Part shown: positions 1 to 64,000 of the stretch, one piece after another | How positions within the stretch are numbered: position 1 is the stretch's first letter | Layout of the letters: every line of letters starts with the position of its first letter | Made by a program: the position numbers and the translations under genes | The notes under the pieces: generated by a model | Told to the model about the DNA's origin: nothing | The model's input: the letters and a program-made list of their open reading frames with translations, nothing else | Databases searched by the model: none | Source: Pseudomonas sp. RSB 5.4 | Lineage (GTDB): Bacteria > Pseudomonadota > Gammaproteobacteria > Pseudomonadales > Pseudomonadaceae | Length of the DNA: 64,000 nt | Direction: 5' to 3' | NCBI RefSeq assembly: GCF_037126175.1 | Contig: NZ_CP146986.1 | Coordinates: forward strand, 5,952,501 to 6,016,500

Positions 1-498
1 GGCGTAACGATGACCTTTGAACAGGGCGAATTCGTCCATCACCAGACGTCGCGGTTGTGCCGTTGGCAAAATGCTCAACGCCGCTTGCAAGGCTCGACGC
101 TCCAGCAACCGTACGGTGTCCCAATGCAGCCCGAACAGTTGAGCCACGTGCAGTGTGGGGAGGCGTTCGCAGGCCTGAATGACCGCCTCGGCCAAACGCC
201 GCGTCATGCGGGCATAGCGGTCCAGCCAACTGACGGCCTCCATACGTTTACCACAGTCACGACAGACAACACGCCTGAGCAACACGCTGAGGCGCACCGC
301 ACGGCCGAGAATCGGTAAATCGCGGACGGTTCGTTCGCAATACTCATGTGTGGTTGAACAGGGTTTCTGGCAGCCGCCACAGGAAGGAAATCGGGTGGCG
401 TGGGGAATCAGTTCGATCTGTAGGGCGTCACCATCAGGCTTGATGTTGACGACAGAAAAGCCCTCCCAAAACGGAAGGAAAGTATTAATATCGCGCAT
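1..498 (-). CDS. ISL3-family transposase, N-terminal part (incomplete)
   Basis: The 166 visible residues start at an ATG at 498 and run off the window. Cysteines at about residues 40, 43, 47, 54, 79 and 82 (including CGGC and CRDC) form the zinc-finger region found at the start of ISL3 transposases. A helix-turn-helix-like segment follows, around residues 105-130. The motif VMDEFALFKGHRY near the visible end contains the first catalytic aspartate of the DDE nuclease. Such enzymes cut and paste their own element. Activity cannot be judged because the rest of the domain is not visible. Confidence 0.85.
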   Translation of the reverse strand, partial: MRDINTFLPFWEGFSVVNIKPDGDALQIELIPHATRFPSCGGCQKPCSTTHEYCERTVRDLPILGRAVRLSVLLRRVVCRDCGKRMEAVSWLDRYARMTRRLAEAVIQACERLPTLHVAQLFGLHWDTVRLLERRALQAALSILPTAQPRRLVMDEFALFKGHRYA

Positions 499-594
499 AA
501 GAACGCCGGTTTGTTAGATGTGTTTGCTCGCACGAACATCATCAATCAAATCGGCGTTCTTGTTTCTGTGTTTCCCGGGATTCCGTGAAGAACC
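1..594 (-). mobile_element. ISL3-family insertion sequence, cut by window edge
   Basis: A partial ISL3-type transposase gene reads off the left edge of the window. Its upstream side ends in GGTTCTTCACGGAATCCCGG (minus strand), which looks like an ISL3-family terminal inverted repeat. The run of eight T at 595-602 directly outside could be one copy of the 8-bp target duplication this family makes. The other end is outside the window, so the exact limits and the duplication cannot be confirmed. Confidence 0.8.
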
Positions 595-602
595 TTTTTT
601 TT
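595..602. repeat. Possible target-site duplication (T8)
   Basis: Eight T residues directly abut the putative IS terminus. ISL3 elements duplicate 8 bp on insertion. The partner copy is outside the window, so this is inference only. Confidence 0.3.
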
Positions 603-635
603 GTCTCGTAAACCTCTAACCCACTGCAAATCCCC

Positions 636-725
636 TGTGGGAGCGAGCTTGCTCGCGAAGGCCGAGTGTCAGTCGAGACATGTGGTGGCTGATCCACCGC
701 ATTCGCGAGCAAGCTCGCTCCCACA
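636..725. repeat. REP pair (inverted, BIME-like)
   Basis: TGTGGGAGCGAGCTTGCTCG and its reverse complement face each other across a roughly 40-bp loop. This variant has GAGCGAGC where most copies in the window have GAGCGGGC. It lies between the IS end and the stop of the DUF3077 gene and may act as that gene's terminator or mRNA 3-prime end. Confidence 0.9.
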
Positions 726-739
726 AGGATTCTGTGGTG

Positions 740-1066
740 TCAGTGGCTTTCAGGCAATTCTTCTTCAGATTCGGTCTTCGTCCGCGCAGGTCGCGGCATC
801 AGCGCTTGGATCACGTCATCAATCAAGGCTTTGCCCATTACCGTCAGGTAATGCGCAGCCCAGGCATGGCGGTCGGTGTCTTTGATGAAGGCAGCGTCCT
901 CGGCGGAGGATTTGGCGAGGAATAGCAGATCGGAAGCTTGCGACAGTGCATCAATGACGGGGACACCGGAGCGGACGTTGAATAGCGCCAGATCCGAGTT
1001 GTAGAGGAAAGAGGTAAAGCCGACGGTTGTGAGGTCCGAAGGTGATGAAGGACTTTGTTTGCTCAT
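740..1066 (-). CDS. DUF3077 family protein
   Basis: This 108-residue protein resembles the DUF3077 family, small proteins of unknown function common in Pseudomonas. It has a Ser/Pro-rich start, a central helical stretch (VIDALSQASDLLFLAKSSAED) and a mainly helical C-terminal half ending in an acidic tail. I chose the ATG at 1066 because GGAG stands 8 bases upstream, whereas an in-frame ATG at 1099 has no such signal. The gene is the likely output of the long structured leader at about 1085-1316. No catalytic motif is visible, and a regulatory or stress role would be a guess. Confidence 0.75.
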   Translation of the reverse strand: MSKQSPSSPSDLTTVGFTSFLYNSDLALFNVRSGVPVIDALSQASDLLFLAKSSAEDAAFIKDTDRHAWAAHYLTVMGKALIDDVIQALMPRPARTKTESEEELPESH

Positions 1067-1084
1067 TGTTTCGCTCCATAAAAC

Positions 1085-1316
1085 GAGGAGCTGCCGCATT
1101 CGTTACCACACGAATGGGTGACAGCTGTACGCAGGGTGGTAAACCGGGAGAGCAAAGAAACCGGCAGACCCGAAGGTCTCCCACGCACAGCCGCCATGAC
1201 TCGGAATTGCAGACGTAAAAACACCTGAGTCGTGTTGGGAGCGTTGTTGCACTTTGCTTAGCCGGGTTACCACACCCGATCACTGAATTGGTCAGCGACC
1301 TCTGGAGAGTATCCCG
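1085..1316 (-). promoter_or_regulatory. Candidate structured leader upstream of DUF3077 gene
   Basis: About 230 bases upstream of the DUF3077 start contain two hairpins with the same 8-base loop (TGTGGTAA on the minus strand) but different stems: CATTCG/CGAATG at 1097-1116 and CGGG/CCCG at 1263-1278. Between them, the minus strand carries TTACCAC at 1136-1142, complementary to seven loop bases of both hairpins. There is also a small GACC-TTCG-GGTC hairpin and an ACAGCTGT palindrome. The conserved loop on differing stems, plus a central complement, suggests a folded RNA rather than a protein. I cannot name a known RNA family for it. Confidence 0.45.
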
Positions 1317-1567
1317 TCGAAAAAAAGCGCAACAGAGCGGCAAAGTGCCCAAACACGAGATTAGGAGTTTGCCTACAAGGTATGCGGACGTCATCTGATA
1401 TTGCGACTCCGGTAACCGGAATTAAGGTGGCGAGCAATCTCGGGGGCGGTGGATTCTCGAGTTGGCGCCACAGGAGGGGGCCGTATAAAGGGCTTGACGA
1501 TCGGATATTTTGAATGAGACAAGTGTCCACGTTTTATGGAATGTGGACGAGTGGAGTTTTAAGCTTC

Positions 1568-2335
1568 ATGAAGAGTCAAGACATTTTGCTTTTGTTCAAG
1601 ATGACCAGCCTTCACGCTCAGGAGGAAAACCTCCTTGGGGTAATGGAGTCGGAGTCAAATTCGAACAGAGTCGAGGAGTTGTTGAAGCCCTACGTGGTCA
1701 GTCAAATGACGGCGGGCGGTCGGGTGGGGCAACCATTGGTCACCTACTCCACCGACGGTGTAGATACTGTATTCCGCCGACAGGATTTCGATTCGCCCTT
1801 GGACGATGAGGCGGGGTGGGAAGGGTGGTCGGAGCCGGTAGCTGTTCCGCCACTGGCGAGCTGGAGTGAAGGTTACTCGTTGCGTGCGTTGTCTGCTTCA
1901 CTTGGGCTAAGCAAGAGCGAAGTTTCAAATTCCATCGCCAGGTGTCGTGTGTCCGGGCTGCTCACCAATGACTATGACACCGGACTTCCAAAAGTTAACC
2001 GGCGGCAGTTACTAAACATCACCGAGCACGCTCTGAAATACTTTTTCCCTGTAAAGCCCGGGGCAATGGTTCGCGGCATCCCGACGGGTTTTGCAGCACC
2101 GGCACTGTCCAAAAGTATCAAAAGTGCTGGCGGACTGATTCCGGTTTGGCCAGATGCACTTGGAGCGGAGCGTGGACAGGCGATAGAGCCGCTCTACAAG
2201 ACAGTGCCGGAAGCGGTGAAGCGGGACAGGACCCTTTACCACTATCTTGCGCTTGCTGATGCAATCCGCCTTGGAGGTCCGCGAGAGTGTGGTGTTGCGG
2301 TCGACATTCTAAAAGCAGGGATGGGACTGAAATAA
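1568..2335 (+). CDS. Winged-helix DNA-binding protein, putative antitoxin/regulator of NTase operon
   Basis: This 255-residue protein opens with the K-S-Q-D-I-L motif and has a helix-turn-helix at about residues 103-132 (YSLRALSASLGLSKSEVSNS). Its C-terminal part (NRRQLL, YFFP, RGIPTGFAAP, EPLYKTVPEAVKRD, LYHYLALADAIRLG) matches in form a widespread wHTH family encoded beside nucleotidyltransferase genes. About 65 residues between the opening motif and the HTH look like an insertion. The ATG at 1568 follows GGAG at 1553-1556. It lies one base before the next gene, so the two are surely cotranscribed. By analogy with AbiEi it may repress its own operon or restrain the NTase; that is inference. 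The DNA looks less GC-rich than its neighbours, hinting at transfer. Confidence 0.75.
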   Translation: MKSQDILLLFKMTSLHAQEENLLGVMESESNSNRVEELLKPYVVSQMTAGGRVGQPLVTYSTDGVDTVFRRQDFDSPLDDEAGWEGWSEPVAVPPLASWSEGYSLRALSASLGLSKSEVSNSIARCRVSGLLTNDYDTGLPKVNRRQLLNITEHALKYFFPVKPGAMVRGIPTGFAAPALSKSIKSAGGLIPVWPDALGAERGQAIEPLYKTVPEAVKRDRTLYHYLALADAIRLGGPRECGVAVDILKAGMGLK

Positions 2336-2336
2336 C

Positions 2337-3035
2337 ATGTCATCCAACGCTGATCACAACTACGAGCTTATAGAGTTTGTTGCTGAGGGTTTGGGAGAGG
2401 CGTTTCTCGCGGAGGTTGCCTTTGTCGGAGGTTGCACCACAGCCATGCTGGTAACTGATGCTGTTGTGCTGGACGACATTCGCTTCACCGATGATGTTGA
2501 CCTGGTGATCGAGCTAGCAGGCATTGGCGCCTGGCAGCAGCTTACCGAACGGTTGGCGGCCAGGAATTTCAAGATTACTGGCGAGGATGAAGTGAACTGT
2601 CGTTTCCGCTTCAACGACATCGTCGTTGACGTGATGCCTTCTGATCCCGAGGTTCTCGGATATGCCAACCGCTGGTTTGTAGAGGGGCTGGCGCGGGCCA
2701 ATAAATTTACGTTGCCCAGCGGTACCGTCATCCAGATATTCAAACCGACCTATTTTCTCGCGACAAAACTGGAAGCTTTCAGTGGTCGTGGCGGTGGCGA
2801 TCCATACCATAAAGACGTCGAAGACATCATTATCTTGATTGATGGACGTCCAGAGCTTTTAGAAGAGGTTCGGCAGGCGGAATCCGAGCTCAAAGAATTC
2901 ATCACGAATGGAGTTCGAGCACTCAGGGTTCTCAGTGGCATTGACTATGTGATTGAAAGCTCGGGCTCGGTACAGGCCAATCCGGGAAGAGGGCAAATCA
3001 TTCATGGGCGCATGAAAGAACTGGGCAGCGCATGA
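2337..3035 (+). CDS. Nucleotidyltransferase-fold protein, AbiEii/MNT-like
   Basis: The 232-residue product shows the polymerase-beta nucleotidyltransferase pattern. GG at 31-32 is followed by R49-x-T51-D52-D53-V-D55, and a third carboxylate is likely D98 in VVDVM. A later block, K144-L-E-A-F-x-x-R151 with K159-D160-x-x-D163, is typical of AbiEii/MenA-type toxins and minimal NTases. Such proteins transfer nucleotides to tRNA or protein targets. All expected acidic residues are present, so it is probably active. It starts 2 bases after the winged-helix gene and overlaps the phosphatase gene by 4 bases (ATGA), so the three are translationally coupled. The actual substrate is unknown. Confidence 0.75.
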   Translation: MSSNADHNYELIEFVAEGLGEAFLAEVAFVGGCTTAMLVTDAVVLDDIRFTDDVDLVIELAGIGAWQQLTERLAARNFKITGEDEVNCRFRFNDIVVDVMPSDPEVLGYANRWFVEGLARANKFTLPSGTVIQIFKPTYFLATKLEAFSGRGGGDPYHKDVEDIIILIDGRPELLEEVRQAESELKEFITNGVRALRVLSGIDYVIESSGSVQANPGRGQIIHGRMKELGSA

Positions 3036-3703
3036 AATACCACGTCAGATCGGTAGCAGGGCGAGCCAGGAGAACCAACCATGACTTTGCTGGAGCGCTC
3101 TGTGATGGAGAAAACGGCGTATTTGTTATCACGGACGGTACATCGAGGGTTGGCAGTGGCCAGTTGGCTGAGTCCTTTGTGAAAGATGTTTTAGAGGTCT
3201 GGTCAAAACACTTTGATCACGGCCTCGATATTCCTGAGTGCGAAGCTGTTGAACAGGTACTGCTTTCTATACTGGCCGACCTCCACCCCGTTTTGTTTGC
3301 AAGTCACACAGGCGCCACTTGTTATGTGGTGGGTGTCGCTGCTCATGGGAAACTCACGCTTGCGTATGAGGGTGATTGTTCGTGCGGTGTTGTGACGCCA
3401 GCAGGAGCGATCGAATGGATTACGTCGCCCCACTGTAAGGCTAACTGGAGGCGCGACCGTTCCCACTCCGAGCTGGCGCAAGATCCGGCTCGAAACCGGG
3501 TGACTCGATGCTTGAAGGCGAGTCGCGCACCGAACCCTGACTTTGTGTTTCATTCATTGACCCTAAGAGAACGACTGGTATTTGCAACCGATGGCTTTTG
3601 GGCGGAGCTAACCGAGTTACAGCAAAGCTACTTGCTAGCAGCGCCGGATGGCAGCTGTATCGATGTAGAAGATGACATCACGTGGATAGATGTTCAGCTT
3701 TAG
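3032..3703 (+). CDS. PP2C-like serine/threonine phosphatase
   Basis: The 223-residue protein has the PP2C metal-binding skeleton: N16-x-D18 near the start, ITDG (D35), EGDC (D114), FATDGFW (D186) and DDIT (D213-D214) near the end. These correspond to the acidic residues that hold two Mn/Mg ions in PP2C enzymes. It is a free-standing minimal domain without membrane segments or sensor domain. As third gene of the wHTH-NTase operon it could remove phosphate or nucleotide from the target, or from its partners. PP2C enzymes also occur in tellurium- and defence-type loci with kinases, but no kinase gene is visible here. Function in this operon is inference. Confidence 0.75.
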   Translation: MKYHVRSVAGRARRTNHDFAGALCDGENGVFVITDGTSRVGSGQLAESFVKDVLEVWSKHFDHGLDIPECEAVEQVLLSILADLHPVLFASHTGATCYVVGVAAHGKLTLAYEGDCSCGVVTPAGAIEWITSPHCKANWRRDRSHSELAQDPARNRVTRCLKASRAPNPDFVFHSLTLRERLVFATDGFWAELTELQQSYLLAAPDGSCIDVEDDITWIDVQL

Positions 3704-3756
3704 TCTCGGTATCGATAGAAGTTTCGACTGGCAGGAAGTGCTGCAAGTTTGCGTAA

Positions 3757-3792
3757 AAAAGCCCCCGCAACCGTGAGGTTGCGGGGGCTTTT
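3757..3792. terminator. Bidirectional rho-independent terminator
   Basis: A 16-bp perfect stem (AAAAGCCCCCGCAACC / GGTTGCGGGGGCTTTT) with loop GTGA lies between the convergent phosphatase and hydrolase genes. A/T runs on both sides allow it to serve both strands. Confidence 0.95.
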
Positions 3793-3809
3793 CGTTGGAG
3801 CGCTTCAGA

Positions 3810-5102
3810 TCACTCTGTCGGCTGATCCTTGCTCTGACGCTTCTCGATCAGGTCCACCAGACGCTTGGCCAGCGCCGGGTAGTTCTCGTCGAAGTGGTGG
3901 CCGCCGGGCAGTTTCACCGCTTCGCCGACTGCCGTCTTGTCGGTGCAGCCGCTTTCGTCGGTTTCTTCGGCGCCGTAGATGCACACTACTTTGGCCGCTG
4001 GCAGCTTGGCCATTTCCGGGCCGGTGGCGGCTTCTTTGCCGGCGTTGCCGAGCCAGCCTTCGACTTCGATTTCGAAGCTGCCGGTGCGGGCGAAGGCCAG
4101 CAGGATGATGGCGTCTACGCGCTGCTGCTCGGTGTCCGGCAGGCGGTTGTAGATCGCCGGCAGGACGTCGGCACCGAACGAGTAACCGGTCAGGATGAAG
4201 CGCTTGGTGCCCCATTTCTGGCGGTAGTGCTGCATCAGTTCGGTCAGGTCCAGGGCGCTTTGCTCCGGGCTCTTGTGCTGCCAGTAGTAGCGCAGGGTGT
4301 CGATGCCGACCACCGGGTAGCCAATCTTGGCCATCTCGCCGGCCACATCGCGGTCGAGGTCGCGCCAGCCGCCATCACCGGAAAGGAACAGGGTCACGGT
4401 GTCCTTGGCCTGACCGGCCGGCACTTCAACCACCGGGATCGCCAGACCGCCGTTGGCCTTGTCGCCGCCGACGAGGATCTTGCGCAGCTCGTTGTTCAGC
4501 ACTTGCGGCAGGTTGATGTCGTAGTCGCTGATGCTGGTCTCGGCGTTCGGTTGATCGCGCACGAAACCGGCGCTGGTGTCGTCCGGGTTGTCGTTCCACG
4601 CCACCAGCCAATGGCCGTGGGCCGCGGATTTCGGCAGCAGGTGGGTGCAGCCGGGTTTTTCCAGGGCCAGGTCAACCGAGATGGCCTGGGCCTTGTCGTC
4701 CTTCTGCTCGGACAACCAGCGCCAGGCCAGTACGGCGCCCGGGCCGATACCGCTGACCAGCGTGGCCGGGCCATTCAGTTCGCGCAGGCCGGTTTGCAGC
4801 GCGCGGCTCTGTTGCAGGCAGTCCTTGGGCAGAATCACCTGAACGATTTGCGCCGAGGCGCTGCGGCTCAGGGTGCTCAGTTGGTTGTCGGTCAGCTTCT
4901 GGTCGTCATTGACCGCTACCAGCACCTGAGCCTTGGGCTGGGTGCCGGGAACGACGCGGGTCATGACCGTGCCGTCGGCGGCAGTCAGCGGTTGCAGAGT
5001 CGGTTGCGGTGCCGGGCGTTTGAGGTACCAGTAACCGCCGCCGGCAATCACGGCCAGCACGATCAGTGCGGCCAGGATGTACTTCAGGGAGCGTTGAATC
5101 AT
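3810..5102 (-). CDS. AcvB/VirJ-family periplasmic hydrolase (aminoacyl-phosphatidylglycerol hydrolase)
   Basis: The 430-residue alpha/beta-hydrolase has an N-terminal membrane segment (about residues 8-27) that exports or anchors it in the periplasm. The nucleophile elbow GYSFG has its serine at about 308, and the late GGHHFDE supplies the histidine near 398. The VirJ-type motif SGDGGWRDLD is at about 241-250. Its start overlaps the stop of mprF by one base (TGATG), so the two are cotranscribed. In P. aeruginosa the matching pair makes and then hydrolyses alanyl-phosphatidylglycerol; the same push-pull role is inferred here. Confidence 0.88.
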   Translation of the reverse strand: MIQRSLKYILAALIVLAVIAGGGYWYLKRPAPQPTLQPLTAADGTVMTRVVPGTQPKAQVLVAVNDDQKLTDNQLSTLSRSASAQIVQVILPKDCLQQSRALQTGLRELNGPATLVSGIGPGAVLAWRWLSEQKDDKAQAISVDLALEKPGCTHLLPKSAAHGHWLVAWNDNPDDTSAGFVRDQPNAETSISDYDINLPQVLNNELRKILVGGDKANGGLAIPVVEVPAGQAKDTVTLFLSGDGGWRDLDRDVAGEMAKIGYPVVGIDTLRYYWQHKSPEQSALDLTELMQHYRQKWGTKRFILTGYSFGADVLPAIYNRLPDTEQQRVDAIILLAFARTGSFEIEVEGWLGNAGKEAATGPEMAKLPAAKVVCIYGAEETDESGCTDKTAVGEAVKLPGGHHFDENYPALAKRLVDLIEKRQSKDQPTE

Positions 5103-7741
5103 CAGCGTTTCACCAATCCAGTCAAGCCGCCCGCGATCAGGGCAGCAGTATCGGCCAGCGCCACCAGCGGATCGAGTCCGGCGGGCACTGCCATATAACG
5201 GGGTTCCCAGTCAGGCTGGAACTTGTCTTTGAAGCGGCGCAAGCCTTGGAAGTTGTACAGCTGCTCACCACGGCGGAAGACCATCGAGCCCAGACGCTGG
5301 GTCAGCGGTGCGCCACGCCGGGGTTGCAACCCCGACAACGGCACCATGCCCAGGCTGAAGCGCGCGTATCCGTGACTCTTATAGTGTTGAATCAAACCGA
5401 CCATCAGGAATTCCATGGTCAGCTTGGGGGCGTCCGGGTGCGAGCGCATCAGATCGAGACTGGCCAGGTCATGGCTGTAAGTTTCGAGCAGGTTGGCGAA
5501 CGCCACCGGGCGGCCTTCGAAGCGAATCACCGCAATGCGGAAATGCTTCAGGTAATCGTCGCTGAATCGACCGAGGGAGAAACCTTTCTCGCGCACGTTC
5601 TTGCCGGTCAGCCACGCATCGGAAATCACTTTCAACTCGTCCATCGGCGCCTGGCCCGGCTCGTGGATTTCCAGCGACAGGCCGTCGCGGGTCCCACGGT
5701 TCCAGGTGTAGCGCAGGTCCTTCATCTCCTTGCCCTTGGCTTCCAGGTCAAAGCGATGCAGATCGACCCGGGCTTCTTCGCCGAGCTTGATCGCGGTCAG
5801 GCCGATGTCCATGTAGTACGGCAGGTTCTCGGCACGTACCTGATAGAACACCGGACGGGTGTGATGGATGTCGCACAGGTCGCGGAACTGCCAGATCATT
5901 TCGGCACGCTGCTGGCCGGGGCCGATCGGGTCGTACAGCGCCACGAGGCTGCGGCCACGGCGGGCGTACATCAGGAACGCCTCGTCGTTGGGGTGAAACA
6001 GCAGTGCCTTGTCACCGGTCAGTGCCAGGCCGCCATCGGGTTGCGACGAGGCCATGAGGATCTTCGAGGCGCGTTCCAGTTCATCCGGTGTCGGCAGGTG
6101 AATCACCGGGCGCGCGGTGCGCAGCAGCCAGGTCAGGGCGATCACCAGCAACAGTACGGCAGCACCGAGCAGCGAGCGCAGGCCGCGCGGCGCGTCAGCG
6201 TCGAGGGTGAACTGCCACCACAGTTGATGGCTGTAAGGCACGTCCTGATAGGCGAACAGCAGCAGCCAGGTCGAAGCCCCCAGCACGCAGAGGCTGGCCA
6301 CCAGATACAGCGGCGAGAACGGTAGCTCGGTCAGGCGGCTCGGACGATAGAACGAACGGCGGAACACCCCCAGCAACGCAGCGGTGAGTGTCATCAGCGT
6401 GGCTTCTTCCCAGTCGAAGCCTTTGAGCAGCGAGAGCAGGGCGCCGACCAGCAACAGAATGGTGGTCAGCATCCACGCGGCAGACAGCCGACGACGCAGG
6501 CCCTGGGCGAGCAACAGGCACAGCACGCCGATCAGACTGGCGCCGAAGTGCGAGGCGTCGACCAGACGATGCGGGATCAGAAAACCGATGTGTTCGAGAC
6601 GGGTGTCGATCTCCGGGGTCGCGCCGGAAAACAGCAGCACCACGCCGGACAGGAACACCAGCACCGCCAGAATGGGCGCCGCCAGACCGGACGCAGCGCG
6701 CATGGTCTGGGTCTGAAACAGGCGCTGGCCTTCGTTGATCAGCAAGAACAGGCAGGCCACCAGCAGCGGCAGCACGACATAGATCAGGCGGTAGAGCAGC
6801 AGGGCGGCGGCCAGTGGCGCGGCACCGAGTGTGTCGGCGAACGCGGCGAGCAGGATCGCCTCGAAGACCCCGACACCCCCCGGCACATGGCTGAGCACGC
6901 CGGCGGCCAGGGCCAGCAGGTACACCAGCAGGAAGGCGCCGAACGGCGGGGCTTCCGGCAGCAGCAGGTAAAGCACGGTGGCTGCTGCGGCGACGTCGAG
7001 GGCGGTGATGATCAATTGCAGGAAGGTCAGGCGGCGGCCCGGCAGGCGCAACGTCCGGCGCCCAGCCCTGACCAACAGGTTATCGCGGTACGGTTGCTCC
7101 GGCAGGCGCCGGCGGTAGATGCCGATCGCCAGAATCGCGCCCAGACCCAGCACCACCATGGCAATCGTGCCAAGCAGGCCCTCTGACAGGCCCAGGGCGG
7201 CGGAAGCGGAAGGCAGGTCGCTGAGGGTCGCGAGAGCCGCCAGCGGTGGCAGGGCGCAGCCCAGCGACAGGCTGGCGAACAGCGTCATGTGGGCGACTTC
7301 TGATGCTCCCAGACCATGACGTGCATATAAACGGTAGCGCACCGAGCCGCCGGACAGCAGCGACAGGCCAATGGCGTTGCCAATTGCAAACGCAGTGAAG
7401 CCGCCCAGCGCCAGCGTGCGCGGTGGCAGCGTCACGCCGGCATAGCGGCTGGCTGACCATTCATAGCCCAGCAATATAATGAAGCCGATCACCGTCGCAC
7501 CCAATGCCCCGAGCAGAGCAGGTTTCGGCACGGCCAGGATCGAGTCATGCAGCGCGTAGAGATCGAGTTCGCTCAGCAGATGGCGACAGGCAATCAGCGC
7601 AATGGCAAACAACAGCAACGTGACCGCCAGACCGATAGGCTGGCGGTATTTGCTCAAACGATCCAGCAAGCGCAGGCGCTCGGGCTTGATCGGATGGTCT
7701 GCTGTGACGGTGTCTTGTGGATCAGACGAGTTGGCGCGCAT
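5102..7741 (-). CDS. mprF: Bifunctional phosphatidylglycerol flippase/aminoacyl-tRNA transferase MprF
   Basis: The 879-residue protein has the classical MprF layout. An N-terminal flippase with many hydrophobic helices covers about residues 30-545. A cytoplasmic GNAT-like synthase domain covers about 550-879 (WQFRDLCD, YTWNRGTRDG, FAQDYLK-like and LSLGMVPLSG regions). It transfers an amino acid from aminoacyl-tRNA to phosphatidylglycerol and flips the product, lowering membrane negative charge and raising resistance to cationic peptides. Whether alanine or lysine is used cannot be read from sequence; P. aeruginosa uses alanine. The ATG at 7741 follows GAGGTG. A TTG directly before it is a possible but less likely start. 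Confidence 0.93.
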   Translation of the reverse strand: MRANSSDPQDTVTADHPIKPERLRLLDRLSKYRQPIGLAVTLLLFAIALIACRHLLSELDLYALHDSILAVPKPALLGALGATVIGFIILLGYEWSASRYAGVTLPPRTLALGGFTAFAIGNAIGLSLLSGGSVRYRLYARHGLGASEVAHMTLFASLSLGCALPPLAALATLSDLPSASAALGLSEGLLGTIAMVVLGLGAILAIGIYRRRLPEQPYRDNLLVRAGRRTLRLPGRRLTFLQLIITALDVAAAATVLYLLLPEAPPFGAFLLVYLLALAAGVLSHVPGGVGVFEAILLAAFADTLGAAPLAAALLLYRLIYVVLPLLVACLFLLINEGQRLFQTQTMRAASGLAAPILAVLVFLSGVVLLFSGATPEIDTRLEHIGFLIPHRLVDASHFGASLIGVLCLLLAQGLRRRLSAAWMLTTILLLVGALLSLLKGFDWEEATLMTLTAALLGVFRRSFYRPSRLTELPFSPLYLVASLCVLGASTWLLLFAYQDVPYSHQLWWQFTLDADAPRGLRSLLGAAVLLLVIALTWLLRTARPVIHLPTPDELERASKILMASSQPDGGLALTGDKALLFHPNDEAFLMYARRGRSLVALYDPIGPGQQRAEMIWQFRDLCDIHHTRPVFYQVRAENLPYYMDIGLTAIKLGEEARVDLHRFDLEAKGKEMKDLRYTWNRGTRDGLSLEIHEPGQAPMDELKVISDAWLTGKNVREKGFSLGRFSDDYLKHFRIAVIRFEGRPVAFANLLETYSHDLASLDLMRSHPDAPKLTMEFLMVGLIQHYKSHGYARFSLGMVPLSGLQPRRGAPLTQRLGSMVFRRGEQLYNFQGLRRFKDKFQPDWEPRYMAVPAGLDPLVALADTAALIAGGLTGLVKR

Positions 7742-7982
7742 CAATCACCTCTTGGATTGTGCGCGACAGGATGGAGGTATCCAGCCAAGTTACCAATCCC
7801 TGTAGAAAAAAATAATCACAAAATACTACGCCTCTCATCGGGTATCGGCGAGGGCGGGTCATGGATTGCAGACGTCTTGCCTGCGACTCAAGCATAGTCG
7901 CAACTCGGCGGGTCTGACGATCCTGAGTGTTTCACTGCAGCGTGACAGATCATTGTTGCGAAAGGACTTTTTCCACAGATAC

Positions 7983-8014
7983 AAAAAAGGCCACTCTTTC
8001 GAGCAGCCTTTTTT
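7983..8014 (-). terminator. Terminator of first tRNA-fMet gene
   Basis: Stem AAAAGGCTGCTC / GAGTGGCCTTTT with a GAAA-type loop and a T run on the minus strand, just downstream of the tRNA. It differs from the second copy by one wobble-to-Watson-Crick change. Confidence 0.85.
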
Positions 8015-8020
8015 GATGTT

Positions 8021-8097
<77 letters not shown>

Positions 8098-8279
8098 TCT
8101 GTGTGGCGGCATTCTACAGGCGAACGGCGAGGTGTCAACCGCTAATCCCGTAAAGGGTCAAATAAGTGTGAATTTGCGTCAAACGGTCGCAGGGGTGCGG
8201 TAAGTTTCGGAAATGCAACGAATTCCTGTTCGCCCGGATGTGCGTGATGTGGAGGCCGGTCTGAAAAACAGACAGGCAC

Positions 8280-8311
8280 AAAAAAGGCCACTCTTTCGAG
8301 TAGCCTTTTTT
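8280..8311 (-). terminator. Terminator of second tRNA-fMet gene
   Basis: Near-identical to the terminator after the other tRNA copy: stem AAAAGGCTACTC / GAGTGGCCTTTT on the minus strand followed by T residues. Each tRNA therefore seems to be its own transcription unit. Confidence 0.85.
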
Positions 8312-8317
8312 GATGTT

Positions 8318-8394
<77 letters not shown>

Positions 8395-8610
8395 TCTGTG
8401 TGTCGGCATTCTACAGAGGAACGCCGGTCTGTCAACCTTGAATTCAGATAAATCTGTTCTTGTTCAATCGGTTAGCGCTTTTTACAGGGCAGGCGAAGGG
8501 CACGCAGGGCAGGCGGGGCAAGGCTTTCAGCTCTATCGGCAGGAGATTTTCGATTGAGAAAATAAATTCATGGTTGTTTTCCTACAGCCTGAAAAGAACA
8601 TTCAGCACTA

Positions 8611-8626
8611 CTGGTGCTATATACAG
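8611..8626 (+). promoter_or_regulatory. LexA box upstream of dinB
   Basis: CTGGTGCTATATACAG fits the CTG-N10-CAG palindrome bound by LexA, with a TATATA-rich centre. It lies 49 bases before the dinB start, where it would overlap the promoter. DNA damage should therefore induce dinB. Confidence 0.85.
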
Positions 8627-8675
8627 GTGTCAGTGAGATACTGCGGATCCGGCTCGCCATGTTTCCTTTTCTGTC

Positions 8676-9737
8676 ATGACCCAACGAAAAATCATCCACG
8701 TCGACTGCGACTGTTTCTACGCCGCCATCGAGATGCGCGACGACCCGAACCTGGCAGGCAAGCCGCTGGCGGTGGGCGGGTCGGCGGATCGGCGCGGGGT
8801 GATTGCTACCTGTAACTATGAAGCACGGGCGTATGGCGTGCGTTCGGCGATGTCATCCGGACATGCCTTGAAGCTGTGCCCCGACCTGACCATCGTCAAG
8901 CCGCGCATGGACGCCTATCGCGAAGCTTCCAAGGAAATTCATACGATCTTTCGCGATTACACCGACCTGATCGAACCGCTGTCGCTGGACGAGGCCTACC
9001 TCGACGTCTCCGACAGCGCGCATTTTGGCGGCAGCGCCACGCGAATTGCCCAGGACATTCGTCGCCGGGTCTCTAATCAGTTGCACATCACCGTGTCTGC
9101 GGGCGTGGCGCCGAACAAGTTTCTGGCGAAAATCGCCAGTGACTGGAAGAAGCCCAACGGGTTGTTCGTCATTACCCCGGATCAGGTCGAGGATTTTGTC
9201 AGTGGTCTGCCGGTGAGCAAGTTGCACGGCGTCGGCAAAGTTACCGCCGACAAGCTGGGCAAGCTCGGCATCGTCGACTGCCTGCAACTGCGTGAGTGGG
9301 ACAAGTTGGCGCTGGTGCGCGAATTCGGCAGTTTCGGTGAGCGACTGTGGAGTCTGGCCCGTGGGATCGATGACCGGTTGGTGCACAACGACAGTCGTCG
9401 TCAGTCAATCAGCGTGGAAAACACCTACGACGTTGATCTGCCCGATCTGCGCAGTTGCCTGGACAAATTGCCGGAGCTGCTGGAAACCCTGAAAACCCGC
9501 ATGGAGCGGATCGACAGCAGCTATCGCCCGGGCAAGCCGTTCGTCAAAGTGAAGTTTCATGACTTTACCCAGACCACACTGGAGCAAGCCGGGGCAGGGC
9601 GCGATCTGGGCAGTTATCAGTTGATGCTGACGCAGGCGTTCAACCGGGGCGGGAAACCGGTGCGGTTGTTGGGGGTGGGGGTCAGGCTGGAGGATTTGCG
9701 GGGTGGGTTTGAGCAGATGGAGTTGTTTGAGCGCTAA
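8676..9737 (+). CDS. dinB: DNA polymerase IV (translesion, Y-family)
   Basis: The 353-residue length is normal for DinB. The catalytic palm shows DCDCFYAAIE (about residues 8-17) and LSLDEAYLDVS (about 100-110), which hold the metal-binding acidic residues. The little-finger domain follows, and the C-terminus (QMELFER) resembles a beta-clamp-binding motif. It copies past damaged bases with low fidelity during the SOS response. The LexA box just upstream supports damage control. It stands alone, facing away from the two tRNA genes. Confidence 0.97.
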   Translation: MTQRKIIHVDCDCFYAAIEMRDDPNLAGKPLAVGGSADRRGVIATCNYEARAYGVRSAMSSGHALKLCPDLTIVKPRMDAYREASKEIHTIFRDYTDLIEPLSLDEAYLDVSDSAHFGGSATRIAQDIRRRVSNQLHITVSAGVAPNKFLAKIASDWKKPNGLFVITPDQVEDFVSGLPVSKLHGVGKVTADKLGKLGIVDCLQLREWDKLALVREFGSFGERLWSLARGIDDRLVHNDSRRQSISVENTYDVDLPDLRSCLDKLPELLETLKTRMERIDSSYRPGKPFVKVKFHDFTQTTLEQAGAGRDLGSYQLMLTQAFNRGGKPVRLLGVGVRLEDLRGGFEQMELFER

Positions 9738-9761
9738 TTGCTGCGGTGTTGCTGATGCCGC

Positions 9762-9845
9762 TTTCGCGAGCAAGCCCGCTCCCACATTTGATCGAGTTCC
9801 TTCAGTGGAATGCAATCAACTGTGGGAGCGGGCTTGCTCGCGAAG
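9762..9845. repeat. REP pair between dinB and lipoprotein gene
   Basis: TTCGCGAGCAAGCCCGCTCC and its reverse complement are arranged tail to tail. This is opposite to the usual head order in the window. It lies between convergent genes and could serve as transcription end for both. Confidence 0.9.
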
Positions 9846-9855
9846 CTTTTCAGGC

Positions 9856-10809
9856 TTAATTCGGTCCCGGATCCGCCACCAGACGCCCGGCATCCTTGGT
9901 CAGCGACTTGAGAAACTCGGCCTGTAACTCGGGATCGTTACGCGTCAGTTCGATCAGGCTTTGCTCCAGCTCGCTGGCTTCCTCTTCCAGACCCAGCTCC
10001 GACAGACGCTTGACCCGGTGGACCCACTGGCTCACTTCGTCGTCTTCCAGGTCGTCGTAAATCAAACCATGGGCTTCGAGCAACTTGCTGCGCAAATGGC
10101 TGCTGATGGCCAGGGACGAATCGCTGTGCACGTCATCCTTGCCGTCTTCAACGCTGATCTGCAGCTTGCCGATATGATTCAGGTCATTTTCGGCGAACGG
10201 ACTGTCCAGCAGGTTCAGGCGCAGCACACCGTTGCGGTCGGTGGTCATGTCGAATGTCTGCTTGCCAGCCTTGACCTGCACCGGACGCTCGCTCCACGGC
10301 AGGCTCGAATACTCCATGCGCTTGTCGCGCTGGACTTCATCGATACTGGCCAGGTTCTGTTGCGCGCGACCATGGGATTGCATGTTCATGGCCGGGTTGA
10401 GCCCGTCCAGACCGTAGCTCAACCAGTCCCTGGTCATGCTGTCCGGCAGGTTGCCGAGTGCGAAGACGTTGACCACGTTGGCGCCGATACCCCCCACCAG
10501 CGCAACCGCACCCAGCGGAATCTCGTAGATTTTCCGCCAGGGCTGGTAAGGCGTATAGCGATCGTAATGCCGCGTGACCTCGAACTCGGTGACCTCGAAG
10601 GTCTTCTGTTCGCTGATCTTCACGCGGCGTTGCGGCAGTTCGAGCACCTTGGGCTCACCGACGTCGATCTGCAGGCTGTGATCGAGCAATTTACGCTCGA
10701 CCCGCTCTTCGTGCTCGCTGCGCTGTGACATGTGATTGGCGCAGCCGCTGACCAGCAGGGCGCCGCATAAGGCGGCGCCACCGAGGCCCAGGGTGTTTCG
10801 CTTGAACAT
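9856..10809 (-). CDS. Hypothetical outer-membrane or periplasmic lipoprotein
   Basis: The 317-residue protein has a type II signal peptide ending in the lipobox LVSG-C at about residue 23. After the cysteine comes an Asn, not Asp, so outer-membrane sorting is likely. The body has a hydrophobic stretch around GAVALVGGIGANVVNVFALG and an acidic, helical C-terminal third. No enzyme motif is visible. It starts 17 bases after proS ends and so is probably read through from it, an arrangement conserved in pseudomonads as far as I recall. Function unknown. Confidence 0.8.
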   Translation of the reverse strand: MFKRNTLGLGGAALCGALLVSGCANHMSQRSEHEERVERKLLDHSLQIDVGEPKVLELPQRRVKISEQKTFEVTEFEVTRHYDRYTPYQPWRKIYEIPLGAVALVGGIGANVVNVFALGNLPDSMTRDWLSYGLDGLNPAMNMQSHGRAQQNLASIDEVQRDKRMEYSSLPWSERPVQVKAGKQTFDMTTDRNGVLRLNLLDSPFAENDLNHIGKLQISVEDGKDDVHSDSSLAISSHLRSKLLEAHGLIYDDLEDDEVSQWVHRVKRLSELGLEEEASELEQSLIELTRNDPELQAEFLKSLTKDAGRLVADPGPN

Positions 10810-10826
10810 GAGGTCTCTATCTGGAT

Positions 10827-12542
10827 TCAGCGGCGGATACGGGCCTGAAGGAAGGACAGCACATCGGCAACCGGCAGCGCTTGCGCTTCGGCCTCGGTAC
10901 GGCTCTTGTATTCCAGGTTGCCTTCGGCGAGACCGCGGTCGCTGATCACGATCCGGTGTGGAATGCCGATCAGCTCCATGTCCGCGAACTTGATGCCCGG
11001 GCTGGTTTTCTTGTCGCGATCGTCCAGCAGCACTTCGAAACCGGCCGCAGTCAGTTCTGCGTACAGCTTGTCAGTGGCTTCGCGCACCTGCTCGGTTTCA
11101 TAACGCAGCGGTACCAGGGCGATCTGGAACGGCGCCAGGGTGTCGCTCCAGATGATGCCTTTGTCGTCGTTGTTCTGCTCGATGGCAGCAGCCACCACGC
11201 GGGATACGCCGATACCGTAGCAACCCATTTCCAGGGTCACCGGCTTGCCGTTCTCGCCCAGCACTTCGCACTTCATCGCCTTGCTGTACTTGTTGCCCAG
11301 CTGGAAGATGTGCCCGACTTCGATGCCGCGCTTGATTTCCAGGGTGCCTTTGCCGTCCGGGCTTGGGTCACCGGCGACGACGTTACGCAGGTCGGCGACG
11401 GTCGGAACCGGCAGATCGCGCTCCCAGTTCACGCCGAAGTAGTGCTTGTCGTCGATGTTCGCGCCGATACCGAAGTCGCTCATCAGTTCGACCGAACGGT
11501 CGATGATGATCGGCAGTGGCAGGTTCAGCGGGCCGAGCGAACCGGCGCCGGCGCCAATGGCGTCACGCAGTTCGGCATCGGAAGCCATGACCAGCGGGCT
11601 GGCAACGCCTGGCTGGTTGGCAGCCTTGATTTCGTTGAGCTCGTGGTCGCCACGGATGACCAGGGCAATCAGCTTGCCTGGCTCTTCGGCGTGGACGATC
11701 AGGGTCTTGATGGTCTTTTCAATCGGCAGATTGAATTTTTCCACTAGGGCGGCAATGGTCTTGGTATCTGGGGTGTCGACCAGGCGCAGCTCTTCGGTCG
11801 GTGCTGGACGCGAGGTTTCGCGTGGCACGGCTTCGGCCTTCTCGATGTTCGCGGCGTAGTCGGAACCGTTGCTGAAGACGATATCGTCTTCGCCGGACTC
11901 GGCCAGTACGTGGAATTCGTGGGAGCCAGCGCCACCGATCGAGCCGTTGTCGGCTTCAACTGGACGGAATTTCAGGCCCAGACGGGTGAACACGTTGCAG
12001 TACGCCTGATGCATGCGGTCGTAGGTGACCTGCAGCGAAGCCTGATCGGCGTGGAACGAGTAGGCGTCCTTCATGATGAATTCGCGACCGCGCATCAAAC
12101 CGAAGCGTGGGCGGATTTCGTCACGGAATTTGGTCTGGATCTGGTACAGGTTGATCGGCAGCTGCTTGTAGCTGCTCAACTCGTTGCGCATCAGATCGGT
12201 GATCACTTCTTCGTGGGTCGGGCCCGCGCAGAAGTCGCGACCGTGGCGGTCTTTGATGCGCAGCAGCTCAGGGCCGTATTCTTCCCAGCGCCCCGATTCC
12301 TGCCACAGCTCGGCCGGTTGGGTGCTCGGCATCAACACTTCAAGAGAGCCGGCAGCGTTCATTTCTTCGCGAACGATGGCTTCAACCTTGCGCATTACCC
12401 GCAAGCCCATCGGCAGCCAGGTGTACAGGCCCGAAGCGAGTTTGCGGATCATGCCGGCGCGCAGCATCAGCTGATGGCTGACGACGACCGCATCGGAAGG
12501 CGTTTCTTTCTGTGTGGCGAGCAAAAATTGACTGGTGCGCAT
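10827..12542 (-). CDS. proS: Prolyl-tRNA synthetase
   Basis: The 571-residue length fits bacterial-type ProRS. Class II motifs are present: motif 1 with P-M-G-L-R, motif 2 ([21 protein letters not shown]) and motif 3 near the end of the catalytic core ([13 protein letters not shown]). An editing domain is inserted between motifs 2 and 3 (about residues 225-405), and an anticodon-binding domain ends the protein. It charges tRNA-Pro and hydrolyses mischarged Ala-tRNA. I chose the ATG at 12542 ([15 protein letters not shown]) because homologues start there; an upstream in-frame start would add 32 unconserved residues. Confidence 0.97.
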
Positions 12543-12637
12543 GGTTGGCCGTTGTCGGTTGCTATGACTGGAAATGACGGAGCAGTGTACCGGCGAGATT
12601 TGCCGACGTACAGGATTGCGCTCGGCGGTGAGGCTCA

Positions 12638-12659
12638 ACGGCGGGAATCCTCCCGCCGT
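12638..12659. terminator. GC-rich hairpin after ampG stop
   Basis: A 9-bp perfect stem ACGGCGGGA / TCCCGCCGT with loop ATCC lies about 13 bases beyond the ampG stop on the minus strand. No strong T run follows, so termination may be inefficient or the hairpin may only protect the mRNA end. Confidence 0.5.
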
Positions 12660-12671
12660 ATCTGAAATGTC

Positions 12672-14231
12672 CTACGACTCTTCGACCACGCTGGTCGGCA
12701 CAGGCTCGGGCGTTGGTGTCGGGCCTTCGCGGCGGTTTTCCTGAAACCAGTGCAGGGCGATCAGCACCAGGGTCGGCACGCCGAGCAGCGCCGTGATCAT
12801 GAAGAAGTTGTGGTAGCCGAACTTCTCGACCATTACCCCGGAATAACCGCCGATCAGGCGCGGCAGCAGGAGCATGATCGAGCTGAGCAGGGCGTACTGG
12901 GTGGCCGAGAACTTCAGGTTGGTCAGACTCGACAGGTAGGCGACGAAGGCTGAGGTCGCCATCCCCGAACTGAAGTTGTCGAGGGAGATGGTCACCACCA
13001 GCATCTGCAGGTTCGGGCCCATGTCAGCCAGCATCACGAACAGCAGATTGGTTGCCGCCGAAGCTGCGCCGCCAATGAACAGGATCGGCAGGATGCCGAA
13101 GCGCACGATCAGCAGGCCGCCCATCCCGGCGCCGAGGAGGGTCATGATCAGGCCGAAGATCTTGCTGACGCTGGCGATCTGATCCTTGGTGAAGCCCTGG
13201 TCGATATAGAACACGTTGGCCATCACGCCCATCACCGTGTCGGACATCCGGTAGGTGGCGATCAGCCCGAGCAACAGCAATGCCTGCCAGCGGTAGCGCA
13301 GGATGAAGTCGTTGACCGGGGTCAGCACCGGCGCCAGGCCGCGACGGCCCATGGTCGACAGGCACAGGCCGGTGAGCAGGGTGTAGAGGATGGCGCGCAG
13401 GAAGGCGCGGTCTTCGAGCAGCAGGTCGAGCGGGCTCATATTGCCGAACAGCACGCCGGCGAAATCGGTGTTGTAGAGCTGGGTGAACATCGCCGGAACC
13501 GACACCAGCAACACGATCAGTACGAATACCGAGGCCAGTTGATGTCCGAAACTGTAGCGGCCGGCCTGCAACTGCGTGCGCAGTGGCACTGGCGGTTCGC
13601 GCATCAGCAGCGAGGTCAGCAGGGCAGGGATCATCAATACCCCGAACAGGGCGTAGGTGCCGGTCCAGGCCGAGTGTTGATAGTTGAAACCGGTGGAGCC
13701 GAAGCCTTCGGCAAAGAACAGCGCGCCCGCCGTGGCGAGCAGGGCGGCGACGCGGTAGCCGGACATGTAACTGGCAGCCAGCGCGGCCTGGCGGCTGTCA
13801 TCGGCGATTTCCAGGCGATAGGCGTCGACCGCGATGTCTTGGGTGGCGGAGGCGAAGGCGACGATGACGGCAATGGCGATCAGCCAGGACAGGTGTTTCT
13901 GCGGATCACAGAAGCCCATGCCGATCAGGCCCAGAATCACCAGGGTCTGCGAGAGCACCAGCCACGAACGGCGGCGGCCAAGCTTGCCCAATAAAGGCAG
14001 GCGCCATTGGTCGAGCAGCGGTGACCACACCCATTTGAAGGCGTAGGCCAGGCCGATCAGGCTGGCGTAGCCGATGGTTTCACGGGCAACACCGGCTTCA
14101 CGCAGCCAGACGGAAAGCGTCGAAAACACCAGCATGTACGGCAGGCCGGCAGCAAAACCGAGCAACAACAGCACGAGCGTCGAGGGACTGGCATAGGCGG
14201 CGAGCGCGGCGCGCCAGGTTTTACGGGGCAT
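12672..14231 (-). CDS. ampG: AmpG-family muropeptide MFS transporter
   Basis: The 519-residue protein is almost entirely hydrophobic with about 12-14 predicted membrane helices. The start (SPSTLVLLLLGFAAGLPYMLVFSTLSVWLREAGV) and the FKWVWSPLLDQWRLP motif are typical of AmpG. It imports anhydro-muropeptides from the periplasm for cell-wall recycling, which also feeds AmpR-controlled beta-lactamase induction. Pseudomonas genomes can hold two AmpG-like proteins (AmpG and AmpP), and I cannot say which one this is with full certainty. The tail is Pro/Glu-rich. It lies upstream of proS in the same direction. Confidence 0.88.
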   Translation of the reverse strand: MPRKTWRAALAAYASPSTLVLLLLGFAAGLPYMLVFSTLSVWLREAGVARETIGYASLIGLAYAFKWVWSPLLDQWRLPLLGKLGRRRSWLVLSQTLVILGLIGMGFCDPQKHLSWLIAIAVIVAFASATQDIAVDAYRLEIADDSRQAALAASYMSGYRVAALLATAGALFFAEGFGSTGFNYQHSAWTGTYALFGVLMIPALLTSLLMREPPVPLRTQLQAGRYSFGHQLASVFVLIVLLVSVPAMFTQLYNTDFAGVLFGNMSPLDLLLEDRAFLRAILYTLLTGLCLSTMGRRGLAPVLTPVNDFILRYRWQALLLLGLIATYRMSDTVMGVMANVFYIDQGFTKDQIASVSKIFGLIMTLLGAGMGGLLIVRFGILPILFIGGAASAATNLLFVMLADMGPNLQMLVVTISLDNFSSGMATSAFVAYLSSLTNLKFSATQYALLSSIMLLLPRLIGGYSGVMVEKFGYHNFFMITALLGVPTLVLIALHWFQENRREGPTPTPEPVPTSVVEES

Positions 14232-14274
14232 GGGCTGAAGTCTGCCTCAAGATTGCGAAAACAAAGCGCGCACT

Positions 14275-14628
14275 CTAACCGCTGTGCTCTATCGGACGCC
14301 AGCCATGGCGCTGAATATCCACACGATTGTTCAGGACGGTGACGCCTTCAGAGCGCAATCGTGCCCGTTGTTCGTCCCCCGAGGGGCTGCCCGGCGGCAG
14401 GCTGATCCGACCGCCGGCGCCCAGTACCCGGTGCCACGGCAGCCTGGTATCGGCGGGTAGCTGGCTCAGGGTCCGGCCGACCCAGCGGGCGGCGCGCCCC
14501 AACCCCGCGAGTTCAGCCAACTGACCATAGCTGACCACTTTGCCCTCAGGTACTTGAGCAAGTGTCGAATACAGCGCCGTGCGTCGGATTTGCGCCGGGC
14601 TTTCGTCGGGATGGGGTGGCTCTTTCAC
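14275..14628 (-). CDS. Alkyltransferase-like protein (ATL), MGMT family
   Basis: The 117-residue protein is a free-standing MGMT-type DNA-binding domain with a winged-helix segment (VSYGQLAELAGLGRAARWVGRTL). Where O6-alkylguanine transferases have P-C-H-R, this one has P-W-H-R-V at about residues 78-82. The acceptor cysteine is therefore replaced by tryptophan. ATL proteins bind and flip O6-alkylguanine without repairing it and hand the lesion to nucleotide excision repair. It lies 43 bases upstream of ampG in the same direction. Confidence 0.92.
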   Translation of the reverse strand: MKEPPHPDESPAQIRRTALYSTLAQVPEGKVVSYGQLAELAGLGRAARWVGRTLSQLPADTRLPWHRVLGAGGRISLPPGSPSGDEQRARLRSEGVTVLNNRVDIQRHGWRPIEHSG

Positions 14629-14793
14629 CTGCGCCGTTCCTGAACAAGAGGGGGTGGATGGGATCTAGGGTAATCCGTCGGCGCGCAGATGAGAAATGAA
14701 CTCAATGGAAATCGCCCGGTCAGTCCTTGTCAGGGTCTTATTCCTACGGATAATGCCGACCTTTTTTCGCAAACTTGAGCCCTCGATCCGCTT

Positions 14794-15801
14794 ATGCTGT
14801 CCAGAACCTTGCTGTGCCTTGCTGTCTTCAGTGCCTCCACGCCGCTGCTTGCCGATACCGTCTGGTTAAAGAACGGTGACAAGTTGAGCGGTAAGATTTC
14901 CTTGTTCGACGGCGGCAAATTGCTGATCCAGACCCAGTATGCGGGGGCGGTCAGCATCGACTGGAAAGAGGTCAAGACCCTGCAAAGCGATCAGGAGCTG
15001 CTGGTCAAGCAGGATGCCTACAGCGGTGAAAAAGCCAAGTCGCTGACCGCCGCCGATGACGGCAAGGTCACCTTGGCCAACGGTGAGGCGCCGAAAACCG
15101 TGGAGCTGGCGAGTATCCAGCAGATTCTCAAGCCGAAACCGGTGGTCGAGGATCTGGTGTGGAAGGGTAATGTTGGCCTGGCCCTGGATTATCAGCGTGC
15201 GGAAAAGGATACCGACGACTACGACATTGACTTCAAGACCACCGCGCGTCATGGCCGCTGGCGGCACACCGCCGAGGGCGAATACAACCGCGAAGTGCAG
15301 GACGAGCAGGTTACTACCAATAACTGGCGCGCCGAATACGCACTTGACCGCTTCCTTACCGACAAGTGGTTCTGGCAGGGTCGCCTGAACTACAAGCGTG
15401 ACTATATTGAGGAACTGTCGCGTCAGCGCGTCGTTGGTACGGGTCCGGGCTACCAGTTCTGGGACGACGAACTGGGCGCGTTCTCGCTCGGTTCGTTGCT
15501 CAACCGCACCGATTACGAATACAGCGATGGCGGCAAGGACAACTTCTATTCGGTCGCCATGAAGTGGGATTACAACCGCTACCTGATCGGCAAGAAAGTC
15601 GAGTTCTTCACCAATGGCGAACTGGGCAAGCCACTCTCTGACGTAGCCAACTACGCGCTGGATGCCGAGATGGGTCTGCGCTACAAGGTCACCGACTGGG
15701 CGTCGCTCAACCTCAAGGCTGAACGCGACATCATCAGTGGCACCAAGGACGCGGATTTGAACAAGACCCGCTACACCGCAGGGTTTGGCGTGGCCTGGTA
15801 A
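14794..15801 (+). CDS. DUF481 outer-membrane protein (YdiY-like)
   Basis: The 335-residue protein has a cleavable signal peptide (about residues 1-20, ending LLADT). An N-terminal part (DTVWLKNGDKLSGKI) is followed by about 200 residues of alternating strands rich in Tyr, Trp and Arg/Asp, ending in the aromatic GFGVAW. That ending suits recognition by the beta-barrel assembly machinery. DUF481 proteins are salt- or stress-linked outer-membrane proteins of unknown activity. It is a single gene followed by a palindrome that can terminate transcription. Confidence 0.85.
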   Translation: MLSRTLLCLAVFSASTPLLADTVWLKNGDKLSGKISLFDGGKLLIQTQYAGAVSIDWKEVKTLQSDQELLVKQDAYSGEKAKSLTAADDGKVTLANGEAPKTVELASIQQILKPKPVVEDLVWKGNVGLALDYQRAEKDTDDYDIDFKTTARHGRWRHTAEGEYNREVQDEQVTTNNWRAEYALDRFLTDKWFWQGRLNYKRDYIEELSRQRVVGTGPGYQFWDDELGAFSLGSLLNRTDYEYSDGGKDNFYSVAMKWDYNRYLIGKKVEFFTNGELGKPLSDVANYALDAEMGLRYKVTDWASLNLKAERDIISGTKDADLNKTRYTAGFGVAW

Positions 15802-15810
15802 AGCACAAGC

Positions 15811-15888
15811 AAAAGATCGCAGCCTGCGGCAGCGCCTACAAGGTGATGGTGTTCATCCTGTAGAAGCTGCCGCAGGCTGCGATCTTTT
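15811..15888. repeat. Palindromic repeat/terminator (GATCGCAGCCTGCGG family)
   Basis: A 23-bp perfect inverted repeat (AAAAGATCGCAGCCTGCGGC...) surrounds a 32-base loop and ends in a T run. A related but imperfect copy lies at 30865-30941. The family is dispersed in Pseudomonas genomes and here probably also terminates the DUF481 gene. Confidence 0.85.
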
Positions 15889-15914
15889 TTTGCGCGTGGA
15901 AAAACACACGCCCA

Positions 15915-15948
15915 CAAAAAAGCCCCGCTTTGAGGGCGGGGCTCTTTT
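15915..15948. terminator. Rho-independent terminator of cold-shock gene
   Basis: Stem AGCCCCGC / GCGGGGCT with a short loop, flanked by A and T runs, lies 17 bases beyond the cold-shock gene stop. Confidence 0.93.
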
Positions 15949-15964
15949 CTAAAGAAGCTACAAG

Positions 15965-16174
15965 TTAGATAACTTGTACTTCTTCAGCTTGCATGCCTTT
16001 CTGACCGCGGGTAGCGATGAAAGAAACCTGTTGGCCTTCTTTCAGGCTTTTGAAGCCGTCGGATTGGATAGCTTTGAAGTGAACGAACAGGTCGTCACCG
16101 GATTGTGGAGTGATGAAGCCGAAGCCTTTTTCATCGTTGAACCACTTAACGGTACCGGTTTGGCGATTAGACAT
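15965..16174 (-). CDS. CspA-family cold-shock protein
   Basis: The 69-residue single-domain OB-fold protein carries RNP1 (KGFGFI) and RNP2 (DLFVHF) and the start TGTVKWFN, all typical of CspA proteins. It binds single-stranded nucleic acid and melts RNA structure. An ideal AAGGAG stands 7 bases before the ATG. The long upstream gap could hold a cold-responsive 5-prime leader as in other csp genes. It matches the Pseudomonas CapB/CspA type rather than the longer CspD. Confidence 0.96.
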
Positions 16175-16527
16175 GGTGTAACTCCTTGAACAAAGATAAC
16201 TGCGACTCAGGAAGAACCCTGGCCGAGACTGAGTGCAAAGAGCAGGAAAAATTCTTGTAGATGGTTGGATCGAAATTCAACATATCGTGTAGAGATTCTC
16301 AGTGACACAAGCAACACAGTGGCGCCACCTTAACCCTTTTTCCGGAACGTGCCAATGTTTCTTGCGAAGGTTTCTCTGTTTTAGGGATCGGCGGTGTGAC
16401 AGTTCGTCGCCAGAACCCGTATTTCCAGTGTGTTCGGCGAGAATTTCAGTGTGGACTTTGAACACGGCGGCGCGCCCGGTAAGATGCCGGACAGATTTTT
16501 TCCACCTCGCTATTCAGGACACCCGCC
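16175..16527. other. Divergent intergenic region csp-dcd
   Basis: These 353 bases separate the divergent cold-shock and dcd genes. They should hold both promoters and, on the minus strand, a long csp leader. I see no REP element and no supported coding sequence. A convincing promoter could not be fixed by eye. Confidence 0.5.
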
Positions 16528-17094
16528 ATGAGCATCAAATCGGACAAGTGGATTCGCCGCATGGCGCAGGAACACGGCATGATCGAGCCTTTCGTCGAGC
16601 GCCAGGTGCGCGGCAGCGACGACAGCCGTGTGATTTCCTACGGTGTGTCGAGCTACGGCTACGATGTGCGCTGCACCAACCATTTCAAGGTGTTCACCAA
16701 CATCAATTCGGCGATCGTCGATCCGAAGAACTTCGACGCCGGCAGCTTCGTCGACATTCACAGCGACGTCTGCATCATTCCGCCGAACTCCTTCGCCCTG
16801 GCCAGCACCGTCGAATACTTCCGCATTCCGCGCAACGTATTGACCATCTGCCTGGGTAAAAGCACCTACGCGCGCTGCGGCATCATCGTCAACGTCACTC
16901 CGCTCGAGCCTGAGTGGGAAGGTCACGTGACGCTGGAATTCTCCAATACCACCAACCTGCCGGCGAAAATCTACGCCAACGAAGGCGTGGCGCAGATGCT
17001 GTTCCTCGAATCCGACGAGCAGTGCGAAGTTTCGTACAAGGATCGCGGCGGTAAATATCAGGGCCAGCGTGGCGTGACTCTGCCGCGTACCTGA
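16528..17094 (+). CDS. dcd: dCTP deaminase
   Basis: The 188-residue protein fits the Dcd family: SSYGYDVRC near residue 45, the catalytic-region [12 protein letters not shown] with its glutamate at about residue 138, and [17 protein letters not shown] C-terminus (here [15 protein letters not shown]). It deaminates dCTP to dUTP, the main source of dUMP for thymidylate in gammaproteobacteria, and works as a homotrimer. A good terminator follows at 17125-17160. Confidence 0.97.
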
Positions 17095-17124
17095 TCCATC
17101 CGGCAGTTCGCGGGAATTCTTTGG

Positions 17125-17160
17125 CGGGCAGACACTCTATGGGGTGTACTGCCCGTTTTT
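17125..17160 (+). terminator. Terminator of dcd
   Basis: Stem CGGGCAG...CTGCCCG, extended inward by ACACTC/GGGTGT pairing, is followed by five T residues 30 bases after the dcd stop. Confidence 0.9.
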
Positions 17161-17197
17161 GCTTCTGGCAAAGCGGGCCTTCACCGAGGAGGGTTCC

Positions 17198-17404
17198 ATG
17201 AAGATCGATCCGCATATCACCGCCGAACTGGCAAGGCTTGAGCCCAATCAGGTTGGCGTACTGGCCTGGTCTCTGCTGGCACACCCGCTGAACATGGCCG
17301 GCGGGATTCCCGGCCAGCCTGATCCCGACACCCCCAACGAACAACCGACCGAACCGGGCGAGCCAACGCTGCCGGACGAGCCGCCACCCGCGCCAGTGGC
17401 CTGA
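17198..17404 (+). CDS. Small conserved protein with Pro-rich tail
   Basis: The 68-residue protein starts at an ATG placed 4 bases after GAGGAGGG. The first 40 residues look folded and partly helical (ITAELARLEPNQVGVLAWSLLAHPLNMAGG). The last 28 are Pro/Glu/Asp-rich and probably disordered (PGQPDPDTPNEQPTEPGEP). It seems to be a Pseudomonas-type small protein; I do not recognise a function. It is read away from dcd and converges on pdeM. Confidence 0.6.
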   Translation: MKIDPHITAELARLEPNQVGVLAWSLLAHPLNMAGGIPGQPDPDTPNEQPTEPGEPTLPDEPPPAPVA

Positions 17405-17419
17405 GCCACTGCCCCATGA

Positions 17420-17466
17420 ATGGCCAGTCAGCTGAGGTTTGCCCAAGACCTCAGCTGACTGGCCAT
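17420..17466. terminator. Perfect 19-bp palindrome, probable bidirectional terminator
   Basis: ATGGCCAGTCAGCTGAGGT and its complement face each other across 9 bases, between convergent genes. The right arm also encodes the last codons and stop of pdeM on the minus strand, so the mRNA end and the coding end coincide. No strong T run is seen on either side. Confidence 0.6.
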
Positions 17467-18107
17467 ATTTCGTCATCACCGATGACAAAAATCCTGCAGG
17501 CGTCATCCTTCTCCACCGCAAAGCCGCCGGTAAACGCGCCAAACGCCGGCAGCAGACTCAAGCGTTCGCCCAGCCGGAAACATGCCAACCGTAAACGCTG
17601 CCGCCCCTTGCCATTGAGCCGATAGACCGGATGCACGTGCCCGGCCAGCACATGGCGTTCGGGATGCGGGTCGGGTTCGTGCTGCAAGGCAAACGGCCCG
17701 AGCAGCAGCGGCTCCGGCACTACCCTGATGTTCAACGATTGGGGCGGATCGCCGGCGCGTTTGTCGTGATTGCCACGAATCAGCGTCATCGGCAGATCCA
17801 CGTGACGTGCACGCCATTCGGCCAAGGCATTCAGGGTGCCCGCTGCATGCGAACCGGGGCCGTGCAGAAAGTCACCGAGGAAAATCAGCTGCCGGCAGGG
17901 CAGTCTCGCCAGCAAGCGGTCGAGCACTTCGATGTTGGCCGCCGTGGTGCCCTGCGGCACTGGCTGGCCGAGGCTGCGGTAGGCCGCAGCCTTGCCGAAA
18001 TGCACATCGGCGATCAGCAGCGCTTGCTGCGCCGGCCAGTACAGGGCCTTTTCCGGCAGCAACCAGAGTTCTTCACCGGCCAGGCGCACGGGATAAGCTG
18101 CGCTCAT
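17451..18107 (-). CDS. pdeM: Ligase-associated DNA repair phosphoesterase PdeM
   Basis: The 218-residue calcineurin-like phosphoesterase shows the metal-site blocks DVHFGK (about 34-39), GDFLHG (about 79-84), GNHDKR (about 113-118) and GHVHP (about 157-161). PdeM is a manganese-dependent nuclease encoded together with an Lhr-type helicase, an ATP-dependent ligase and an MBL exonuclease. Its ATG overlaps the helicase stop by 4 bases. The ligase and exonuclease partners lie about 5 kb away at 25389-28108. Confidence 0.93.
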
Positions 18108-20593
18108 GAGGTTTTACCCTTGTCCGCGGATTTTTCCAGATCGCCGACCATGCGCCGGATACGGTCGGCGAGTTTTTCCGAACTCATGCTTTCGCGCATG
18201 CGCTCGACCAGTAATGGAAAGCCCAGCGGTGTAGGACGTTTAATCAGGTGCATGTCCAGTTTCATCCGGTTGATCCGCTCCAGTGTCTGTTCCAGACGAC
18301 GAATATCCAGTTCTTCGCGTAGGACTTCTTCCCCGGCCTGAGCCAGCAGCAGGTTGTCGGCGTCGTATTGCTTGAACACTTCAAAGAACAACCCGCTGGA
18401 GGCCTGCACCTGACGGGTGCTTTTCGGCGCGCCGGGATAACCGGCGAACACCAGCCCGGCGATCCGCGCGATTTCACGGAAGCGCCGCAACGCCAGCTCC
18501 CCGGCATTGAGGCTGGCCAGCACGTCGCGCAACAGATGATCGGGGCTGAGCAGCGCCGCATCGAGTTGCCCGGACCAATCAACCGGCGTGGCGCTGAGCA
18601 ATTCCAGCCCGTAATCATTCACTGCAATCGAAAACGTCAGCGGCTGGCGCTGACTCACGCGCCACGCCAACAGACTGGCGAGCCCCAGATGCACCTGACG
18701 CCCGGCAAACGGGTAGAGGAAAAGGTGCCAGCCCTCGCGGGATTTCAGCACTTCGGCCAACAGACTGTCGGAGGTAGGCAGGCCCGACCAGCGCGCCTGG
18801 GTTTGCAGCAATGGTTGCAGCGCCTGCATTTCCGGGCCGGCGAACTCACCGCGTGCTGCCGCCGTGAAGCGGCTGACCACGGCGGCGGCCAGTTCGTTGG
18901 AAAGCGGCATTCGTCCACCATTCCAGCGCGGCACGGCGGCTTTTTTCGCGGTGCTGCGTTTGACGTACGCGGTCATGTTTTCCACGCGTACCAATTCCAG
19001 CAAACGCCCGGCGAACAGAAAGCCGTCACCCGGTTTCAGGCGCGCGATAAAGCCTTCCTCGACACTGCCCAACTGCTTGCCGCCACCGCCCTTGCTCCAG
19101 AATTTCAGATGGATGCTCGCGTCGCTGACGATGGTGCCGATGCTCATGCGATGACGGCGCGCCAACCGCGCATCGGGTACACGCCAGACGCCGTGTTCGT
19201 CCGGCTCGACCCGGCGGTAATCCGGATAGGCTGTCAGAGAAAGCCCGCCGTGCCGTACGAAAGCCAGCGCCCAGGCCCAATCCGCCAGCGTCAGGTCACG
19301 ATAGGCCCAGGCACCACGCACTTCTTCGTACAATTCTTCGGGAATAAAACCACCGCCGAGGGCCATGCTGACCAAATGCTGCACCAGCACATCCAGCGGT
19401 TTGTGCGGCGACAGACGCGGTTCGATGTGTCGTTGCTCCACCGCGTCGCCTGCGGCGGCAGCTTCGATCAGTTCCAGGCTGTGGGTCGGCACCAGCGTCA
19501 CTCGCGAGGTGCGCCCCGGCGCGTGACCGGAGCGCCCGGCGCGTTGCATCAGCCGCGCCACGCCTTTGGCCGAGCCGATTTGCAGGACCCGTTCCACCGG
19601 TAAAAAGTCCACGCCCAGATCCAGGCTCGAGGTGCAGACCACGGCTTTCAACTTTCCGTCCTTCAACGCTTGCTCGACCCAGTCGCGGGTCTCGCGGGAC
19701 AGTGAGCTGTGGTGCAACGCGATCAACCCGGCCCAGTCCGGCCGCGCTTCGAGCAGTGCCTGATACCAGATCTCCGACTGCGCGCGGGTGTTGGTGAACA
19801 CCAGGCTGCTGGCGCAGGCGTCGAGTTCGGCAACAACCTGCGGCAGCATCTTCAGGCCGATGTGCCCGGCCCAGGGAAAACGCTCGATGGCGGGTGGGAT
19901 CAAGGTGTCGACCGTGAGTGATTTTTCGCTCTGGCCTTGCACGCTGATGCCACCGCCCTGTGGGATCAGCACCTGTTCGGCGTGGGCTTGATTACCGAGG
20001 GTGGCGGACACGCCCCAGACGATCAGCTCGGGTTGCCAATGGCGCAGGCGGGCGAGGGCCAGTTGCAGCTGTACGCCGCGTTTGTTGCCGAGCAGCTCGT
20101 GCCATTCATCGACGACGATCATCCGCAGGCTCGACAAGACAGTTTTGGCGTCGGCACGGGCGAGCAGCAGGGTCAGGCTTTCCGGGGTGGTGATCAGCGT
20201 GGTCGGCAGGCGCCGGCCCTGACGTGCGCGTTCGGCGCTGCTGGTGTCGCCGGTGCGCAGGCCGATGCTCCACGGGATCTGCAGATCGCTGACCGGCGCT
20301 TGCAACGCGCGGGCGGTGTCGGCAGCGAGGGCGCGCATCGGCGTGATCCACAGCACGGTCAGTGGTTCGCTCTGGGGTTTGCGTTTGCTGGTGGTGGCTG
20401 CGGGCGCGGCCAAACGGGCGAAGCGGTTGAGCGCAGCGAACCACACCGCATAGGTTTTACCGGCGCCGGTACTGGCGTGGAGCAGGCCTGACTGACCTTT
20501 TTTAACGGCGGCCCAGACGTTTTTCTGAAAGGCGAACGGCTTCCAGCCGCGTGCGCTGAACCAGAGTTTTGCGAAGTCGGTGGAGGTCGGCAT
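18104..20593 (-). CDS. Ligase-associated DEXH-box helicase (Lhr-core type)
   Basis: The 829-residue superfamily 2 helicase has Walker A STGAGKT (about 41-47), the DEWH box in VDEWHEL, motif III SATLG and motif [13 protein letters not shown]. After the two RecA domains come the winged-helix and unique C-terminal domains that define Lhr-core enzymes. These are 3-prime to 5-prime DNA translocases. It starts the helicase-pdeM pair and is separated from the following ABC operon by a REP pair. Confidence 0.93.
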
Positions 20594-20676
20594 ACCGGCG
20601 GCTTGCGCTCTGAAGGTGTTCCTTCAGTGACCGCGCCGTTGAGGGACAAGTTTAATTTTGTGCGAGCACATACCTC

Positions 20677-20765
20677 TGTGGGAGCGGGCTTGCTCGCGAA
20701 AGCGGTGTGCCAGTTAGAACAGTTTTGACTGACACACCGCTTTCGCGAGCAAGCCCGCTCCCACA
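20677..20765. repeat. REP pair
   Basis: TGTGGGAGCGGGCTTGCTCG and its complement enclose about 40 bases in which GGTGTGCCAGT...GACACACC extends the stem. It lies between the transporter ATPase gene and the helicase gene, at the boundary of the inserted transporter operon. Confidence 0.93.
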
Positions 20766-20783
20766 GGGGAACTGTGGATGGGG

Positions 20784-21548
20784 TTACTTGAGGTTACCGC
20801 TGAGGAACTGCTTCAGCCGTTCACTCTTCGGATTGCCCAACACGTCTTCCGGCGCACCTTCTTCTTCCACCAGCCCTTGATGCAGAAACAGCACCTGACT
20901 CGATACCTTGCGTGCAAAGCTCATTTCGTGGGTGACCATGATCATCGTCCGGCCTTCTTCAGCCAGACCCTGAATCACTCGCAGCACCTCACCCACCAGC
21001 TCCGGGTCGAGCGCCGAGGTCGGTTCGTCGAACAGCATGACTTCCGGTTCCATCGCCAGCGCACGGGCAATCGCCACCCGCTGTTGCTGGCCGCCGGAGA
21101 GAAACGCCGGGTACTGATCGGCAACCCGTGCGGGCAGGCCGACCTTGTCCAGGTAACGGCGGGCGCGGTCTTCGGCTTCCTGCTTGCTGCAACCCAGCAC
21201 CCGGCGCGGGGCCATGGTGATGTTTTCCAGCACGGTCATGTGGCTCCACAGGTTGAAATGCTGGAACACCATCGCCAGGCGCGTGCGCAGGCGTTGCAGT
21301 TCATTCGGGTCGGCGACGTGCATGCCGTGGCGGTCGGTGACCATGCGGATCGCCTGGCCATCGAGGCTCATGGCGCCATCGTTGGGTTGTTCGAGGAAGT
21401 TGATGCAGCGCAAAAAGGTGCTTTTGCCCGAGCCGCTGGCGCCGATCAGGCTGATCACGTCGCCGGTTTTGGCCTTGAGCGAAACGCCTTTGAGTACCTG
21501 ATGGTCGCCATAGCTTTTGTGCAGACCTTCAACAGTCAATTTGTACAT
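20784..21548 (-). CDS. Polar amino-acid ABC transporter ATPase (HisP/AotP type)
   Basis: The 254-residue ATPase has Walker [10 protein letters not shown] (about 36-44), signature LSGGQQQR, Walker [15 protein letters not shown] and the switch histidine in MVTHEM. The family's extra loop ([16 protein letters not shown]) points to HisP/AotP for basic amino acids. It is the last gene of a five-gene operon and energises the two permeases encoded upstream. Substrate is probably histidine, arginine or a related amino acid. Confidence 0.93.
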
Positions 21549-21561
21549 GGGACAGACATCC

Positions 21562-22680
21562 TCAAGGCGAAAGTAGGTAGCCGCTGCGATAGGCTTCGGC
21601 GCCCGCCACGTGGGCGATGACCATTCCGGCAGTGGCCATGCGCCGCAGCGAGCGGGCGTACATCACGCCGGCAGCGGTACAGCAAATAGAGGTCACCCGA
21701 TCAGTGATCGGGTCGATGATTTCGGCAATCTGTTGCCCGGCGTCGAGGTATTGCCCGGCCTGTGCGGCGTACACCAGCAGGCCGCCAACGGGCGTCACCA
21801 CCGGTTCGACACCCGCCAGTGGCGTGGCGGCGAAGGGCAGCGGCGGCAGCGCTGCCGGTTCGCCGACAATCGCGCCGAATTGCACCAGGTAGTCGAGCAA
21901 TGCCTGGCAGTCGCGGCTGGCCATCGGGTGATTGACGTCACCCTGGCCGCGCAATTCGACGGTCACCGAAAAGCTGCCCAGCGGAATTGCAAAGTGCTCG
22001 CCAAAGCGTTCCTGCAGTTGCCACCACAGCAGGGTGAAGCATTCGTCGAACGACTGGCCGCCGGAATCGGTGGCCAGCAGACTGGCCTGGGCTTCGATGT
22101 AACGCGCCAGCGGCTCGACCTGCGGCCACGCCTCGGGCGTGGTGTAGAGGTGAACCACCGATTCGAAATCGCAGTGCAGGTCCAGCACCATGTCGGCATC
22201 GCAGGCCAGCCGTTGCAGGGTCAGGCGCTGGGACTGCAGTTGCGTGGCGGCGGTCTGGCGGGCAAGGGCGTTGCGCAGACTGGTGCGGATCAACTCAAGG
22301 TTGCGCTGCGGGTCGTCGCCCAGCTTGCCCTCGATGTCGTTGCCGATTTCTTCGCTGAGGTCGACGAACCAGCGATTGAAGTTCTGCCCGCTCTCCAGTT
22401 CGTAGCGGCCCAGCGGCACGTCCATCAGCACTTGTTCAAGGCCGACCGGGTTCGCTACCGGCACCAGCACGATCTGGCTGCGCAGGCGCCCGGCGGCTTC
22501 CAACTCCGCCAAGCGCTGCTTGAGATGCCAGGCGACGAGCATGCCGGGCATTTCATCGGCATGCAGCGAGGACTGGATGTAGATCTTGCCTTGGGCCTGC
22601 TCCGGGCCGAAGTGGAAGCTGTGGATCTGTCGTGCGGTCCCCGGCACCGGGGCCAACAGGTCATGGATCTGGTGTCGCAT
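21562..22680 (-). CDS. AotO-like succinylglutamate desuccinylase/aspartoacylase family protein
   Basis: The 372-residue M14-like zinc enzyme has [11 protein letters not shown] (H and E ligands, about 36-46) and [10 protein letters not shown] (third ligand). The ATG at 22680 lies 11 bases after the permease stop. A longer reading frame covering the permease region upstream is not coding in that frame. It sits between permease M and the ATPase, exactly where aotO sits in the P. aeruginosa aotJQMOP operon. It may trim an acylated amino acid taken up by the transporter; substrate unknown. Confidence 0.85.
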
Positions 22681-22691
22681 TACAGGTTTTC

Positions 22692-23402
22692 CTAGTGGGT
22701 CGGCCCGAGGAACGCCAGCCATCGGCGTTCGGCGAGGCGGAACAGGCCGACCAGCGCAAAGGTAATGGTCAGGTAGATCAGCGCGGCGATGCCGAACGAC
22801 TGGAAGGTCAGGTAGGTCGCCGAGTTGGCGTCCCGCGCAACTTTCAAGATGTCGGGGATAGTCGCGGTGAAGGCCACGGTGGTCGAGTGCAGCATCAGGA
22901 TCACTTCGTTGCTGTAATACGGCAACGAGCGACGCAGCGCCGACGGCATGATCACGTAGGCGTACAGCTTCCAGCCGGTCAGTCCGTAGGCCTTGGCCGC
23001 TTCGACTTCGCCATGGTTCATGCTGCGGATCGCTCCGGCGAAAATCTCCGTGGTGTAGGCGCAGGTGTTCAGGGCGAACGCGAGGATCGTGCAGTTCATC
23101 GCATCGCGAAAGAAACTGTCGAGCAACGGCTGCGCGCGCACGGCGGCCAGGCTGTAGATCCCGGTGTAGCAGATCAGCAACTGGATGTAGAGCGGCGTGC
23201 CCCGGAACAGGTAGGTGTAGAACTGCACCGGCCAGCGCACATAGAAGTGCGAGGACACCCGGGCAATCGACAACGGGATCGACACCAGAAAGCCAATGAA
23301 GATCGAGGCGCTGAGCAGCCACATCGTCATCGCCAGCCCGGTGATGTTGTTGCCGTCGGTATAAAGGAAGGGTTTCCAGTATTCCTGCAGGAGTTCGATC
23401 AT
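22692..23402 (-). CDS. Amino-acid ABC transporter permease (HisM/AotM type)
   Basis: The 236-residue inner-membrane protein has about five membrane helices and the ATPase-contact loop with EAAKAYGLTGWKLYAYVIMPSALRRSLP. It pairs with the permease encoded just upstream, whose stop overlaps its start by 4 bases. Together they form the pore for a polar or basic amino acid. Confidence 0.92.
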   Translation of the reverse strand: MIELLQEYWKPFLYTDGNNITGLAMTMWLLSASIFIGFLVSIPLSIARVSSHFYVRWPVQFYTYLFRGTPLYIQLLICYTGIYSLAAVRAQPLLDSFFRDAMNCTILAFALNTCAYTTEIFAGAIRSMNHGEVEAAKAYGLTGWKLYAYVIMPSALRRSLPYYSNEVILMLHSTTVAFTATIPDILKVARDANSATYLTFQSFGIAALIYLTITFALVGLFRLAERRWLAFLGPTH

Positions 23403-24127
23403 CGTACGGCCTCCCGGGCACCGGCGGCGTAACGGCGCTCGAGCCAGCGCAGGATGACGTTCGAAGCACTGGTGATCAGCAGATAGATCAAGGCGGCGAG
23501 TACCAGGAAGTAGAACAGTTGATAGGTGCTTTTACCGGCGTCCTGCGCGGCTTTGACCAGATCCGCCAGACCGATGATCGACACCAGCGCGGTGGCCTTG
23601 AGCATCACCATCCAGTTGTTGCCGATGCCCGGCAGGGCGAAGCGCATCATTTGCGGGAACACCACGAAGCGAAAACGCTGGCCACGCTTGAGGCCGTAGG
23701 CGGTGGCCGCTTCGACCTGACCGCGTGGTACGGCGAGGATCGCCCCACGGAAGGTTTCGGTGAAATACGCGCCATAGATGAAGCCCAGGGTGATCACCCC
23801 GGCGGTGAAAGAGTCGATTTCGATGTAGTCCCACTCCATGACGTCGGTCAGGGCCGTCAACCAGGTTTGCAGGCTGTAGAAGATCAACAGCATCAGCACC
23901 AGATCCGGCACCCCGCGAATCAGCGTGGTGTAGAGCTGGGCAGGCAGGCGCAGCAGTTTCGATTTCGACAGTTTGGCACTGGCGCCCAAGAGGCCGAGCA
24001 ACACGGCCACCAGCAGCGACAACGCCGACAATTTGATGGTCATCCAGGTGCCTTCCAACAGCAACGGGCCGAAACCCTTGAGGCTGAAGGCGGAGAGCCC
24101 CAGATTTTGTAAGAGGTTTTCGAACAT
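23399..24127 (-). CDS. Amino-acid ABC transporter permease (HisQ/AotQ type)
   Basis: The 242-residue protein has about five membrane helices and the contact loop VEAATAYGLKRGQRFRFVVFPQMMRFALPG. The N-terminal periplasmic stretch and TTLIRGVPDLVLMLLIFY are typical of HisQ proteins. It is first of the permease pair and is separated from the binding-protein gene by a hairpin. Confidence 0.92.
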   Translation of the reverse strand: MFENLLQNLGLSAFSLKGFGPLLLEGTWMTIKLSALSLLVAVLLGLLGASAKLSKSKLLRLPAQLYTTLIRGVPDLVLMLLIFYSLQTWLTALTDVMEWDYIEIDSFTAGVITLGFIYGAYFTETFRGAILAVPRGQVEAATAYGLKRGQRFRFVVFPQMMRFALPGIGNNWMVMLKATALVSIIGLADLVKAAQDAGKSTYQLFYFLVLAALIYLLITSASNVILRWLERRYAAGAREAVR

Positions 24128-24154
24128 AAATCAGCAACCTGAGCGGATGGAAAA

Positions 24155-24178
24155 GGCGCCCATCGAGTGATGGGCGCC
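24155..24178 (-). promoter_or_regulatory. Intercistronic hairpin after binding-protein gene
   Basis: A perfect 10-bp stem GGCGCCCATC / GATGGGCGCC with a 4-base loop sits between the binding-protein stop and the first permease. Such hairpins usually shield the upstream mRNA or cause partial termination. That would give more binding protein than permease. Confidence 0.7.
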
Positions 24179-24184
24179 AGGGCA

Positions 24185-24967
24185 TTATTTACCGCTGTAC
24201 AGATTCAGATCGCCAAAGTGTTTCTTTTGAATCTCGGCGTATTTGCCGTCATCGTGTAACGCTTTGATACCTTTATCTAAAAGCGCCTTCAGCTCTTTGT
24301 TACCTTTCTTAATACCGACAGCGGTTTTGGCTGGCAGCAATTCGCTGTCGACCGGCTTGCTGACTTCATAGTTGGCGCCATCCGGCGACTTCAAAAAGCC
24401 CAGTTCGGCTTGCAGCATGTCCTGGATCGAGGCGTCGAGACGGCCGTTTTTCAGGTCGGCGTAGACCTGATCCTGGTTGGCGTAAGCCTGGATTTTCACC
24501 CCGGCCTTCTCCAGCACAGCCTTGGCGTAGGCTTCCTGGATGGTGCCTTGCTCGTAACCGACCGACTTGCCCTTGAGGGAAGCGACGTCATCGCTCAGGC
24601 CGGAACCCTTCTTGAACACGTAGGAAGTTGGGCCGGAAAACAGCTCGTTGGAGAAATCGATCGCCTTTTCACGGGCCGGGGTCACGGTCATCGACGAGAT
24701 CACACCGTCGAATTTGTTGGCGTTGAGGCCCGGAATCATGCCGTCGAAGTCGCTTTCAACCCATTTGCACTTGACCTTCAGCTCGGCGCAGATCGCGTTA
24801 CCCAGGTCGATGTCGAAGCCCACCAGGCTGCCGTCGGCCGCTTTCGACTCGAACGGTGCGTAGGAAGGATCAACGCCAAAACGCAGCTCTTTGTATTCCT
24901 TGGCCAGCGCGGAGCCGGCAGCCATGCACAACGCCAGTGCAGAAAGGGTCAGCAATGCTTTTTTCAT
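24185..24967 (-). CDS. Periplasmic amino-acid-binding protein (HisJ/AotJ type)
   Basis: The 260-residue protein has a Sec signal peptide (about 1-22, ALAKEY). The mature part shows the family pattern: LRFGVDPSYAPFE, GFDIDLGNAICAEL with KCKWVESDFDGMIPGL, and MTVTPAREKAIDFS. It captures a basic amino acid, most likely histidine, arginine or lysine, for the permeases encoded downstream. It is the first gene of the operon, so the operon promoter should lie in the 420-base gap upstream. Confidence 0.92.
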   Translation of the reverse strand: MKKALLTLSALALCMAAGSALAKEYKELRFGVDPSYAPFESKAADGSLVGFDIDLGNAICAELKVKCKWVESDFDGMIPGLNANKFDGVISSMTVTPAREKAIDFSNELFSGPTSYVFKKGSGLSDDVASLKGKSVGYEQGTIQEAYAKAVLEKAGVKIQAYANQDQVYADLKNGRLDASIQDMLQAELGFLKSPDGANYEVSKPVDSELLPAKTAVGIKKGNKELKALLDKGIKALHDDGKYAEIQKKHFGDLNLYSGK

Positions 24968-25388
24968 TATTCAATCCCTAAGAACCAATATGAGCGCTTG
25001 TGGCGCAGAATTATTGTTACTGCAACGCGTACGACCTATAGAAAGTAGCAATTTCCGAACCAGAGTCCCGAACAAGTGTTTTAAAAGGTTGGGGGAGGGA
25101 GGAGGGAGAAGGATTGGTGCACGGAAATGGGCGGCTGTTGAAGGCTGCACCAAGTTGGGTCGATGCACGCATTTTTCTGTGGTTGAGAGGACCAGGGGTG
25201 AGGTGACTTGTGGTGAGGGGATTTATCCCCGATGGGCTGCGAAGCGGCCCCCAGTGTTCTTTCAGCAAACCGCGCGTACGGATTTGCGGCTGCTGCGCAG
25301 CCGATCGGGGATAAATCCCCTCACCACAAAATTCCCTCACCACAGGGAATTCATTCAGGACGATTGGAGGTTTGTCCCGGAAACCGGG
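24968..25388. other. Intergenic region between transporter and ligase genes
   Basis: The part near 24968 should hold the transporter promoter. The part from 25209 to 25350 is a long palindromic repeat plus a small ATTCCCT/AGGGAAT hairpin that may end ligase transcription. No supported coding sequence is seen. Confidence 0.5.
25209..25329. repeat. Long palindromic repeat (GTGGTGAGGGGATTTATCCCC family)
   Basis: Perfect 26-bp arms beginning TTGTGGTGAGGGGATTTATC flank a centre with GGGCTGCGAAGCGGCCCC and GGCTGCTGCGCAGCC sub-hairpins. Related GTGGCGAGGGAGCTTGCTCCC elements are at 37450-37582 and 48746-48841. This is a second class of dispersed Pseudomonas palindrome, distinct from the GAGCGGGCTTGCTCGC REP. 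Confidence 0.88.
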
Positions 25389-27077
25389 TCAGGCCAGCAA
25401 ATCCTGCAGCGTCGCCAGGCTGTCGGCCTCATCCACCGTCTTGTCCTGCCGCCAGCGCAGCATTCGCGGAAAGCGCACGGCGATCCCGCTCTTGTGCCGT
25501 CGCGACAGGGCGATGCCTTCGAAACCCAGTTCGAACACCAGGCTTGGCTTGACGCTGCTGACCGGGCCGAATTTTTCCACGGTGGTCTTGCGCACGATGC
25601 TGTCGACCTGGCGCATTTCCTCGTCGGTCAGCCCCGAATAGGCCTTGGCGAACGGCACCAGCGCCCGTTGGCTGGATTCTGGCGGGCCGTCCCACACGGC
25701 GAAGGTGTAATCGCTGTACAGACTGGCGCGCCGGCCGTGTCCGCGCTGGGCGTAGATCAACACCGCATCGACGCTGAACGGATCGACCTTCCACTTCCAC
25801 CACACGCCCATGTCCTTGGTCCGGCCCACGCCATACAGGGCGTCGCGGGCCTTGAGCATCATGCCCTCGACCCCCAGTCGCCGCGAGGCTTCACGCTGAC
25901 GGGCGAGGTCGAACCAGTCGCTGCCGGTCAGAATCGGCGAGGGCAGTAACACCGGGTTGTTACCGTGGGCGATGACTTGTTCCAGTTGCGCCCGCCGTTC
26001 GGCCTGCGGACGGTTGCGCCAGTCCTCGCCCTGCCATTCCAGCAAGTCGTAGGCGAGCACCACCACCGGCACTTCTTCGAGGATTTTCTTGTCGAGGGTT
26101 TTGCGCCCGATGCGTTGCTGCAGCAGGGCGAACGGTTGCACCGCCGGCGGTGCGCTCGATTGCGGATCGAAGGCGTCTTCGGTGCTCGGATGAGTGCTTT
26201 TCCAGACCACGATTTCGCCGTCGATCACCGTGCCGTCGGGTAACGCGTGAACCAGTGTGTCGAACTCGGGAAAGCGCTCGGTCACCAGTTCTTCACCCCG
26301 CGACCAGACCCACAGCCGACCCTCGCGCTTGACCACCTGCGCGCGGATGCCATCCCACTTCCATTCCACCTGCCAGTGGCTCGCCGGCCCCAGCAGCCCT
26401 TCAAATTCCTCGACCGGTTGCGACAAGGCATGCGCGAGGAAGAACGGGTAGGGCTGGCCGCCACGCTGGGCGTGTTCGTCGGCGGACTCCGGCGCGATCA
26501 GTTTCAGGTAGCTGGCCGCGTTCGGCCGGTTCGACAGGTCGGTGTAACCCACCAGCCGCTGCGCCACGCGTTTGCTGTCGAGGCCGGCCATCGACGCCAG
26601 AGCGCGAGTGACCAGCAATTTCGATACGCCGACGCGGAAGCTGCCGGTGATCAGCTTGATGCACAACATCAGGCTCGGCCGATCCAGTTGCGCCCACAGC
26701 GCGGGCAGTTGGCGGGCGAGGTATTCCGGGGTTTCACCGCGCAGCGGCAGCAGCTTGTCTTCGATCCATTCGGCGAGGCCCGCCGCGGAGCTGTGCGAAT
26801 TTTCCGGCAGCACCAGGGAAATGGTTTCCGCCAGATCGCCGACGGACTGATAACTTTCCTCGAACAGCCACGGTTGCAGCCCCGAGACCTCTACCGCCAG
26901 TTCGCGCAGGATGCGCACCGGCACCAATTGCCGTGGGCGCCCGCCGGACAAAAAGTACACCGCCCACGCCGCGTCCTGCGGTGCAGCCTGGGCGAAGTAA
27001 CTTTGCATCGCCGCCAGTTTGGCGTTGCTGGACGTGGTGGCGTCGAGTTCGGCGTACAACTCGGCGAAGGCTTTCAT
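25389..27077 (-). CDS. ATP-dependent DNA ligase (repair-cassette type)
   Basis: The 562-residue ligase has the nucleotidyl-transfer motif EWKWDGIRAQ, whose lysine (about residue 235) takes AMP. Motif III (VIDGEIV), motif IV (EGMMLKA) and motif V (WWKWKVDPF) follow. An N-terminal DNA-binding domain and a C-terminal OB domain complete the normal length. It seals nicks in the Lhr-PdeM-ligase-exonuclease pathway and is not the essential NAD ligase. Its start overlaps the exonuclease stop by 4 bases. Confidence 0.95.
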   Translation of the reverse strand: MKAFAELYAELDATTSSNAKLAAMQSYFAQAAPQDAAWAVYFLSGGRPRQLVPVRILRELAVEVSGLQPWLFEESYQSVGDLAETISLVLPENSHSSAAGLAEWIEDKLLPLRGETPEYLARQLPALWAQLDRPSLMLCIKLITGSFRVGVSKLLVTRALASMAGLDSKRVAQRLVGYTDLSNRPNAASYLKLIAPESADEHAQRGGQPYPFFLAHALSQPVEEFEGLLGPASHWQVEWKWDGIRAQVVKREGRLWVWSRGEELVTERFPEFDTLVHALPDGTVIDGEIVVWKSTHPSTEDAFDPQSSAPPAVQPFALLQQRIGRKTLDKKILEEVPVVVLAYDLLEWQGEDWRNRPQAERRAQLEQVIAHGNNPVLLPSPILTGSDWFDLARQREASRRLGVEGMMLKARDALYGVGRTKDMGVWWKWKVDPFSVDAVLIYAQRGHGRRASLYSDYTFAVWDGPPESSQRALVPFAKAYSGLTDEEMRQVDSIVRKTTVEKFGPVSSVKPSLVFELGFEGIALSRRHKSGIAVRFPRMLRWRQDKTVDEADSLATLQDLLA

Positions 27078-28108
27078 GCTTGCACCTCGGCGATGGCAGG
27101 TTCGGCGTCGATGTTTTCCTCTTCGTCGTCGCCGTACTCGGTGTTGAAACCCTGCGCGTCCAGGCCTTGTTCACGCAGATGGCGCACCAGCACGCCGATC
27201 GAACCGTGGGTCACCATCACGCGCTCGGCGCCGGTCTGTTCAATGGCCCAGAGCAGGCCCGGCCAGTCGGCGTGGTCCGACAGCACAAAGCCGCGATCCA
27301 CCCCACGACGCCGACGGGTGCCGCGCAGGCGCATCCAGCCGCTGGCGAAGGCATCACTGAAATCACCGAAACGGCGCATCCAGGTGCTGCCACCGGCCGA
27401 GGGCGGGGCGATCACCAGCGCCTGACGCATGATCGGGTCGGACTTTTTGATGTCGCCGGCGTAGATCGTCGGCGGCAGGTACACGCCGGCCTCGCGGTAG
27501 ACCCGATTCAGCGGCTCGACCGCGCCGTGGCTGAGGATCGGGCCGAGGCTGGCGTCGATGCCGTGCAGAATCCGCTGGGCTTTGCCGAACGAATAACAGA
27601 GCAGCACACTGGCCTTGCCCGCGGCGATGTTCGCCTGCCACCACTGATTGATCTCGCTGAACACCTGCGCCTGCGGCTGCCAGCGGTAGATCGGCAGGCC
27701 GAACGTCGATTCGGTGATGAAGGTGTGGCAGCGCACCGGTTCGAACGGCGCGCAGGTGCCATCGGGTTCGATCTTGTAATCCCCCGACGCGACCCAGACT
27801 TCACCGCCGTATTCCAGACGTACCTGAGCCGAACCGAGCACATGCCCGGCGGGATGGAAACTCAAGGTCACCCCGTGGTGGGTCAACCGCTGGCCGTAGG
27901 CGAGGGTTTGCAGGTTGATGTCCTGACCCAGACGCGCACGCAGAATCCCTTCGCTGGCGCTGCTGGCAAGGTAGTGCTGATTGCCGTTACGGGCGTGATC
28001 GCCGTGGGCATGGGTGATCACCGAGCGCTCGACCGGGCGCCACGGGTCAATGTAGAAGTCCCCGGCCGGGCAATACAAACCTTCGGGGCGGGCGATAACA
28101 AGGTCCAT
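27074..28108 (-). CDS. Ligase-associated MBL-fold DNA exonuclease
   Basis: The 344-residue metallo-beta-lactamase/beta-CASP protein has HAHGDHA (about 34-40), HPAGHVLGSAQV, SGDYK and the C-terminal SDHADW. These supply the two-metal site. It belongs to the SNM1/Artemis-like exonucleases encoded with ATP-dependent ligase, Lhr helicase and PdeM. The acidic tail (GDDEEENIDAEP) is not part of the catalytic core. It is first in this two-gene unit and lies behind a REP pair. Confidence 0.93.
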   Translation of the reverse strand: MDLVIARPEGLYCPAGDFYIDPWRPVERSVITHAHGDHARNGNQHYLASSASEGILRARLGQDINLQTLAYGQRLTHHGVTLSFHPAGHVLGSAQVRLEYGGEVWVASGDYKIEPDGTCAPFEPVRCHTFITESTFGLPIYRWQPQAQVFSEINQWWQANIAAGKASVLLCYSFGKAQRILHGIDASLGPILSHGAVEPLNRVYREAGVYLPPTIYAGDIKKSDPIMRQALVIAPPSAGGSTWMRRFGDFSDAFASGWMRLRGTRRRRGVDRGFVLSDHADWPGLLWAIEQTGAERVMVTHGSIGVLVRHLREQGLDAQGFNTEYGDDEEENIDAEPAIAEVQA

Positions 28109-28197
28109 GTCGTTACCAGAATGGAGGGCTTGTTAGCTAAGAGGTTGGCGCGAGTCCGGAAGTTCTATCGATTATTTCCCAGGCGATGCAAAACCAA

Positions 28198-28286
28198 TGT
28201 GGGAGCGGGCTTGCTCGCGAATGCAGTGTGTCAGGCAATACAAAATCGCCTGACACGACGCCTTCGCGAGCAAGCCCGCTCCCACA
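28198..28286. repeat. REP pair
   Basis: TGTGGGAGCGGGCTTGCTCG and its complement, with an inner TGTGTCAGGC/GCCTGACAC stem. Lies between quiP and the exonuclease gene. Confidence 0.93.
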
Positions 28287-28300
28287 GGGAGGGATTGCGT

Positions 28301-30748
28301 TTATTTGCTCGGGGTGAGGGTCAAACGCGTCTTGCCATACACCCGGTCAAAGTTCTGCGGCTGCATCGGCAAGCCGATGTACTGGCCCTTGAGCCAGGCG
28401 TCGATGCCATTGAGGTAGTTCGGGCTGGCCGGGTTGCCGGACTGGCCGGTGCCGTTCTGGCCCATCAGCGGCTCGCTCTGGCTGAAGTCGACGATGAAAC
28501 GCATCGACGGCGCTCGCGTGGTGTTGAAGTCCTTACCCCAGGCAAACGCCGCGGTATTGAGCGTGGTGTGATCGCCGCCGGCTGCCAGCGGCCCGCGAAC
28601 GGTCTGGCCGTTGGCGTTTTTCCACGTGTAGCCATGCAGTTTGCCCCACTGCCAAGCCTTGTGATCGCCACCCAACTGGCTGTCGCCAGCGTTGATCGCG
28701 GCCGCCAGACTGCGCGCCAGAATCTGTGCCTTGTCTTCTTTTTGCGGTGTGCGGATGTCATCCCAGAACGGGCTGTCTTCACGCCCCAGCAGGTGATCGG
28801 CCTGCGCCGAATAGGACAAGTCGCCATTGGCGATAAAGGCTTTCCACGCCGGGCTGGACTCGGGGCCAAGTTCGTCGAGGAAGATCTGCTTCATGCTTTC
28901 TTGCAGAAACAACTCGTAGATCGCCGCATCCGCCGACGTCGGGCTGAGCTTGCCGTCGAACGCCATCAATCGGGTCAAGGCCTCGCGAGCCTTGCTGCGA
29001 TCGGCTTCCGGCAGGGCGTCAATCGCCTGTTTCAGCGGCTGTTTCATGCCCGGCGCTTCGAACATTTTTTTCAGCTTGGCGGCAAACGTCGTGGTCTGGT
29101 CGTACTGCATGGCGATCACGCTGCGACCGTCCTGTTTGCCACTGCCGGCCAGTTCCGCCAGACGTTCGCCGCGCTCCGGCGCCGCCCAGGAGTTGGACAG
29201 TTGCATGCCGTAGCCATGGGGAATGACGCGCTGGTTGGCGGTGCCGAGCCAGCCCTGGGTCGGATCCTGATCGTACGGGTGCAGCATCGGGTCGGCGTAA
29301 CCGTCCCAGTCGTAGCGACCTTCCCAGCCCGGCGATGGCAGCAGGCCTTCGCCTTCACGACGGTTGGGGAAACGCCCGGTGACTTGCCAGCCGATGTTGC
29401 TGGCGTCGGCGAACACCATGTTCAGGGCGATGGCGCGGATCTCGCGACTGGCGTCCGAGGCGCGTTCAACGTTCTGTGCGCGGGTCAGGTCAAAAAACGC
29501 GTCCAGCGATTTGTCGTCGGTGAAGCTCGGTGTTTGCAGGGCCAGGCCAAAACCGTTGCCTTGTGCTGCCTGGGCACTGTTGAGCAGCGCGCCGTGGCGG
29601 GTTTCGTACACCGCTTCGCGAATCGGCCGCTGGCCTTTGACGAAATAGGTTTCGTTGCGCACGCCCAGCGGTTGCCACTTGCCGTTGACCTCATAGGTCA
29701 GGCTGTTGCCCTGACGGCGGATCTTTTCCAGGAACAGGTCCTGGTTGTCGCCGAGCACGCTGGTGGCGCTCCACGCGACTTTGCCGTTGAAACCGCCGAG
29801 GATCATCGGCAGACCGGCGACGGTGACACCGGCAGCCTGATATTTCGGCGCGCGGATCTGCACGAAGCTCCACAGCGACGGTGCCGCCAGTGGGCCATGG
29901 CTGTCGCTGGCCAGAATGCTCTTGCCGCTGCGGCTGCGTTGCGGGGCGATCGCCCAGTTGTTCGACGTGCTGGCGCCCAGCAGATTCATCGCTGCCAATT
30001 GCTGGCTGGCATTGCTCAGCTCGGTGAGACCGGGGATCTGCCCGTTGAGCTTGAGGCCTTGCAGCTTGTCGGCCTCGGCCAGTGGCAGATTTTCATCGGG
30101 TGCGGACGGGGTCAGCCAGGCGAGTTTGTCGCTGGTCACGGTTTGCGCCAGCATCAGGGACGAGATCTCTTCCGGCAGGTTGGCCGACTGGCTGAAGTTC
30201 AGCAGCGCGAAGATCAGCGCCGAATCTTCCGGTTTCCAGTATTCCGGCTTGTAGCCACTGGAGGCGAGATCGCCCGGCAACTTGTCGGCGTAGCGGAACA
30301 GGTAGGCGTTGACGCCCCGCGCATAGACTTCAAAGAAGCGCTGGAGCCGTGGCGACGAAGCCTTGTAAAGCTCGGCGGCGCTTTTCTTCAGGTTGACCGC
30401 ACGCATGTAGCGGTCGGCGTCGAGCATCGACGGCCCGGACATTTCCGCCAGACGTCCCTGAGCCAGCAGGCGCAGGGTGACCATCTGGTTGATGCGGTCG
30501 CTGGCATGAACATAGCCGAGACTGAACAGTGCGTCGTGGAAACTGTTGCTCTCGATCAGCGGCATGCCCTGGGCATTGCGTCGCACCGAAACGTTCTGCG
30601 CCAGGCCCTTGAGCGGTTGCACGCCGGAGGTGGGCGGGAGGGTGTCCTGAGCGTTCCAGGTCTGGCAACCGGACAGGCTCAAGACACCGGTCACTGCTGC
30701 GGCAACGCCGAACCGGGGAAGAAAATGTGTAAGGGCTGGCGAGGCCAT
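28301..30748 (-). CDS. quiP: QuiP-like penicillin-acylase-family hydrolase (acyl-homoserine-lactone acylase)
   Basis: The 815-residue Ntn hydrolase precursor would be cleaved before Ser262 in [10 protein letters not shown], giving the N-terminal serine nucleophile of the beta subunit. The signal sequence ends LSLSG-C (about residue 28), so the product may be a lipoprotein. Position next to a glutathione transferase gene matches quiP/PA1032 of P. aeruginosa as I recall it; that enzyme degrades long-chain acyl-homoserine lactones. The ATG at 30748 has AGGAG six bases upstream; a longer frame adds 49 unlikely residues. True substrate could be another acylated amide. Confidence 0.82.
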
Positions 30749-30864
30749 GGCAAAGCTCCTGCGGGGGTGTAGAGGCTGGGGGCGCAATAAAGCCGCTACG
30801 TTAGTGAGCAGGAGGTGGCCGCGCAAGCGGGGGTAGGGGTTATTTGTGTATTTCTGTCGAATGG

Positions 30865-30941
30865 AAAAGATCGCAGCCTGCGGTAACTCCTGCATTGGAT
30901 TGAGTACACCCTGCAGGAGCTGCCGAAGGCGGCGATCTTTT
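30865..30941. repeat. Palindromic repeat (GATCGCAGCCTGCGG family), imperfect
   Basis: AAAAGATCGCAGCCTGCGGT faces ...GCCGAAGGCGGCGATCTTTT with mismatches, and the inner CTCCTGCA/TGCAGGAG pairs. Same family as 15811-15888. It lies between the glutathione transferase and quiP and can end the former's transcript. Confidence 0.8.
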
Positions 30942-30950
30942 GCGCTTCAA

Positions 30951-31595
30951 TCAGGCTTTCGGCGGGTTGATCTGCTGCACCAAGGCATACGCCTGCACCG
31001 TCGCCGGACGCTCCTTGATCCGGTTGAACCAGCGCAACACGTGCGGGAAGTCTTCAAGGTTCTGACTCTGCCACTTGTGCGAGACGATCCACGGGTAGAT
31101 CGCCATGTCGGCGATGCTGTATTCGCTGCCGGCGACGAATTCGTGATCGGCCAGTTGCTTGTTCAACACGCCGTAGAGGCGCGCGGTTTCGTCGATGTAG
31201 CGTTTGATCGCGTAGGGGATTTTTTCCGCGGCGAACTGGCTGAAGTGATGATTCTGCCCGGCCATCGGCCCCAGGCCGCCCATCTGCCAAAACAACCATT
31301 GCAACGCGGTTTGCCGGCCGCGCAGGTCTTTGGGCAGGAATTTGCCGGTCTTCTCCGCCAGATACAGCAGGATCGCTCCGGACTCGAACAGCGACAGCGG
31401 CTCACCGCCATCGGCCGGTTCGTGGTCGACGATCGCCGGAATCCGATTGTTCGGCGCGATCTTCAGAAAGTGTGGCTGAAACTGCTCGCCTTGGCTGATG
31501 TTGATCGGATGCACCTTGTAAGGCAGGCCAGCCTCCTCGAGGAACAGCGAAATTTTGTGGCCGTTGGGGGTGGTCCAGTAATACAGATCGATCAT
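30951..31595 (-). CDS. Glutathione S-transferase (YghU/YfcG-like)
   Basis: The 214-residue protein has a thioredoxin-like N-terminal domain starting MIDLYYWTTPNGHKI, with NRIPAIVD and FESGAILLYLAEK for glutathione binding, then a helical domain (IADMAIYPWI). The TTPNG active region resembles the Nu-class YghU/YfcG proteins, which act as disulfide-bond reductases. GGAG stands 6 bases before the chosen ATG at 31595; a longer frame upstream lacks support. Confidence 0.92.
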   Translation of the reverse strand: MIDLYYWTTPNGHKISLFLEEAGLPYKVHPINISQGEQFQPHFLKIAPNNRIPAIVDHEPADGGEPLSLFESGAILLYLAEKTGKFLPKDLRGRQTALQWLFWQMGGLGPMAGQNHHFSQFAAEKIPYAIKRYIDETARLYGVLNKQLADHEFVAGSEYSIADMAIYPWIVSHKWQSQNLEDFPHVLRWFNRIKERPATVQAYALVQQINPPKA

Positions 31596-31714
31596 TGCAA
31601 ACTCCAGATCAACAATTGGCTTGGTTGCGTAGAGCAAACGCCGGCAGCAGGTGGTCCCGTGTGTTCGATAGCTTGCTTAATAATTGCAGGTGATGCTGAA
31701 CTGCGGAAAATTCA

Positions 31715-32296
31715 ATGACCCCCGTGAGAAAAATCGCCATGGAGCTGAAGGCCAACGCGGCACTGATCATCATCGACCAGCAACAAGGCATTCTGGAGCC
31801 GCGCCTGGGGCGGCGGAATAATCCGCAGGCCGAAGAACGCATGCTCGACTTGCTGGGGGCATGGCGCAGCCGCGGGCGACCGGTGATTCATGTGCAGCAT
31901 CTGTCGCATTCGCCGGATTCGGTGTTCTGGCCCGCACAACCGGGGGTGGAGTTTCAGCCACGGTTTGCGCCGCAGCAAGGCGAGTGGCTGATCCAGAAAC
32001 GCGTGCCGGATGCGTTTTGTGCCACAGGGCTGGAAGCGCAGTTGCGTGAGGCGGGGATCGGGCAATTGATCATTGTTGGCGTGGCCACCAACAATTCGGT
32101 GGAATCCACGGCGCGCACCGCGGGCAATCTGGGGTTTGAGGCGTGGGTGGCGGAGGATGCGTGTTTCACCTTCGACAAGGCCGATTACTTCGGCACACCG
32201 CGCTCAGCCGAAGAGGTGCACGGGATGTCGCTGGGGAATTTGCAGGGGGAGTATGCGACGGTGGTCAGTGCGAAGCAGATTCTGGCGGCTGTCTGA
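31715..32296 (+). CDS. Isochorismatase-like cysteine hydrolase homologue, nucleophile Cys replaced by Ser
   Basis: The 193-residue protein has the isochorismatase fold with Asp at about 21 (IIDQQQG) and Lys at about 95 (LIQKRVPDAF). Where active members have T-N-x-C-V, it has T-N-N-S-V, with Ser128 at the catalytic position. This TNNSVE pattern occurs in a known subfamily, so it is not necessarily a dead gene. The ATG at 31715 is used, although one at 31739 is possible; neither has a strong Shine-Dalgarno. Its last 30 codons are the source of the tandem repeat that follows. Confidence 0.82.
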   Translation: MTPVRKIAMELKANAALIIIDQQQGILEPRLGRRNNPQAEERMLDLLGAWRSRGRPVIHVQHLSHSPDSVFWPAQPGVEFQPRFAPQQGEWLIQKRVPDAFCATGLEAQLREAGIGQLIIVGVATNNSVESTARTAGNLGFEAWVAEDACFTFDKADYFGTPRSAEEVHGMSLGNLQGEYATVVSAKQILAAV

Positions 32297-32754
32297 ACAG
32301 TTTGGAGTGAATGTGCCGGCCCTTTCGCGAGCAAGCCCGCTCCCACAGTCGACTGCGTTCAGTCAGCAGGAATGCGGTCGAATGTGGGAGCCGAAGAGGT
32401 GCACGGGATGTCGCTGGGGAATTTGCAGGGGGAGTATGCGACGGTGGTCAGTGCGAAGCAGATTCTGGCGGCTGTCTGAACAGTTTGGGGTGAATGTGCC
32501 GGCCCTTTCGCGAGCAAGCCCGCTCCCACATTCGACTGCGTCCAGTCAGCAGGAATGCGGTCGAATGTGGGAGCCGAAGAGGTGCACGGGATGTCGCTGG
32601 GGAATTTGCAGGGGGAGTATGCGACGGTGGTCAGGACGAAGCAGATTCTGGCGGCTGACTGAACAGTTTGGGGTGAATGTGCCGGCCCTTTCGCGAGCAA
32701 GCCCGCTCCCACATTCGACTGCGTTCAGTCAGTAGGAATGCGGTCGAATGTGGG
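32206..32754. repeat. 183-bp tandem repeat, three copies (gene 3-prime end plus REP)
   Basis: Units at 32206-32388, 32389-32571 and 32572-32754 have an exact period of 183 bp. Each holds the last 91 bases of the hydrolase gene including its stop, then a spacer, one REP and a short tail. The copies differ at only a few bases (e.g. CAGTGCGAAG against CAGGACGAAG). The junction GGGAGCCGAAG joins the REP start (GGGAGCGG) to the in-gene CAGCCGAAG through an AGC(C)G microhomology. The region 32297-32810 contains no further supported gene. Confidence 0.95.
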
Positions 32755-32776
32755 AGCGGGCTTGCTCGCGAAGGCG
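32750..32776. repeat. REP closing the tandem array
   Basis: GTGGGAGCGGGCTTGCTCGC follows the third repeat unit. With the inverted REP inside unit 3 (about 32689-32714) it forms the normal REP pair, which shows the original arrangement before triplication. Confidence 0.88.
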
Positions 32777-32810
32777 GCTTGTCAGGCGAAGAAGGACTTC
32801 ACCTGAAACA

Positions 32811-33014
32811 TCAAGCGCCGTGGCACTTCTTGAATTTCTTGCCGTTGCCGCACGGGCAAGGGTCGTTGCGGCCGACGTCTTTCAGGGCGTTGCGCACCGG
32901 TTCCTGGTGGGCGTGGCCGCAGTTCGGGCCGTGGACATGGCCATGGTCGTGATCGTGATGATGGTCATGATCGTGGTTGCAGTCAGGGCCATGGACGTGA
33001 GGTTGCTGAGTCAT
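32811..33014 (-). CDS. Small SEC-C motif protein with His-rich N-terminus
   Basis: The 67-residue protein ends in the SEC-C zinc motif [17 protein letters not shown]. Its first half is packed with histidine and cysteine ([23 protein letters not shown]), including a duplicated HVHGP-x-C-x-H. It looks able to bind several metal ions. The ATG at 33014 overlaps the stop of the LEA-like gene by 4 bases, so the pair is coupled. Role in metal storage or delivery is a guess. Confidence 0.8.
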
Positions 33015-33505
33015 CGGTTGTGCTCCGGAATTAAATCGGCCGGGATTATCACGCCATTGCGCTCCAGGTGCACGTAGTGAGCGATGAATAAACCGGTTTC
33101 CATCTCGCCCTGCAGTTGATAAGGCACCTGCTGGTGCGGACTCTTGAGCATTTTCACCACGTCCTTCACTCGTGGCCACAGGTTGGTGCGGATCGGTATC
33201 CGGTAGAACGCGCTGCTTTTGGGGGGCACGGTGATCCAGTGTTCATGCTCGCCTTCGGCCAGCAGCAGATCCGCCAGATGAATGCGATATTCCATACCGC
33301 GCACGGTCAGGTCGCTGTCGTTGGGGTTGTCGATACGAAAGTGCAGGATGAATTTTTGTTCGAGCAATTTGGCCCGCACCACCTCGACTTTCACCAGGTG
33401 CACGGCGGGGTCGAGGGAGTCGTCGCTGAACCACGAGGCGCAACCGCCGAGGTTCAGCAACAGCATCAACGTGAAGAACTGGAATGTGCGCCAACGACCG
33501 AGCAT
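33011..33505 (-). CDS. LEA type 2 (WHy-domain) lipoprotein
   Basis: The 164-residue protein has a lipobox LNLGG-C (about residue 22). The rest is a beta-sandwich of the LEA14/WHy type ([30 protein letters not shown]). Such proteins are linked to desiccation stress in plants; in bacteria they are envelope lipoproteins of unclear role. Coupled to the SEC-C gene downstream. Confidence 0.87.
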
Positions 33506-33553
33506 GGTTGAACTCCCTTTGCAGCCAGTCTAGACGCTAAAAAAATTGCAGGC

Positions 33554-34030
33554 CTATGCGCCGAAATACCCTGCACAGCACTTCTTGAACTTCTGCCCGC
33601 TTGCGCACGGGCAACTGTCATTGCGCCCCAGCTTCAACTGCACGGTCGGGTCGATGAAGTACCAGCGCCCGCTGTTTTGCACGAAAGATGAGCGCTCGCG
33701 GTGGCTGTGTTCGCCCTGGCTGTCGTGCCAGCGCGCGGTAAAGGTGACAAAGGCGTGCTCGGGCTGGCCGCCGAACACTTCCGAGCTTTCGACCTCAAGA
33801 CCGAGCCAGGTGCTTTGCGCGCTCCAGGCACTGATCGACTGGCGATCCAGACCCGCCTGCTGGGCGGGCAAGGTGGTGGCCACCAGATAATCGATCAGCC
33901 CCAGCACGTAGGCGCTGTAGCGCGAACGCATCAGGGCTTCGGCGCACGGCGCGGGATGGCCTTCGTGATAGTGACCGCAGCAGGCCTCCAGCAGGTTGCC
34001 GCTGCCGCACGGGCAAATGGCTGTACTCAT
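33554..34030 (-). CDS. YchJ-family protein with two SEC-C motifs
   Basis: The 158-residue protein has an N-terminal CPCGSG...CCG motif and a C-terminal [18 protein letters not shown] motif around the YchJ domain ([39 protein letters not shown]). The SEC-C motifs probably bind zinc. I use the ATG at 34030 (MSTAICPCG); a longer frame adds 28 residues without support. It starts 4 bases after the next upstream gene. Function is not established. Confidence 0.9.
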
Positions 34031-34034
34031 TGCA

Positions 34035-34532
34035 TTACCACCAGTATTTCCCGAAGTTTTCCGGATTGGCCCAGAACCGCGAGTTGAGCCAGTCGGGGAC
34101 TTGTTTGTAGTCAAGCAGATCGTAGGTGAACAGGGTCAGTACCTGCTCGTCACGCTGAAAACGTTCGCTGGCTTGCAGCGCCAGTGAATAGAAATCGGTC
34201 TCCTGCCAGCCGCTGGCCGGCAGGTCTGCCAGCACAGCGATGCGGCTGGCATTGAGGTTGCGGATCCCGCCCAGCAGATTCAGGCCGTCACGCTTGGGCA
34301 GATGCTCCAGGCAATCGACCACCAGCGCCAGGTCGAAGCGTTGCGCCGCCAGTTCGGCAGGCAGTGCACCGGGGGCGGCGTGGGCGACGCAGCAGTCCGT
34401 GTGCGCCTCTTTGAAGGCAGTCAACGCTGGAAACTCACTGGCGCCGATCAGCAGCAAACGCGCCGGTGCATAGCGATCCAGTAAAGCGGCCAGCGCCTGT
34501 TGCGGCGTGCGCGAAGAAATGGCGACGTTCAT
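34035..34532 (-). CDS. Hypothetical protein with methyltransferase-like fold (DUF6231-type)
   Basis: The 165-residue protein shows [10 protein letters not shown] and [20 protein letters not shown], similar to class I methyltransferase strands, but the glycine-rich SAM loop is weak. The C-terminus is aromatic ([13 protein letters not shown]). It resembles a Pseudomonas-specific family of unknown function. Probably cotranscribed with ychJ (4-base gap). Confidence 0.7.
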
Positions 34533-34686
34533 CGAAGCTCCTCAATCAGATCGCCAAGACTAGCGCGCCAGACGGATCCGGCCTAGACCCCGTTTTGTCG
34601 CGTATGGCAAAAGTGCCAAATCCCTGTGAACACGGTCCCAAATGACGCTGGCCTATTGCTGGCGGAGATTAAAACTCCGGTCTTTA

Positions 34687-34721
34687 CTCCGTGAATCGGT
34701 TCTAAGCCGATCCCTCAGGAG
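34687..34721 (+). promoter_or_regulatory. Leader hairpin sequestering SD of first OmpA gene
   Basis: CTCC-(G)-TGA at 34687-34694 pairs with TCA-GGAG at 34715-34721, which is the Shine-Dalgarno. Inside is a second stem, ATCGG/CCGAT. Position and spacing to the ATG (8 bases) equal those of the stronger hairpin before the paralogous gene at 35516. Translation would need the stem to open. Confidence 0.55.
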
Positions 34722-34729
34722 AAAACCAG

Positions 34730-35425
34730 ATGAGCATAGTTCGGACAGCGTTACCTTTGATTCTGCTAACCAGTGTGTTGACTGGTTGCGCAGGTTTGCA
34801 GAAAACCGACTGGCCGACCTGTGCGGCGGTCGGCGGTGTGGTCGGTGCGGGCCTCGGCGCGACGGAAAGTTCGGCGTGGGCCGGCTACGGCGCACTGTTG
34901 GTCGGCGGTACGGCAGCCGCCTATTGCTGGGTGCACGGTGATGGCGATGAAGACGGCGATGGTGTGCCGGACAGTCGCGACAAGTGCCCGCACACCCCTC
35001 GAGGCGTGCAGGTCGATGCTGACGGCTGCCCTCCACCGGCCCCTGCGCCAGTGGTAGAAGAGGCGGTCATTGTCAGGGAAGAAACCATCGTTATTCGTGA
35101 TGTGCACTTCCAGTTCGACAAAGCCACCCTGACCGGTGCCGACAAACAGGTTCTGGACAAAGTCGCCACGCGCCTGAAACAAGAGTCGTCCACGGCGCAA
35201 CTGACCGTGACCGGCCACACCGACAGCGTCGGCAGCGATGCCTACAACAAGAAACTGTCGGATCGTCGCGCGCACTCGGTGGTGGAATACCTGATTTCGC
35301 AAGGTGTGCCGCGTGCCAGCTTCGTCTCGGTATCGGGCATGGGTGAAAGCCAACCAGTGGCGGATAACAAAACCGCTGACGGTCGTGCACAGAACCGTCG
35401 TACCGAAATCAAAATCGTCCGCTAG
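34730..35425 (+). CDS. OmpA-family lipoprotein with TSP3-like calcium motif
   Basis: The 231-residue protein has a lipobox VLTG-C (about residue 20), a Gly-rich membrane-associated stretch (VGGVVGAGLGATESSAWAGYGALLVGG) and the Asp-rich block GDEDGDGVPDSRDKCP, like thrombospondin type 3 calcium repeats. The C-terminal OmpA domain (VHFQFDKATL, GHTDSVGSDAYN, LSDRRA, GRAQNRRTEI) binds peptidoglycan. It would tie the outer membrane to the wall. The next gene is its paralogue with the same layout. A hairpin at 34687-34721 covers its ribosome-binding site. Confidence 0.92.
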   Translation: MSIVRTALPLILLTSVLTGCAGLQKTDWPTCAAVGGVVGAGLGATESSAWAGYGALLVGGTAAAYCWVHGDGDEDGDGVPDSRDKCPHTPRGVQVDADGCPPPAPAPVVEEAVIVREETIVIRDVHFQFDKATLTGADKQVLDKVATRLKQESSTAQLTVTGHTDSVGSDAYNKKLSDRRAHSVVEYLISQGVPRASFVSVSGMGESQPVADNKTADGRAQNRRTEIKIVR

Positions 35426-35432
35426 CCCCTCT

Positions 35433-35463
35433 CGCATCCGCGGCTTGTGCAGTCGCGGATGCG
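35433..35463 (+). terminator. Hairpin after first OmpA gene
   Basis: A 10-bp perfect stem CGCATCCGCG / CGCGGATGCG lies 8 bases after the stop and is followed by GTCTTT. It may partly end transcription or separate the two OmpA messages. It touches the leader hairpin of the second gene. Confidence 0.6.
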
Positions 35464-35471
35464 GGTCTTTA

Positions 35472-35507
35472 CTCCTGTGTAACCGGTATGGGCCGGTGAC
35501 ACAGGAG
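35472..35507 (+). promoter_or_regulatory. Leader hairpin sequestering SD of second OmpA gene
   Basis: CTCCTGTGT at 35472-35480 pairs perfectly with ACACAGGAG at 35499-35507, where AGGAG is the Shine-Dalgarno 8 bases before the ATG. An inner ACCGG/CCGGT stem with loop TATGGG extends it, giving about 14 pairs. This is the clearest of three such leaders in a row. Confidence 0.65.
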
Positions 35508-35515
35508 CTTTCACA

Positions 35516-36241
35516 ATGACTGTTTTCCCAAGGTCCGTCTTGCCGGTGCTGCTGCTGGGCAGCTTGCTCACCGGTTGCGCCACTCATAGCGATGGCGATG
35601 CCCCGCTCAATCAACGTACATGGCCGATCTGCAGCCTCATTGGCGGCTTGGTCGGTGGTGGGCTCGGCGCGATTGAAAGTGGCGGCTGGGCCGGTGGCGG
35701 CGCAGCGCTGGGGATTCTGACTGGCGGACTGATCTGTTACGCCCAGGATGGCGATGAAGACGGCGATGGCGTGTTCGACCGTCGTGATCGTTGCCCGGAC
35801 ACACCGCCCAATACGCCGGTCGATCACCGTGGTTGCCCGTTGCCGCAATATCCTGTGACCGAAAAACCTGCGGAGCCTGTAGCGCCGCAAACCGAAGTCA
35901 TCACCCTCAGCGATGCCGGCAATGTGTTGTTCGATTTCGACAAATCGGATCTGACCCCGGCAGCCAAAGCCCAGCTCGATACGCTGATGGACAAATTGCG
36001 CAACGCCGACGTGGTGAGCATCAAGGTTATCGGGCATACCGACAGCAAAGGTTCGGACGCCTATAACCAGGCGCTTTCCGAACGCCGCGCGAGCAGTGTT
36101 GCCGCCTACTTGCTGAGCCAGGGTCTGGCGCCGAACAAACTGACCAGTGAGGGACGCGGCGAGAGTGAGCCGGTGGCTGACAATGCGACCGAAGAAGGAC
36201 GGGCGAAAAACCGTCGGGTCGAGTTGCATATCAATCGCTGA
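35516..36241 (+). CDS. OmpA-family lipoprotein, paralogue of preceding gene
   Basis: The 241-residue protein repeats the design of the gene before it: lipobox LLTG-C (about residue 19), Gly-rich stretch (IGGLVGGGLGAIESGGWAGGGAALG), Asp-rich GDEDGDGVFDRRDRCPDTP and an OmpA C-terminal domain (VLFDFDKSDL, GHTDSKGSDAYN, LSERRA, GRAKNRRVEL). The two clearly arose by tandem duplication, and even the leaders match. The peptidoglycan-binding Asp and Arg of the OmpA domain are kept. Confidence 0.92.
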   Translation: MTVFPRSVLPVLLLGSLLTGCATHSDGDAPLNQRTWPICSLIGGLVGGGLGAIESGGWAGGGAALGILTGGLICYAQDGDEDGDGVFDRRDRCPDTPPNTPVDHRGCPLPQYPVTEKPAEPVAPQTEVITLSDAGNVLFDFDKSDLTPAAKAQLDTLMDKLRNADVVSIKVIGHTDSKGSDAYNQALSERRASSVAAYLLSQGLAPNKLTSEGRGESEPVADNATEEGRAKNRRVELHINR

Positions 36242-36267
36242 GACTTGTCTGTAGTCCGCAGACTAGA

Positions 36268-36301
36268 GCTGCCGGGCGACGATCATCGTCGAACCGGCAG
36301 C
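36268..36301. terminator. Long hairpin after second OmpA gene
   Basis: GCTGCCGG / CCGGCAGC with an inner CGACGAT/ATCGTCG palindrome forms a 34-base hairpin 26 bases after the stop. The nearest T run begins about 20 bases later, so it may be a terminator or an mRNA-end stabiliser. Confidence 0.5.
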
Positions 36302-36346
36302 GATCCGACGACTGACAAAAGTTTTTTCTTTTGCCCCTCTGGCTTA

Positions 36347-36399
36347 TCCCCCGTGTAAGCCGTTACTGTGCGCCCAAAGAATAATTCCGACACGGGGGA
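36347..36399 (+). promoter_or_regulatory. Leader pairing that masks SD of DUF1145 gene
   Basis: TCCCCCGTGT at 36347-36356 is the exact complement of ACACGGGGGA at 36390-36399, which contains the purine-rich ribosome-binding site just before the ATG at 36404. The loop is 33 bases, longer than in the two OmpA leaders. The CCGTGT/ACACGG core resembles CTGTGT/ACACAG in the second OmpA leader. Confidence 0.5.
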
Positions 36400-36403
36400 G
36401 CGT

Positions 36404-36679
36404 ATGAAGGTTTTCTGGGGGCTGGGGCGTTTGCTGACCCTGCTGTTCTGGTGCGTGGTAGTGCTCAATCTGCTGATGCCGTTTGTGCATCCGCTGCATC
36501 TGCTGGTCAATCTGGCCGGCGGCTTGTTGCTGGCGCTGCATGTGCTGGAGTTGCTGTTCTCTCGCCTCGAGGGGCGTGCCAACCCGTGGCGTGACCGTCT
36601 GCTGATCCTGCTGTTTGGCGTTTTCCACCTGCAAACCATCCCGGCCCCGGCCGCTCCGGAGGCTTCTTCCCATGCGTAA
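36404..36679 (+). CDS. DUF1145 small membrane protein
   Basis: The 91-residue protein has two or three hydrophobic segments (LGRLLTLLFWCVVVLNLLMPF, LLVNLAGGLLLALHVLELLF, LLILLFGVFHL) and fits DUF1145. It probably lies in the inner membrane. The ATG at 36404 lies 3 bases after GGGGGAG. Its end overlaps the collagen-like gene by 8 bases, implying coupled translation. Function unknown. Confidence 0.85.
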   Translation: MKVFWGLGRLLTLLFWCVVVLNLLMPFVHPLHLLVNLAGGLLLALHVLELLFSRLEGRANPWRDRLLILLFGVFHLQTIPAPAAPEASSHA

Positions 36680-37430
36680 ACTTTGCCTGCTCGCTGCATT
36701 CATCAGTCCCTTGGCCTGCGCCCAGGTGGTCAGTGTCGAAACCAATTCCCTGATGCGCCTGCCCAATACCGCCAGCACCTTGCAGCTGGAAAAACTCGAA
36801 GTCGCCGATTACGGCACTTTGCTGATTCCTTCCAATGTGACCGAACTGACCGTCGGCGAACTGCGCCTGGGCCATGAAGCACGCATCGCGATTGTTCCGA
36901 GCGAACAGGCGCTGGACATGAAAGTCATTCGTGCCGAACTGAGCGAAGGCAGCCTGATTACTGCACGCGGGGCACCGGGGACCTATGAAAAAGCCGCCCG
37001 TGCCGGGCGTAATCTGAATCTGCAGTTCAAGGCGTTGACCGCACCCAAGCTGTTTGTCGATGCCCGTGGCGGTACCGGCGCACCAGGTTTTGTCGGTCTG
37101 GATGGCGGCAACGGTGAAGATCCGGGCTGTACCTGGGGCGAAGCCGGACACGGTTTTGATGGCAGCAATGGCAGCGACGGCCAACCCGGTGCTCCGGGTG
37201 CGCTGGTGCGCCTGGAAGTGCCTCGCGAGTTTCCGGCCGAGCTGATCAAAGTCGACGTCGCTGGCGGCGCCGGTGGTCCGGCGGGTGTCGGCGGCAAGGC
37301 CGGCCAGGGCGGCAAGTCCAAGGGGTGCCTGGTGTACCGCGCTGATGGCGGCAAGAACGGCAAGGCCGGCGCTGATGGTCAGCCAGGGCCGGTGGGGGCC
37401 GCGGGTGCGGTGACCGTGCAACGCCTGTAA
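36672..37430 (+). CDS. Secreted collagen-like protein
   Basis: The 252-residue protein has a signal peptide (about 1-17, SPLACAQ). A beta-rich N-terminal part follows, then two Gly-rich tracts with collagen-like G-x-y spacing: GGTGAPGFVGLDGGNGEDPG with GSNGSDGQPGAPGAL, and GGAGGPAGVGGKAGQGGKSKG with GGKNGKAGADGQPGPVGAAG. Single cysteines in each tract might link them. It is exported, maybe to the surface. Overlap with the DUF1145 gene suggests joint function. No homologue of known role is recognised. Confidence 0.75.
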   Translation: MRKLCLLAAFISPLACAQVVSVETNSLMRLPNTASTLQLEKLEVADYGTLLIPSNVTELTVGELRLGHEARIAIVPSEQALDMKVIRAELSEGSLITARGAPGTYEKAARAGRNLNLQFKALTAPKLFVDARGGTGAPGFVGLDGGNGEDPGCTWGEAGHGFDGSNGSDGQPGAPGALVRLEVPREFPAELIKVDVAGGAGGPAGVGGKAGQGGKSKGCLVYRADGGKNGKAGADGQPGPVGAAGAVTVQRL

Positions 37431-37449
37431 ATAACAGCACTATTCACAA

Positions 37450-37582
37450 TTGTGGCGAGGGAGCTTGCTCCCGCTGGGTCGCGTAGCGGCCCCATCCCAG
37501 ATACCGCGCTTCATCAGATTGAACGCGCCAGCTGATTTGGGGCTGCTGCGCAGCCCGGCGGGAGCAAGCTCCCTCGCCACAA
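37450..37582. repeat. Long palindromic repeat (GTGGCGAGGGAGCTTGCTCCC family)
   Basis: Arms start TTGTGGCGAGGGAGCTTGCT and end in the complement AGCAAGCTCCCTCGCCACAA, with GGGCTGC...GCAGCCC sub-hairpins at the centre. It lies between convergent genes and could terminate both. Confidence 0.9.
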
Positions 37583-37603
37583 AAAGTGCTGGTCGTCAGC
37601 GGG

Positions 37604-38068
37604 TCAGAACATCGGCCGCGCCGCCGCAATCGCCACCAGCACCAACCCGACAATCAGATTGATCCCCACCACCCGGCGAATCCGCCCCAGCACCGCCGCA
37701 CCCGCGGGCCAGTCTTTCGCCTCCACCGCTTTGCGCAACTCCGGCAGCATCAGGCCCTGAATCCGGATAAACAGCGCCGTCATCACCACATACAGCCCGA
37801 TCATCACTTGCACATATTTAGGCGCGGTCTCGAAGCCGATGTGCTGCAAATGCAACATGCCGACGCCGCTGATCGGCAACAGGATCACCGCGACCCAGAC
37901 CCAGCGGAAAAAACCTTGAAACACTTCCACCCACAAGGTCAGGCGGGCAGGGCCGTCGAGAGCCTTTACAGCCGCCGGGCGCAGGACCATCCAGGCGAAA
38001 AACATGCCGCCGACCCAGACCAGGGCAGACAAGACATGCAGCGGATAAACGAGGCTAAAAGGTGTCAT
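37604..38068 (-). CDS. CopD-family integral membrane protein
   Basis: The 154-residue protein has four hydrophobic helices with a histidine in the first (LVYPLHVLSALVWVGGMFF) and tryptophan/arginine pairs between helices, as in CopD/YrfE-like proteins. Some members bind copper or haem. It stands alone, divergent from dinG with about 100 bases between. Confidence 0.82.
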   Translation of the reverse strand: MTPFSLVYPLHVLSALVWVGGMFFAWMVLRPAAVKALDGPARLTLWVEVFQGFFRWVWVAVILLPISGVGMLHLQHIGFETAPKYVQVMIGLYVVMTALFIRIQGLMLPELRKAVEAKDWPAGAAVLGRIRRVVGINLIVGLVLVAIAAARPMF

Positions 38069-38129
38069 TGGGGCACTCCGTTCTGCGCGGGATTAATTAG
38101 CGGGGTATGATAGCCGCCATCCGAAACCA

Positions 38130-38145
38130 CTGAAAATTTATCCAG
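38130..38145 (+). promoter_or_regulatory. LexA box upstream of dinG
   Basis: CTGAAAATTTATCCAG fits CTG-N10-CAG and lies 22 bases before the dinG start. The AT-rich centre fits LexA sites. It predicts SOS control of dinG and perhaps of the divergent membrane-protein gene. Confidence 0.75.
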
Positions 38146-38167
38146 CGTTTTTTGCGCCCGACAATCA

Positions 38168-40312
38168 ATGATCAGCACTGAACTCAAAACCACGATCCAG
38201 GGCGCCTATTCGCGTTTTCTTGAAGCCAAGAGCCTCAAGCCGCGTTACGGCCAGCGCCTGATGATCGCTGAAATCGCCAAAGTCCTCGGGGATATCGATA
38301 CCGACGACGAAGGCCGGCGCAGTGGCGACCCCGCGATTGTCGCGGTGGAAGCCGGCACCGGTACCGGCAAGACCGTGGCCTACAGCCTGGCGGCAATCCC
38401 CACGGCGAAGCTGGCCGGCAAGCGCCTGGTGATCGCCACCGCGACCGTGGCCCTGCAAGAGCAGATCGTCTACAAGGATTTGCCCGACTTGATGCGCAAC
38501 AGCGGGCTGAACTTCAGTTTCGCGCTGGCCAAGGGCCGTGGCCGCTACATGTGCCTGTCCAAGCTCGACATGCTGCTGCAGGAAGGCCACGCGCAAACCG
38601 CCACCGCCCAGCTGTTCGAAGAAGAAGGCTTCAAGATCGAGGTCGACGAGGCCAGTCAGAAGCTGTTCACCAGCATGATCGAGAAGCTTGCCGGCAATAA
38701 GTGGGACGGCGACCGCGACAGCTGGCCCAACGCGCTGGAAGACGCCGACTGGGCGCGCCTGACCACCGATCACAGTCAGTGCACCAACCGTCATTGCCCG
38801 AACTTTGGCCAGTGCGCGTTCTACAAGGCGCGCGAAGGCATGGGCAAAGTCGACGTGATCGTCACCAACCACGATATGGTGCTGGCTGACCTGGCCCTCG
38901 GCGGCGGTGCGGTGCTGCCCGATCCGCGCGACACCATTTATGTGTTCGACGAAGGCCACCACCTGCCGGACAAGGCCATCGGCCACTTCGCCCACTACAC
39001 GCGCCTGCGTTCCACCGCCGACTGGCTGGAAACCACCGCGAAGAACCTCACCAAACTGCTGGCCCAGCATCCGTTGCCGGGGGATCTCGGCAAGCTGATC
39101 GAGCAGGTGCCGGAGCTGGCGCGGGAGATCAAGACCCAGCAGCAGTTCATGTTCACCGCGTGCGAGCAGATCGCCGACTTCAAGCCCGGCGAAGACGTCG
39201 AAGGTCGCGAGCGGCCACGCCATCGTTTCGTTGGCGGGGTGATTCCCGAGCACATGCGCGAGATGGGCATCGAGCTGAAGAAGGGCTACTCGCGGCTCAA
39301 CGATCTGTTCACCCGTCTGACCGACCTGCTCAAGGAAGGCATGGACGGCGAGGTCAACATCGGCATCGCCAGCAATCAGGCCGAGGAGTGGTATCCACTG
39401 TTCGGCAGCCTGTTGTCCCGGGCTTCGGGCAACTGGGAATTGTGGACTGCATTTACCGCCGAAGACCCGGAAGACAGCCCGCCGATGGCGCGCTGGCTGA
39501 CACTGGCCGAGAGCGGTTCGCTGTTCGACATCGAGGTCAACGCCAGCCCGATCCTCGCCGCAGAAACCTTGCGTCGCAGCCTGTGGAACGTGGCTTACGG
39601 CTGCCTGGTGACCTCGGCAACCTTGACGGCACTGGGCACCTTCGACCGTTTCCGCATGCGCGCCGGTCTGCCGAAAAAAGCGGTCACTGCCGTGGTGCCG
39701 AGCCCGTTCCATCATGCCGACGCCGGCGTGCTGCGGGTGCCGGATCTGAAGGCCGACCCACGCGACGCCGCGGCTCACACCGCCGCGATCATCCGCGAGT
39801 TGCCGGATCTGGTCGAAGGCTCGCGCGGCACGCTGGTGCTGTTCTCCTCGCGCAAACAGATGCAGGACGTGTTCGATGGCCTCGACCGCGACTGGCGCAA
39901 GCAAGTGTTCATTCAAGGCAACCTGTCGAAACAGGAAACCCTGAACAAGCACAAGGCGCGGGTCGATGGCGGTGATTCCAGCGTGCTGTTCGGCCTTGCC
40001 AGTTTCGCCGAAGGGGTGGACTTGCCGGGTGCGTACTGCGAGCACGTGGTGATCGCCAAGATCCCGTTCTCGGTGCCGGACGATCCGGTCGAGGCGGCGC
40101 TGTCGGAGTGGATCGAGGCCCGTGGCGGCAATCCGTTCATGGAAATCTCGGTGCCCGATGCGTCCTTGAAACTGGTCCAGGCCTGCGGGCGTCTGCTGCG
40201 TACCGAAGAAGACCGCGGCACCATCACTTTGCTCGATCGGCGACTGGTCACCCAGCGCTACGGCAAGGCGATTCTCAATGCGTTGCCGCCATTCCGTCGT
40301 GAAATATCCTGA
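38168..40312 (+). CDS. dinG: ATP-dependent DNA helicase DinG
   Basis: The 714-residue XPD-like superfamily 2 helicase has Walker A EAGTGTGKT (about 60-68), DEGHH (Walker B, about 260) and C-terminal motifs including QACGRLLRTEEDRG. Four cysteines that bind a 4Fe-4S cluster are visible: one in GRYMC, then C-x4-C-x5-C in CTNRHCPNFGQC. It unwinds DNA 5-prime to 3-prime, including R-loops and forked structures, during damage response. Confidence 0.97.
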   Translation: MISTELKTTIQGAYSRFLEAKSLKPRYGQRLMIAEIAKVLGDIDTDDEGRRSGDPAIVAVEAGTGTGKTVAYSLAAIPTAKLAGKRLVIATATVALQEQIVYKDLPDLMRNSGLNFSFALAKGRGRYMCLSKLDMLLQEGHAQTATAQLFEEEGFKIEVDEASQKLFTSMIEKLAGNKWDGDRDSWPNALEDADWARLTTDHSQCTNRHCPNFGQCAFYKAREGMGKVDVIVTNHDMVLADLALGGGAVLPDPRDTIYVFDEGHHLPDKAIGHFAHYTRLRSTADWLETTAKNLTKLLAQHPLPGDLGKLIEQVPELAREIKTQQQFMFTACEQIADFKPGEDVEGRERPRHRFVGGVIPEHMREMGIELKKGYSRLNDLFTRLTDLLKEGMDGEVNIGIASNQAEEWYPLFGSLLSRASGNWELWTAFTAEDPEDSPPMARWLTLAESGSLFDIEVNASPILAAETLRRSLWNVAYGCLVTSATLTALGTFDRFRMRAGLPKKAVTAVVPSPFHHADAGVLRVPDLKADPRDAAAHTAAIIRELPDLVEGSRGTLVLFSSRKQMQDVFDGLDRDWRKQVFIQGNLSKQETLNKHKARVDGGDSSVLFGLASFAEGVDLPGAYCEHVVIAKIPFSVPDDPVEAALSEWIEARGGNPFMEISVPDASLKLVQACGRLLRTEEDRGTITLLDRRLVTQRYGKAILNALPPFRREIS

Positions 40313-40405
40313 GACAACGGTGGGCAGTTTTGCCCGCCGCGTTGTCTATCTCTCCGCCATCGCTTTTCCATTGGCCTTTTGGTCGTTAGGGAGAACTCCG
40401 TTCTT

Positions 40406-42757
40406 ATGATTCGCCGCTCGTTGCCTGCCGTGTTTGCCTTGATCTTCGCCGCCCCGTTGTTGGCGGCGCCTGCCGGTCAGCAGACCCTGTTCAACTTCGT
40501 CCGTCCTGCCGACGTGGTGAAAGTCGTCACCGAAAACACTGACCTGCCACAAGCCAACGCCGAGCAAACCCCGGAAGGTGAAGTGCTGCGCCGGGTGACG
40601 TTCAACCCGGTAGCCCGTCCGACCCTGCGCCTGACTCCGCAGACCGGTGCCTGGGACTGGTCGCAGTCGGGCATGATGAGCCTGCGTCTGCAGAGTGCAA
40701 TGAACTGGGCGGTGACGGTTTACGTGCAAATCCAGAGCAACAACGGCCAGACGCTGACCAGCCGCGTCGACTTGCCGGCCGGACCCGCGCAAACCCTGCT
40801 GGTGCCGTTGGTGGCGACTTCGCCGCTGAGCCAGGGCATGAAGGCCGGGCCGCCGATGCCGATGACCGTCGATGGCCAGCGGATTCTGCTGGCCAGCAGC
40901 AGCGGTGAACTGGACCGCAGTCAGGTGGTGTCGGTGAGCCTGTGGATGGATCAGCCGAAAGCCGCTCAGAGCCTGCTGCTTGAACGTTTCGGCGTGCAGG
41001 ACGGCGATGCCGTCACCCAGGCAGTGTATGGCAATCTGGTGGACGCTTACGGGCAGTCGACCCGCAGCAAATGGCTGGAGAAAATCAACAATGACGAACA
41101 ACTGAAATCCGCCGCCGCCAAGGAAGATCAACAGCTGAAAACCTGGCTGGCCGAGCGCGAAAAGTCCTCGCTGGACAAGTTCGGTGGCTGGAGCAAAGGC
41201 CCGGCGTTCAAGGCCAGCGGCTTTTTCCGCACCGAAAAGCGTGACGGTCGCTGGTATCTGGTGACCCCTGAAGGGCATCCGTTCTATTCGCTGGGGGTCA
41301 ACACCGTCAGCCCGCAGGTCAACCAGACCTACGTCGCCGGGCGTGAGTGGATGTTCGAATCGCTGCCAAAACCAGACGAGCCACTTGCCAGCCATTTCGG
41401 CGAAGGCGACAACCGTGGCGGCAACGGCGCCGACCAGGGCCGTGGCTACAACGCCGGGCGCTGGTACGATTTCTACGGCGCCAACCTGCAACGCCTGTAC
41501 GGCGAACCTTGCGCAGCGCAGGCACCCGCCGGACCGGCAGCCGAGCCGACCAGCGCCGCGCCATGCAAAGCCACGGTCGATGAGCAGAAGTGGGCCGCGC
41601 ACACCCTTGATCGTCTGCAAGCCTGGGGGTTCAACACGGTTGGCAACTGGAGTGCCGATTCGCTGGGCGACGCAGAGCGGGTGCCGTACACCTTGCCGCT
41701 GTCGATCGTCGGCGACTACACCAGCATCAGCACCGGCACAGACTGGTGGGGCGGCATGCCTGACCCGTTCGACCCGCGTTTCGCCATGGCTACCGAGCGT
41801 GCCGTGGCCATCGCTGCCCGTGATCACCGCGATGATCCGTGGTTGATCGGTTACTACGCCGACAACGAACTGGCCTGGGCCGGTCCCGGCGACGATCCGC
41901 AGTCGCGCTACGCCCTGGCCTATGGCACGTTGAAAATGACCACCGACGTGCCAGCCAAACGCGCGTTCCTCAAGCAACTGCGCGACAAGTACCGCAACCA
42001 GGAAGGTCTGTCGAAAGCGTGGGGCATTGATTTGCCGGCGTGGGAGTTGATGGAAGACCCGGGTTTCGTGCCGCCGATGCCGAATCCGGAGCATCCGGAA
42101 ATCGAAAACGACTTCAAATACTTCCAGAAGGTGTTCGCCGATACCTACTTCAAGACCATCTCTGACTCGTTGAAATGGCACGCGCCGAATCAGCTGCTGC
42201 TCGGCGGCCGTTTCGCCACCAGCACCCCGGAAGCGGTAGCGTCCTGCGCGCAGTATTGCGACGTGTTGAGCTTCAATATGTACACGCTGAAGCCGCAGGA
42301 CGGGTATGACTTCGCCGCCTTGCGCGCCCTCGACAAACCGGTGCTGATCACCGAATTCAATTTCGGTTCGGCTGACCGTGGACCGTTCTGGGGCGGCGTA
42401 ACGCAACTGGCACGGGAAGAAGATCGCGGCCCGGCCTATGCCAACTTCCTCAAACAGGCGTTGAACGAGCCGTCGATCGTCGGCGTGCACTGGTTCCAGT
42501 ACCTGGATCAACCGGCGACCGGACGCCTGCTCGACGGCGAGAACGGGCACTTCGGTCTGGTGGGGGTTACCGATCTGCCGTATCAGGGCTTTGTCGAGGC
42601 GGTGCGCAAGAGCAACCTGCAGGCGCTTGATCAGTTGGGCAAAGAAGCCGAAAAAGCCGCTGCGCCGGCGCATGAAGCTGAAGGCGGCAGACAGGGCGAG
42701 GCCGGCAAAGGGCCTGGCGCCGGGCATGCGGGCGGGCATTCAGGGAATGGGCACTAA
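40406..42757 (+). CDS. Agarase-like clan GH-A glycoside hydrolase, secreted
   Basis: The 783-residue protein has a signal peptide (about 1-24, LLAAPAG). The N-terminal third is a beta-sandwich-like module. The catalytic barrel contains PEGHPFYSLGVNTV, the acid/base motif YYADNELAW and a second glutamate in LITEFNFG. These features recall beta-agarases (GH50) and GH42-related enzymes. The Gly/His-rich tail (GPGAGHAGGHSGNGH) looks disordered. It follows dinG, as in other pseudomonads as I recall. The substrate is not known; agar is unlikely for a soil strain, and an exopolysaccharide is more plausible. Confidence 0.8.
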   Translation: MIRRSLPAVFALIFAAPLLAAPAGQQTLFNFVRPADVVKVVTENTDLPQANAEQTPEGEVLRRVTFNPVARPTLRLTPQTGAWDWSQSGMMSLRLQSAMNWAVTVYVQIQSNNGQTLTSRVDLPAGPAQTLLVPLVATSPLSQGMKAGPPMPMTVDGQRILLASSSGELDRSQVVSVSLWMDQPKAAQSLLLERFGVQDGDAVTQAVYGNLVDAYGQSTRSKWLEKINNDEQLKSAAAKEDQQLKTWLAEREKSSLDKFGGWSKGPAFKASGFFRTEKRDGRWYLVTPEGHPFYSLGVNTVSPQVNQTYVAGREWMFESLPKPDEPLASHFGEGDNRGGNGADQGRGYNAGRWYDFYGANLQRLYGEPCAAQAPAGPAAEPTSAAPCKATVDEQKWAAHTLDRLQAWGFNTVGNWSADSLGDAERVPYTLPLSIVGDYTSISTGTDWWGGMPDPFDPRFAMATERAVAIAARDHRDDPWLIGYYADNELAWAGPGDDPQSRYALAYGTLKMTTDVPAKRAFLKQLRDKYRNQEGLSKAWGIDLPAWELMEDPGFVPPMPNPEHPEIENDFKYFQKVFADTYFKTISDSLKWHAPNQLLLGGRFATSTPEAVASCAQYCDVLSFNMYTLKPQDGYDFAALRALDKPVLITEFNFGSADRGPFWGGVTQLAREEDRGPAYANFLKQALNEPSIVGVHWFQYLDQPATGRLLDGENGHFGLVGVTDLPYQGFVEAVRKSNLQALDQLGKEAEKAAAPAHEAEGGRQGEAGKGPGAGHAGGHSGNGH

Positions 42758-42778
42758 GCCTCGGAACGAGCTATCGTT

Positions 42779-42803
42779 CTTCGCGAGCGGGCTCGCTCCC
42801 ACA
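42779..42803. repeat. Single REP
   Basis: TTCGCGAGCGGGCTCGCTCC is a lone half of the usual pair. A decayed partner (GTGCGAGCGGGCCTTTTGGCG) starts near 42831. Confidence 0.8.
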
Positions 42804-42968
42804 CTGGATTTGTGGTGTTCATGAATCTGCTGTGCGAGCGGGCCTTTTGGCGATGGCATCAGTCGTATGCCACAACATCAACCGTCTAGCCTGCGGCTGT
42901 TCCCAAATCCCTCAAGGACTGGAACAATGCCGACCAATTTGTAGCGTGTTTTTGCGGGGGAGTTGCGG

Positions 42969-44114
42969 GTGCAGATTCAGGGACATTACGAGCTTCAATT
43001 CGAAGCGGTGCGCGAGGCATTCGCGGCACTGTTCGACGATCCCCAGGAACGCGGCGCAACGTTGTGCATCAAGGTCGGCGGAGAAACTGTCCTCGACCTC
43101 TGGTCCGGTACCGCCGACAAGGACGGCACCGAGGCCTGGCACAGCGACACCATCGCCAACCTGTTCTCTTGCACCAAGACTTTCACCGCCGTTGCGGCGC
43201 TGCAACTTGTGGCCGAAGGCAAATTGCAGTTGGATGTTCCGGTGGCCCGCTACTGGCCGGAGTTCGCGGCGGCCGGCAAGGAATCGGTCACCCTGCGCCA
43301 GTTGCTCAGCCATCGGGCCGGTCTGCCGGCCCTGCGTGAACTGCTCGCCCCCGAAGCCCTTTATGACTGGCAAACCATGGTCGATGCCCTGGCGGCCGAA
43401 GCACCGTGGTGGGCGCCGGGTGAGGGGCACGGTTATGCCGCGATCACTTACGGCTGGCTGATCGGCGAGTTGTTGCGCCGCGCAGACGGTCGCGGGCCGG
43501 GGGAATCGATTGTGGCACGCGTGGCCAAGCCATTGGGGCTGGATTTTCATGTCGGTCTGGCTGACGAGGAGTTTTACCGCGTGGCGCACATCGCCCGGGG
43601 CAAGGGCAACGTCGGCGATGCCGCGGCCCAGCGCCTGTTGCAAGTGACCATGCGTGAACCCACGGCCATGACCACTCGTGCATTCACCAATCCGCCATCG
43701 GTGCTCACCAGTACCAACAAGCCGGAATGGCGACGCATGCAACAACCGGCGGCCAATGGCCACGGCAATGCGCGCAGCCTGGCGGGTTTTTACGCCGGAT
43801 TGCTCGACGGTAGCCTGCTTGACGGCGAAATGCTCAACGAGCTGACCCGCGAGCATAGCCTCGGCGAAGACAAGACCCTGCTGACCCGAACCCGTTTCGG
43901 TCTGGGCTGCATGCTTGATCAACCCGACGTGGCGAACGCGACTTATGGTCTGGGCCCACGGGCGTTTGGCCATCCGGGCGCCGGGGGTTCCATCGGATTT
44001 GCAGACCCGGAGCACGATGTTGCTTTTGGTTTTGTGACAAATACCCTGGGGCCGTACGTCTTGATGGACCCTCGGGCGCAGAAACTGGCGCGGGTACTTG
44101 CCACTTGTCTGTAA
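42969..44114 (+). CDS. Serine hydrolase of the class C beta-lactamase/esterase EstB family
   Basis: The 381-residue protein has the nucleophile motif S-C-T-K (Ser-x-x-Lys, about residues 67-70) and a Tyr-containing block (HGYAAITYGW, about 155-164) in the place of the YxN motif. The C-terminal HPGAGGS replaces the KTG box. This pattern fits EstB-like esterases more than true beta-lactamases. There is no signal peptide, so it is cytoplasmic. I choose GTG at 42969 (VQIQGHYE) after GCGGGGGA; a TTG two codons earlier is also possible. Confidence 0.88.
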   Translation: MQIQGHYELQFEAVREAFAALFDDPQERGATLCIKVGGETVLDLWSGTADKDGTEAWHSDTIANLFSCTKTFTAVAALQLVAEGKLQLDVPVARYWPEFAAAGKESVTLRQLLSHRAGLPALRELLAPEALYDWQTMVDALAAEAPWWAPGEGHGYAAITYGWLIGELLRRADGRGPGESIVARVAKPLGLDFHVGLADEEFYRVAHIARGKGNVGDAAAQRLLQVTMREPTAMTTRAFTNPPSVLTSTNKPEWRRMQQPAANGHGNARSLAGFYAGLLDGSLLDGEMLNELTREHSLGEDKTLLTRTRFGLGCMLDQPDVANATYGLGPRAFGHPGAGGSIGFADPEHDVAFGFVTNTLGPYVLMDPRAQKLARVLATCL

Positions 44115-44225
44115 TGCTTTACTTCAGGCTCCAGGGATGGAGTCTGTTTTGGTTTTTCGATGCAAAACGTCTATTTATCCGGGCAAAAGAGCTCTGATTC
44201 AATTACTTCATCTTGGGGATTTTCA

Positions 44226-45476
44226 ATGTCATATAAAAACACTCTTGCCCTGGCCGCCCTGTGTGTTGCGATTACCGGATGTGCGCAGACCCCTAAAAAT
44301 GATGCGGACGGCGGCAGTTGGTGGTCGTTCGGCTCTTCCGATAAAGCAGCGGCCAAAGATCCAGTATCGGCGCCAGCTCCAGCGACAGCGTCTGCATCTG
44401 CATCTGCATCTGCATCTGCATCTGCATCTGCAAAGGCACCGGCTCCAGCGGCAGCCCCGGCCCCGGCCCCAGCCCCGTTGAAGCCTGCCGCCACCGCACC
44501 GGTGGCCAAGGCTGAAAGCAGCAGCCCTTGGTACTGGCCGTTCGGCGGTTCGGACAACTCGGCCGCTAAGTCTGATGTGAAACCCGACGTCAAAGCTGAA
44601 GTGAAACCTGAGGCGAAACCCGACGCCAAGCCGGCTGTAGTCGCCAACGCCAATGCCAACGCTGACACAGGCACCAAGTGGTGGTGGCCATTCGGCAAGC
44701 AGCAGAGCACTGCCAAAGATCAGGTTGCCGCTAAAGTCGTGCCGATGCCGGATCCGAAAGTCACCCAAGCCTGGCTTGACGATTATGAGCCGCGTCTGCG
44801 TGCCGCCATCAAAGGCAGCAACCTGCAGTTCGAACGTCGTGAGAACGTGCTGGTGCTGATCGCACCGGTTGAAGGCTCGTTCAACCCGAAACGTCCGGCC
44901 ATGCTGCTCCCGGTTACCCTGAGCCCGTTCACCAACGTCGCCAAAATCCTCGAAGCCGATCCGAAAACGGCGATCCTGGTACTCGGTCACAGCGACAGCT
45001 CGGGCGTGGCGGCGGATAACACCAAGCTCAGCCTGGAACGCGCCCAATCGGTGGCCGCGATCTTCCGTCTCAGCGGCCTGCAACGTGACCGCCTGATGCT
45101 GCGTGGCATGGGGGCCGACGCTCCGCGCGCGGCTAACGACAGTGTTGAAGGCCGTGCCTTGAACCGTCGTATCGAGCTGCTGGTTACACCGCAGAACACC
45201 ATGGTTGCGCTGTTGAGCAAGTACAACATGCCAGCTCCGGCACCGGTGACTCTGGTTGCCGCGCAGGACGTCAAGCCAGTCGACAAGCCGGTAACGCCAG
45301 CGCCTGCCGCGAAGAAAGCCGCGGCATCGGCGACTAAAAAGGCTCCAGCGAAAAAAGCTGCAGCCAAAGCACCTGCGAAGAGGGCTCCAGCCAAGACTCC
45401 GGTGAAGAAAACCGAGCCGGCCAAAGCCGCAGCGACCGACAAGAAGGTCGCTGCCACCGATGCTGCCAAGCAGTGA
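44226..45476 (+). CDS. OmpA-family lipoprotein with low-complexity linker and H1-like tail
   Basis: The 416-residue protein has a lipobox AITG-C (about residue 20). A long Ala/Ser/Pro/Lys linker holds (Ser-Ala)7, and three WWSFG/WYWPFGG/WWWPFGK aromatic repeats punctuate it. The OmpA domain follows (LVLGHSDSSGVAADN, LSLERAQSV, GRALNRRIEL). After it comes about 70 residues of Lys/Ala/Pro (KKAPAKKAAAKAPAKRAP), like histone H1 or AlgP tails. The OmpA part binds peptidoglycan. The basic tail could contact teichoic-like or nucleic acid polyanions; that is speculation. The start at 44226 is followed by an ordinary lipoprotein signal. Confidence 0.88.
   Translation: MSYKNTLALAALCVAITGCAQTPKNDADGGSWWSFGSSDKAAAKDPVSAPAPATASASASASASASASAKAPAPAAAPAPAPAPLKPAATAPVAKAESSSPWYWPFGGSDNSAAKSDVKPDVKAEVKPEAKPDAKPAVVANANANADTGTKWWWPFGKQQSTAKDQVAAKVVPMPDPKVTQAWLDDYEPRLRAAIKGSNLQFERRENVLVLIAPVEGSFNPKRPAMLLPVTLSPFTNVAKILEADPKTAILVLGHSDSSGVAADNTKLSLERAQSVAAIFRLSGLQRDRLMLRGMGADAPRAANDSVEGRALNRRIELLVTPQNTMVALLSKYNMPAPAPVTLVAAQDVKPVDKPVTPAPAAKKAAASATKKAPAKKAAAKAPAKRAPAKTPVKKTEPAKAAATDKKVAATDAAKQ
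44391..44432 (+). repeat. Hexanucleotide microsatellite (TCTGCA)7
   Basis: Seven perfect copies of TCTGCA lie in the linker region of the OmpA-like gene and encode (Ser-Ala)7. Unit changes keep the frame and would only vary linker length. Confidence 0.97.
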
Positions 45477-45500
45477 TCCGCTAACGAAAAGGAATGCGCC

Positions 45501-46148
45501 ATGACTCAGGCTCTGGCTGATATGCGTCGTGATTACACCCGGGATGGCCTGACCGAGGCGCAAGCCCCGGGCGAGCCGTTCGCGCTGTTTCACCAGTGGT
45601 TTGCCGACGCGGTGAAAACCGAACAGGCGCCGGTGGAGGCCAACGCGATGACCCTGGCCACGGTCGATGCGGACGGGCGTCCGCATTGTCGCATTCTGCT
45701 GCTCAAGGGCCTGGACGCGCAGGGCTTCACCTTTTTCACCAACTACGACAGTGCCAAGGGGCAGCATCTGGCGGCGAATCCTTTCGCGGCCATGACGTTT
45801 TTCTGGCCAACCCTGGAGCGCCAGGTGCGTATTGAAGGGCGGGTGGTGAAGGTCACGCCTGAAGAGTCCGACGCGTATTATCAGGTGCGCCCGCTGGGCA
45901 GCCGGCTCGGCGCCTGGGCCTCGCCGCAGAGCCGGGTGATCAACGGCCGTGGCGAGCTAGAGGATTTGCTCAAGGCCACCGAGCAACGCTTCAGCGATAC
46001 TCAGCCTGACTGCCCGGAGCACTGGGGCGGCTATCGCCTGCTGCCTGAGCGCATCGAGTTCTGGCAGGGCCGTCCAAGTCGTCTGCATGATCGCCTGAAC
46101 TATCGTCAGCAGGGTGCCGACTGGATTCTTGAACGTCTGGCGCCTTAA
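45501..46148 (+). CDS. pdxH: Pyridoxamine 5-phosphate oxidase
   Basis: The 215-residue flavoenzyme has the family start [20 protein letters not shown], the FMN-binding [25 protein letters not shown] block, and the C-terminal signature [17 protein letters not shown]. It oxidises pyridoxine or pyridoxamine phosphate to pyridoxal phosphate. It starts 24 bases after the OmpA-like gene and may be cotranscribed. Confidence 0.97.
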
Positions 46149-46153
46149 GCAGT

Positions 46154-46390
46154 CTACCGAGCGAGATAGCCTGCCGCAGCGGCCTCAAGCCACTGCGGCA
46201 GGTCCCGACGCTTGACCTTCTGCGCCCGGGCATCTGCCAGTTGTTCGAGCATGAAGGTGCGTTTGCCTTCGTCCTTGCCAGCCAGGGATAGCGCCAGATC
46301 ACGGTCCATCCAGCGTCTGATCCGTACGTACAGCCACCCGTGGAAGTACAAACCGGCGACGGTGGTGACGAAAATGATCACGTAATCCAT
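46154..46390 (-). CDS. Small inner-membrane protein
   Basis: The 78-residue protein starts with one membrane helix (DYVIIFVTTVAGLYFHGWLYV). A charged cytoplasmic part follows (RIRRWMDRDLALSLAGKDEGKRTFMLEQLADARAQKVKRRDLPQWL) and is probably helical. It converges on pdxH with a 5-base gap. Conserved location next to pdxH is likely in this genus. Function unknown. Confidence 0.75.
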   Translation of the reverse strand: MDYVIIFVTTVAGLYFHGWLYVRIRRWMDRDLALSLAGKDEGKRTFMLEQLADARAQKVKRRDLPQWLEAAAAGYLAR

Positions 46391-46557
46391 GAAAAATCCT
46401 TGGGTCGGCAGGGCGGGTTGGGCGATTTGGCGCTACTGTTGGGTGGGCGGCAGGTGCCTGTACCGGGCCTGAATAAAATCAAGTTTATCCCGGCCGCGTC
46501 GTGACAGGCGTCAAGCTGCGGGGTTTAATGAATACATGTTCTTTTGGAGTTGATGCT

Positions 46558-47022
46558 ATGCGTAAGTCTGTTCTGCTGGTTGCTTCCTTTTCCACGATGG
46601 CGATGTTGCTGACCGGCTGCCAGTCGAGCCTGACCGGTGACTCCTACTCCCGTGACGAAGCGCGTCGTGTGCAGACGATTCGCATGGGCACCATCGAATC
46701 CCTGCGTCCGGTGAAAATCGAAGGCACCAAGACCCCGATCGGCGGCGCTGCAGGCGCAGTGGTCGGTGGTGTCGGCGGCAGCGCCATCGGTGGCGGCAAA
46801 GGCAGCATCGTCGCGGCGGTCATCGGCGCCGTGGCCGGCGGCCTGATCGGTTCGGCCACCGAAGAAGGCCTGACCCGCACCCAGGGCGTTGAAATCACCG
46901 TGCGCGAAGACGACGGCAGCATGCGTGCCTACGTGCAACAGGTTCAGGAAAACGAAGTGTTCCGTGTCGGTGAGCGCGTGCGCATCTCCACCGTCGGTGG
47001 CACCAGCCGCGTTTCGCACTAA
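46558..47022 (+). CDS. slyB: Glycine-zipper 2TM lipoprotein (SlyB/Pcp-like)
   Basis: The 154-residue protein has a lipobox MLLTG-C (about residue 21). A glycine zipper follows (GGAAGAVVGGVGGSAIGGGKGSIVAAVIGAVAGGLIGSATEEG). The C-terminal soluble part (VEITVREDDGSMRAYVQQ) also fits SlyB. SlyB proteins stabilise the outer membrane under PhoPQ-type stress. A good terminator follows at 47043. Confidence 0.88.
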   Translation: MRKSVLLVASFSTMAMLLTGCQSSLTGDSYSRDEARRVQTIRMGTIESLRPVKIEGTKTPIGGAAGAVVGGVGGSAIGGGKGSIVAAVIGAVAGGLIGSATEEGLTRTQGVEITVREDDGSMRAYVQQVQENEVFRVGERVRISTVGGTSRVSH

Positions 47023-47042
47023 GCGGAAACGAGCGGTAAAAG

Positions 47043-47076
47043 AAAACCCCAATCAGGTGACTGGTCGGGGTTTTTT
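47043..47076 (+). terminator. Terminator of slyB-like gene
   Basis: Stem AAAACCCC / GGGGTTTT with an inner CAG/CTG pair and a run of six T. It lies 21 bases after the stop and can also serve the convergent immunity gene. Confidence 0.9.
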
Positions 47077-47096
47077 GTTTGTTTCAATTCGCCTGA

Positions 47097-47348
47097 TCAG
47101 TGCTGGGCACAGGTGCCCATGAAATACTCCAGACCCTTCGGGAAGCTGACGTTCAGAAGGACTTCCAATGCGCTTACTTGATCCCGGCTCAATAACAATT
47201 CTCCAGGCTCCAGCTCGTTAAGCGGCTTGGATTCAATGAGCTGTGCAACCTTTTGATTCATTTCGCTATCGTTGATATCCATTTCAAACTGTAGCGAGCT
47301 GTCTTGGATTTCGTCAGGGTAAAACCCGGTTATTGAAAGGTAACGCAT
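47097..47348 (-). CDS. Bacteriocin immunity protein (pyocin S6 immunity-like)
   Basis: The 83-residue acidic protein has the form ITGFYPDEIQDSSLQFEMDI and FPKGLEYFMGTC. From memory this resembles the immunity proteins of pyocin S6-type rRNases more than classical colicin E3 immunity proteins. It starts 11 bases after the bacteriocin stop on the same strand, the usual toxin-immunity order. It should bind and block the toxin's C-terminal domain. Confidence 0.78.
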   Translation of the reverse strand: MRYLSITGFYPDEIQDSSLQFEMDINDSEMNQKVAQLIESKPLNELEPGELLLSRDQVSALEVLLNVSFPKGLEYFMGTCAQH

Positions 47349-47359
47349 GTTTTAGTCCC

Positions 47360-48553
47360 TTAATTTCTAGAGGTTCTTCTATCCGGCTCGGCGGGCCCGG
47401 TTTGTTCGCCAGTAATATGATTGAACTCACCCAAATGAGTGGTTCCCAGTTTGTCGTATTTTTCTACAGCATTGCTTTTGTAATCCCATTCATAGATCCG
47501 ACCTTTGCGGTCTACCCAGCGTGCTCGCCGCTTTCCTCCACCCTGAACCGATGACTTGGACTTCACTCTGACCGCATCAGGAAACGCAGGTAGCGTCTTT
47601 GGGTGGTCGTAGTAGGCATGGTCGCGAGCTCGACTGAGCACAATGTAAACCGGCTTAACCCCCGAATCCGCCGGAAACACCAAAATGAAATCCCGATACT
47701 CCGGCGGATAAACCGGGTTCACCAGAATCCCGTCCGCCGCTTTCGTCGGTGGGTATACCCAGATATGCGGTGCCTGCGGAGCGGCCTCCAGCGCGGGGAT
47801 GCCGAGGATGTCGGAGCCGTCCACGGCGGGCGTCCAGATCAGTTCGATGCCTTCGCCGAGGTCTGCGACAAAGCGGTTATCACGTGCGGTGAACTGCGCG
47901 ACATCGACCATTTCCCAGTCGCGATTCTTGCCGGTGTAGAAACCATAACCCTTGAGGCTGCCGTCGGCCTGTTGTTCGACATGCAGGCGCACGCGGGTTC
48001 GAGCCTGTTTGAGGGCGAGCAACTGGTCTTCGGTGTAGAGGGCGCTGTCGCCCAGGTTCGATGGCATGAGCAACGCCACCAGCCCGACCAAAGGGGTCAC
48101 AACGGCGGCGGAAGCGATGGCGGGCAATGCCTTGAACGCCTCACCCGCAAGGGCGAAGGTGCCCAGGCCTGCCGGGATGGCAGTGCCGCTGATTTTCTTG
48201 AGTGGAACGCCGCCGCTGTCATCGGCTTCACGGCCGCCGAGCAGGACCAGATCTCCGTAATCCTTCAGGCTGTCAGTCGGCACCATCCCCGAAGGATTCG
48301 AGTAATCGATGATCGCGTCCGGCAACTTGCAGGACTTGGCGAACACGCACCCGGCACGCACGGGATCAGGCTTTTTCGCCGCAACCTCGCGGCTGCGCTC
48401 GAAGGCCTCCTGCCGCGCCAGCATGGCGTCGTATGCGTTTTGTCGAGCGTCGCGCTCGGCCAGTTCAGTGGCCGTCATATAGCGGTAGGTGACGTGATGA
48501 CCGTCGCCCGCCGGTGGGTTGGGAACCCGGGGAATGTCCTTGTTGCGAGCCAC
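47360..48553 (-). CDS. S-type-pyocin-like bacteriocin with colicin E3-type rRNase domain
   Basis: The 397-residue protein has a short N-terminus, a pyocin-S-like translocation domain (about 110-310; IWTPAVDGSDILGIPALE, YPPEYRDFILVFPADSG) and a C-terminal E3-like domain (about 342-397: RRARWVDRKGRIYEWD, HLGEF, TGEQTGPAEPDRR). In colicin E3 the catalytic set is D510, H513 and E517. Here the aligned residues are D357, S360 and E364, so the histidine is changed. No receptor-binding domain for a TonB-dependent receptor is evident, and the protein is shorter than typical pyocins. The GGGKRRARW linker before the toxin domain is intact. It is coupled to the immunity gene. Confidence 0.82.
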   Translation of the reverse strand: MARNKDIPRVPNPPAGDGHHVTYRYMTATELAERDARQNAYDAMLARQEAFERSREVAAKKPDPVRAGCVFAKSCKLPDAIIDYSNPSGMVPTDSLKDYGDLVLLGGREADDSGGVPLKKISGTAIPAGLGTFALAGEAFKALPAIASAAVVTPLVGLVALLMPSNLGDSALYTEDQLLALKQARTRVRLHVEQQADGSLKGYGFYTGKNRDWEMVDVAQFTARDNRFVADLGEGIELIWTPAVDGSDILGIPALEAAPQAPHIWVYPPTKAADGILVNPVYPPEYRDFILVFPADSGVKPVYIVLSRARDHAYYDHPKTLPAFPDAVRVKSKSSVQGGGKRRARWVDRKGRIYEWDYKSNAVEKYDKLGTTHLGEFNHITGEQTGPAEPDRRTSRN

Positions 48554-48688
48554 TGAGCGTCCTTTCGTTCATCCATCGTCAACCCTTCGAAAGGGCTGCG
48601 CGACGTTAACGAAAGCAGGCAGAGGGTGGCTGTAGGACGCATCTCTAATGGGCTGGGGATTGTTCGCTATTTGTCAGGCAAGCCAGGC

Positions 48689-48841
48689 CTGTGGTGAGGG
48701 GATTTATCTCCGGGATTGTTCGCTGGTTTTCAGACGAGCCTGGACTTGTGGCGAGGGAGCTTGCTCCCGCTGGGCTGCGCAGCAGACCCGGGATATTGGG
48801 ATCGCTTCGCGCTCCAGCGGGAGCAAGCTCCCTCGCCACAA
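48689..48841. repeat. Palindromic repeats (GTGGCGAGGGAGCTTGCTCCC family)
   Basis: A full element with arms TTGTGGCGAGGGAGCTTGCT / AGCAAGCTCCCTCGCCACAA runs from 48746 to 48841. A lone half of the related GTGGTGAGGGGATTTAT type precedes it at about 48689-48712. It lies between the nhaA end and the bacteriocin operon start. Confidence 0.88.
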
Positions 48842-48859
48842 CGAGCCCATTCACAGGTC

Positions 48860-50047
48860 CTATGCAGGTGAATGTGCGTTATGGCGACTCGCCGCCGCCG
48901 TCACCGCATACCCGATCAACGCCGCCAGAATCGAACCGGTCAGAATGCCCATCCGGTCCATGCCGGCGTAGTCGCTCACGCCCGGTTCAAAGGCCAGCGA
49001 GCCGACAAACAGGCTCATGGTGAAACCGATGCCGCAGAGGATCGCCACGCCCAGTACCTGACCCCAATTGGCACCTTGGGGCAGAGCGGCGATGCCGATT
49101 TTCACCGCCAGCCAGGTCAGGCCGAACACACCGACGGTTTTGCCCAGCAGCAAGCCGATGGCGATACCCATGGGGACGTGATGGGTGAAGCTTTCGACGG
49201 TCACCCCACTCAGCGACAGCCCGGCGTTGGCGAAGGCGAACAGCGGCAGAATGCCGTAGGCCACCCACGGATGAAGCGCGTGTTCGAGGGTCATCAATGG
49301 CGAGGGTTCGGCATTTTTCGTGCGTAGCGGGATGCAGAACGCCAGCGTGACCCCGGCCAGTGTCGCGTGAACCCCGCTCTTGAGCACGCACACCCACAGG
49401 ATCAGACCGATGATCATGTACGGGCCGAGCTTGACCACGCCGAGCCGGTTCATCGCCACCAGCGCTGCGATGCATGCCGCCGCCAGACCCAGCGACAGGC
49501 TCGAGAGTTCGCCGGAATAGAAGACCGCGATGATCACGATGGCGCCGAGGTCGTCGATGATCGCCAGCGTCATCAGAAACAGTTTCAGCGACACCGGCAC
49601 ACGCTTGCCCAGCAGCGCCAGTACGCCGAGGGCGAAGGCGATGTCGGTGGCGGTGGGAATCGCCCAGCCGTTCAGGGCGGGCGGGTTGTCACGATTGAGC
49701 AGCCAGTAGATCAACGCAGGCACCAGCATGCCGCCGACCGCCGCTGCTCCCGGCAGGACGATCTGCGATGGTTTCGACAGCTGCCCGTCGAGCACTTCGC
49801 GCTTCACTTCCAGACCGATCAGCAGGAAGAACAGTGCCATCAGGCCGTCGTTGATCCACAGCAGCAGCGGCTTGGCGATTTTCAGCGCACCGATCTGCGT
49901 CACCACCGGGGTGTCGAGAAACCCGGTGTACAGCCATGACAGCGGTGAGTTGTTGATGATCAGGGCGAGGATGGCGGCGGCAATCAATAGCAAGCCGCTG
50001 GCCGCTTCCAACTGAAAGAAACGGGTAAAGGTTCTGCGCAGCGGCAA
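48860..50047 (-). CDS. nhaA: Na+/H+ antiporter NhaA
   Basis: The 395-residue protein has about 12 membrane helices and the paired aspartates of the ion site in [37 protein letters not shown] and the pH-sensing-like N-terminus are also typical. It exports sodium or lithium in exchange for protons at alkaline pH. I choose TTG at 50047 ([18 protein letters not shown]) because GGAG stands 7 bases upstream and NhaA proteins start there; an ATG at 50083 would add 12 odd residues. Confidence 0.93.
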
Positions 50048-50219
50048 GGTCACTCTCCATCTACATGGCATAAGGTCAGACACGCACTTGCACAGAGCCT
50101 AGCAGTTGGCGGATATATTGAGGCTCAGCTGTATCTGTGAGGCCTGTAGGTTTTTTCCTATGCTTGGCGGCTGAGCCTGTGACGAGGCAATTTCTGCCCG
50201 AATCAACGAGAGCATGATC

Positions 50220-51314
50220 ATGAGCGACAACCGCCAGTGGGCCCGCGAAGCCATCCGCATTATCGAAGCGGACTTCCAGCGCAGCGCCGACACCCATCTG
50301 ATCCCCTTGCCGCTACCGGGTTTCCCGGGTATCGAGTTGTATTTCAAGGATGAGTCCAGTCATCCCACCGGCAGCCTCAAGCATCGCCTGGCGCGGTCGT
50401 TGTTCCTGTATGCGTTGTGTAACGGCTGGCTCAAGCCCGGCGCGCCGGTGATCGAGGCGTCCAGCGGTTCGACGGCGATTTCCGAGGCGTATTTCGCGCG
50501 CATGCTCGGTTTGCCGTTCATTGCGGTGATGCCGGCGACCACCTCGAAAGAGAAAATTGCGCAGATCGCTTTCTACGGTGGCCAGAGCCATCTGGTAAAG
50601 GATCCGACGCAGATTTACGCCGAATCCGAACGTCTGGCCCGCGAGCATGGCGGCCACTTCATCGACCAGTTCACCTATGCCGAGCGGGCCACCGACTGGC
50701 GGGCGAACAACAACATCGCCGAGTCGATCTTCCAGCAGATGCGTTTCGAGCAACATCCCGAACCGAGCTGGCTGATTTCCAGCCCCGGCACCGGCGGCAC
50801 CACCGCGACCCTGGGTCGTTACGTGCGTTATCGCCAGCATTGCACCCGGGTGCTGTGCGCCGACGCCGAGCGTTCGGTGTTTTTCGATTACTACCAGACC
50901 GGCGACGCGAGTCTGCGCCTGGATTGCGGTTCGCGAATTGAAGGCATTGGCCGGCCACGGGTCGAGGCGTCGTTCCTGCCCAAGGTGATCGATGCGATGG
51001 TCAAGGTGCCGGACGCCTTGTCTCTGGCGGCCATGCATTATCTGGCGCAGCGTCTGGGACGGCATGTCGGCGGGTCGAGCGGCACCAACCTGATCGGCGC
51101 GCTGATGGCAGCGCAACAGATGAAAGCGACGGGGGAGTCGGGATCAATCGTGGCGATACTGTGCGATGGTGGCGAGCGGTATGCCGACACCTATTACGAT
51201 CAGGCCTGGCTGAAGGCGCAGGGCTATGAGCTGGAGGGGTTGATGGCGGCAGTGGCGGCGAGTGCCGAGAAAGGTGAGGCGCTGCCGACCTCGGTGTTGC
51301 GCGCCAATATCTAA
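50220..51314 (+). CDS. PLP-dependent cysteine synthase-family enzyme
   Basis: The 364-residue fold-type II PLP enzyme has the PLP lysine in SHPTGSLKHR (about 56), the substrate loop EASSGSTAIS and the phosphate-binding GTGGTTATLG. The closing GGSSGTNLIGAL also fits. It resembles cysteine synthases but also Cds1-type cysteine desulfhydrases, so direction (make or break cysteine) is open. It is divergent from nhaA and ends before a REP pair. The ATG at 50220 is preferred over 50214. Confidence 0.85.
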   Translation: MSDNRQWAREAIRIIEADFQRSADTHLIPLPLPGFPGIELYFKDESSHPTGSLKHRLARSLFLYALCNGWLKPGAPVIEASSGSTAISEAYFARMLGLPFIAVMPATTSKEKIAQIAFYGGQSHLVKDPTQIYAESERLAREHGGHFIDQFTYAERATDWRANNNIAESIFQQMRFEQHPEPSWLISSPGTGGTTATLGRYVRYRQHCTRVLCADAERSVFFDYYQTGDASLRLDCGSRIEGIGRPRVEASFLPKVIDAMVKVPDALSLAAMHYLAQRLGRHVGGSSGTNLIGALMAAQQMKATGESGSIVAILCDGGERYADTYYDQAWLKAQGYELEGLMAAVAASAEKGEALPTSVLRANI

Positions 51315-51333
51315 AGCCAAACGCGGAAACCAA

Positions 51334-51423
51334 TGTGGGAGCGGGCTTGCTCGCGAATGCGTCGGGTCAGTCAACATCTTCGTCGACTGACACACTGCAT
51401 TCGCGAGCAAGCCCGCTCCCACA
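51334..51423. repeat. REP pair
   Basis: TGTGGGAGCGGGCTTGCTCG and its complement with a GCATTCG/CGAATGC extension and an inner GTCAGTC...GACTGAC stem. Between convergent genes. Confidence 0.93.
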
Positions 51424-51453
51424 GGAGGTTGGTGTTACTTCAAGACAGATGTA

Positions 51454-53067
51454 TCAGGCTTCCAGACCGAGAATGTCCCGCGCCACGGCCTCGGCAATCC
51501 GAATCCCGTCGACACCCGCCGACAGAATCCCGCCCGCATAACCCGCGCCTTCACCCGCCGGGAACAGACCTTTGACGTTCATGCTCTGCAGCGACTCGTT
51601 ACGCGTGATGCGCAGCGGCGACGAGGTGCGAGTCTCGATGCCGGTCAACACCGCATCGTGCAGCGAGTAACCGCGAATCTGCTTCTCGAACGCCGGCAAC
51701 GCTTCACGAATCGCTTCGATGGCAAAGTCCGGCAGGGCCAGAGCCAGGTCGCCCAGGGCCACGCCCGGTTTGTACGACGGCTCGACTTCGCCCAGTTCGG
51801 TCGACGGGGTGCCATTGATGAAGTCGCCGACCAGTTGCGCCGGGGCCTTGTAGTCGCTGCCGCCGAGGATGAACGCGTGGGATTCCAGACGCTCCTGCAA
51901 CTCGATACCGGCCAGCGGGCCGCCCGGGTAATCGACTTCCGGGGTGATGCCGACGACGATCCCGGAGTTGGCGTTGCGCTCGTTACGCGAGTACTGGCTC
52001 ATGCCGTTGGTGACCACGCGATTCGGCTCGGACGTGGCCGCCACTACGGTGCCGCCCGGGCACATGCAGAAGCTGTAGACCGAACGACCGTTCTTGGCGT
52101 GGTGCACCAGTTTGTAGTCGGCAGCACCGAGTTTCGGGTGGCCGGCGTACTTGCCCAGCCGCGCACGGTCGATCAGTGACTGCGGGTGTTCGATGCGGAA
52201 ACCCACCGAGAACGGCTTGGCTTCCATGAATACGCCACGGCTGTGGAGCATGCGGAAGGTGTCACGGGCACTGTGGCCGAGGGCCAGGACCACGTGTTTC
52301 GAATGCAGGGTTTCACCGCTCGCCAGTTCGACGCCGACCAGTTGGCCGTCTTCGATCAGCACGTCGGTGACGCGCTCCTGGAAACGCACTTCGCCGCCCA
52401 GGGCGCGGATCTCTTCACGCATGGTCTCGACCATGCCGGTCAGACGGAACGTACCGATGTGCGGTTTGCTGACGTAGAGGATTTCTTCCGGCGCGCCGGC
52501 CTTGACGAACTCGTGCAGGACTTTGCGGCCAAGGAACTTCGGATCCTTGATCTGGCTGTACAGCTTGCCGTCAGAGAACGTACCCGCGCCGCCTTCGCCG
52601 AACTGCACGTTGGACTCGGGGTTGAGCACGCTTTTACGCCACAGGCCCCAGGTGTCCTTGGTGCGCTGACGGACTTCGGTGCCACGTTCGAGGATGATCG
52701 GCTTGAAGCCCATCTGAGCCAGCAACAGGCCGGCGAAGATCCCGCACGGGCCGAAACCGACCACGATCGGGCGCTGGCTCAGGTCGCTCGGCGCCTGCCC
52801 GACGAATTTGTAGCTGACATCCGGCGCCACGTTGACGTTACGGTCGTCGGCGAACTTGCCCAGCACCTTGGCCTCGTCGCGCACGGTGAGGTCGATGGTG
52901 TAGATGAAGCACAGTTCGGAGGACTTTTTTCGCGCGTCGTAGCTGCGCTTGAACAAGGTGAAATCGAGCAAATCATCGCTGGCGATGCCCAGGCGCTGCA
53001 CGATGGCGGCACGCAGGTCTTCTTCGGGATGGTCGATTGGCAGCTTGAGTTCGGTGATTCGTAACAT
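51454..53067 (-). CDS. FAD-dependent oxidoreductase (YtfG/COG2509-type)
   Basis: The 537-residue flavoprotein has an N-terminal DUF-like domain (LPIDHPEEDLRAAIVQRLGI), then a dinucleotide fold (VVGFGPCGIFAGLLLAQMG, about 92-110). GEGGAGTFSDGKLYSQIKD and the C-terminal GLFPAGEGAGYAGGILSAGVDG also place it in the uncharacterised FAD dehydrogenase group COG2509. The CMCPGG motif could be redox-active. It is a single gene. The ATG at 53067 begins the conserved MLRITELKL. Confidence 0.88.
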   Translation of the reverse strand: MLRITELKLPIDHPEEDLRAAIVQRLGIASDDLLDFTLFKRSYDARKKSSELCFIYTIDLTVRDEAKVLGKFADDRNVNVAPDVSYKFVGQAPSDLSQRPIVVGFGPCGIFAGLLLAQMGFKPIILERGTEVRQRTKDTWGLWRKSVLNPESNVQFGEGGAGTFSDGKLYSQIKDPKFLGRKVLHEFVKAGAPEEILYVSKPHIGTFRLTGMVETMREEIRALGGEVRFQERVTDVLIEDGQLVGVELASGETLHSKHVVLALGHSARDTFRMLHSRGVFMEAKPFSVGFRIEHPQSLIDRARLGKYAGHPKLGAADYKLVHHAKNGRSVYSFCMCPGGTVVAATSEPNRVVTNGMSQYSRNERNANSGIVVGITPEVDYPGGPLAGIELQERLESHAFILGGSDYKAPAQLVGDFINGTPSTELGEVEPSYKPGVALGDLALALPDFAIEAIREALPAFEKQIRGYSLHDAVLTGIETRTSSPLRITRNESLQSMNVKGLFPAGEGAGYAGGILSAGVDGIRIAEAVARDILGLEA

Positions 53068-53164
53068 GGCGAGGATCCGGATTCGCGGGGCGCACAACTG
53101 CGCCAGGGCGTTTGAAGGCCGCGATTATAAGCCGCAAAGGCCGGATCCGGTGAGGCTAAAACGC

Positions 53165-53818
53165 TCAGTCGTTACGCGATCCGCCGAAATACCCGCAACC
53201 ACGCTCGACCTTGCCGTCGATGCGCAGTTCGGCGCTCATGTGCTGCACGCTGCCGGTGCTGCTGTCGACGCAGCGCTGCGGCGCGACCCACAACTCGATG
53301 CGTTGGTTGTTGGCTTCGCTGCTGAGGTTGAAGCGACCGTCGCCCAGTTGCTCTTCGACATAAGGCACGGCCAGTGCCGGCTGGCCTTCACGATCGATGA
53401 CCATGCCCTTGCCGCTGACTTTGACGTTCCACTCGGGACCGTGGCCGGCGGCACGCAGGATCAACAGTTTGAAATTCGGGTCATCGCACGCGGTGCCGGA
53501 GCGCTCGACGCGATACAACTGGCCAAGGTCGAGCCGGTCGCCGGCGATCTTCCCGCGCACATCGGCAAACAGCTTGCCCTGCTGATCGGCGAGGGTCGCG
53601 GCCTCTTGCAGCACGCTGGTGCCGCCGATGTCGTTGACCACGTACTGACGCTGTTCGCCACAGGGCTGGAACACCAGTTTGCCGTCGGCCGCCGTCAACT
53701 GCCCCTGCATCCGGGTTTGCCCGACGTGGGAAGCACTTTCACGCGGGCCATCGAGCAATTGGCAGGCGGCGAACAACGGCAGCAGGGCAACAACGATCAA
53801 CGAACGGGCAACACGCAT
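53165..53818 (-). CDS. Envelope lipoprotein, COG3650-like
   Basis: The 217-residue protein has a lipobox LFAA-C (about residue 19) and beta-rich body with four further cysteines (FQPCGEQ, ACDD, QRCVDS, RGCGYFGGS). YVVNDIGG and the ending GCGYF resemble COG3650 membrane-associated proteins. Six residues upstream of my start could be included if another ATG is used, but GGAGAG favours 53818. Function unknown. Confidence 0.8.
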   Translation of the reverse strand: MRVARSLIVVALLPLFAACQLLDGPRESASHVGQTRMQGQLTAADGKLVFQPCGEQRQYVVNDIGGTSVLQEAATLADQQGKLFADVRGKIAGDRLDLGQLYRVERSGTACDDPNFKLLILRAAGHGPEWNVKVSGKGMVIDREGQPALAVPYVEEQLGDGRFNLSSEANNQRIELWVAPQRCVDSSTGSVQHMSAELRIDGKVERGCGYFGGSRND

Positions 53819-53877
53819 CTTCGGCTCTCCAGACAAGTGCCGCCACGTTACGCAGGCTGACCGTTGATCACAAGGGT

Positions 53878-54477
53878 TTAGCCCACGTGAAAGGTCTGAC
53901 CGGTTTGCAGGCCTTCGACACTTTTGGCGTAGGCCAATGCCACATCGGCTGCCGGAACCGGCTTGTAGCCACGGAAGTACGGGGCGTAGCTGCCCATGGC
54001 TTCCAGCAGCACGGTCGGGCTGATCGAGTTGACGCGCAAGCCACGCGGCAATTCGATGGCGGCGGCTTTGACGAAACTGTCCAGGGCGCCGTTGACCAGT
54101 GCTGCCGAGGCGCCGGAGCGGATCGGGTCGTGGCTGAGCACGCCGGTGGTGAAGGTGAACGAGGCGCCGTCGTTGGCATATTCGCGGCCGATCAGCAGCA
54201 GGTTGACCTGGCCCATCAGCTTGTCTTTCAGGCCCAGGGCGAAGCTGTCGGCGTTCATCTCGCCGAGTGGGGCGAAGGTCACGTTGCCGGCGGCGCAGAC
54301 CAGCGCGTCGAACTTGCCGGTCTGCTCGAACAGCTTGCGAATCGACGCGCTGTCGCTGATGTCTACCTGGAAATCGCCGCTGTTGCGACCGATACGAATG
54401 ACTTCGTGACGCTGGCTCAGCTCTTTATCCACGGCCGAACCGATGGTGCCGGCGGCACCGATCAACAGAATCTTCAT
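53878..54477 (-). CDS. Short-chain dehydrogenase-like protein lacking the catalytic Tyr
   Basis: The 199-residue Rossmann protein has the NAD(P) loop GAAGTIGSAV and LVCAAGN like classical SDRs. At the place of Y-x-x-x-K it has SGASAALVNGALDSF, without a Tyr or Lys in register. It may reduce a substrate by another mechanism or only bind NADP. It is divergent from a LysR gene with 103 bases between, so LysR probably controls it. Confidence 0.82.
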   Translation of the reverse strand: MKILLIGAAGTIGSAVDKELSQRHEVIRIGRNSGDFQVDISDSASIRKLFEQTGKFDALVCAAGNVTFAPLGEMNADSFALGLKDKLMGQVNLLLIGREYANDGASFTFTTGVLSHDPIRSGASAALVNGALDSFVKAAAIELPRGLRVNSISPTVLLEAMGSYAPYFRGYKPVPAADVALAYAKSVEGLQTGQTFHVG

Positions 54478-54580
54478 GGGCTGTTCCTCAATGGGTTGAA
54501 TGAGGTTTCAGTCTAGAGTGGTTTTTTCTGCGGATAAGCGCACTAATAGGCAACCTTTGGTTTTCAAATGGAAACAATCC

Positions 54581-55495
54581 ATGAGCGAAATGGATGATCT
54601 GGCGGCGTTTGCGGTGTTGATCGAGGCCGGCAGTTTTACCCTGGCGGCGCAGCAACTGGGTTGCAGCAAGGGCCAGTTGTCCAAACGCATCAGTCAGCTG
54701 GAAGCACAGTTTTCCGTGGTGTTGCTGCAACGCACGACGCGCCGTCTGAACCTGACTGCCGCCGGCGCCGCTTTGCTGCCGCAGGCGCAAGCGCTGGTCG
54801 TTCAGGTGGAGCGCGCGCGTCAGGCATTGGCGCGCTTGAAGGACGACATGGCCGGGCCGGTGCGGATGACGGTACCGGTGTCGCTGGGGGAAACGTTTTT
54901 CGATGGCCTGCTGCTGGAGTTCTCGCAGAAATACCCCGAGGTGCAGATCGAGCTGGAGCTGAACAACAGCTATCGCGACCTGTCCCGGGATGGGTTTGAT
55001 CTGGCTATCCGCAGCGAAGTGGCCAATGACGAACGGCTGGTGGCCAGGCCACTGCTGGCGTGGCAGGAAATGACCTGTGCCAGCCCGGCGTATCTTGAGC
55101 AGTTCGGCGAACCTCTGAGCCCGCAGGAGCTGGTCGAGCACCGTTGCCTGCTCAACAGTCACTACAGTGGTCGCGAGGAATGGCTGTATCACCAACAGCA
55201 CGAATTGCTGCGGGTGCGGGTGTCGGGGCCGTTCGCCAGCAACCATTACAACCTGCTGAAGAAAGCCGCACTGGCCGGCGCTGGTATCGCCCGTTTGCCG
55301 TCGTATCTGCTGCAAACGGAATTGGCTGACGGTCGGTTGCGCTGGCTGCTGCGCGACTTTCAGACGCGCCGGATGCCGATGTATCTGGTGCATCCTTATC
55401 AGGGCGGTTTGCCCAAGCGCACGCAAGTGCTGGCGGATTATCTGATTGGCTGGTTCAAGCGCAGCGGCGAGGCGCTGGATCGCCTTCAGCGCTAA
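54581..55495 (+). CDS. LysR-family transcriptional regulator
   Basis: The 304-residue protein has an N-terminal HTH (DDLAAFAVLIEAGSFTLAAQQ, SKGQLSKRISQLE) and a substrate-binding domain. It fits the group that controls an adjacent divergent oxidoreductase gene. The ATG at 54581 begins MSEMDDL. An upstream frame adds 27 residues that overlap the likely operator (TTTTCAAATGGAAA region). Confidence 0.92.
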   Translation: MSEMDDLAAFAVLIEAGSFTLAAQQLGCSKGQLSKRISQLEAQFSVVLLQRTTRRLNLTAAGAALLPQAQALVVQVERARQALARLKDDMAGPVRMTVPVSLGETFFDGLLLEFSQKYPEVQIELELNNSYRDLSRDGFDLAIRSEVANDERLVARPLLAWQEMTCASPAYLEQFGEPLSPQELVEHRCLLNSHYSGREEWLYHQQHELLRVRVSGPFASNHYNLLKKAALAGAGIARLPSYLLQTELADGRLRWLLRDFQTRRMPMYLVHPYQGGLPKRTQVLADYLIGWFKRSGEALDRLQR

Positions 55496-55503
55496 CTCAT
55501 TTC

Positions 55504-55595
55504 CTGTAGGAGTGAGCCTGCTCGCGATTGCGTAAGCAAATTCAACAGAAATGTTAGCTGGATTACCGCTATCGCGAGCAGGCTCACTCCTACAG
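55504..55595. repeat. REP-like pair (GTAGGAGTGAGCCTGCTCGCGA variant)
   Basis: CTGTAGGAGTGAGCCTGCTC and its complement face each other. The core differs from the GAGCGGGCTTGCTCGC type and belongs to another Pseudomonas REP class. Between convergent genes. Confidence 0.9.
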
Positions 55596-55602
55596 TTGGT
55601 GG

Positions 55603-56079
55603 TCAACTGGCAAAACGTCGTGCGATCAGGTGATCGATCGACAATTTCCCCGGCCCGGTCGCCATCAGGTACAGCAACACCGCCGCCCAGGTGCCGTGGG
55701 TCGGGTAGGCATCGGGATAGACGAACACCTCGATCACCAGTGTCATGCCCAGCAGCGCCAGCGCTGAAAATCTCGTGGCGAAGCCGATCAATATCAGCAC
55801 CGGAAAGAAGTGCTCGGCAAACGCCGACATGTGCGCGGCGATTTCCGGTGACAGCAGCGGCACGTGGTATTCGCTCTGAAACAACGGAATCGTCGAGTCC
55901 GCCAAATGTGGCCAGCCGAGTTGCAAGGTGCCGTCGATCAAATCGATGGCCAGCCCCTCGACCTTGGTCTGCCCGGACTTCCAGAACACCGCGGCTATCG
56001 AGAACCGCGCGATGAAGGCGATCAGGCTGTGGGGGATTTTTTCCATGAGCCCGATGGCGCGAGTGATGAGGTTGTTCAT
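55603..56079 (-). CDS. DoxX-family membrane protein of the bufferin operon
   Basis: The 158-residue protein has four hydrophobic helices and the DoxX patterns (ARFSIAAVFWKSGQTKVEG, EHFFPVLILIGFATRFSALALLGMTLVIEVFVYP). It is the last gene of the DUF2282-DUF692-DUF2063-DoxX operon and overlaps the gene before it by 4 bases. DoxX proteins accompany such RiPP operons and may deliver electrons or act in the membrane step. Precise role unproven. Confidence 0.88.
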   Translation of the reverse strand: MNNLITRAIGLMEKIPHSLIAFIARFSIAAVFWKSGQTKVEGLAIDLIDGTLQLGWPHLADSTIPLFQSEYHVPLLSPEIAAHMSAFAEHFFPVLILIGFATRFSALALLGMTLVIEVFVYPDAYPTHGTWAAVLLYLMATGPGKLSIDHLIARRFAS

Positions 56080-56834
56080 GGCGATACCTTGTTGTTCAGG
56101 TCGGTGATGGCGTTGTGGCCGATCAGCAGGGCGAGCGTCTGCGGCAGATCGAAGGGCGGGCTGTTTTGCGCAGCTTGCAGCAGCGGTTGGTGGTTGAGCA
56201 GGTGGCGGATAAACACGCTGGCGCCGTGATCGAGGGTAAAGACCTCGACTTCGAGTGCGTTGCGCAGCACCAGTGCGTGTTGGCCTTGATGGACGTCGAT
56301 GCCCGCCAGCGTCGCGTCTCCTTGATGCGCCGCCCAGATCGAAACCACCGCGTAGGCCGAATCGAGCAGGTGCAGCGAGGGATGCAGGGCGATGGTCAGT
56401 TTGGCCAGTGTGTGCGGATCGGCCAGTGCAGCGCTGATCTGTTGCGCATTGACCGCCAGCGCATCGGCGGCGTGATAGGCGCGGGTGCGCTGGCGTTCGA
56501 GCCGTGCGACGTCGGCCAGATAAGGGACGCCGGCCGCCGGTTCGAAGGCGCCAATGAAGTCCGCCAGACCGTCGCCGTAACGGCTCATCAACGGACTGCG
56601 CGGCGGCTGCTGCTGGATGAAAATGCTGGCCATGCCACGGAAAAACTCCTCGCCGACCAACTGCTGCACCACCGGGTAACTGTCGGCCAGCGCGTTGATC
56701 AACGAACCTTGCACGTTATTGCGATACACCGAGAATCGGCTGGCGGGATCAGCACCGTTAACGCTGCACAGGCCAGCGGGGCAGGGCCGGCGAGTGTCGA
56801 GCAGGGCGGCGCTGAAGTCGGCTTGAGTGCTCAT
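56076..56834 (-). CDS. bufC: DUF2063-type partner protein of MNIO enzyme (BufC/HvfC)
   Basis: The 252-residue protein has the N-terminal DUF2063 domain ([31 protein letters not shown]), once called DNA-binding, which recognises the precursor peptide in HvfC/BufC proteins. A C-terminal beta-rich domain follows. It overlaps the DUF692 gene by 4 bases. Together they modify cysteines of the DUF2282 peptide. Confidence 0.9.
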
Positions 56835-57718
56835 GGCTGATTCCCGGCGTGCAGCAATAACGCTTCGGCCTGCTGCGCCTCGGCCAGCAGCACATTGAAC
56901 GCCGGAACCTGATTGTCCCGTTCGATCAAGGTTGCCATCGGGCCGATTCGTTCGAGCGCCAGCCGGTACAACGCCCAGACCGCGTCATCAATCGGCGCGC
57001 CGTGATCGTCGATCAGCAAACGGTCGCCGAGGCTGTCGGCATCTTCGGCGAACCCGGCCAGATGAATCTCGCCGACCGCGTGCAAAGGCAGCGCGTCGAG
57101 GTAGGTCAGTGGATCGCGTTGATGATTGACGCACGAGACGTAGACGTTGTTGACGTCGAGCAGCAGACCACAGCCGCTGCGGCGGATCACCTCGGTAATG
57201 AACTCCGGCTCATCGATGGTCGAGCGTTCGAACCCGAGATAGGTCGCTGGATTTTCCAGGAGCATCGGGCGCTTGAGGCTGTTCTGCACCTGGTCGATAT
57301 GCGCGCAGACGCGGTTCAGGGTCGGAGTGTCATACGCCAGTGGCAGCAGGTCATTGAGGAACACCGGGCCGTGGCTCGACCAGGCCAGGTGTTCGGAAAA
57401 GGATTGCGGTTGATAGCGCTCGATCAGCGTTTTCAGGCGTTGCAGGTGTTGAGCATCCAGCGACCCTTCGGCCCCGATGGACAGCCCGACACCGTGCAGC
57501 GACAGCGGATACTGCTCGCGGATCAACCCGAGAAAATGATGAAACGGACCGCCGTCGACCATATAGTTTTCGGCGTGGACTTCAAAGAAACCGATGTCCG
57601 GTCGGGTGCCGAGCACTTCAACAAAGTGCCCGGTCTTGAGCCCCAGCCCCGCGCGGGGCGGGAGCCCGCAGAGGGCTGCCCGAGTGCGCGGTGGGACAGT
57701 TTCGCGGGTGGTCAACAT
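56831..57718 (-). CDS. bufB: DUF692 multinuclear iron enzyme (BufB/HvfB/MbnB-like)
   Basis: The 295-residue TIM-barrel protein has the metal-site blocks of the MNIO family: [44 protein letters not shown] and EIHLAGF. These enzymes use two or three irons and oxygen to turn peptide cysteines into oxazolone-thioamide or related heterocycles. The ATG at 57718 is chosen; a longer frame extends into bufA and is spurious. Confidence 0.93.
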
Positions 57719-57743
57719 GAGCGTCACTCGGGCAGGCAATGGT

Positions 57744-58049
57744 TCAGGACTTGGCTTTGAAGGCTTCCATCTGACCGAAACCGGTCGGCGAGGTCTTGCT
57801 CTCGGTGGTGGTGCAGGTGCCTTTTGGCACGAACTTCCACGAGTTGGCCTGGTAGTCCATCTTCGCTGTGCCGGCACAGGTGGTGCCTGCGCCCGCGGCG
57901 CAATCGTTGTGACCCTTCATGGCCACGCCGAAGCATTTTTCCATGTTGCTGTTATCGGCGGCATTGGCGCTGGAAACGGCAGTCATGCTCAGGGCAGAAC
58001 CAAGAGCCAGAACCAGGGCAGCGGCGGACAGGGTGCGAGTGGTAGTCAT
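57744..58049 (-). CDS. bufA1: DUF2282 bufferin-type RiPP precursor
   Basis: The 101-residue peptide has an unusual leader for a RiPP: a Sec signal peptide (about 1-31, SSANAA). The mature part has Cys at 39, 50, 58 and 79 in the family pattern EKCFGVA, NDC, CAG and VPKGTC. In bufferins and HvfA such cysteines are modified by the DUF692/DUF2063 pair, and the exported product binds copper. It is the first gene of the operon and follows GGAG by 8 bases. Confidence 0.92.
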
Positions 58050-58352
58050 GATGTTTCTCCAGATTTGAGCTTGGGTTTTACAAGCGAAGTGCGCTTGCTT
58101 ACCCCACTAGAGAACGCTCATGGCGATGCGTTACAGCGCAGTGCAAATTTTTCAGAAAATTCTTCGAACACGGCAATCCACTGTGGGAGCGGGCTTGCTC
58201 GCGAAGGCGTAGTGTCAGACGCCATTGATGTTTGATGACACACCGCCTTCGCGAGCAAGCCCGCTCCCACACTGGATTGTGTTCACTCTCGCCTGTTCTA
58301 TAGTCATTTCAACGGCCAACTCTGACAGGCCGATTTACCAGGACGGTATCTT
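58050..58352. other. Divergent intergenic region, bufA1 to DUF2599 gene
   Basis: Contains the bufferin-operon leader and promoter near 58050-58170 and a REP pair at 58182-58271. Minus-strand TGTAACGC at 58135-58128 could be part of an extracytoplasmic-sigma-type promoter, but its spacing to CGTTCT is short. No coding sequence is supported. Confidence 0.45.
58182..58271. repeat. REP pair
   Basis: TGTGGGAGCGGGCTTGCTCG and its complement with GCGAAGGCG / CGCCTTCGC extension. Between divergent genes, which is unusual for this element here. Confidence 0.93.
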
Positions 58353-60056
58353 ATGACGAAGGATCGCTCAGACTCTGCTGCGCTATCGCGCAAAGCTTCA
58401 TCGTTTGCTCTGGCCTGCACGCTGCCCCTGTTGGTTTCCACGGTTAACGCTCAGCCACAAACCGACCCGCTGGACACGCTCAAGCGCATCAACAGCAACT
58501 ACAACACCCTCAAGGACGCTTGCCAGGAACCCGATACCGGTGCTGCGCGCGGGCTGTATTACTGCAGCGGCGTGACCTTGCGCATGGTCAATGACGGGCC
58601 GTTCAACCCGTGGGATTACAGCCCCTATGCGATCAAGATCGGCGCGACGTCCTACTCGTGGATCCGCAAGGATCTGAGCACACGCATTCTGATTCACCCT
58701 GCCGGTTTCATCCTGCGCACGCCCACCGATGCCGCGGCATTGAAGCTGCCGGTCAAAGAGCAGGGCTTTACCTGCATCTATGCGTTCGATGGCGGCACCG
58801 GGCCGGAGCGCAAGTGGTATGGCTGCGGTTTCTTCGACAGCCGCGAACCGCCGCGCGCGGCGCAAGGCACGATGAACAATCGCAATGCCGCACTGGCTTA
58901 TGGCACTTGCGCGGAGGCCGGTGTAACCACCGCCGAGCAGTGGACGCAGAAATACACCGGGCTGATGAAGGGGCCGATCCAGTACGGCCAATGTTCGTGG
59001 AACGCGGAAAAACCCAGCGACTGGCACGCGATGATCCGCGTGCACGAGTCGCGGCCGAACACCACCAACAAGGATCCTTTTGCCTTCAGTGCCCAGGTCA
59101 ACGAGTTCATGTTGAAGAACGCTACCGCGACCAACGATGGCAGCGAAAACATGAAGTACATCGATGCTTTCATCTACAACGTCAACAGCACGCAGAACTT
59201 CGCCACCCGCGGTGATCAGGCGCCGCCGAAGCCGGAGAACGGCCTGAACAGCGCGCGCAATTTCCAGAAAAAACTTCAGGCTCAGGGCTACAGCGTGCCG
59301 ATCCTGCGCCTGGATTTCACCAAGCCTGCAGAGCAGCGCTTCAGCTACGTCGCCGCCGATCAGGCGATCGACGAAATGGTGATGGGTGGCGCCCCGGCGG
59401 CCAGGTACATTGCCGATGCCGTGTGGGTCGAGCGTTACGACCCGGGCAGCAAGAAAAACGAATGGTCGCTCAAGGTCACACCGACCGCCGAGGGCAAGGC
59501 GATTCAGGCCAGCAACCAGGACGCCGTTTATCAGGAGCTGTTCACGCTGCGTGGCGCCGACAGCCAGTGGCGCGACAACGAGAAAGCCGCAGGCAGCATG
59601 CGTCAGCAATTGAGCTGTCTGGTGCAGAACTATCCGGCCAAGACCGAGTGGAACCTGGAACCTTTCCGCCCCGTGGTCAGCCCGCAGGAAGCGGCAAAGG
59701 CCGGATGCAATCCAGTGGCAGCCCCGACGCCGCAGTACATCGCTTCGGCTGACTGGATCAAGCGTTACGACCCCGGCACCCGCAAGGATGAATGGAGCCT
59801 GAGCATCGTGCCCACGGCAGCGGGGCGCGCCTTGCCCAACGAACAGCTCGGCGCCTTGTACGAGCAGTTGTTCGCCCTCAAGGGCGCGGACAGCAACTGG
59901 CGCGACAACGAAACCTCAGCCGGCAGCATGCGCCAGCAATTGGGGTGCGTCCTGGCCAACTATCGCAACAAGACGCCGTGGAATCTCGAGCCGTTCAGGC
60001 CGGCGTTATCGGAGGCCGAGACCCGGGCCGCCGGTTGCAACCCCGTTCCCCGTTGA
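58353..60056 (+). CDS. Secreted halovibrin/DUF2599-like protein with duplicated C-terminal domain
   Basis: The 567-residue protein has a signal-like segment (SSFALACTLPLLVSTVNAQ, about 16-34). The N-terminal domain (YYCSGVTLRMV, WDYSPYAIKIG, FILRTP) resembles the halovibrin HvnA type of secreted NAD-glycohydrolase. Two tandem DUF2599-like domains follow at 352-461 and 462-567, each with WVERYDPG or WIKRYDPG, WSL, ADSQWRDNE or ADSNWRDNE, AGSMRQQL and WNLEPFRP. The downstream gene has one copy. Enzyme activity is inferred. Confidence 0.72.
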   Translation: MTKDRSDSAALSRKASSFALACTLPLLVSTVNAQPQTDPLDTLKRINSNYNTLKDACQEPDTGAARGLYYCSGVTLRMVNDGPFNPWDYSPYAIKIGATSYSWIRKDLSTRILIHPAGFILRTPTDAAALKLPVKEQGFTCIYAFDGGTGPERKWYGCGFFDSREPPRAAQGTMNNRNAALAYGTCAEAGVTTAEQWTQKYTGLMKGPIQYGQCSWNAEKPSDWHAMIRVHESRPNTTNKDPFAFSAQVNEFMLKNATATNDGSENMKYIDAFIYNVNSTQNFATRGDQAPPKPENGLNSARNFQKKLQAQGYSVPILRLDFTKPAEQRFSYVAADQAIDEMVMGGAPAARYIADAVWVERYDPGSKKNEWSLKVTPTAEGKAIQASNQDAVYQELFTLRGADSQWRDNEKAAGSMRQQLSCLVQNYPAKTEWNLEPFRPVVSPQEAAKAGCNPVAAPTPQYIASADWIKRYDPGTRKDEWSLSIVPTAAGRALPNEQLGALYEQLFALKGADSNWRDNETSAGSMRQQLGCVLANYRNKTPWNLEPFRPALSEAETRAAGCNPVPR

Positions 60057-60088
60057 GTGTGTGTTGGCTAATCAAGGAGATGCAAGCC

Positions 60089-61327
60089 ATGAAAAGATGT
60101 CTGGTCAGGACTGTTCCACTGCTGATCTTGCCGCTGCTGTTGCACGCGACTGCGGCCACTGCCGAATCCTGTGCGGAGACGCTGAAAAAAGTCGAAACGC
60201 TGTACAACAACACCGTCGACAGTTGCGGGCAGGATCCCGCGTCGGACTGTTCGGGGCTGCTGGTTCGCGGCACGCACCGCGCCGATCCGGCCAAAGGGCA
60301 AAAGTGGGACGTGTGGAATCCCAGCCCGAAAGCCGTGGAGCTGGGTACGTTTGCTGCCTCGTTCATGCGGGCCGACGGCATCAGTTATGAAGACCCGGGC
60401 ATGAGCACGCAGAACGGCTACCTGATTACGCCCCGGGATCTAGTGAAAGACCCCGAGACGCCAGTGCACGTCTACTGCGCGTTTCCCAACGATGCCTGGA
60501 CCGACTTTCGCAACGACCGTGGCTGTGGCGACAACAAGAACACCGCCCCGACCGAGGCAGTCTGCCAGGCCATGAAGCCACCTATCACGAGTCCGAGTGC
60601 CTGGGTGGCGCACTTCACCCAATTCAACAACAACCGCCAGCAAGACCAGTTGCAGTGCGGCTTCAACATGCGCAATCCGATGAGCAGCAAGGAGCGGGTC
60701 GACGCCTTTCGCAATTTCATGGGCGCGCGCAAGGTCATCAACAGCCGCGAATTTCAGACCCAGACCGAGCTGCGCCTGGGCAACCCGAAAACCGATGAAC
60801 TGCCGATTCTGGCGTTTTTCTACAGCGATCAGCGCGGCTTGAATGATGCCTTGGCCAATCAAAAGGATTACAAGGCCAAGACCGGCAAGGATCGCAACAT
60901 CATCAAGATCGACTTCCCGAAAACCCCGGTCGCCAAGGCCACATTCTCGTGCATCCAGACCTCGACGCCGAGCGCGCCAAAATTCTGCGACAAGTACATC
61001 GAGTCCAGCACCTGGGTACAACGTCCCGACCCGAAACTGGGGCCGAAGACCTGGTCGCTCTCGGTAGTACCGACCGCGTGTGGTCGGGCGATCAAGGACG
61101 ACCAGACCGACCGGATGTTTGCCGAGCTGTACAACAAGCACAAGGACGATCCGCAGTGGCGCGAATACAGCGTCAATGGCGGGTCATTGCGGCGGCAGAT
61201 GGTTTGCCATCTGGCAGCTACCTACGAGGGCAAGCCTGTGAGGAACAAGCCTGAGTGGAACCTTGAGCCGGCACGGCCTTATGTCGATCAGGCCACCGCT
61301 GTAGCCCAACACTGCAATCCGTACTGA
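60089..61327 (+). CDS. Secreted halovibrin/DUF2599-like protein
   Basis: The 412-residue paralogue has a signal peptide (about 1-24, ATAATAES) and the halovibrin-like N-terminal pattern CSGLLVRGTH, WNPSPKAVELG, FMRADG, GYLITP. One DUF2599-like domain ends it (WVQRPDP, WSLSVVPTACGRAI, GGSLRRQM, WNLEPARP, CNPY). AAGGAG precedes the ATG. It starts 32 bases after its paralogue. These may be toxins or NAD-degrading factors aimed at other cells. Confidence 0.75.
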   Translation: MKRCLVRTVPLLILPLLLHATAATAESCAETLKKVETLYNNTVDSCGQDPASDCSGLLVRGTHRADPAKGQKWDVWNPSPKAVELGTFAASFMRADGISYEDPGMSTQNGYLITPRDLVKDPETPVHVYCAFPNDAWTDFRNDRGCGDNKNTAPTEAVCQAMKPPITSPSAWVAHFTQFNNNRQQDQLQCGFNMRNPMSSKERVDAFRNFMGARKVINSREFQTQTELRLGNPKTDELPILAFFYSDQRGLNDALANQKDYKAKTGKDRNIIKIDFPKTPVAKATFSCIQTSTPSAPKFCDKYIESSTWVQRPDPKLGPKTWSLSVVPTACGRAIKDDQTDRMFAELYNKHKDDPQWREYSVNGGSLRRQMVCHLAATYEGKPVRNKPEWNLEPARPYVDQATAVAQHCNPY

Positions 61328-61340
61328 CGGCTTTTGATTG

Positions 61341-61430
61341 TGTGGGAGCGGGCTTGCTCGCGAATGCGATGGATCAGTCAGCACATAGGCTGAATGTAAA
61401 ATCGCTTTCGCGAGCAAGCCCGCTCCCACA
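61341..61430. repeat. REP pair
   Basis: TGTGGGAGCGGGCTTGCTCG and its complement, with GCGAATGCGAT...ATCGCTTTCGC extension. Between convergent genes. Confidence 0.93.
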
Positions 61431-61467
61431 GGGGATCTGTGTTGGATTCAAACTATCTGCCAGGCAC

Positions 61468-61492
61468 AAAAAACGGCCCGAAGGCCGTTTTT
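61468..61492 (-). terminator. Terminator of liv operon
   Basis: AAAAAACGGCC-CGAA-GGCCGTTTTT, a stem with a tetraloop and A/T runs, lies 18 bases beyond the livF stop. Confidence 0.93.
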
Positions 61493-61509
61493 CTGTTCAG
61501 TGAAAAGCC

Positions 61510-62211
61510 TCAACCGCCGAGGTACGCCTCGCGCACTTTCGGGTCGGTCAACAGGGCTTCACCGGTGCCTTGCATCACCACGCGGCCGTTCTCCAGAACG
61601 TACGCACGGTCGGCGATTTTCAGCGCCTGGTTGGCGTTCTGTTCGACCAGGAACACCGTTACACCGTCCTTGCGCAGCTGTTCGATGATGTCGAAGATCT
61701 GCTGGATGATGATCGGTGCCAGGCCCAGCGACGGCTCGTCGAGCAGCAGCAGTTTCGGCTTGCTCATCAGCGCGCGGCCGATGGCAAGCATCTGCTGTTC
61801 GCCACCGGACATGGTGCCGCCGCGCTGGTTGAAGCGTTCTTTCAGGCGCGGGAACAGGCCGAGGACCTTGTCCATCTGCTCCTGATAGTCGCCCTTGTCG
61901 GTGAAGAAACCGCCCATCGACAGGTTTTCTTCGACGGTCAGACGGGCGAACACCCGACGACCTTCCGGCACTACGGCGATGCTCTTGCGCATGATCTGCG
62001 ACGAGTCCTGGCCAACCAGTTCCTCACCCATGTAGCGGATGCTGCCGCTGTGCGCCTGCGGCGAACCGCAAAGCGTCATCAGCAGCGTGGACTTGCCGGC
62101 ACCGTTGGCGCCGATCAGGGTCACGATCTCGCCCTGACGGACTTCGACGTTGACGCTGTGCAGGGCCTGGATCTTGCCGTAGAAGGTGGAAACGTTTTCG
62201 AACTGCAGCAT
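61510..62211 (-). CDS. livF: Branched-chain amino-acid ABC transporter ATPase LivF/BraG
   Basis: The 233-residue ATPase has Walker A GANGAGKST (about 37-45), signature MSGGEQQML and Walker B LLLLDEPSLGLAP, with the LivF-type VFLVEQNANQAL. It starts directly after the livG stop. With LivG it drives import of leucine, isoleucine and valine. Confidence 0.96.
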   Translation of the reverse strand: MLQFENVSTFYGKIQALHSVNVEVRQGEIVTLIGANGAGKSTLLMTLCGSPQAHSGSIRYMGEELVGQDSSQIMRKSIAVVPEGRRVFARLTVEENLSMGGFFTDKGDYQEQMDKVLGLFPRLKERFNQRGGTMSGGEQQMLAIGRALMSKPKLLLLDEPSLGLAPIIIQQIFDIIEQLRKDGVTVFLVEQNANQALKIADRAYVLENGRVVMQGTGEALLTDPKVREAYLGG

Positions 62212-62979
62212 TTACGCTTCCCCCAGGTAGGCTTTGATCACTTCAGGATTGTCGCGGATCTGATCCGGCGTGCCGTCGGCCAGAGGCGTGCCCTGGTTGA
62301 TCACGACGATGTGGTCGGAAATGCTCATGACCAGTTTCATGTCGTGTTCGATCAACAGCACGGTCACGTTGTGCTCTTCACGCAGCACGCTGATCAGCGC
62401 CTTGAGGTCTTCGGTTTCCTTCGGGTTCAGGCCGGCGGCCGGTTCGTCGAGCATGAGGATCCGTGGGCGGGTCATCATGCAGCGGGCGATTTCCAGACGC
62501 CGTTGCTGACCGTAGGCCAGGGTGCCGGCGGTACGGTTGGCGAACTCTTTCAGGTTGACCTTTTCCAGCCAGTACTCGGCATATTCCATGGCCTCGCGCT
62601 CGCTCTTGCGGAACGCCGGGGTCTTGAACAGGCCGGCCAGGAAGTTGGTGTTCAGGTGACGGTGCTGGGCGATCAACAGGTTCTCGACCGCCGTCATGTC
62701 CTTGAACAAACGCACGTTCTGGAAGGTGCGAACCACGCCCTTGAGGGCGATCTTGTGCCCCGGCAGGCCCTGGATCGGCTCGCCGTCCAGCAGGATGCTG
62801 CCACCCGATGGCTGGTAGAAACCGGTCAGGCAGTTGAACACGGTAGTCTTGCCCGCGCCGTTCGGCCCGATCAGCGCCACCACTTGTTTTTCCTTGACGG
62901 TCAGGGCCACGCCATTGACCGCCAGCAAGCCGCCGAAGCGCATGCTCAGGTTTTCGACTTTAAGGATCTCGCGGCTCAT
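62212..62979 (-). CDS. livG: Branched-chain amino-acid ABC transporter ATPase LivG/BraF
   Basis: The 255-residue ATPase has Walker [10 protein letters not shown] (about 38-46), [12 protein letters not shown] as signature and [15 protein letters not shown] as Walker B, followed by [11 protein letters not shown]. It overlaps the livM stop by 4 bases and is the partner of LivF. Confidence 0.96.
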
Positions 62980-64000
62980 TTTCGCAACTCCATGTGTGGG
63001 CGTTGCATCGGCAGCAGACCTTGTGGACGCCAGATCATCATCAACACCATCAGCGCACCGAACATCAACATCCGGTATTCGCTGAACTCACGCATCATTT
63101 CCGGCAACAGGATCATCACCACGGCCGCGAGAATCACGCCCAGTTGCGAGCCCATGCCACCCAGCACGACGATGGCGAGGATGATCGCCGACTCGATGAA
63201 GGTGAACGACTCCGGTGTGACCAGACCCTGACGGGCAGCGAAGAAGCTCCCGGCGAAACCGGCGAAGCTTGCCCCCAGGGTGAACGCCGACAGCTTGATG
63301 ATCGTCGGGTTGAGACCTAGCGCACGGCAGGCGATTTCGTCTTCACGCAGCGCTTCCCACGCGCGGCCGATCGGCATGCGCAGCAAACGGTTGATGATGA
63401 ACAGCGCCGCCAGTGCCAGCACCAGGGCCACCAGGTAGAGGAAGATCACCTTGTTGATCGAGTTGTATTCGAGGCCGAAATATTCGTGGAAGGTTTGCAT
63501 GCCTTCCGCCGCTTTACGTTCGAAGGTCAGACCGAAGAACGTCGGTTTCTCGATGTTGCTGATGCCGTTCGGACCGCCAGTGATATCGGTCAGGTTACGC
63601 AGGAACAGGCGGATGATTTCGCCGAAACCCAGGGTCACGATCGCCAGATAGTCACCGCGCAGACGCAGCACCGGGAAGCCCAGAAGGAAGCCGAACGTCG
63701 CCGCCATCAGACCGGCAATCGGCAGACAGATCCAGAAGCTCAGGCCGTAGTAGTGCGACAGCAGCGCGTAGCTGTAGGCGCCGACGGCGTAGAAACCGAC
63801 GTAACCGAGGTCGAGCAGACCGGCCAGACCGACGACGATGTTCAGACCGAGGCCGAGCATCACGTAGATCAGGATCAGCGTCGCAATGTCCACCGCGCCA
63901 CGGGAGCCGAAGAACGGCCACACCAGTGCACCGAGGATCAGCGCAATGATGATGTAGCGTTGGGTGGTCGGCAGGGTCAGGAAGTTGCTGGCCTTGGCCG
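62976..64000 (-). CDS. livM: Branched-chain amino-acid ABC permease LivM/BraE, 5-prime end missing
   Basis: The visible 341 residues run to the window edge without a start; the frame stays open through ATCATCATT codons before position 63923. Many membrane helices and [26 protein letters not shown] and [23 protein letters not shown] are LivM features. Family length is near 400 residues, so about 70 are outside. It forms the pore with LivH, which should lie further right. Confidence 0.95.

Follow-up and report, generated by a model that had tools for sequence, protein, structure and literature searches.

What could an operon do that joins a winged-helix-turn-helix (wHTH) protein, a nucleotidyltransferase (NTase) and a PP2C-type phosphatase, and what part could the phosphatase play in it? 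Such an operon occupies positions 1568–3703 of the window, the 64,000-nucleotide stretch of Pseudomonas sp. RSB 5.4 DNA analysed here, which is part of a one-contig genome of 6.24 Mb. An earlier sequence-only reading had proposed an NTase toxin repressed by the wHTH protein and modified or reversed by the phosphatase.

Layout and surroundings of the operon

Genes A, B and C form one tight operon on the + strand with gaps of +1 (A/B) and −4 (B/C) bases, and the ORF coordinates thus bear out the gene order, shared strand and spacing given by the sequence-only reading. The features are listed below.

1494–1499, + strand: TTGACG, possible −35 element, read from the sequence and weak
1524–1549, no strand: palindromic operator TGTCCAC...GTGGAC, presumed binding site of A, its dyad conserved upstream of A
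1568–2335, + strand: gene A, wHTH protein (PDC-M21A) of 255 residues, presumed autorepressor and antitoxin
2337–3035, + strand: gene B, MenT-like nucleotidyltransferase (PDC-M21B) of 232 residues, presumed toxin
3032–3703, + strand: gene C, PP2C-type phosphatase (PDC-M21C) of 223 residues
3757–3792, no strand: intrinsic terminator hairpin flanked on either side by A and T tracts

An alternative in-frame ATG of gene A lies at 1514, and relatives have the MKSQD start in common. TTGAC recurs at about the same distance before A in most of the upstream stretches compared; a good −10 element was not found there, and a consensus promoter scan of 1100–3850 returned no sigma-70-like promoter. The hairpin at 3757–3792 is common to the operon and the convergent gene at 3810–5102. 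It was not listed by a simple terminator scan, and the fold z-score of −5.03 for 3704–3800 supports the strong terminator described earlier. The GC content of the operon is 0.50–0.56 versus 0.61–0.71 in 3751–7750, and since the upstream DNA (1–1500) reaches only 0.53–0.58, the claim of a lower GC than the surroundings is true for the downstream side only.

The ISL3 end reported beside the operon is present at window 1–561, and belongs to an element with a full-length transposase ORF of 401 residues on the − strand just upstream of the window (L296, 2294–3499). Of 14 close relatives compared, 13 have the operon at the same site, flanked by a DUF3077 gene and the convergent gene (3810–5102), with L008 carrying it elsewhere; the DNA common to these 13 and the window starts at about 594–759, beyond the insertion sequence. 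Thus, the ISL3 neighbour is incidental and without bearing on the operon, and on the same two observations the insertion sequence was rejected as its carrier. Among 12 genomes selected because they carry the convergent gene, two (L159 and L162) have both flanks and lack the operon between them; the alignment with L162 extends to about window position 1586, inside gene A, which looks like the outcome of a deletion. Three further elements were observed in the window. A long inverted repeat rich in GAGCGAGCTTGCTCGC lies at 622–740 and also occurs elsewhere in relatives; it resembles Pseudomonas REP elements. The DUF3077 gene (E 9e-28) spans 740–1051 on the − strand, and in most close relatives it likewise precedes the operon. 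A pair of tRNA-Met genes with the anticodon cat lies at 8021–8097 and 8318–8394 on the − strand, about 220 bp apart, in partly repeated DNA.

The three proteins, their distribution and their neighbours

In PADLOC-DB 2.0.0, A, B and C match the PDC-M21A, PDC-M21B and PDC-M21C models (E 1.1e-79, 1.1e-91 and 5.5e-59; the PDC-M21 models are PDLC04515–PDLC04519) over nearly their full length, adjacent and in order. Because all three proteins match models of one candidate system, the arrangement, which the sequence-only reading did not recognise, is already catalogued; the window operon is a member of PDC-M21 and shows no difference from it, PDC-M21 itself being only a candidate defence system. A description of PDC-M21 or of an NTase-PP2C-wHTH trio was not found among the matches listed from open-licence PMC papers, and the term PDC is absent from the PADLOC web-server paper. 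As far as could be found, the arrangement is therefore catalogued yet undescribed, and the mechanism proposed below would be a new variation on the NTase toxin-antitoxin theme.

The NTase signature of B comprises GG (31–32), R49-x-T51-x-D53-x-D55, D98, K144-x-x-A147, R151 and D160-x-x-D163. Across 109 aligned B proteins, which include that of the window and come from an earlier locus set than the 123 loci counted below, each of these residues is invariant, confirming the full NTase pattern described before. The structural model of B has its best match in MenT1, the T39-phosphorylated form included, and MenT1 and MenT3 rank above ANT enzymes, placing B within the MenT-type NTase fold. B also has the AbiEii-type motifs GG ... 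R-x-S/T-x-D-x-D ... K ... D, with Thr, and scores 15.8 bits against the Pfam AbiEii model (PF08843, DUF1814; cut-off 22.5), a relative in L124 reaching 21.0 against the same cut-off. T51 aligns with the R-F-T motif of MenT1, is Thr in 109/109 aligned B proteins and is the presumed phospho-acceptor of B. Its conservation, which extends to loci without C, is no proof of phosphorylation, since Thr at this place is expected in plain NTases and T39 of MenT1 matters for full activity, according to the part of PMC11375011 consulted.

The evidence that A is a wHTH protein is weak but consistent, and includes a weak MarR_2 match (E 0.028) and a PDB profile match to wHTH regulators (E 8.5e-4). The predicted structure of A is poor overall (pLDDT 56) and better in residues 101–150 (about 77–89), with values below 50 in an insert at about residues 22–90 that carries a W-E-G-W motif at 84–87. 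Upstream of A lies a palindrome of the form TGTCC-N4-TCC-NN-GGA-N4-GGACA. At least 10 of its 13 dyad pairs are present in 90 of 132 loci versus 1.2% of 2640 shuffles, and the window's own copy has 9 of 13. Two-gene relatives display the same layout with other letters, such as TATTC-N4-TTC-GC-GAA-N4-GAATA in L138. Given this conserved palindrome, A very probably represses its own operon in a large part of the family.

The acidic residues of C, which we take to be the metal-binding aspartates of PP2C enzymes, are kept as had been claimed: in an alignment of 76 sequences D35, D115 and D187 are present in all, D214 in 75 and D18 in 74, with two gaps. C matches the NCBIfam Stp1 PP2C model (E 1.3e-10) below its cut-off (41 versus 230 bits) and the tPphA-like structure 6ihl in the PDB (E 1.4e-4). 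Pfam gives no match for the window's C, and three of the four C relatives scanned pass a PP2C cut-off (L243 and L118 for PP2C_2, L247 for PP2C; L031 fails).

Several observations argue that the grouping of the three genes is more than chance. In loci from genome contigs A adjoins B in 31/31 and C in 28/31, and the distance matrices of A, B and C correlate with r 0.97 over 51 loci, a value in which shared ancestry is still included. All three genes are under purifying selection among 14 relatives, with dN/dS of 0.17–0.26 for C, not above 0.12 for A (except 0.25 in L001, which is near-identical) and not above 0.09 for B; C thus evolves faster than A and B, still under purifying selection.

The B model (E ≤ 0.001) matches 47/298 Pseudomonas genomes, 26/194 of relatives, 34/390 of the order, 41/369 of the class and 33/398 of the phylum, in samples that overlap and with counts that include fragments and weak matches, some perhaps AbiEii-like; it also matches 1 of 14 control genomes (Corynebacterium glutamicum). 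Relatives of B occur on 116 of 72,556 plasmid records, of which 46 are typed as conjugative and 25 as mobilizable. B was not detected in 50,697 phage records. A single IMG/VR match (L228, 7130–8550) reaches a contig end with an intact-looking A and 30 residues of B, and is probably bacterial rather than viral DNA, since it has the same DUF3077 and convergent-gene neighbours. A phage-borne operon is thus unsupported, L228 apparently representing the same chromosomal neighbourhood.

The neighbours of the module elsewhere are rich in defence genes. PADLOC models at E ≤ 1e-10 matched 304 families among 100 proteins next to 20 loci versus 38 among 119 proteins in 20 control stretches from the same genomes; type I methyltransferase models match up to eight neighbour proteins, and no control family exceeds two. 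Genes of hsd type lie near AB in 20/138 loci, many of which have only 1.5 kb of flank, versus 0/32 control stretches; in matched sets the figures are 9/20 and 0/20 (Fisher p 0.0012), some loci being kin of each other. In ten loci hsdR and hsdM flank the module, all on the same strand, with C in L118, L120, L170, L214 and L215 and without C in L053, L124, L126, L224 and L225, and by the tree these ten represent two lineages. Other plasmid neighbours include a TIR protein (L247), a TrlF-family ATPase (L246), AbiEi (L244) and AbiGi (L245), and integrases lie beside the plasmid copies L244, L249, L250 and L252. An association with defence genes and plasmids is therefore seen at other loci, whereas neighbours of this kind were not found beside the window's own copy.

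The phosphatase slot and the proposed switch

A is present in all 123 loci with a full-length B. Thirteen partial-B loci, L087 (partial B, no A) and L088 were left out before this count; L088 alone has a full-length B and lacks A, being the window's own locus on a piece whose edge falls before A. The slot after B is occupied by PP2C in 63 loci, by a PP2C fragment in 3 and by a calcineurin-type phosphoesterase in 3, and 54 hold neither. Fewer than 700 bases are readable after B in L133, L193, L183, L187 and L175, so that their C may be cut off. With 54 of 123 AB loci lacking a recognised phosphatase in the slot, A and B are the core and C is a lineage-limited add-on; C as a strict partner was rejected. 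Co-conservation of the three families thus holds throughout for A and in part (66/123) for C. A looks intact and B broken in L195, L210, L212 and L228, the asymmetry expected of antitoxin and toxin, although the searches began from B and loci with A only went uncounted.

Other occupants of the slot were observed. In L134, L135 and L156 a calcineurin-type metallophosphoesterase gene follows B at the PP2C position (PF00149 for L135). As an exclusive alternative to PP2C this enzyme is weakened by its restriction to three loci and by a 54% relative in L230 (G292) that has neither A nor B beside it. L131 has a protein of 1696 residues after AB in the slot of C, and its A still has the long insert. 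On a Bradyrhizobium plasmid an unannotated PP2C gene split over two frames follows B (L245, 4686–5434).

The presence of C goes together with the length of A. Between the N-terminal motif of A and its HTH there are 58–120 residues in 65 of the 66 loci with C (32 in L122). Among the loci without PP2C, 42 of 57 could be measured, and the stretch has 25–40 residues in 38 and 62–71 in L018, L053, L131 and L132. Similarly, a W.[GD]W motif is found in A in 61/66 loci with C versus 4/57 without. The corresponding Fisher p of 9e-24 ignores ancestry and was therefore not taken as proof of a link. In the tree all C genes fall in one clade of 78 rows with an SH-aLRT of 85 (not starred), with seven changes, at least four of them forced by well-supported branches. 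Within this clade C and the insert are both absent from L022/L023, from L124/L126/L224/L225, from L197 and from L133, whose sequence stops 474 bases past B. In L018, L053, L131 and L132 the insert persists although C is gone, and the reverse is seen only in L122. Four independent pairs, too few for a firm test, gave no significant co-variation of C and insert (median p 0.5): the insert differed in the same way in 2.4, in the opposite way in 0.1 and not at all in 1.5. Fifteen plasmid stretches, picked for diversity from 116 matching records and counted apart from the 123 loci, include 12 with C (one split by a frameshift), and four of these 12 have the W motif by eye. From these observations we read the insert as a possible docking site of C in some members of the family.

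The reading we favour, which we put close to an even chance of being right, is that PDC-M21 is a MenT-like NTase toxin-antitoxin module with a built-in phosphatase switch, its toxin silenced by phosphorylation of the active site and re-armed by its own phosphatase. A would repress the operon through the conserved palindrome at 1524–1549 and would neutralise B, most likely in the manner of MenA: it would induce B to autophosphorylate at T51, which would block nucleotide transfer. C would be the cognate PP2C that strips the phosphate from T51 and re-arms B, and in part of the family would probably be held near A and B by the flexible Trp-bearing insert, as the co-variation suggests. Some trigger, perhaps a phage infection or the breakdown of a restriction system next door, would shift the balance to dephosphorylated B, which by analogy with MenT1 and MenT3 would add nucleotides to tRNA 3′ ends and stop translation. 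Going by MenT homology and the conserved Thr, this would be an antitoxin-dependent covalent modification of the toxin, as in type VII toxin-antitoxins. Against the phosphatase switch, 54 of the 123 AB loci would, if functional, work without a phosphatase in the slot, the link between C and insert rests on few independent events, and L122 has C without the insert. Further points against it are the W motif in only four of the 12 plasmid loci with C, the confinement of the calcineurin-type enzyme to three loci, the lack of defence genes beside the window's copy, and the poor model of A together with its missing AbiEi kinship. The NTase toxin with a wHTH repressor proposed earlier is supported in part: B is an NTase of the MenT/AbiEii type and a putative toxin, and A an autorepressor-like wHTH protein with a conserved operator, while the phosphatase is not universal.

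The same insert could also be read as the target of C. A host or infection-linked kinase would then phosphorylate the insert of A, weakening repression or neutralisation, and C would reset A, acting as a safety catch and not as a trigger. The co-variation of insert and C fits this proposal, as does the predicted disorder of residues 22–90, kinase and docking targets often being disordered. It is nevertheless unlikely: a kinase gene is not part of the module in the loci examined, the sequence of the insert varies, the W motif being what its copies most clearly share, and in L122 and several plasmid copies C goes together with a short linker. Quite unlikely, too, is a non-toxic role in which B would modify a small molecule or house-keeping target and the operon would serve as a metabolic or stress regulator, given the ranking of MenT1 and MenT3 over ANT enzymes, the patchy presence of B in Pseudomonas genomes and on plasmids, and the restriction genes among its neighbours elsewhere. 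Most doubtful is C as a second antidote that undoes the product of B, with C or the calcineurin-type enzyme removing the nucleotide or its phosphate from the target; B and C are co-inherited and calcineurin-type enzymes can be phosphodiesterases, but PP2C enzymes are Ser/Thr phosphomonoesterases, we know of none that acts on tRNA ends, and the constant partner of B is A.

An extended form of the phosphatase switch, possible on analogy but with the chances against it, sees a phosphatase-armed toxin-antitoxin in which the wHTH protein parks the NTase as phospho-Thr and PP2C, or in a few lineages perhaps the calcineurin-type enzyme, re-arms it. Neutralisation would thus be reversible without degradation of the antitoxin, and between hsdR and hsdM the module would guard the restriction enzyme in the manner of PrrC.

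Comparison with known systems

PrrC resembles PDC-M21 in layout only, a presumed tRNA-directed toxin module being placed between hsdR and hsdM in the ten loci of two lineages. According to the part of PMC2610378 consulted, the linked type I enzyme keeps PrrC silent and a phage anti-restriction factor activates it. In contrast to this likeness, the enzymes are unrelated, and most PDC-M21 copies, the window's included, lie outside hsd operons. The hsdR-[AB(C)]-hsdM layout offers a testable idea of its own, the guarding of type I restriction.

AbiE shares with PDC-M21 the two-gene order of wHTH protein and NTase, and B has a remote profile kinship with AbiEii (hhalign probability 52%, E 1.4e-4). 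In contrast, the position of T51 is Ser in 12/12 aligned AbiEii proteins, B remains under the Pfam AbiEii cut-off, and A is not detectably AbiEi (hhalign probability 0.8 against 11 proteins from the AbiEi position). As presumed for A, AbiEi of S. agalactiae autoregulates through inverted repeats, according to the part of PMC7319586 consulted. The AbiE-type pair suggested earlier is therefore retained as a wHTH partner with an NTase of MenT/AbiEii type, and not as AbiE proper, the closest solved relative of B being MenT1.

MenAT1 and MenAT3 share with PDC-M21 the NTase fold and the GG, R-x-S/T-x-D-x-D, K and D motifs. Moreover, B has Thr at the phospho-site of MenT1, and the antitoxin gene likewise lies in the same operon. 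MenT NTase toxins extend tRNA 3′ ends. In the part of PMC11375011 consulted, MenA makes MenT1 and, by model, MenT3 phosphorylate their own active-site Thr/Ser, which blocks nucleotide transfer. The identity of MenT to B is about 10–18% in structural alignments, and A, a wHTH protein, is unlike the small helical MenA1. A further difference is the operon-encoded phosphatase of PDC-M21, a phosphatase going unmentioned in PMC11375011. Which phosphatase revives phosphorylation-silenced NTase toxins is a published open question: in the part of PMC7205606 consulted, the authors of the TglT study conclude that re-activation of the toxin requires a phosphatase, which they postulate without identifying it, and find the mycobacterial phosphatase PstP slow and unspecific. 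The interest of PDC-M21 is thus a published question made testable and not a new fold. As the operon combines a MenT1-like NTase, a Thr at the matching site and a Ser/Thr phosphatase of its own, the question could be put to the test with purified A, B and C of an environmental Pseudomonas, and the switch, if true, would give toxin-antitoxin control a further level that is reversible.
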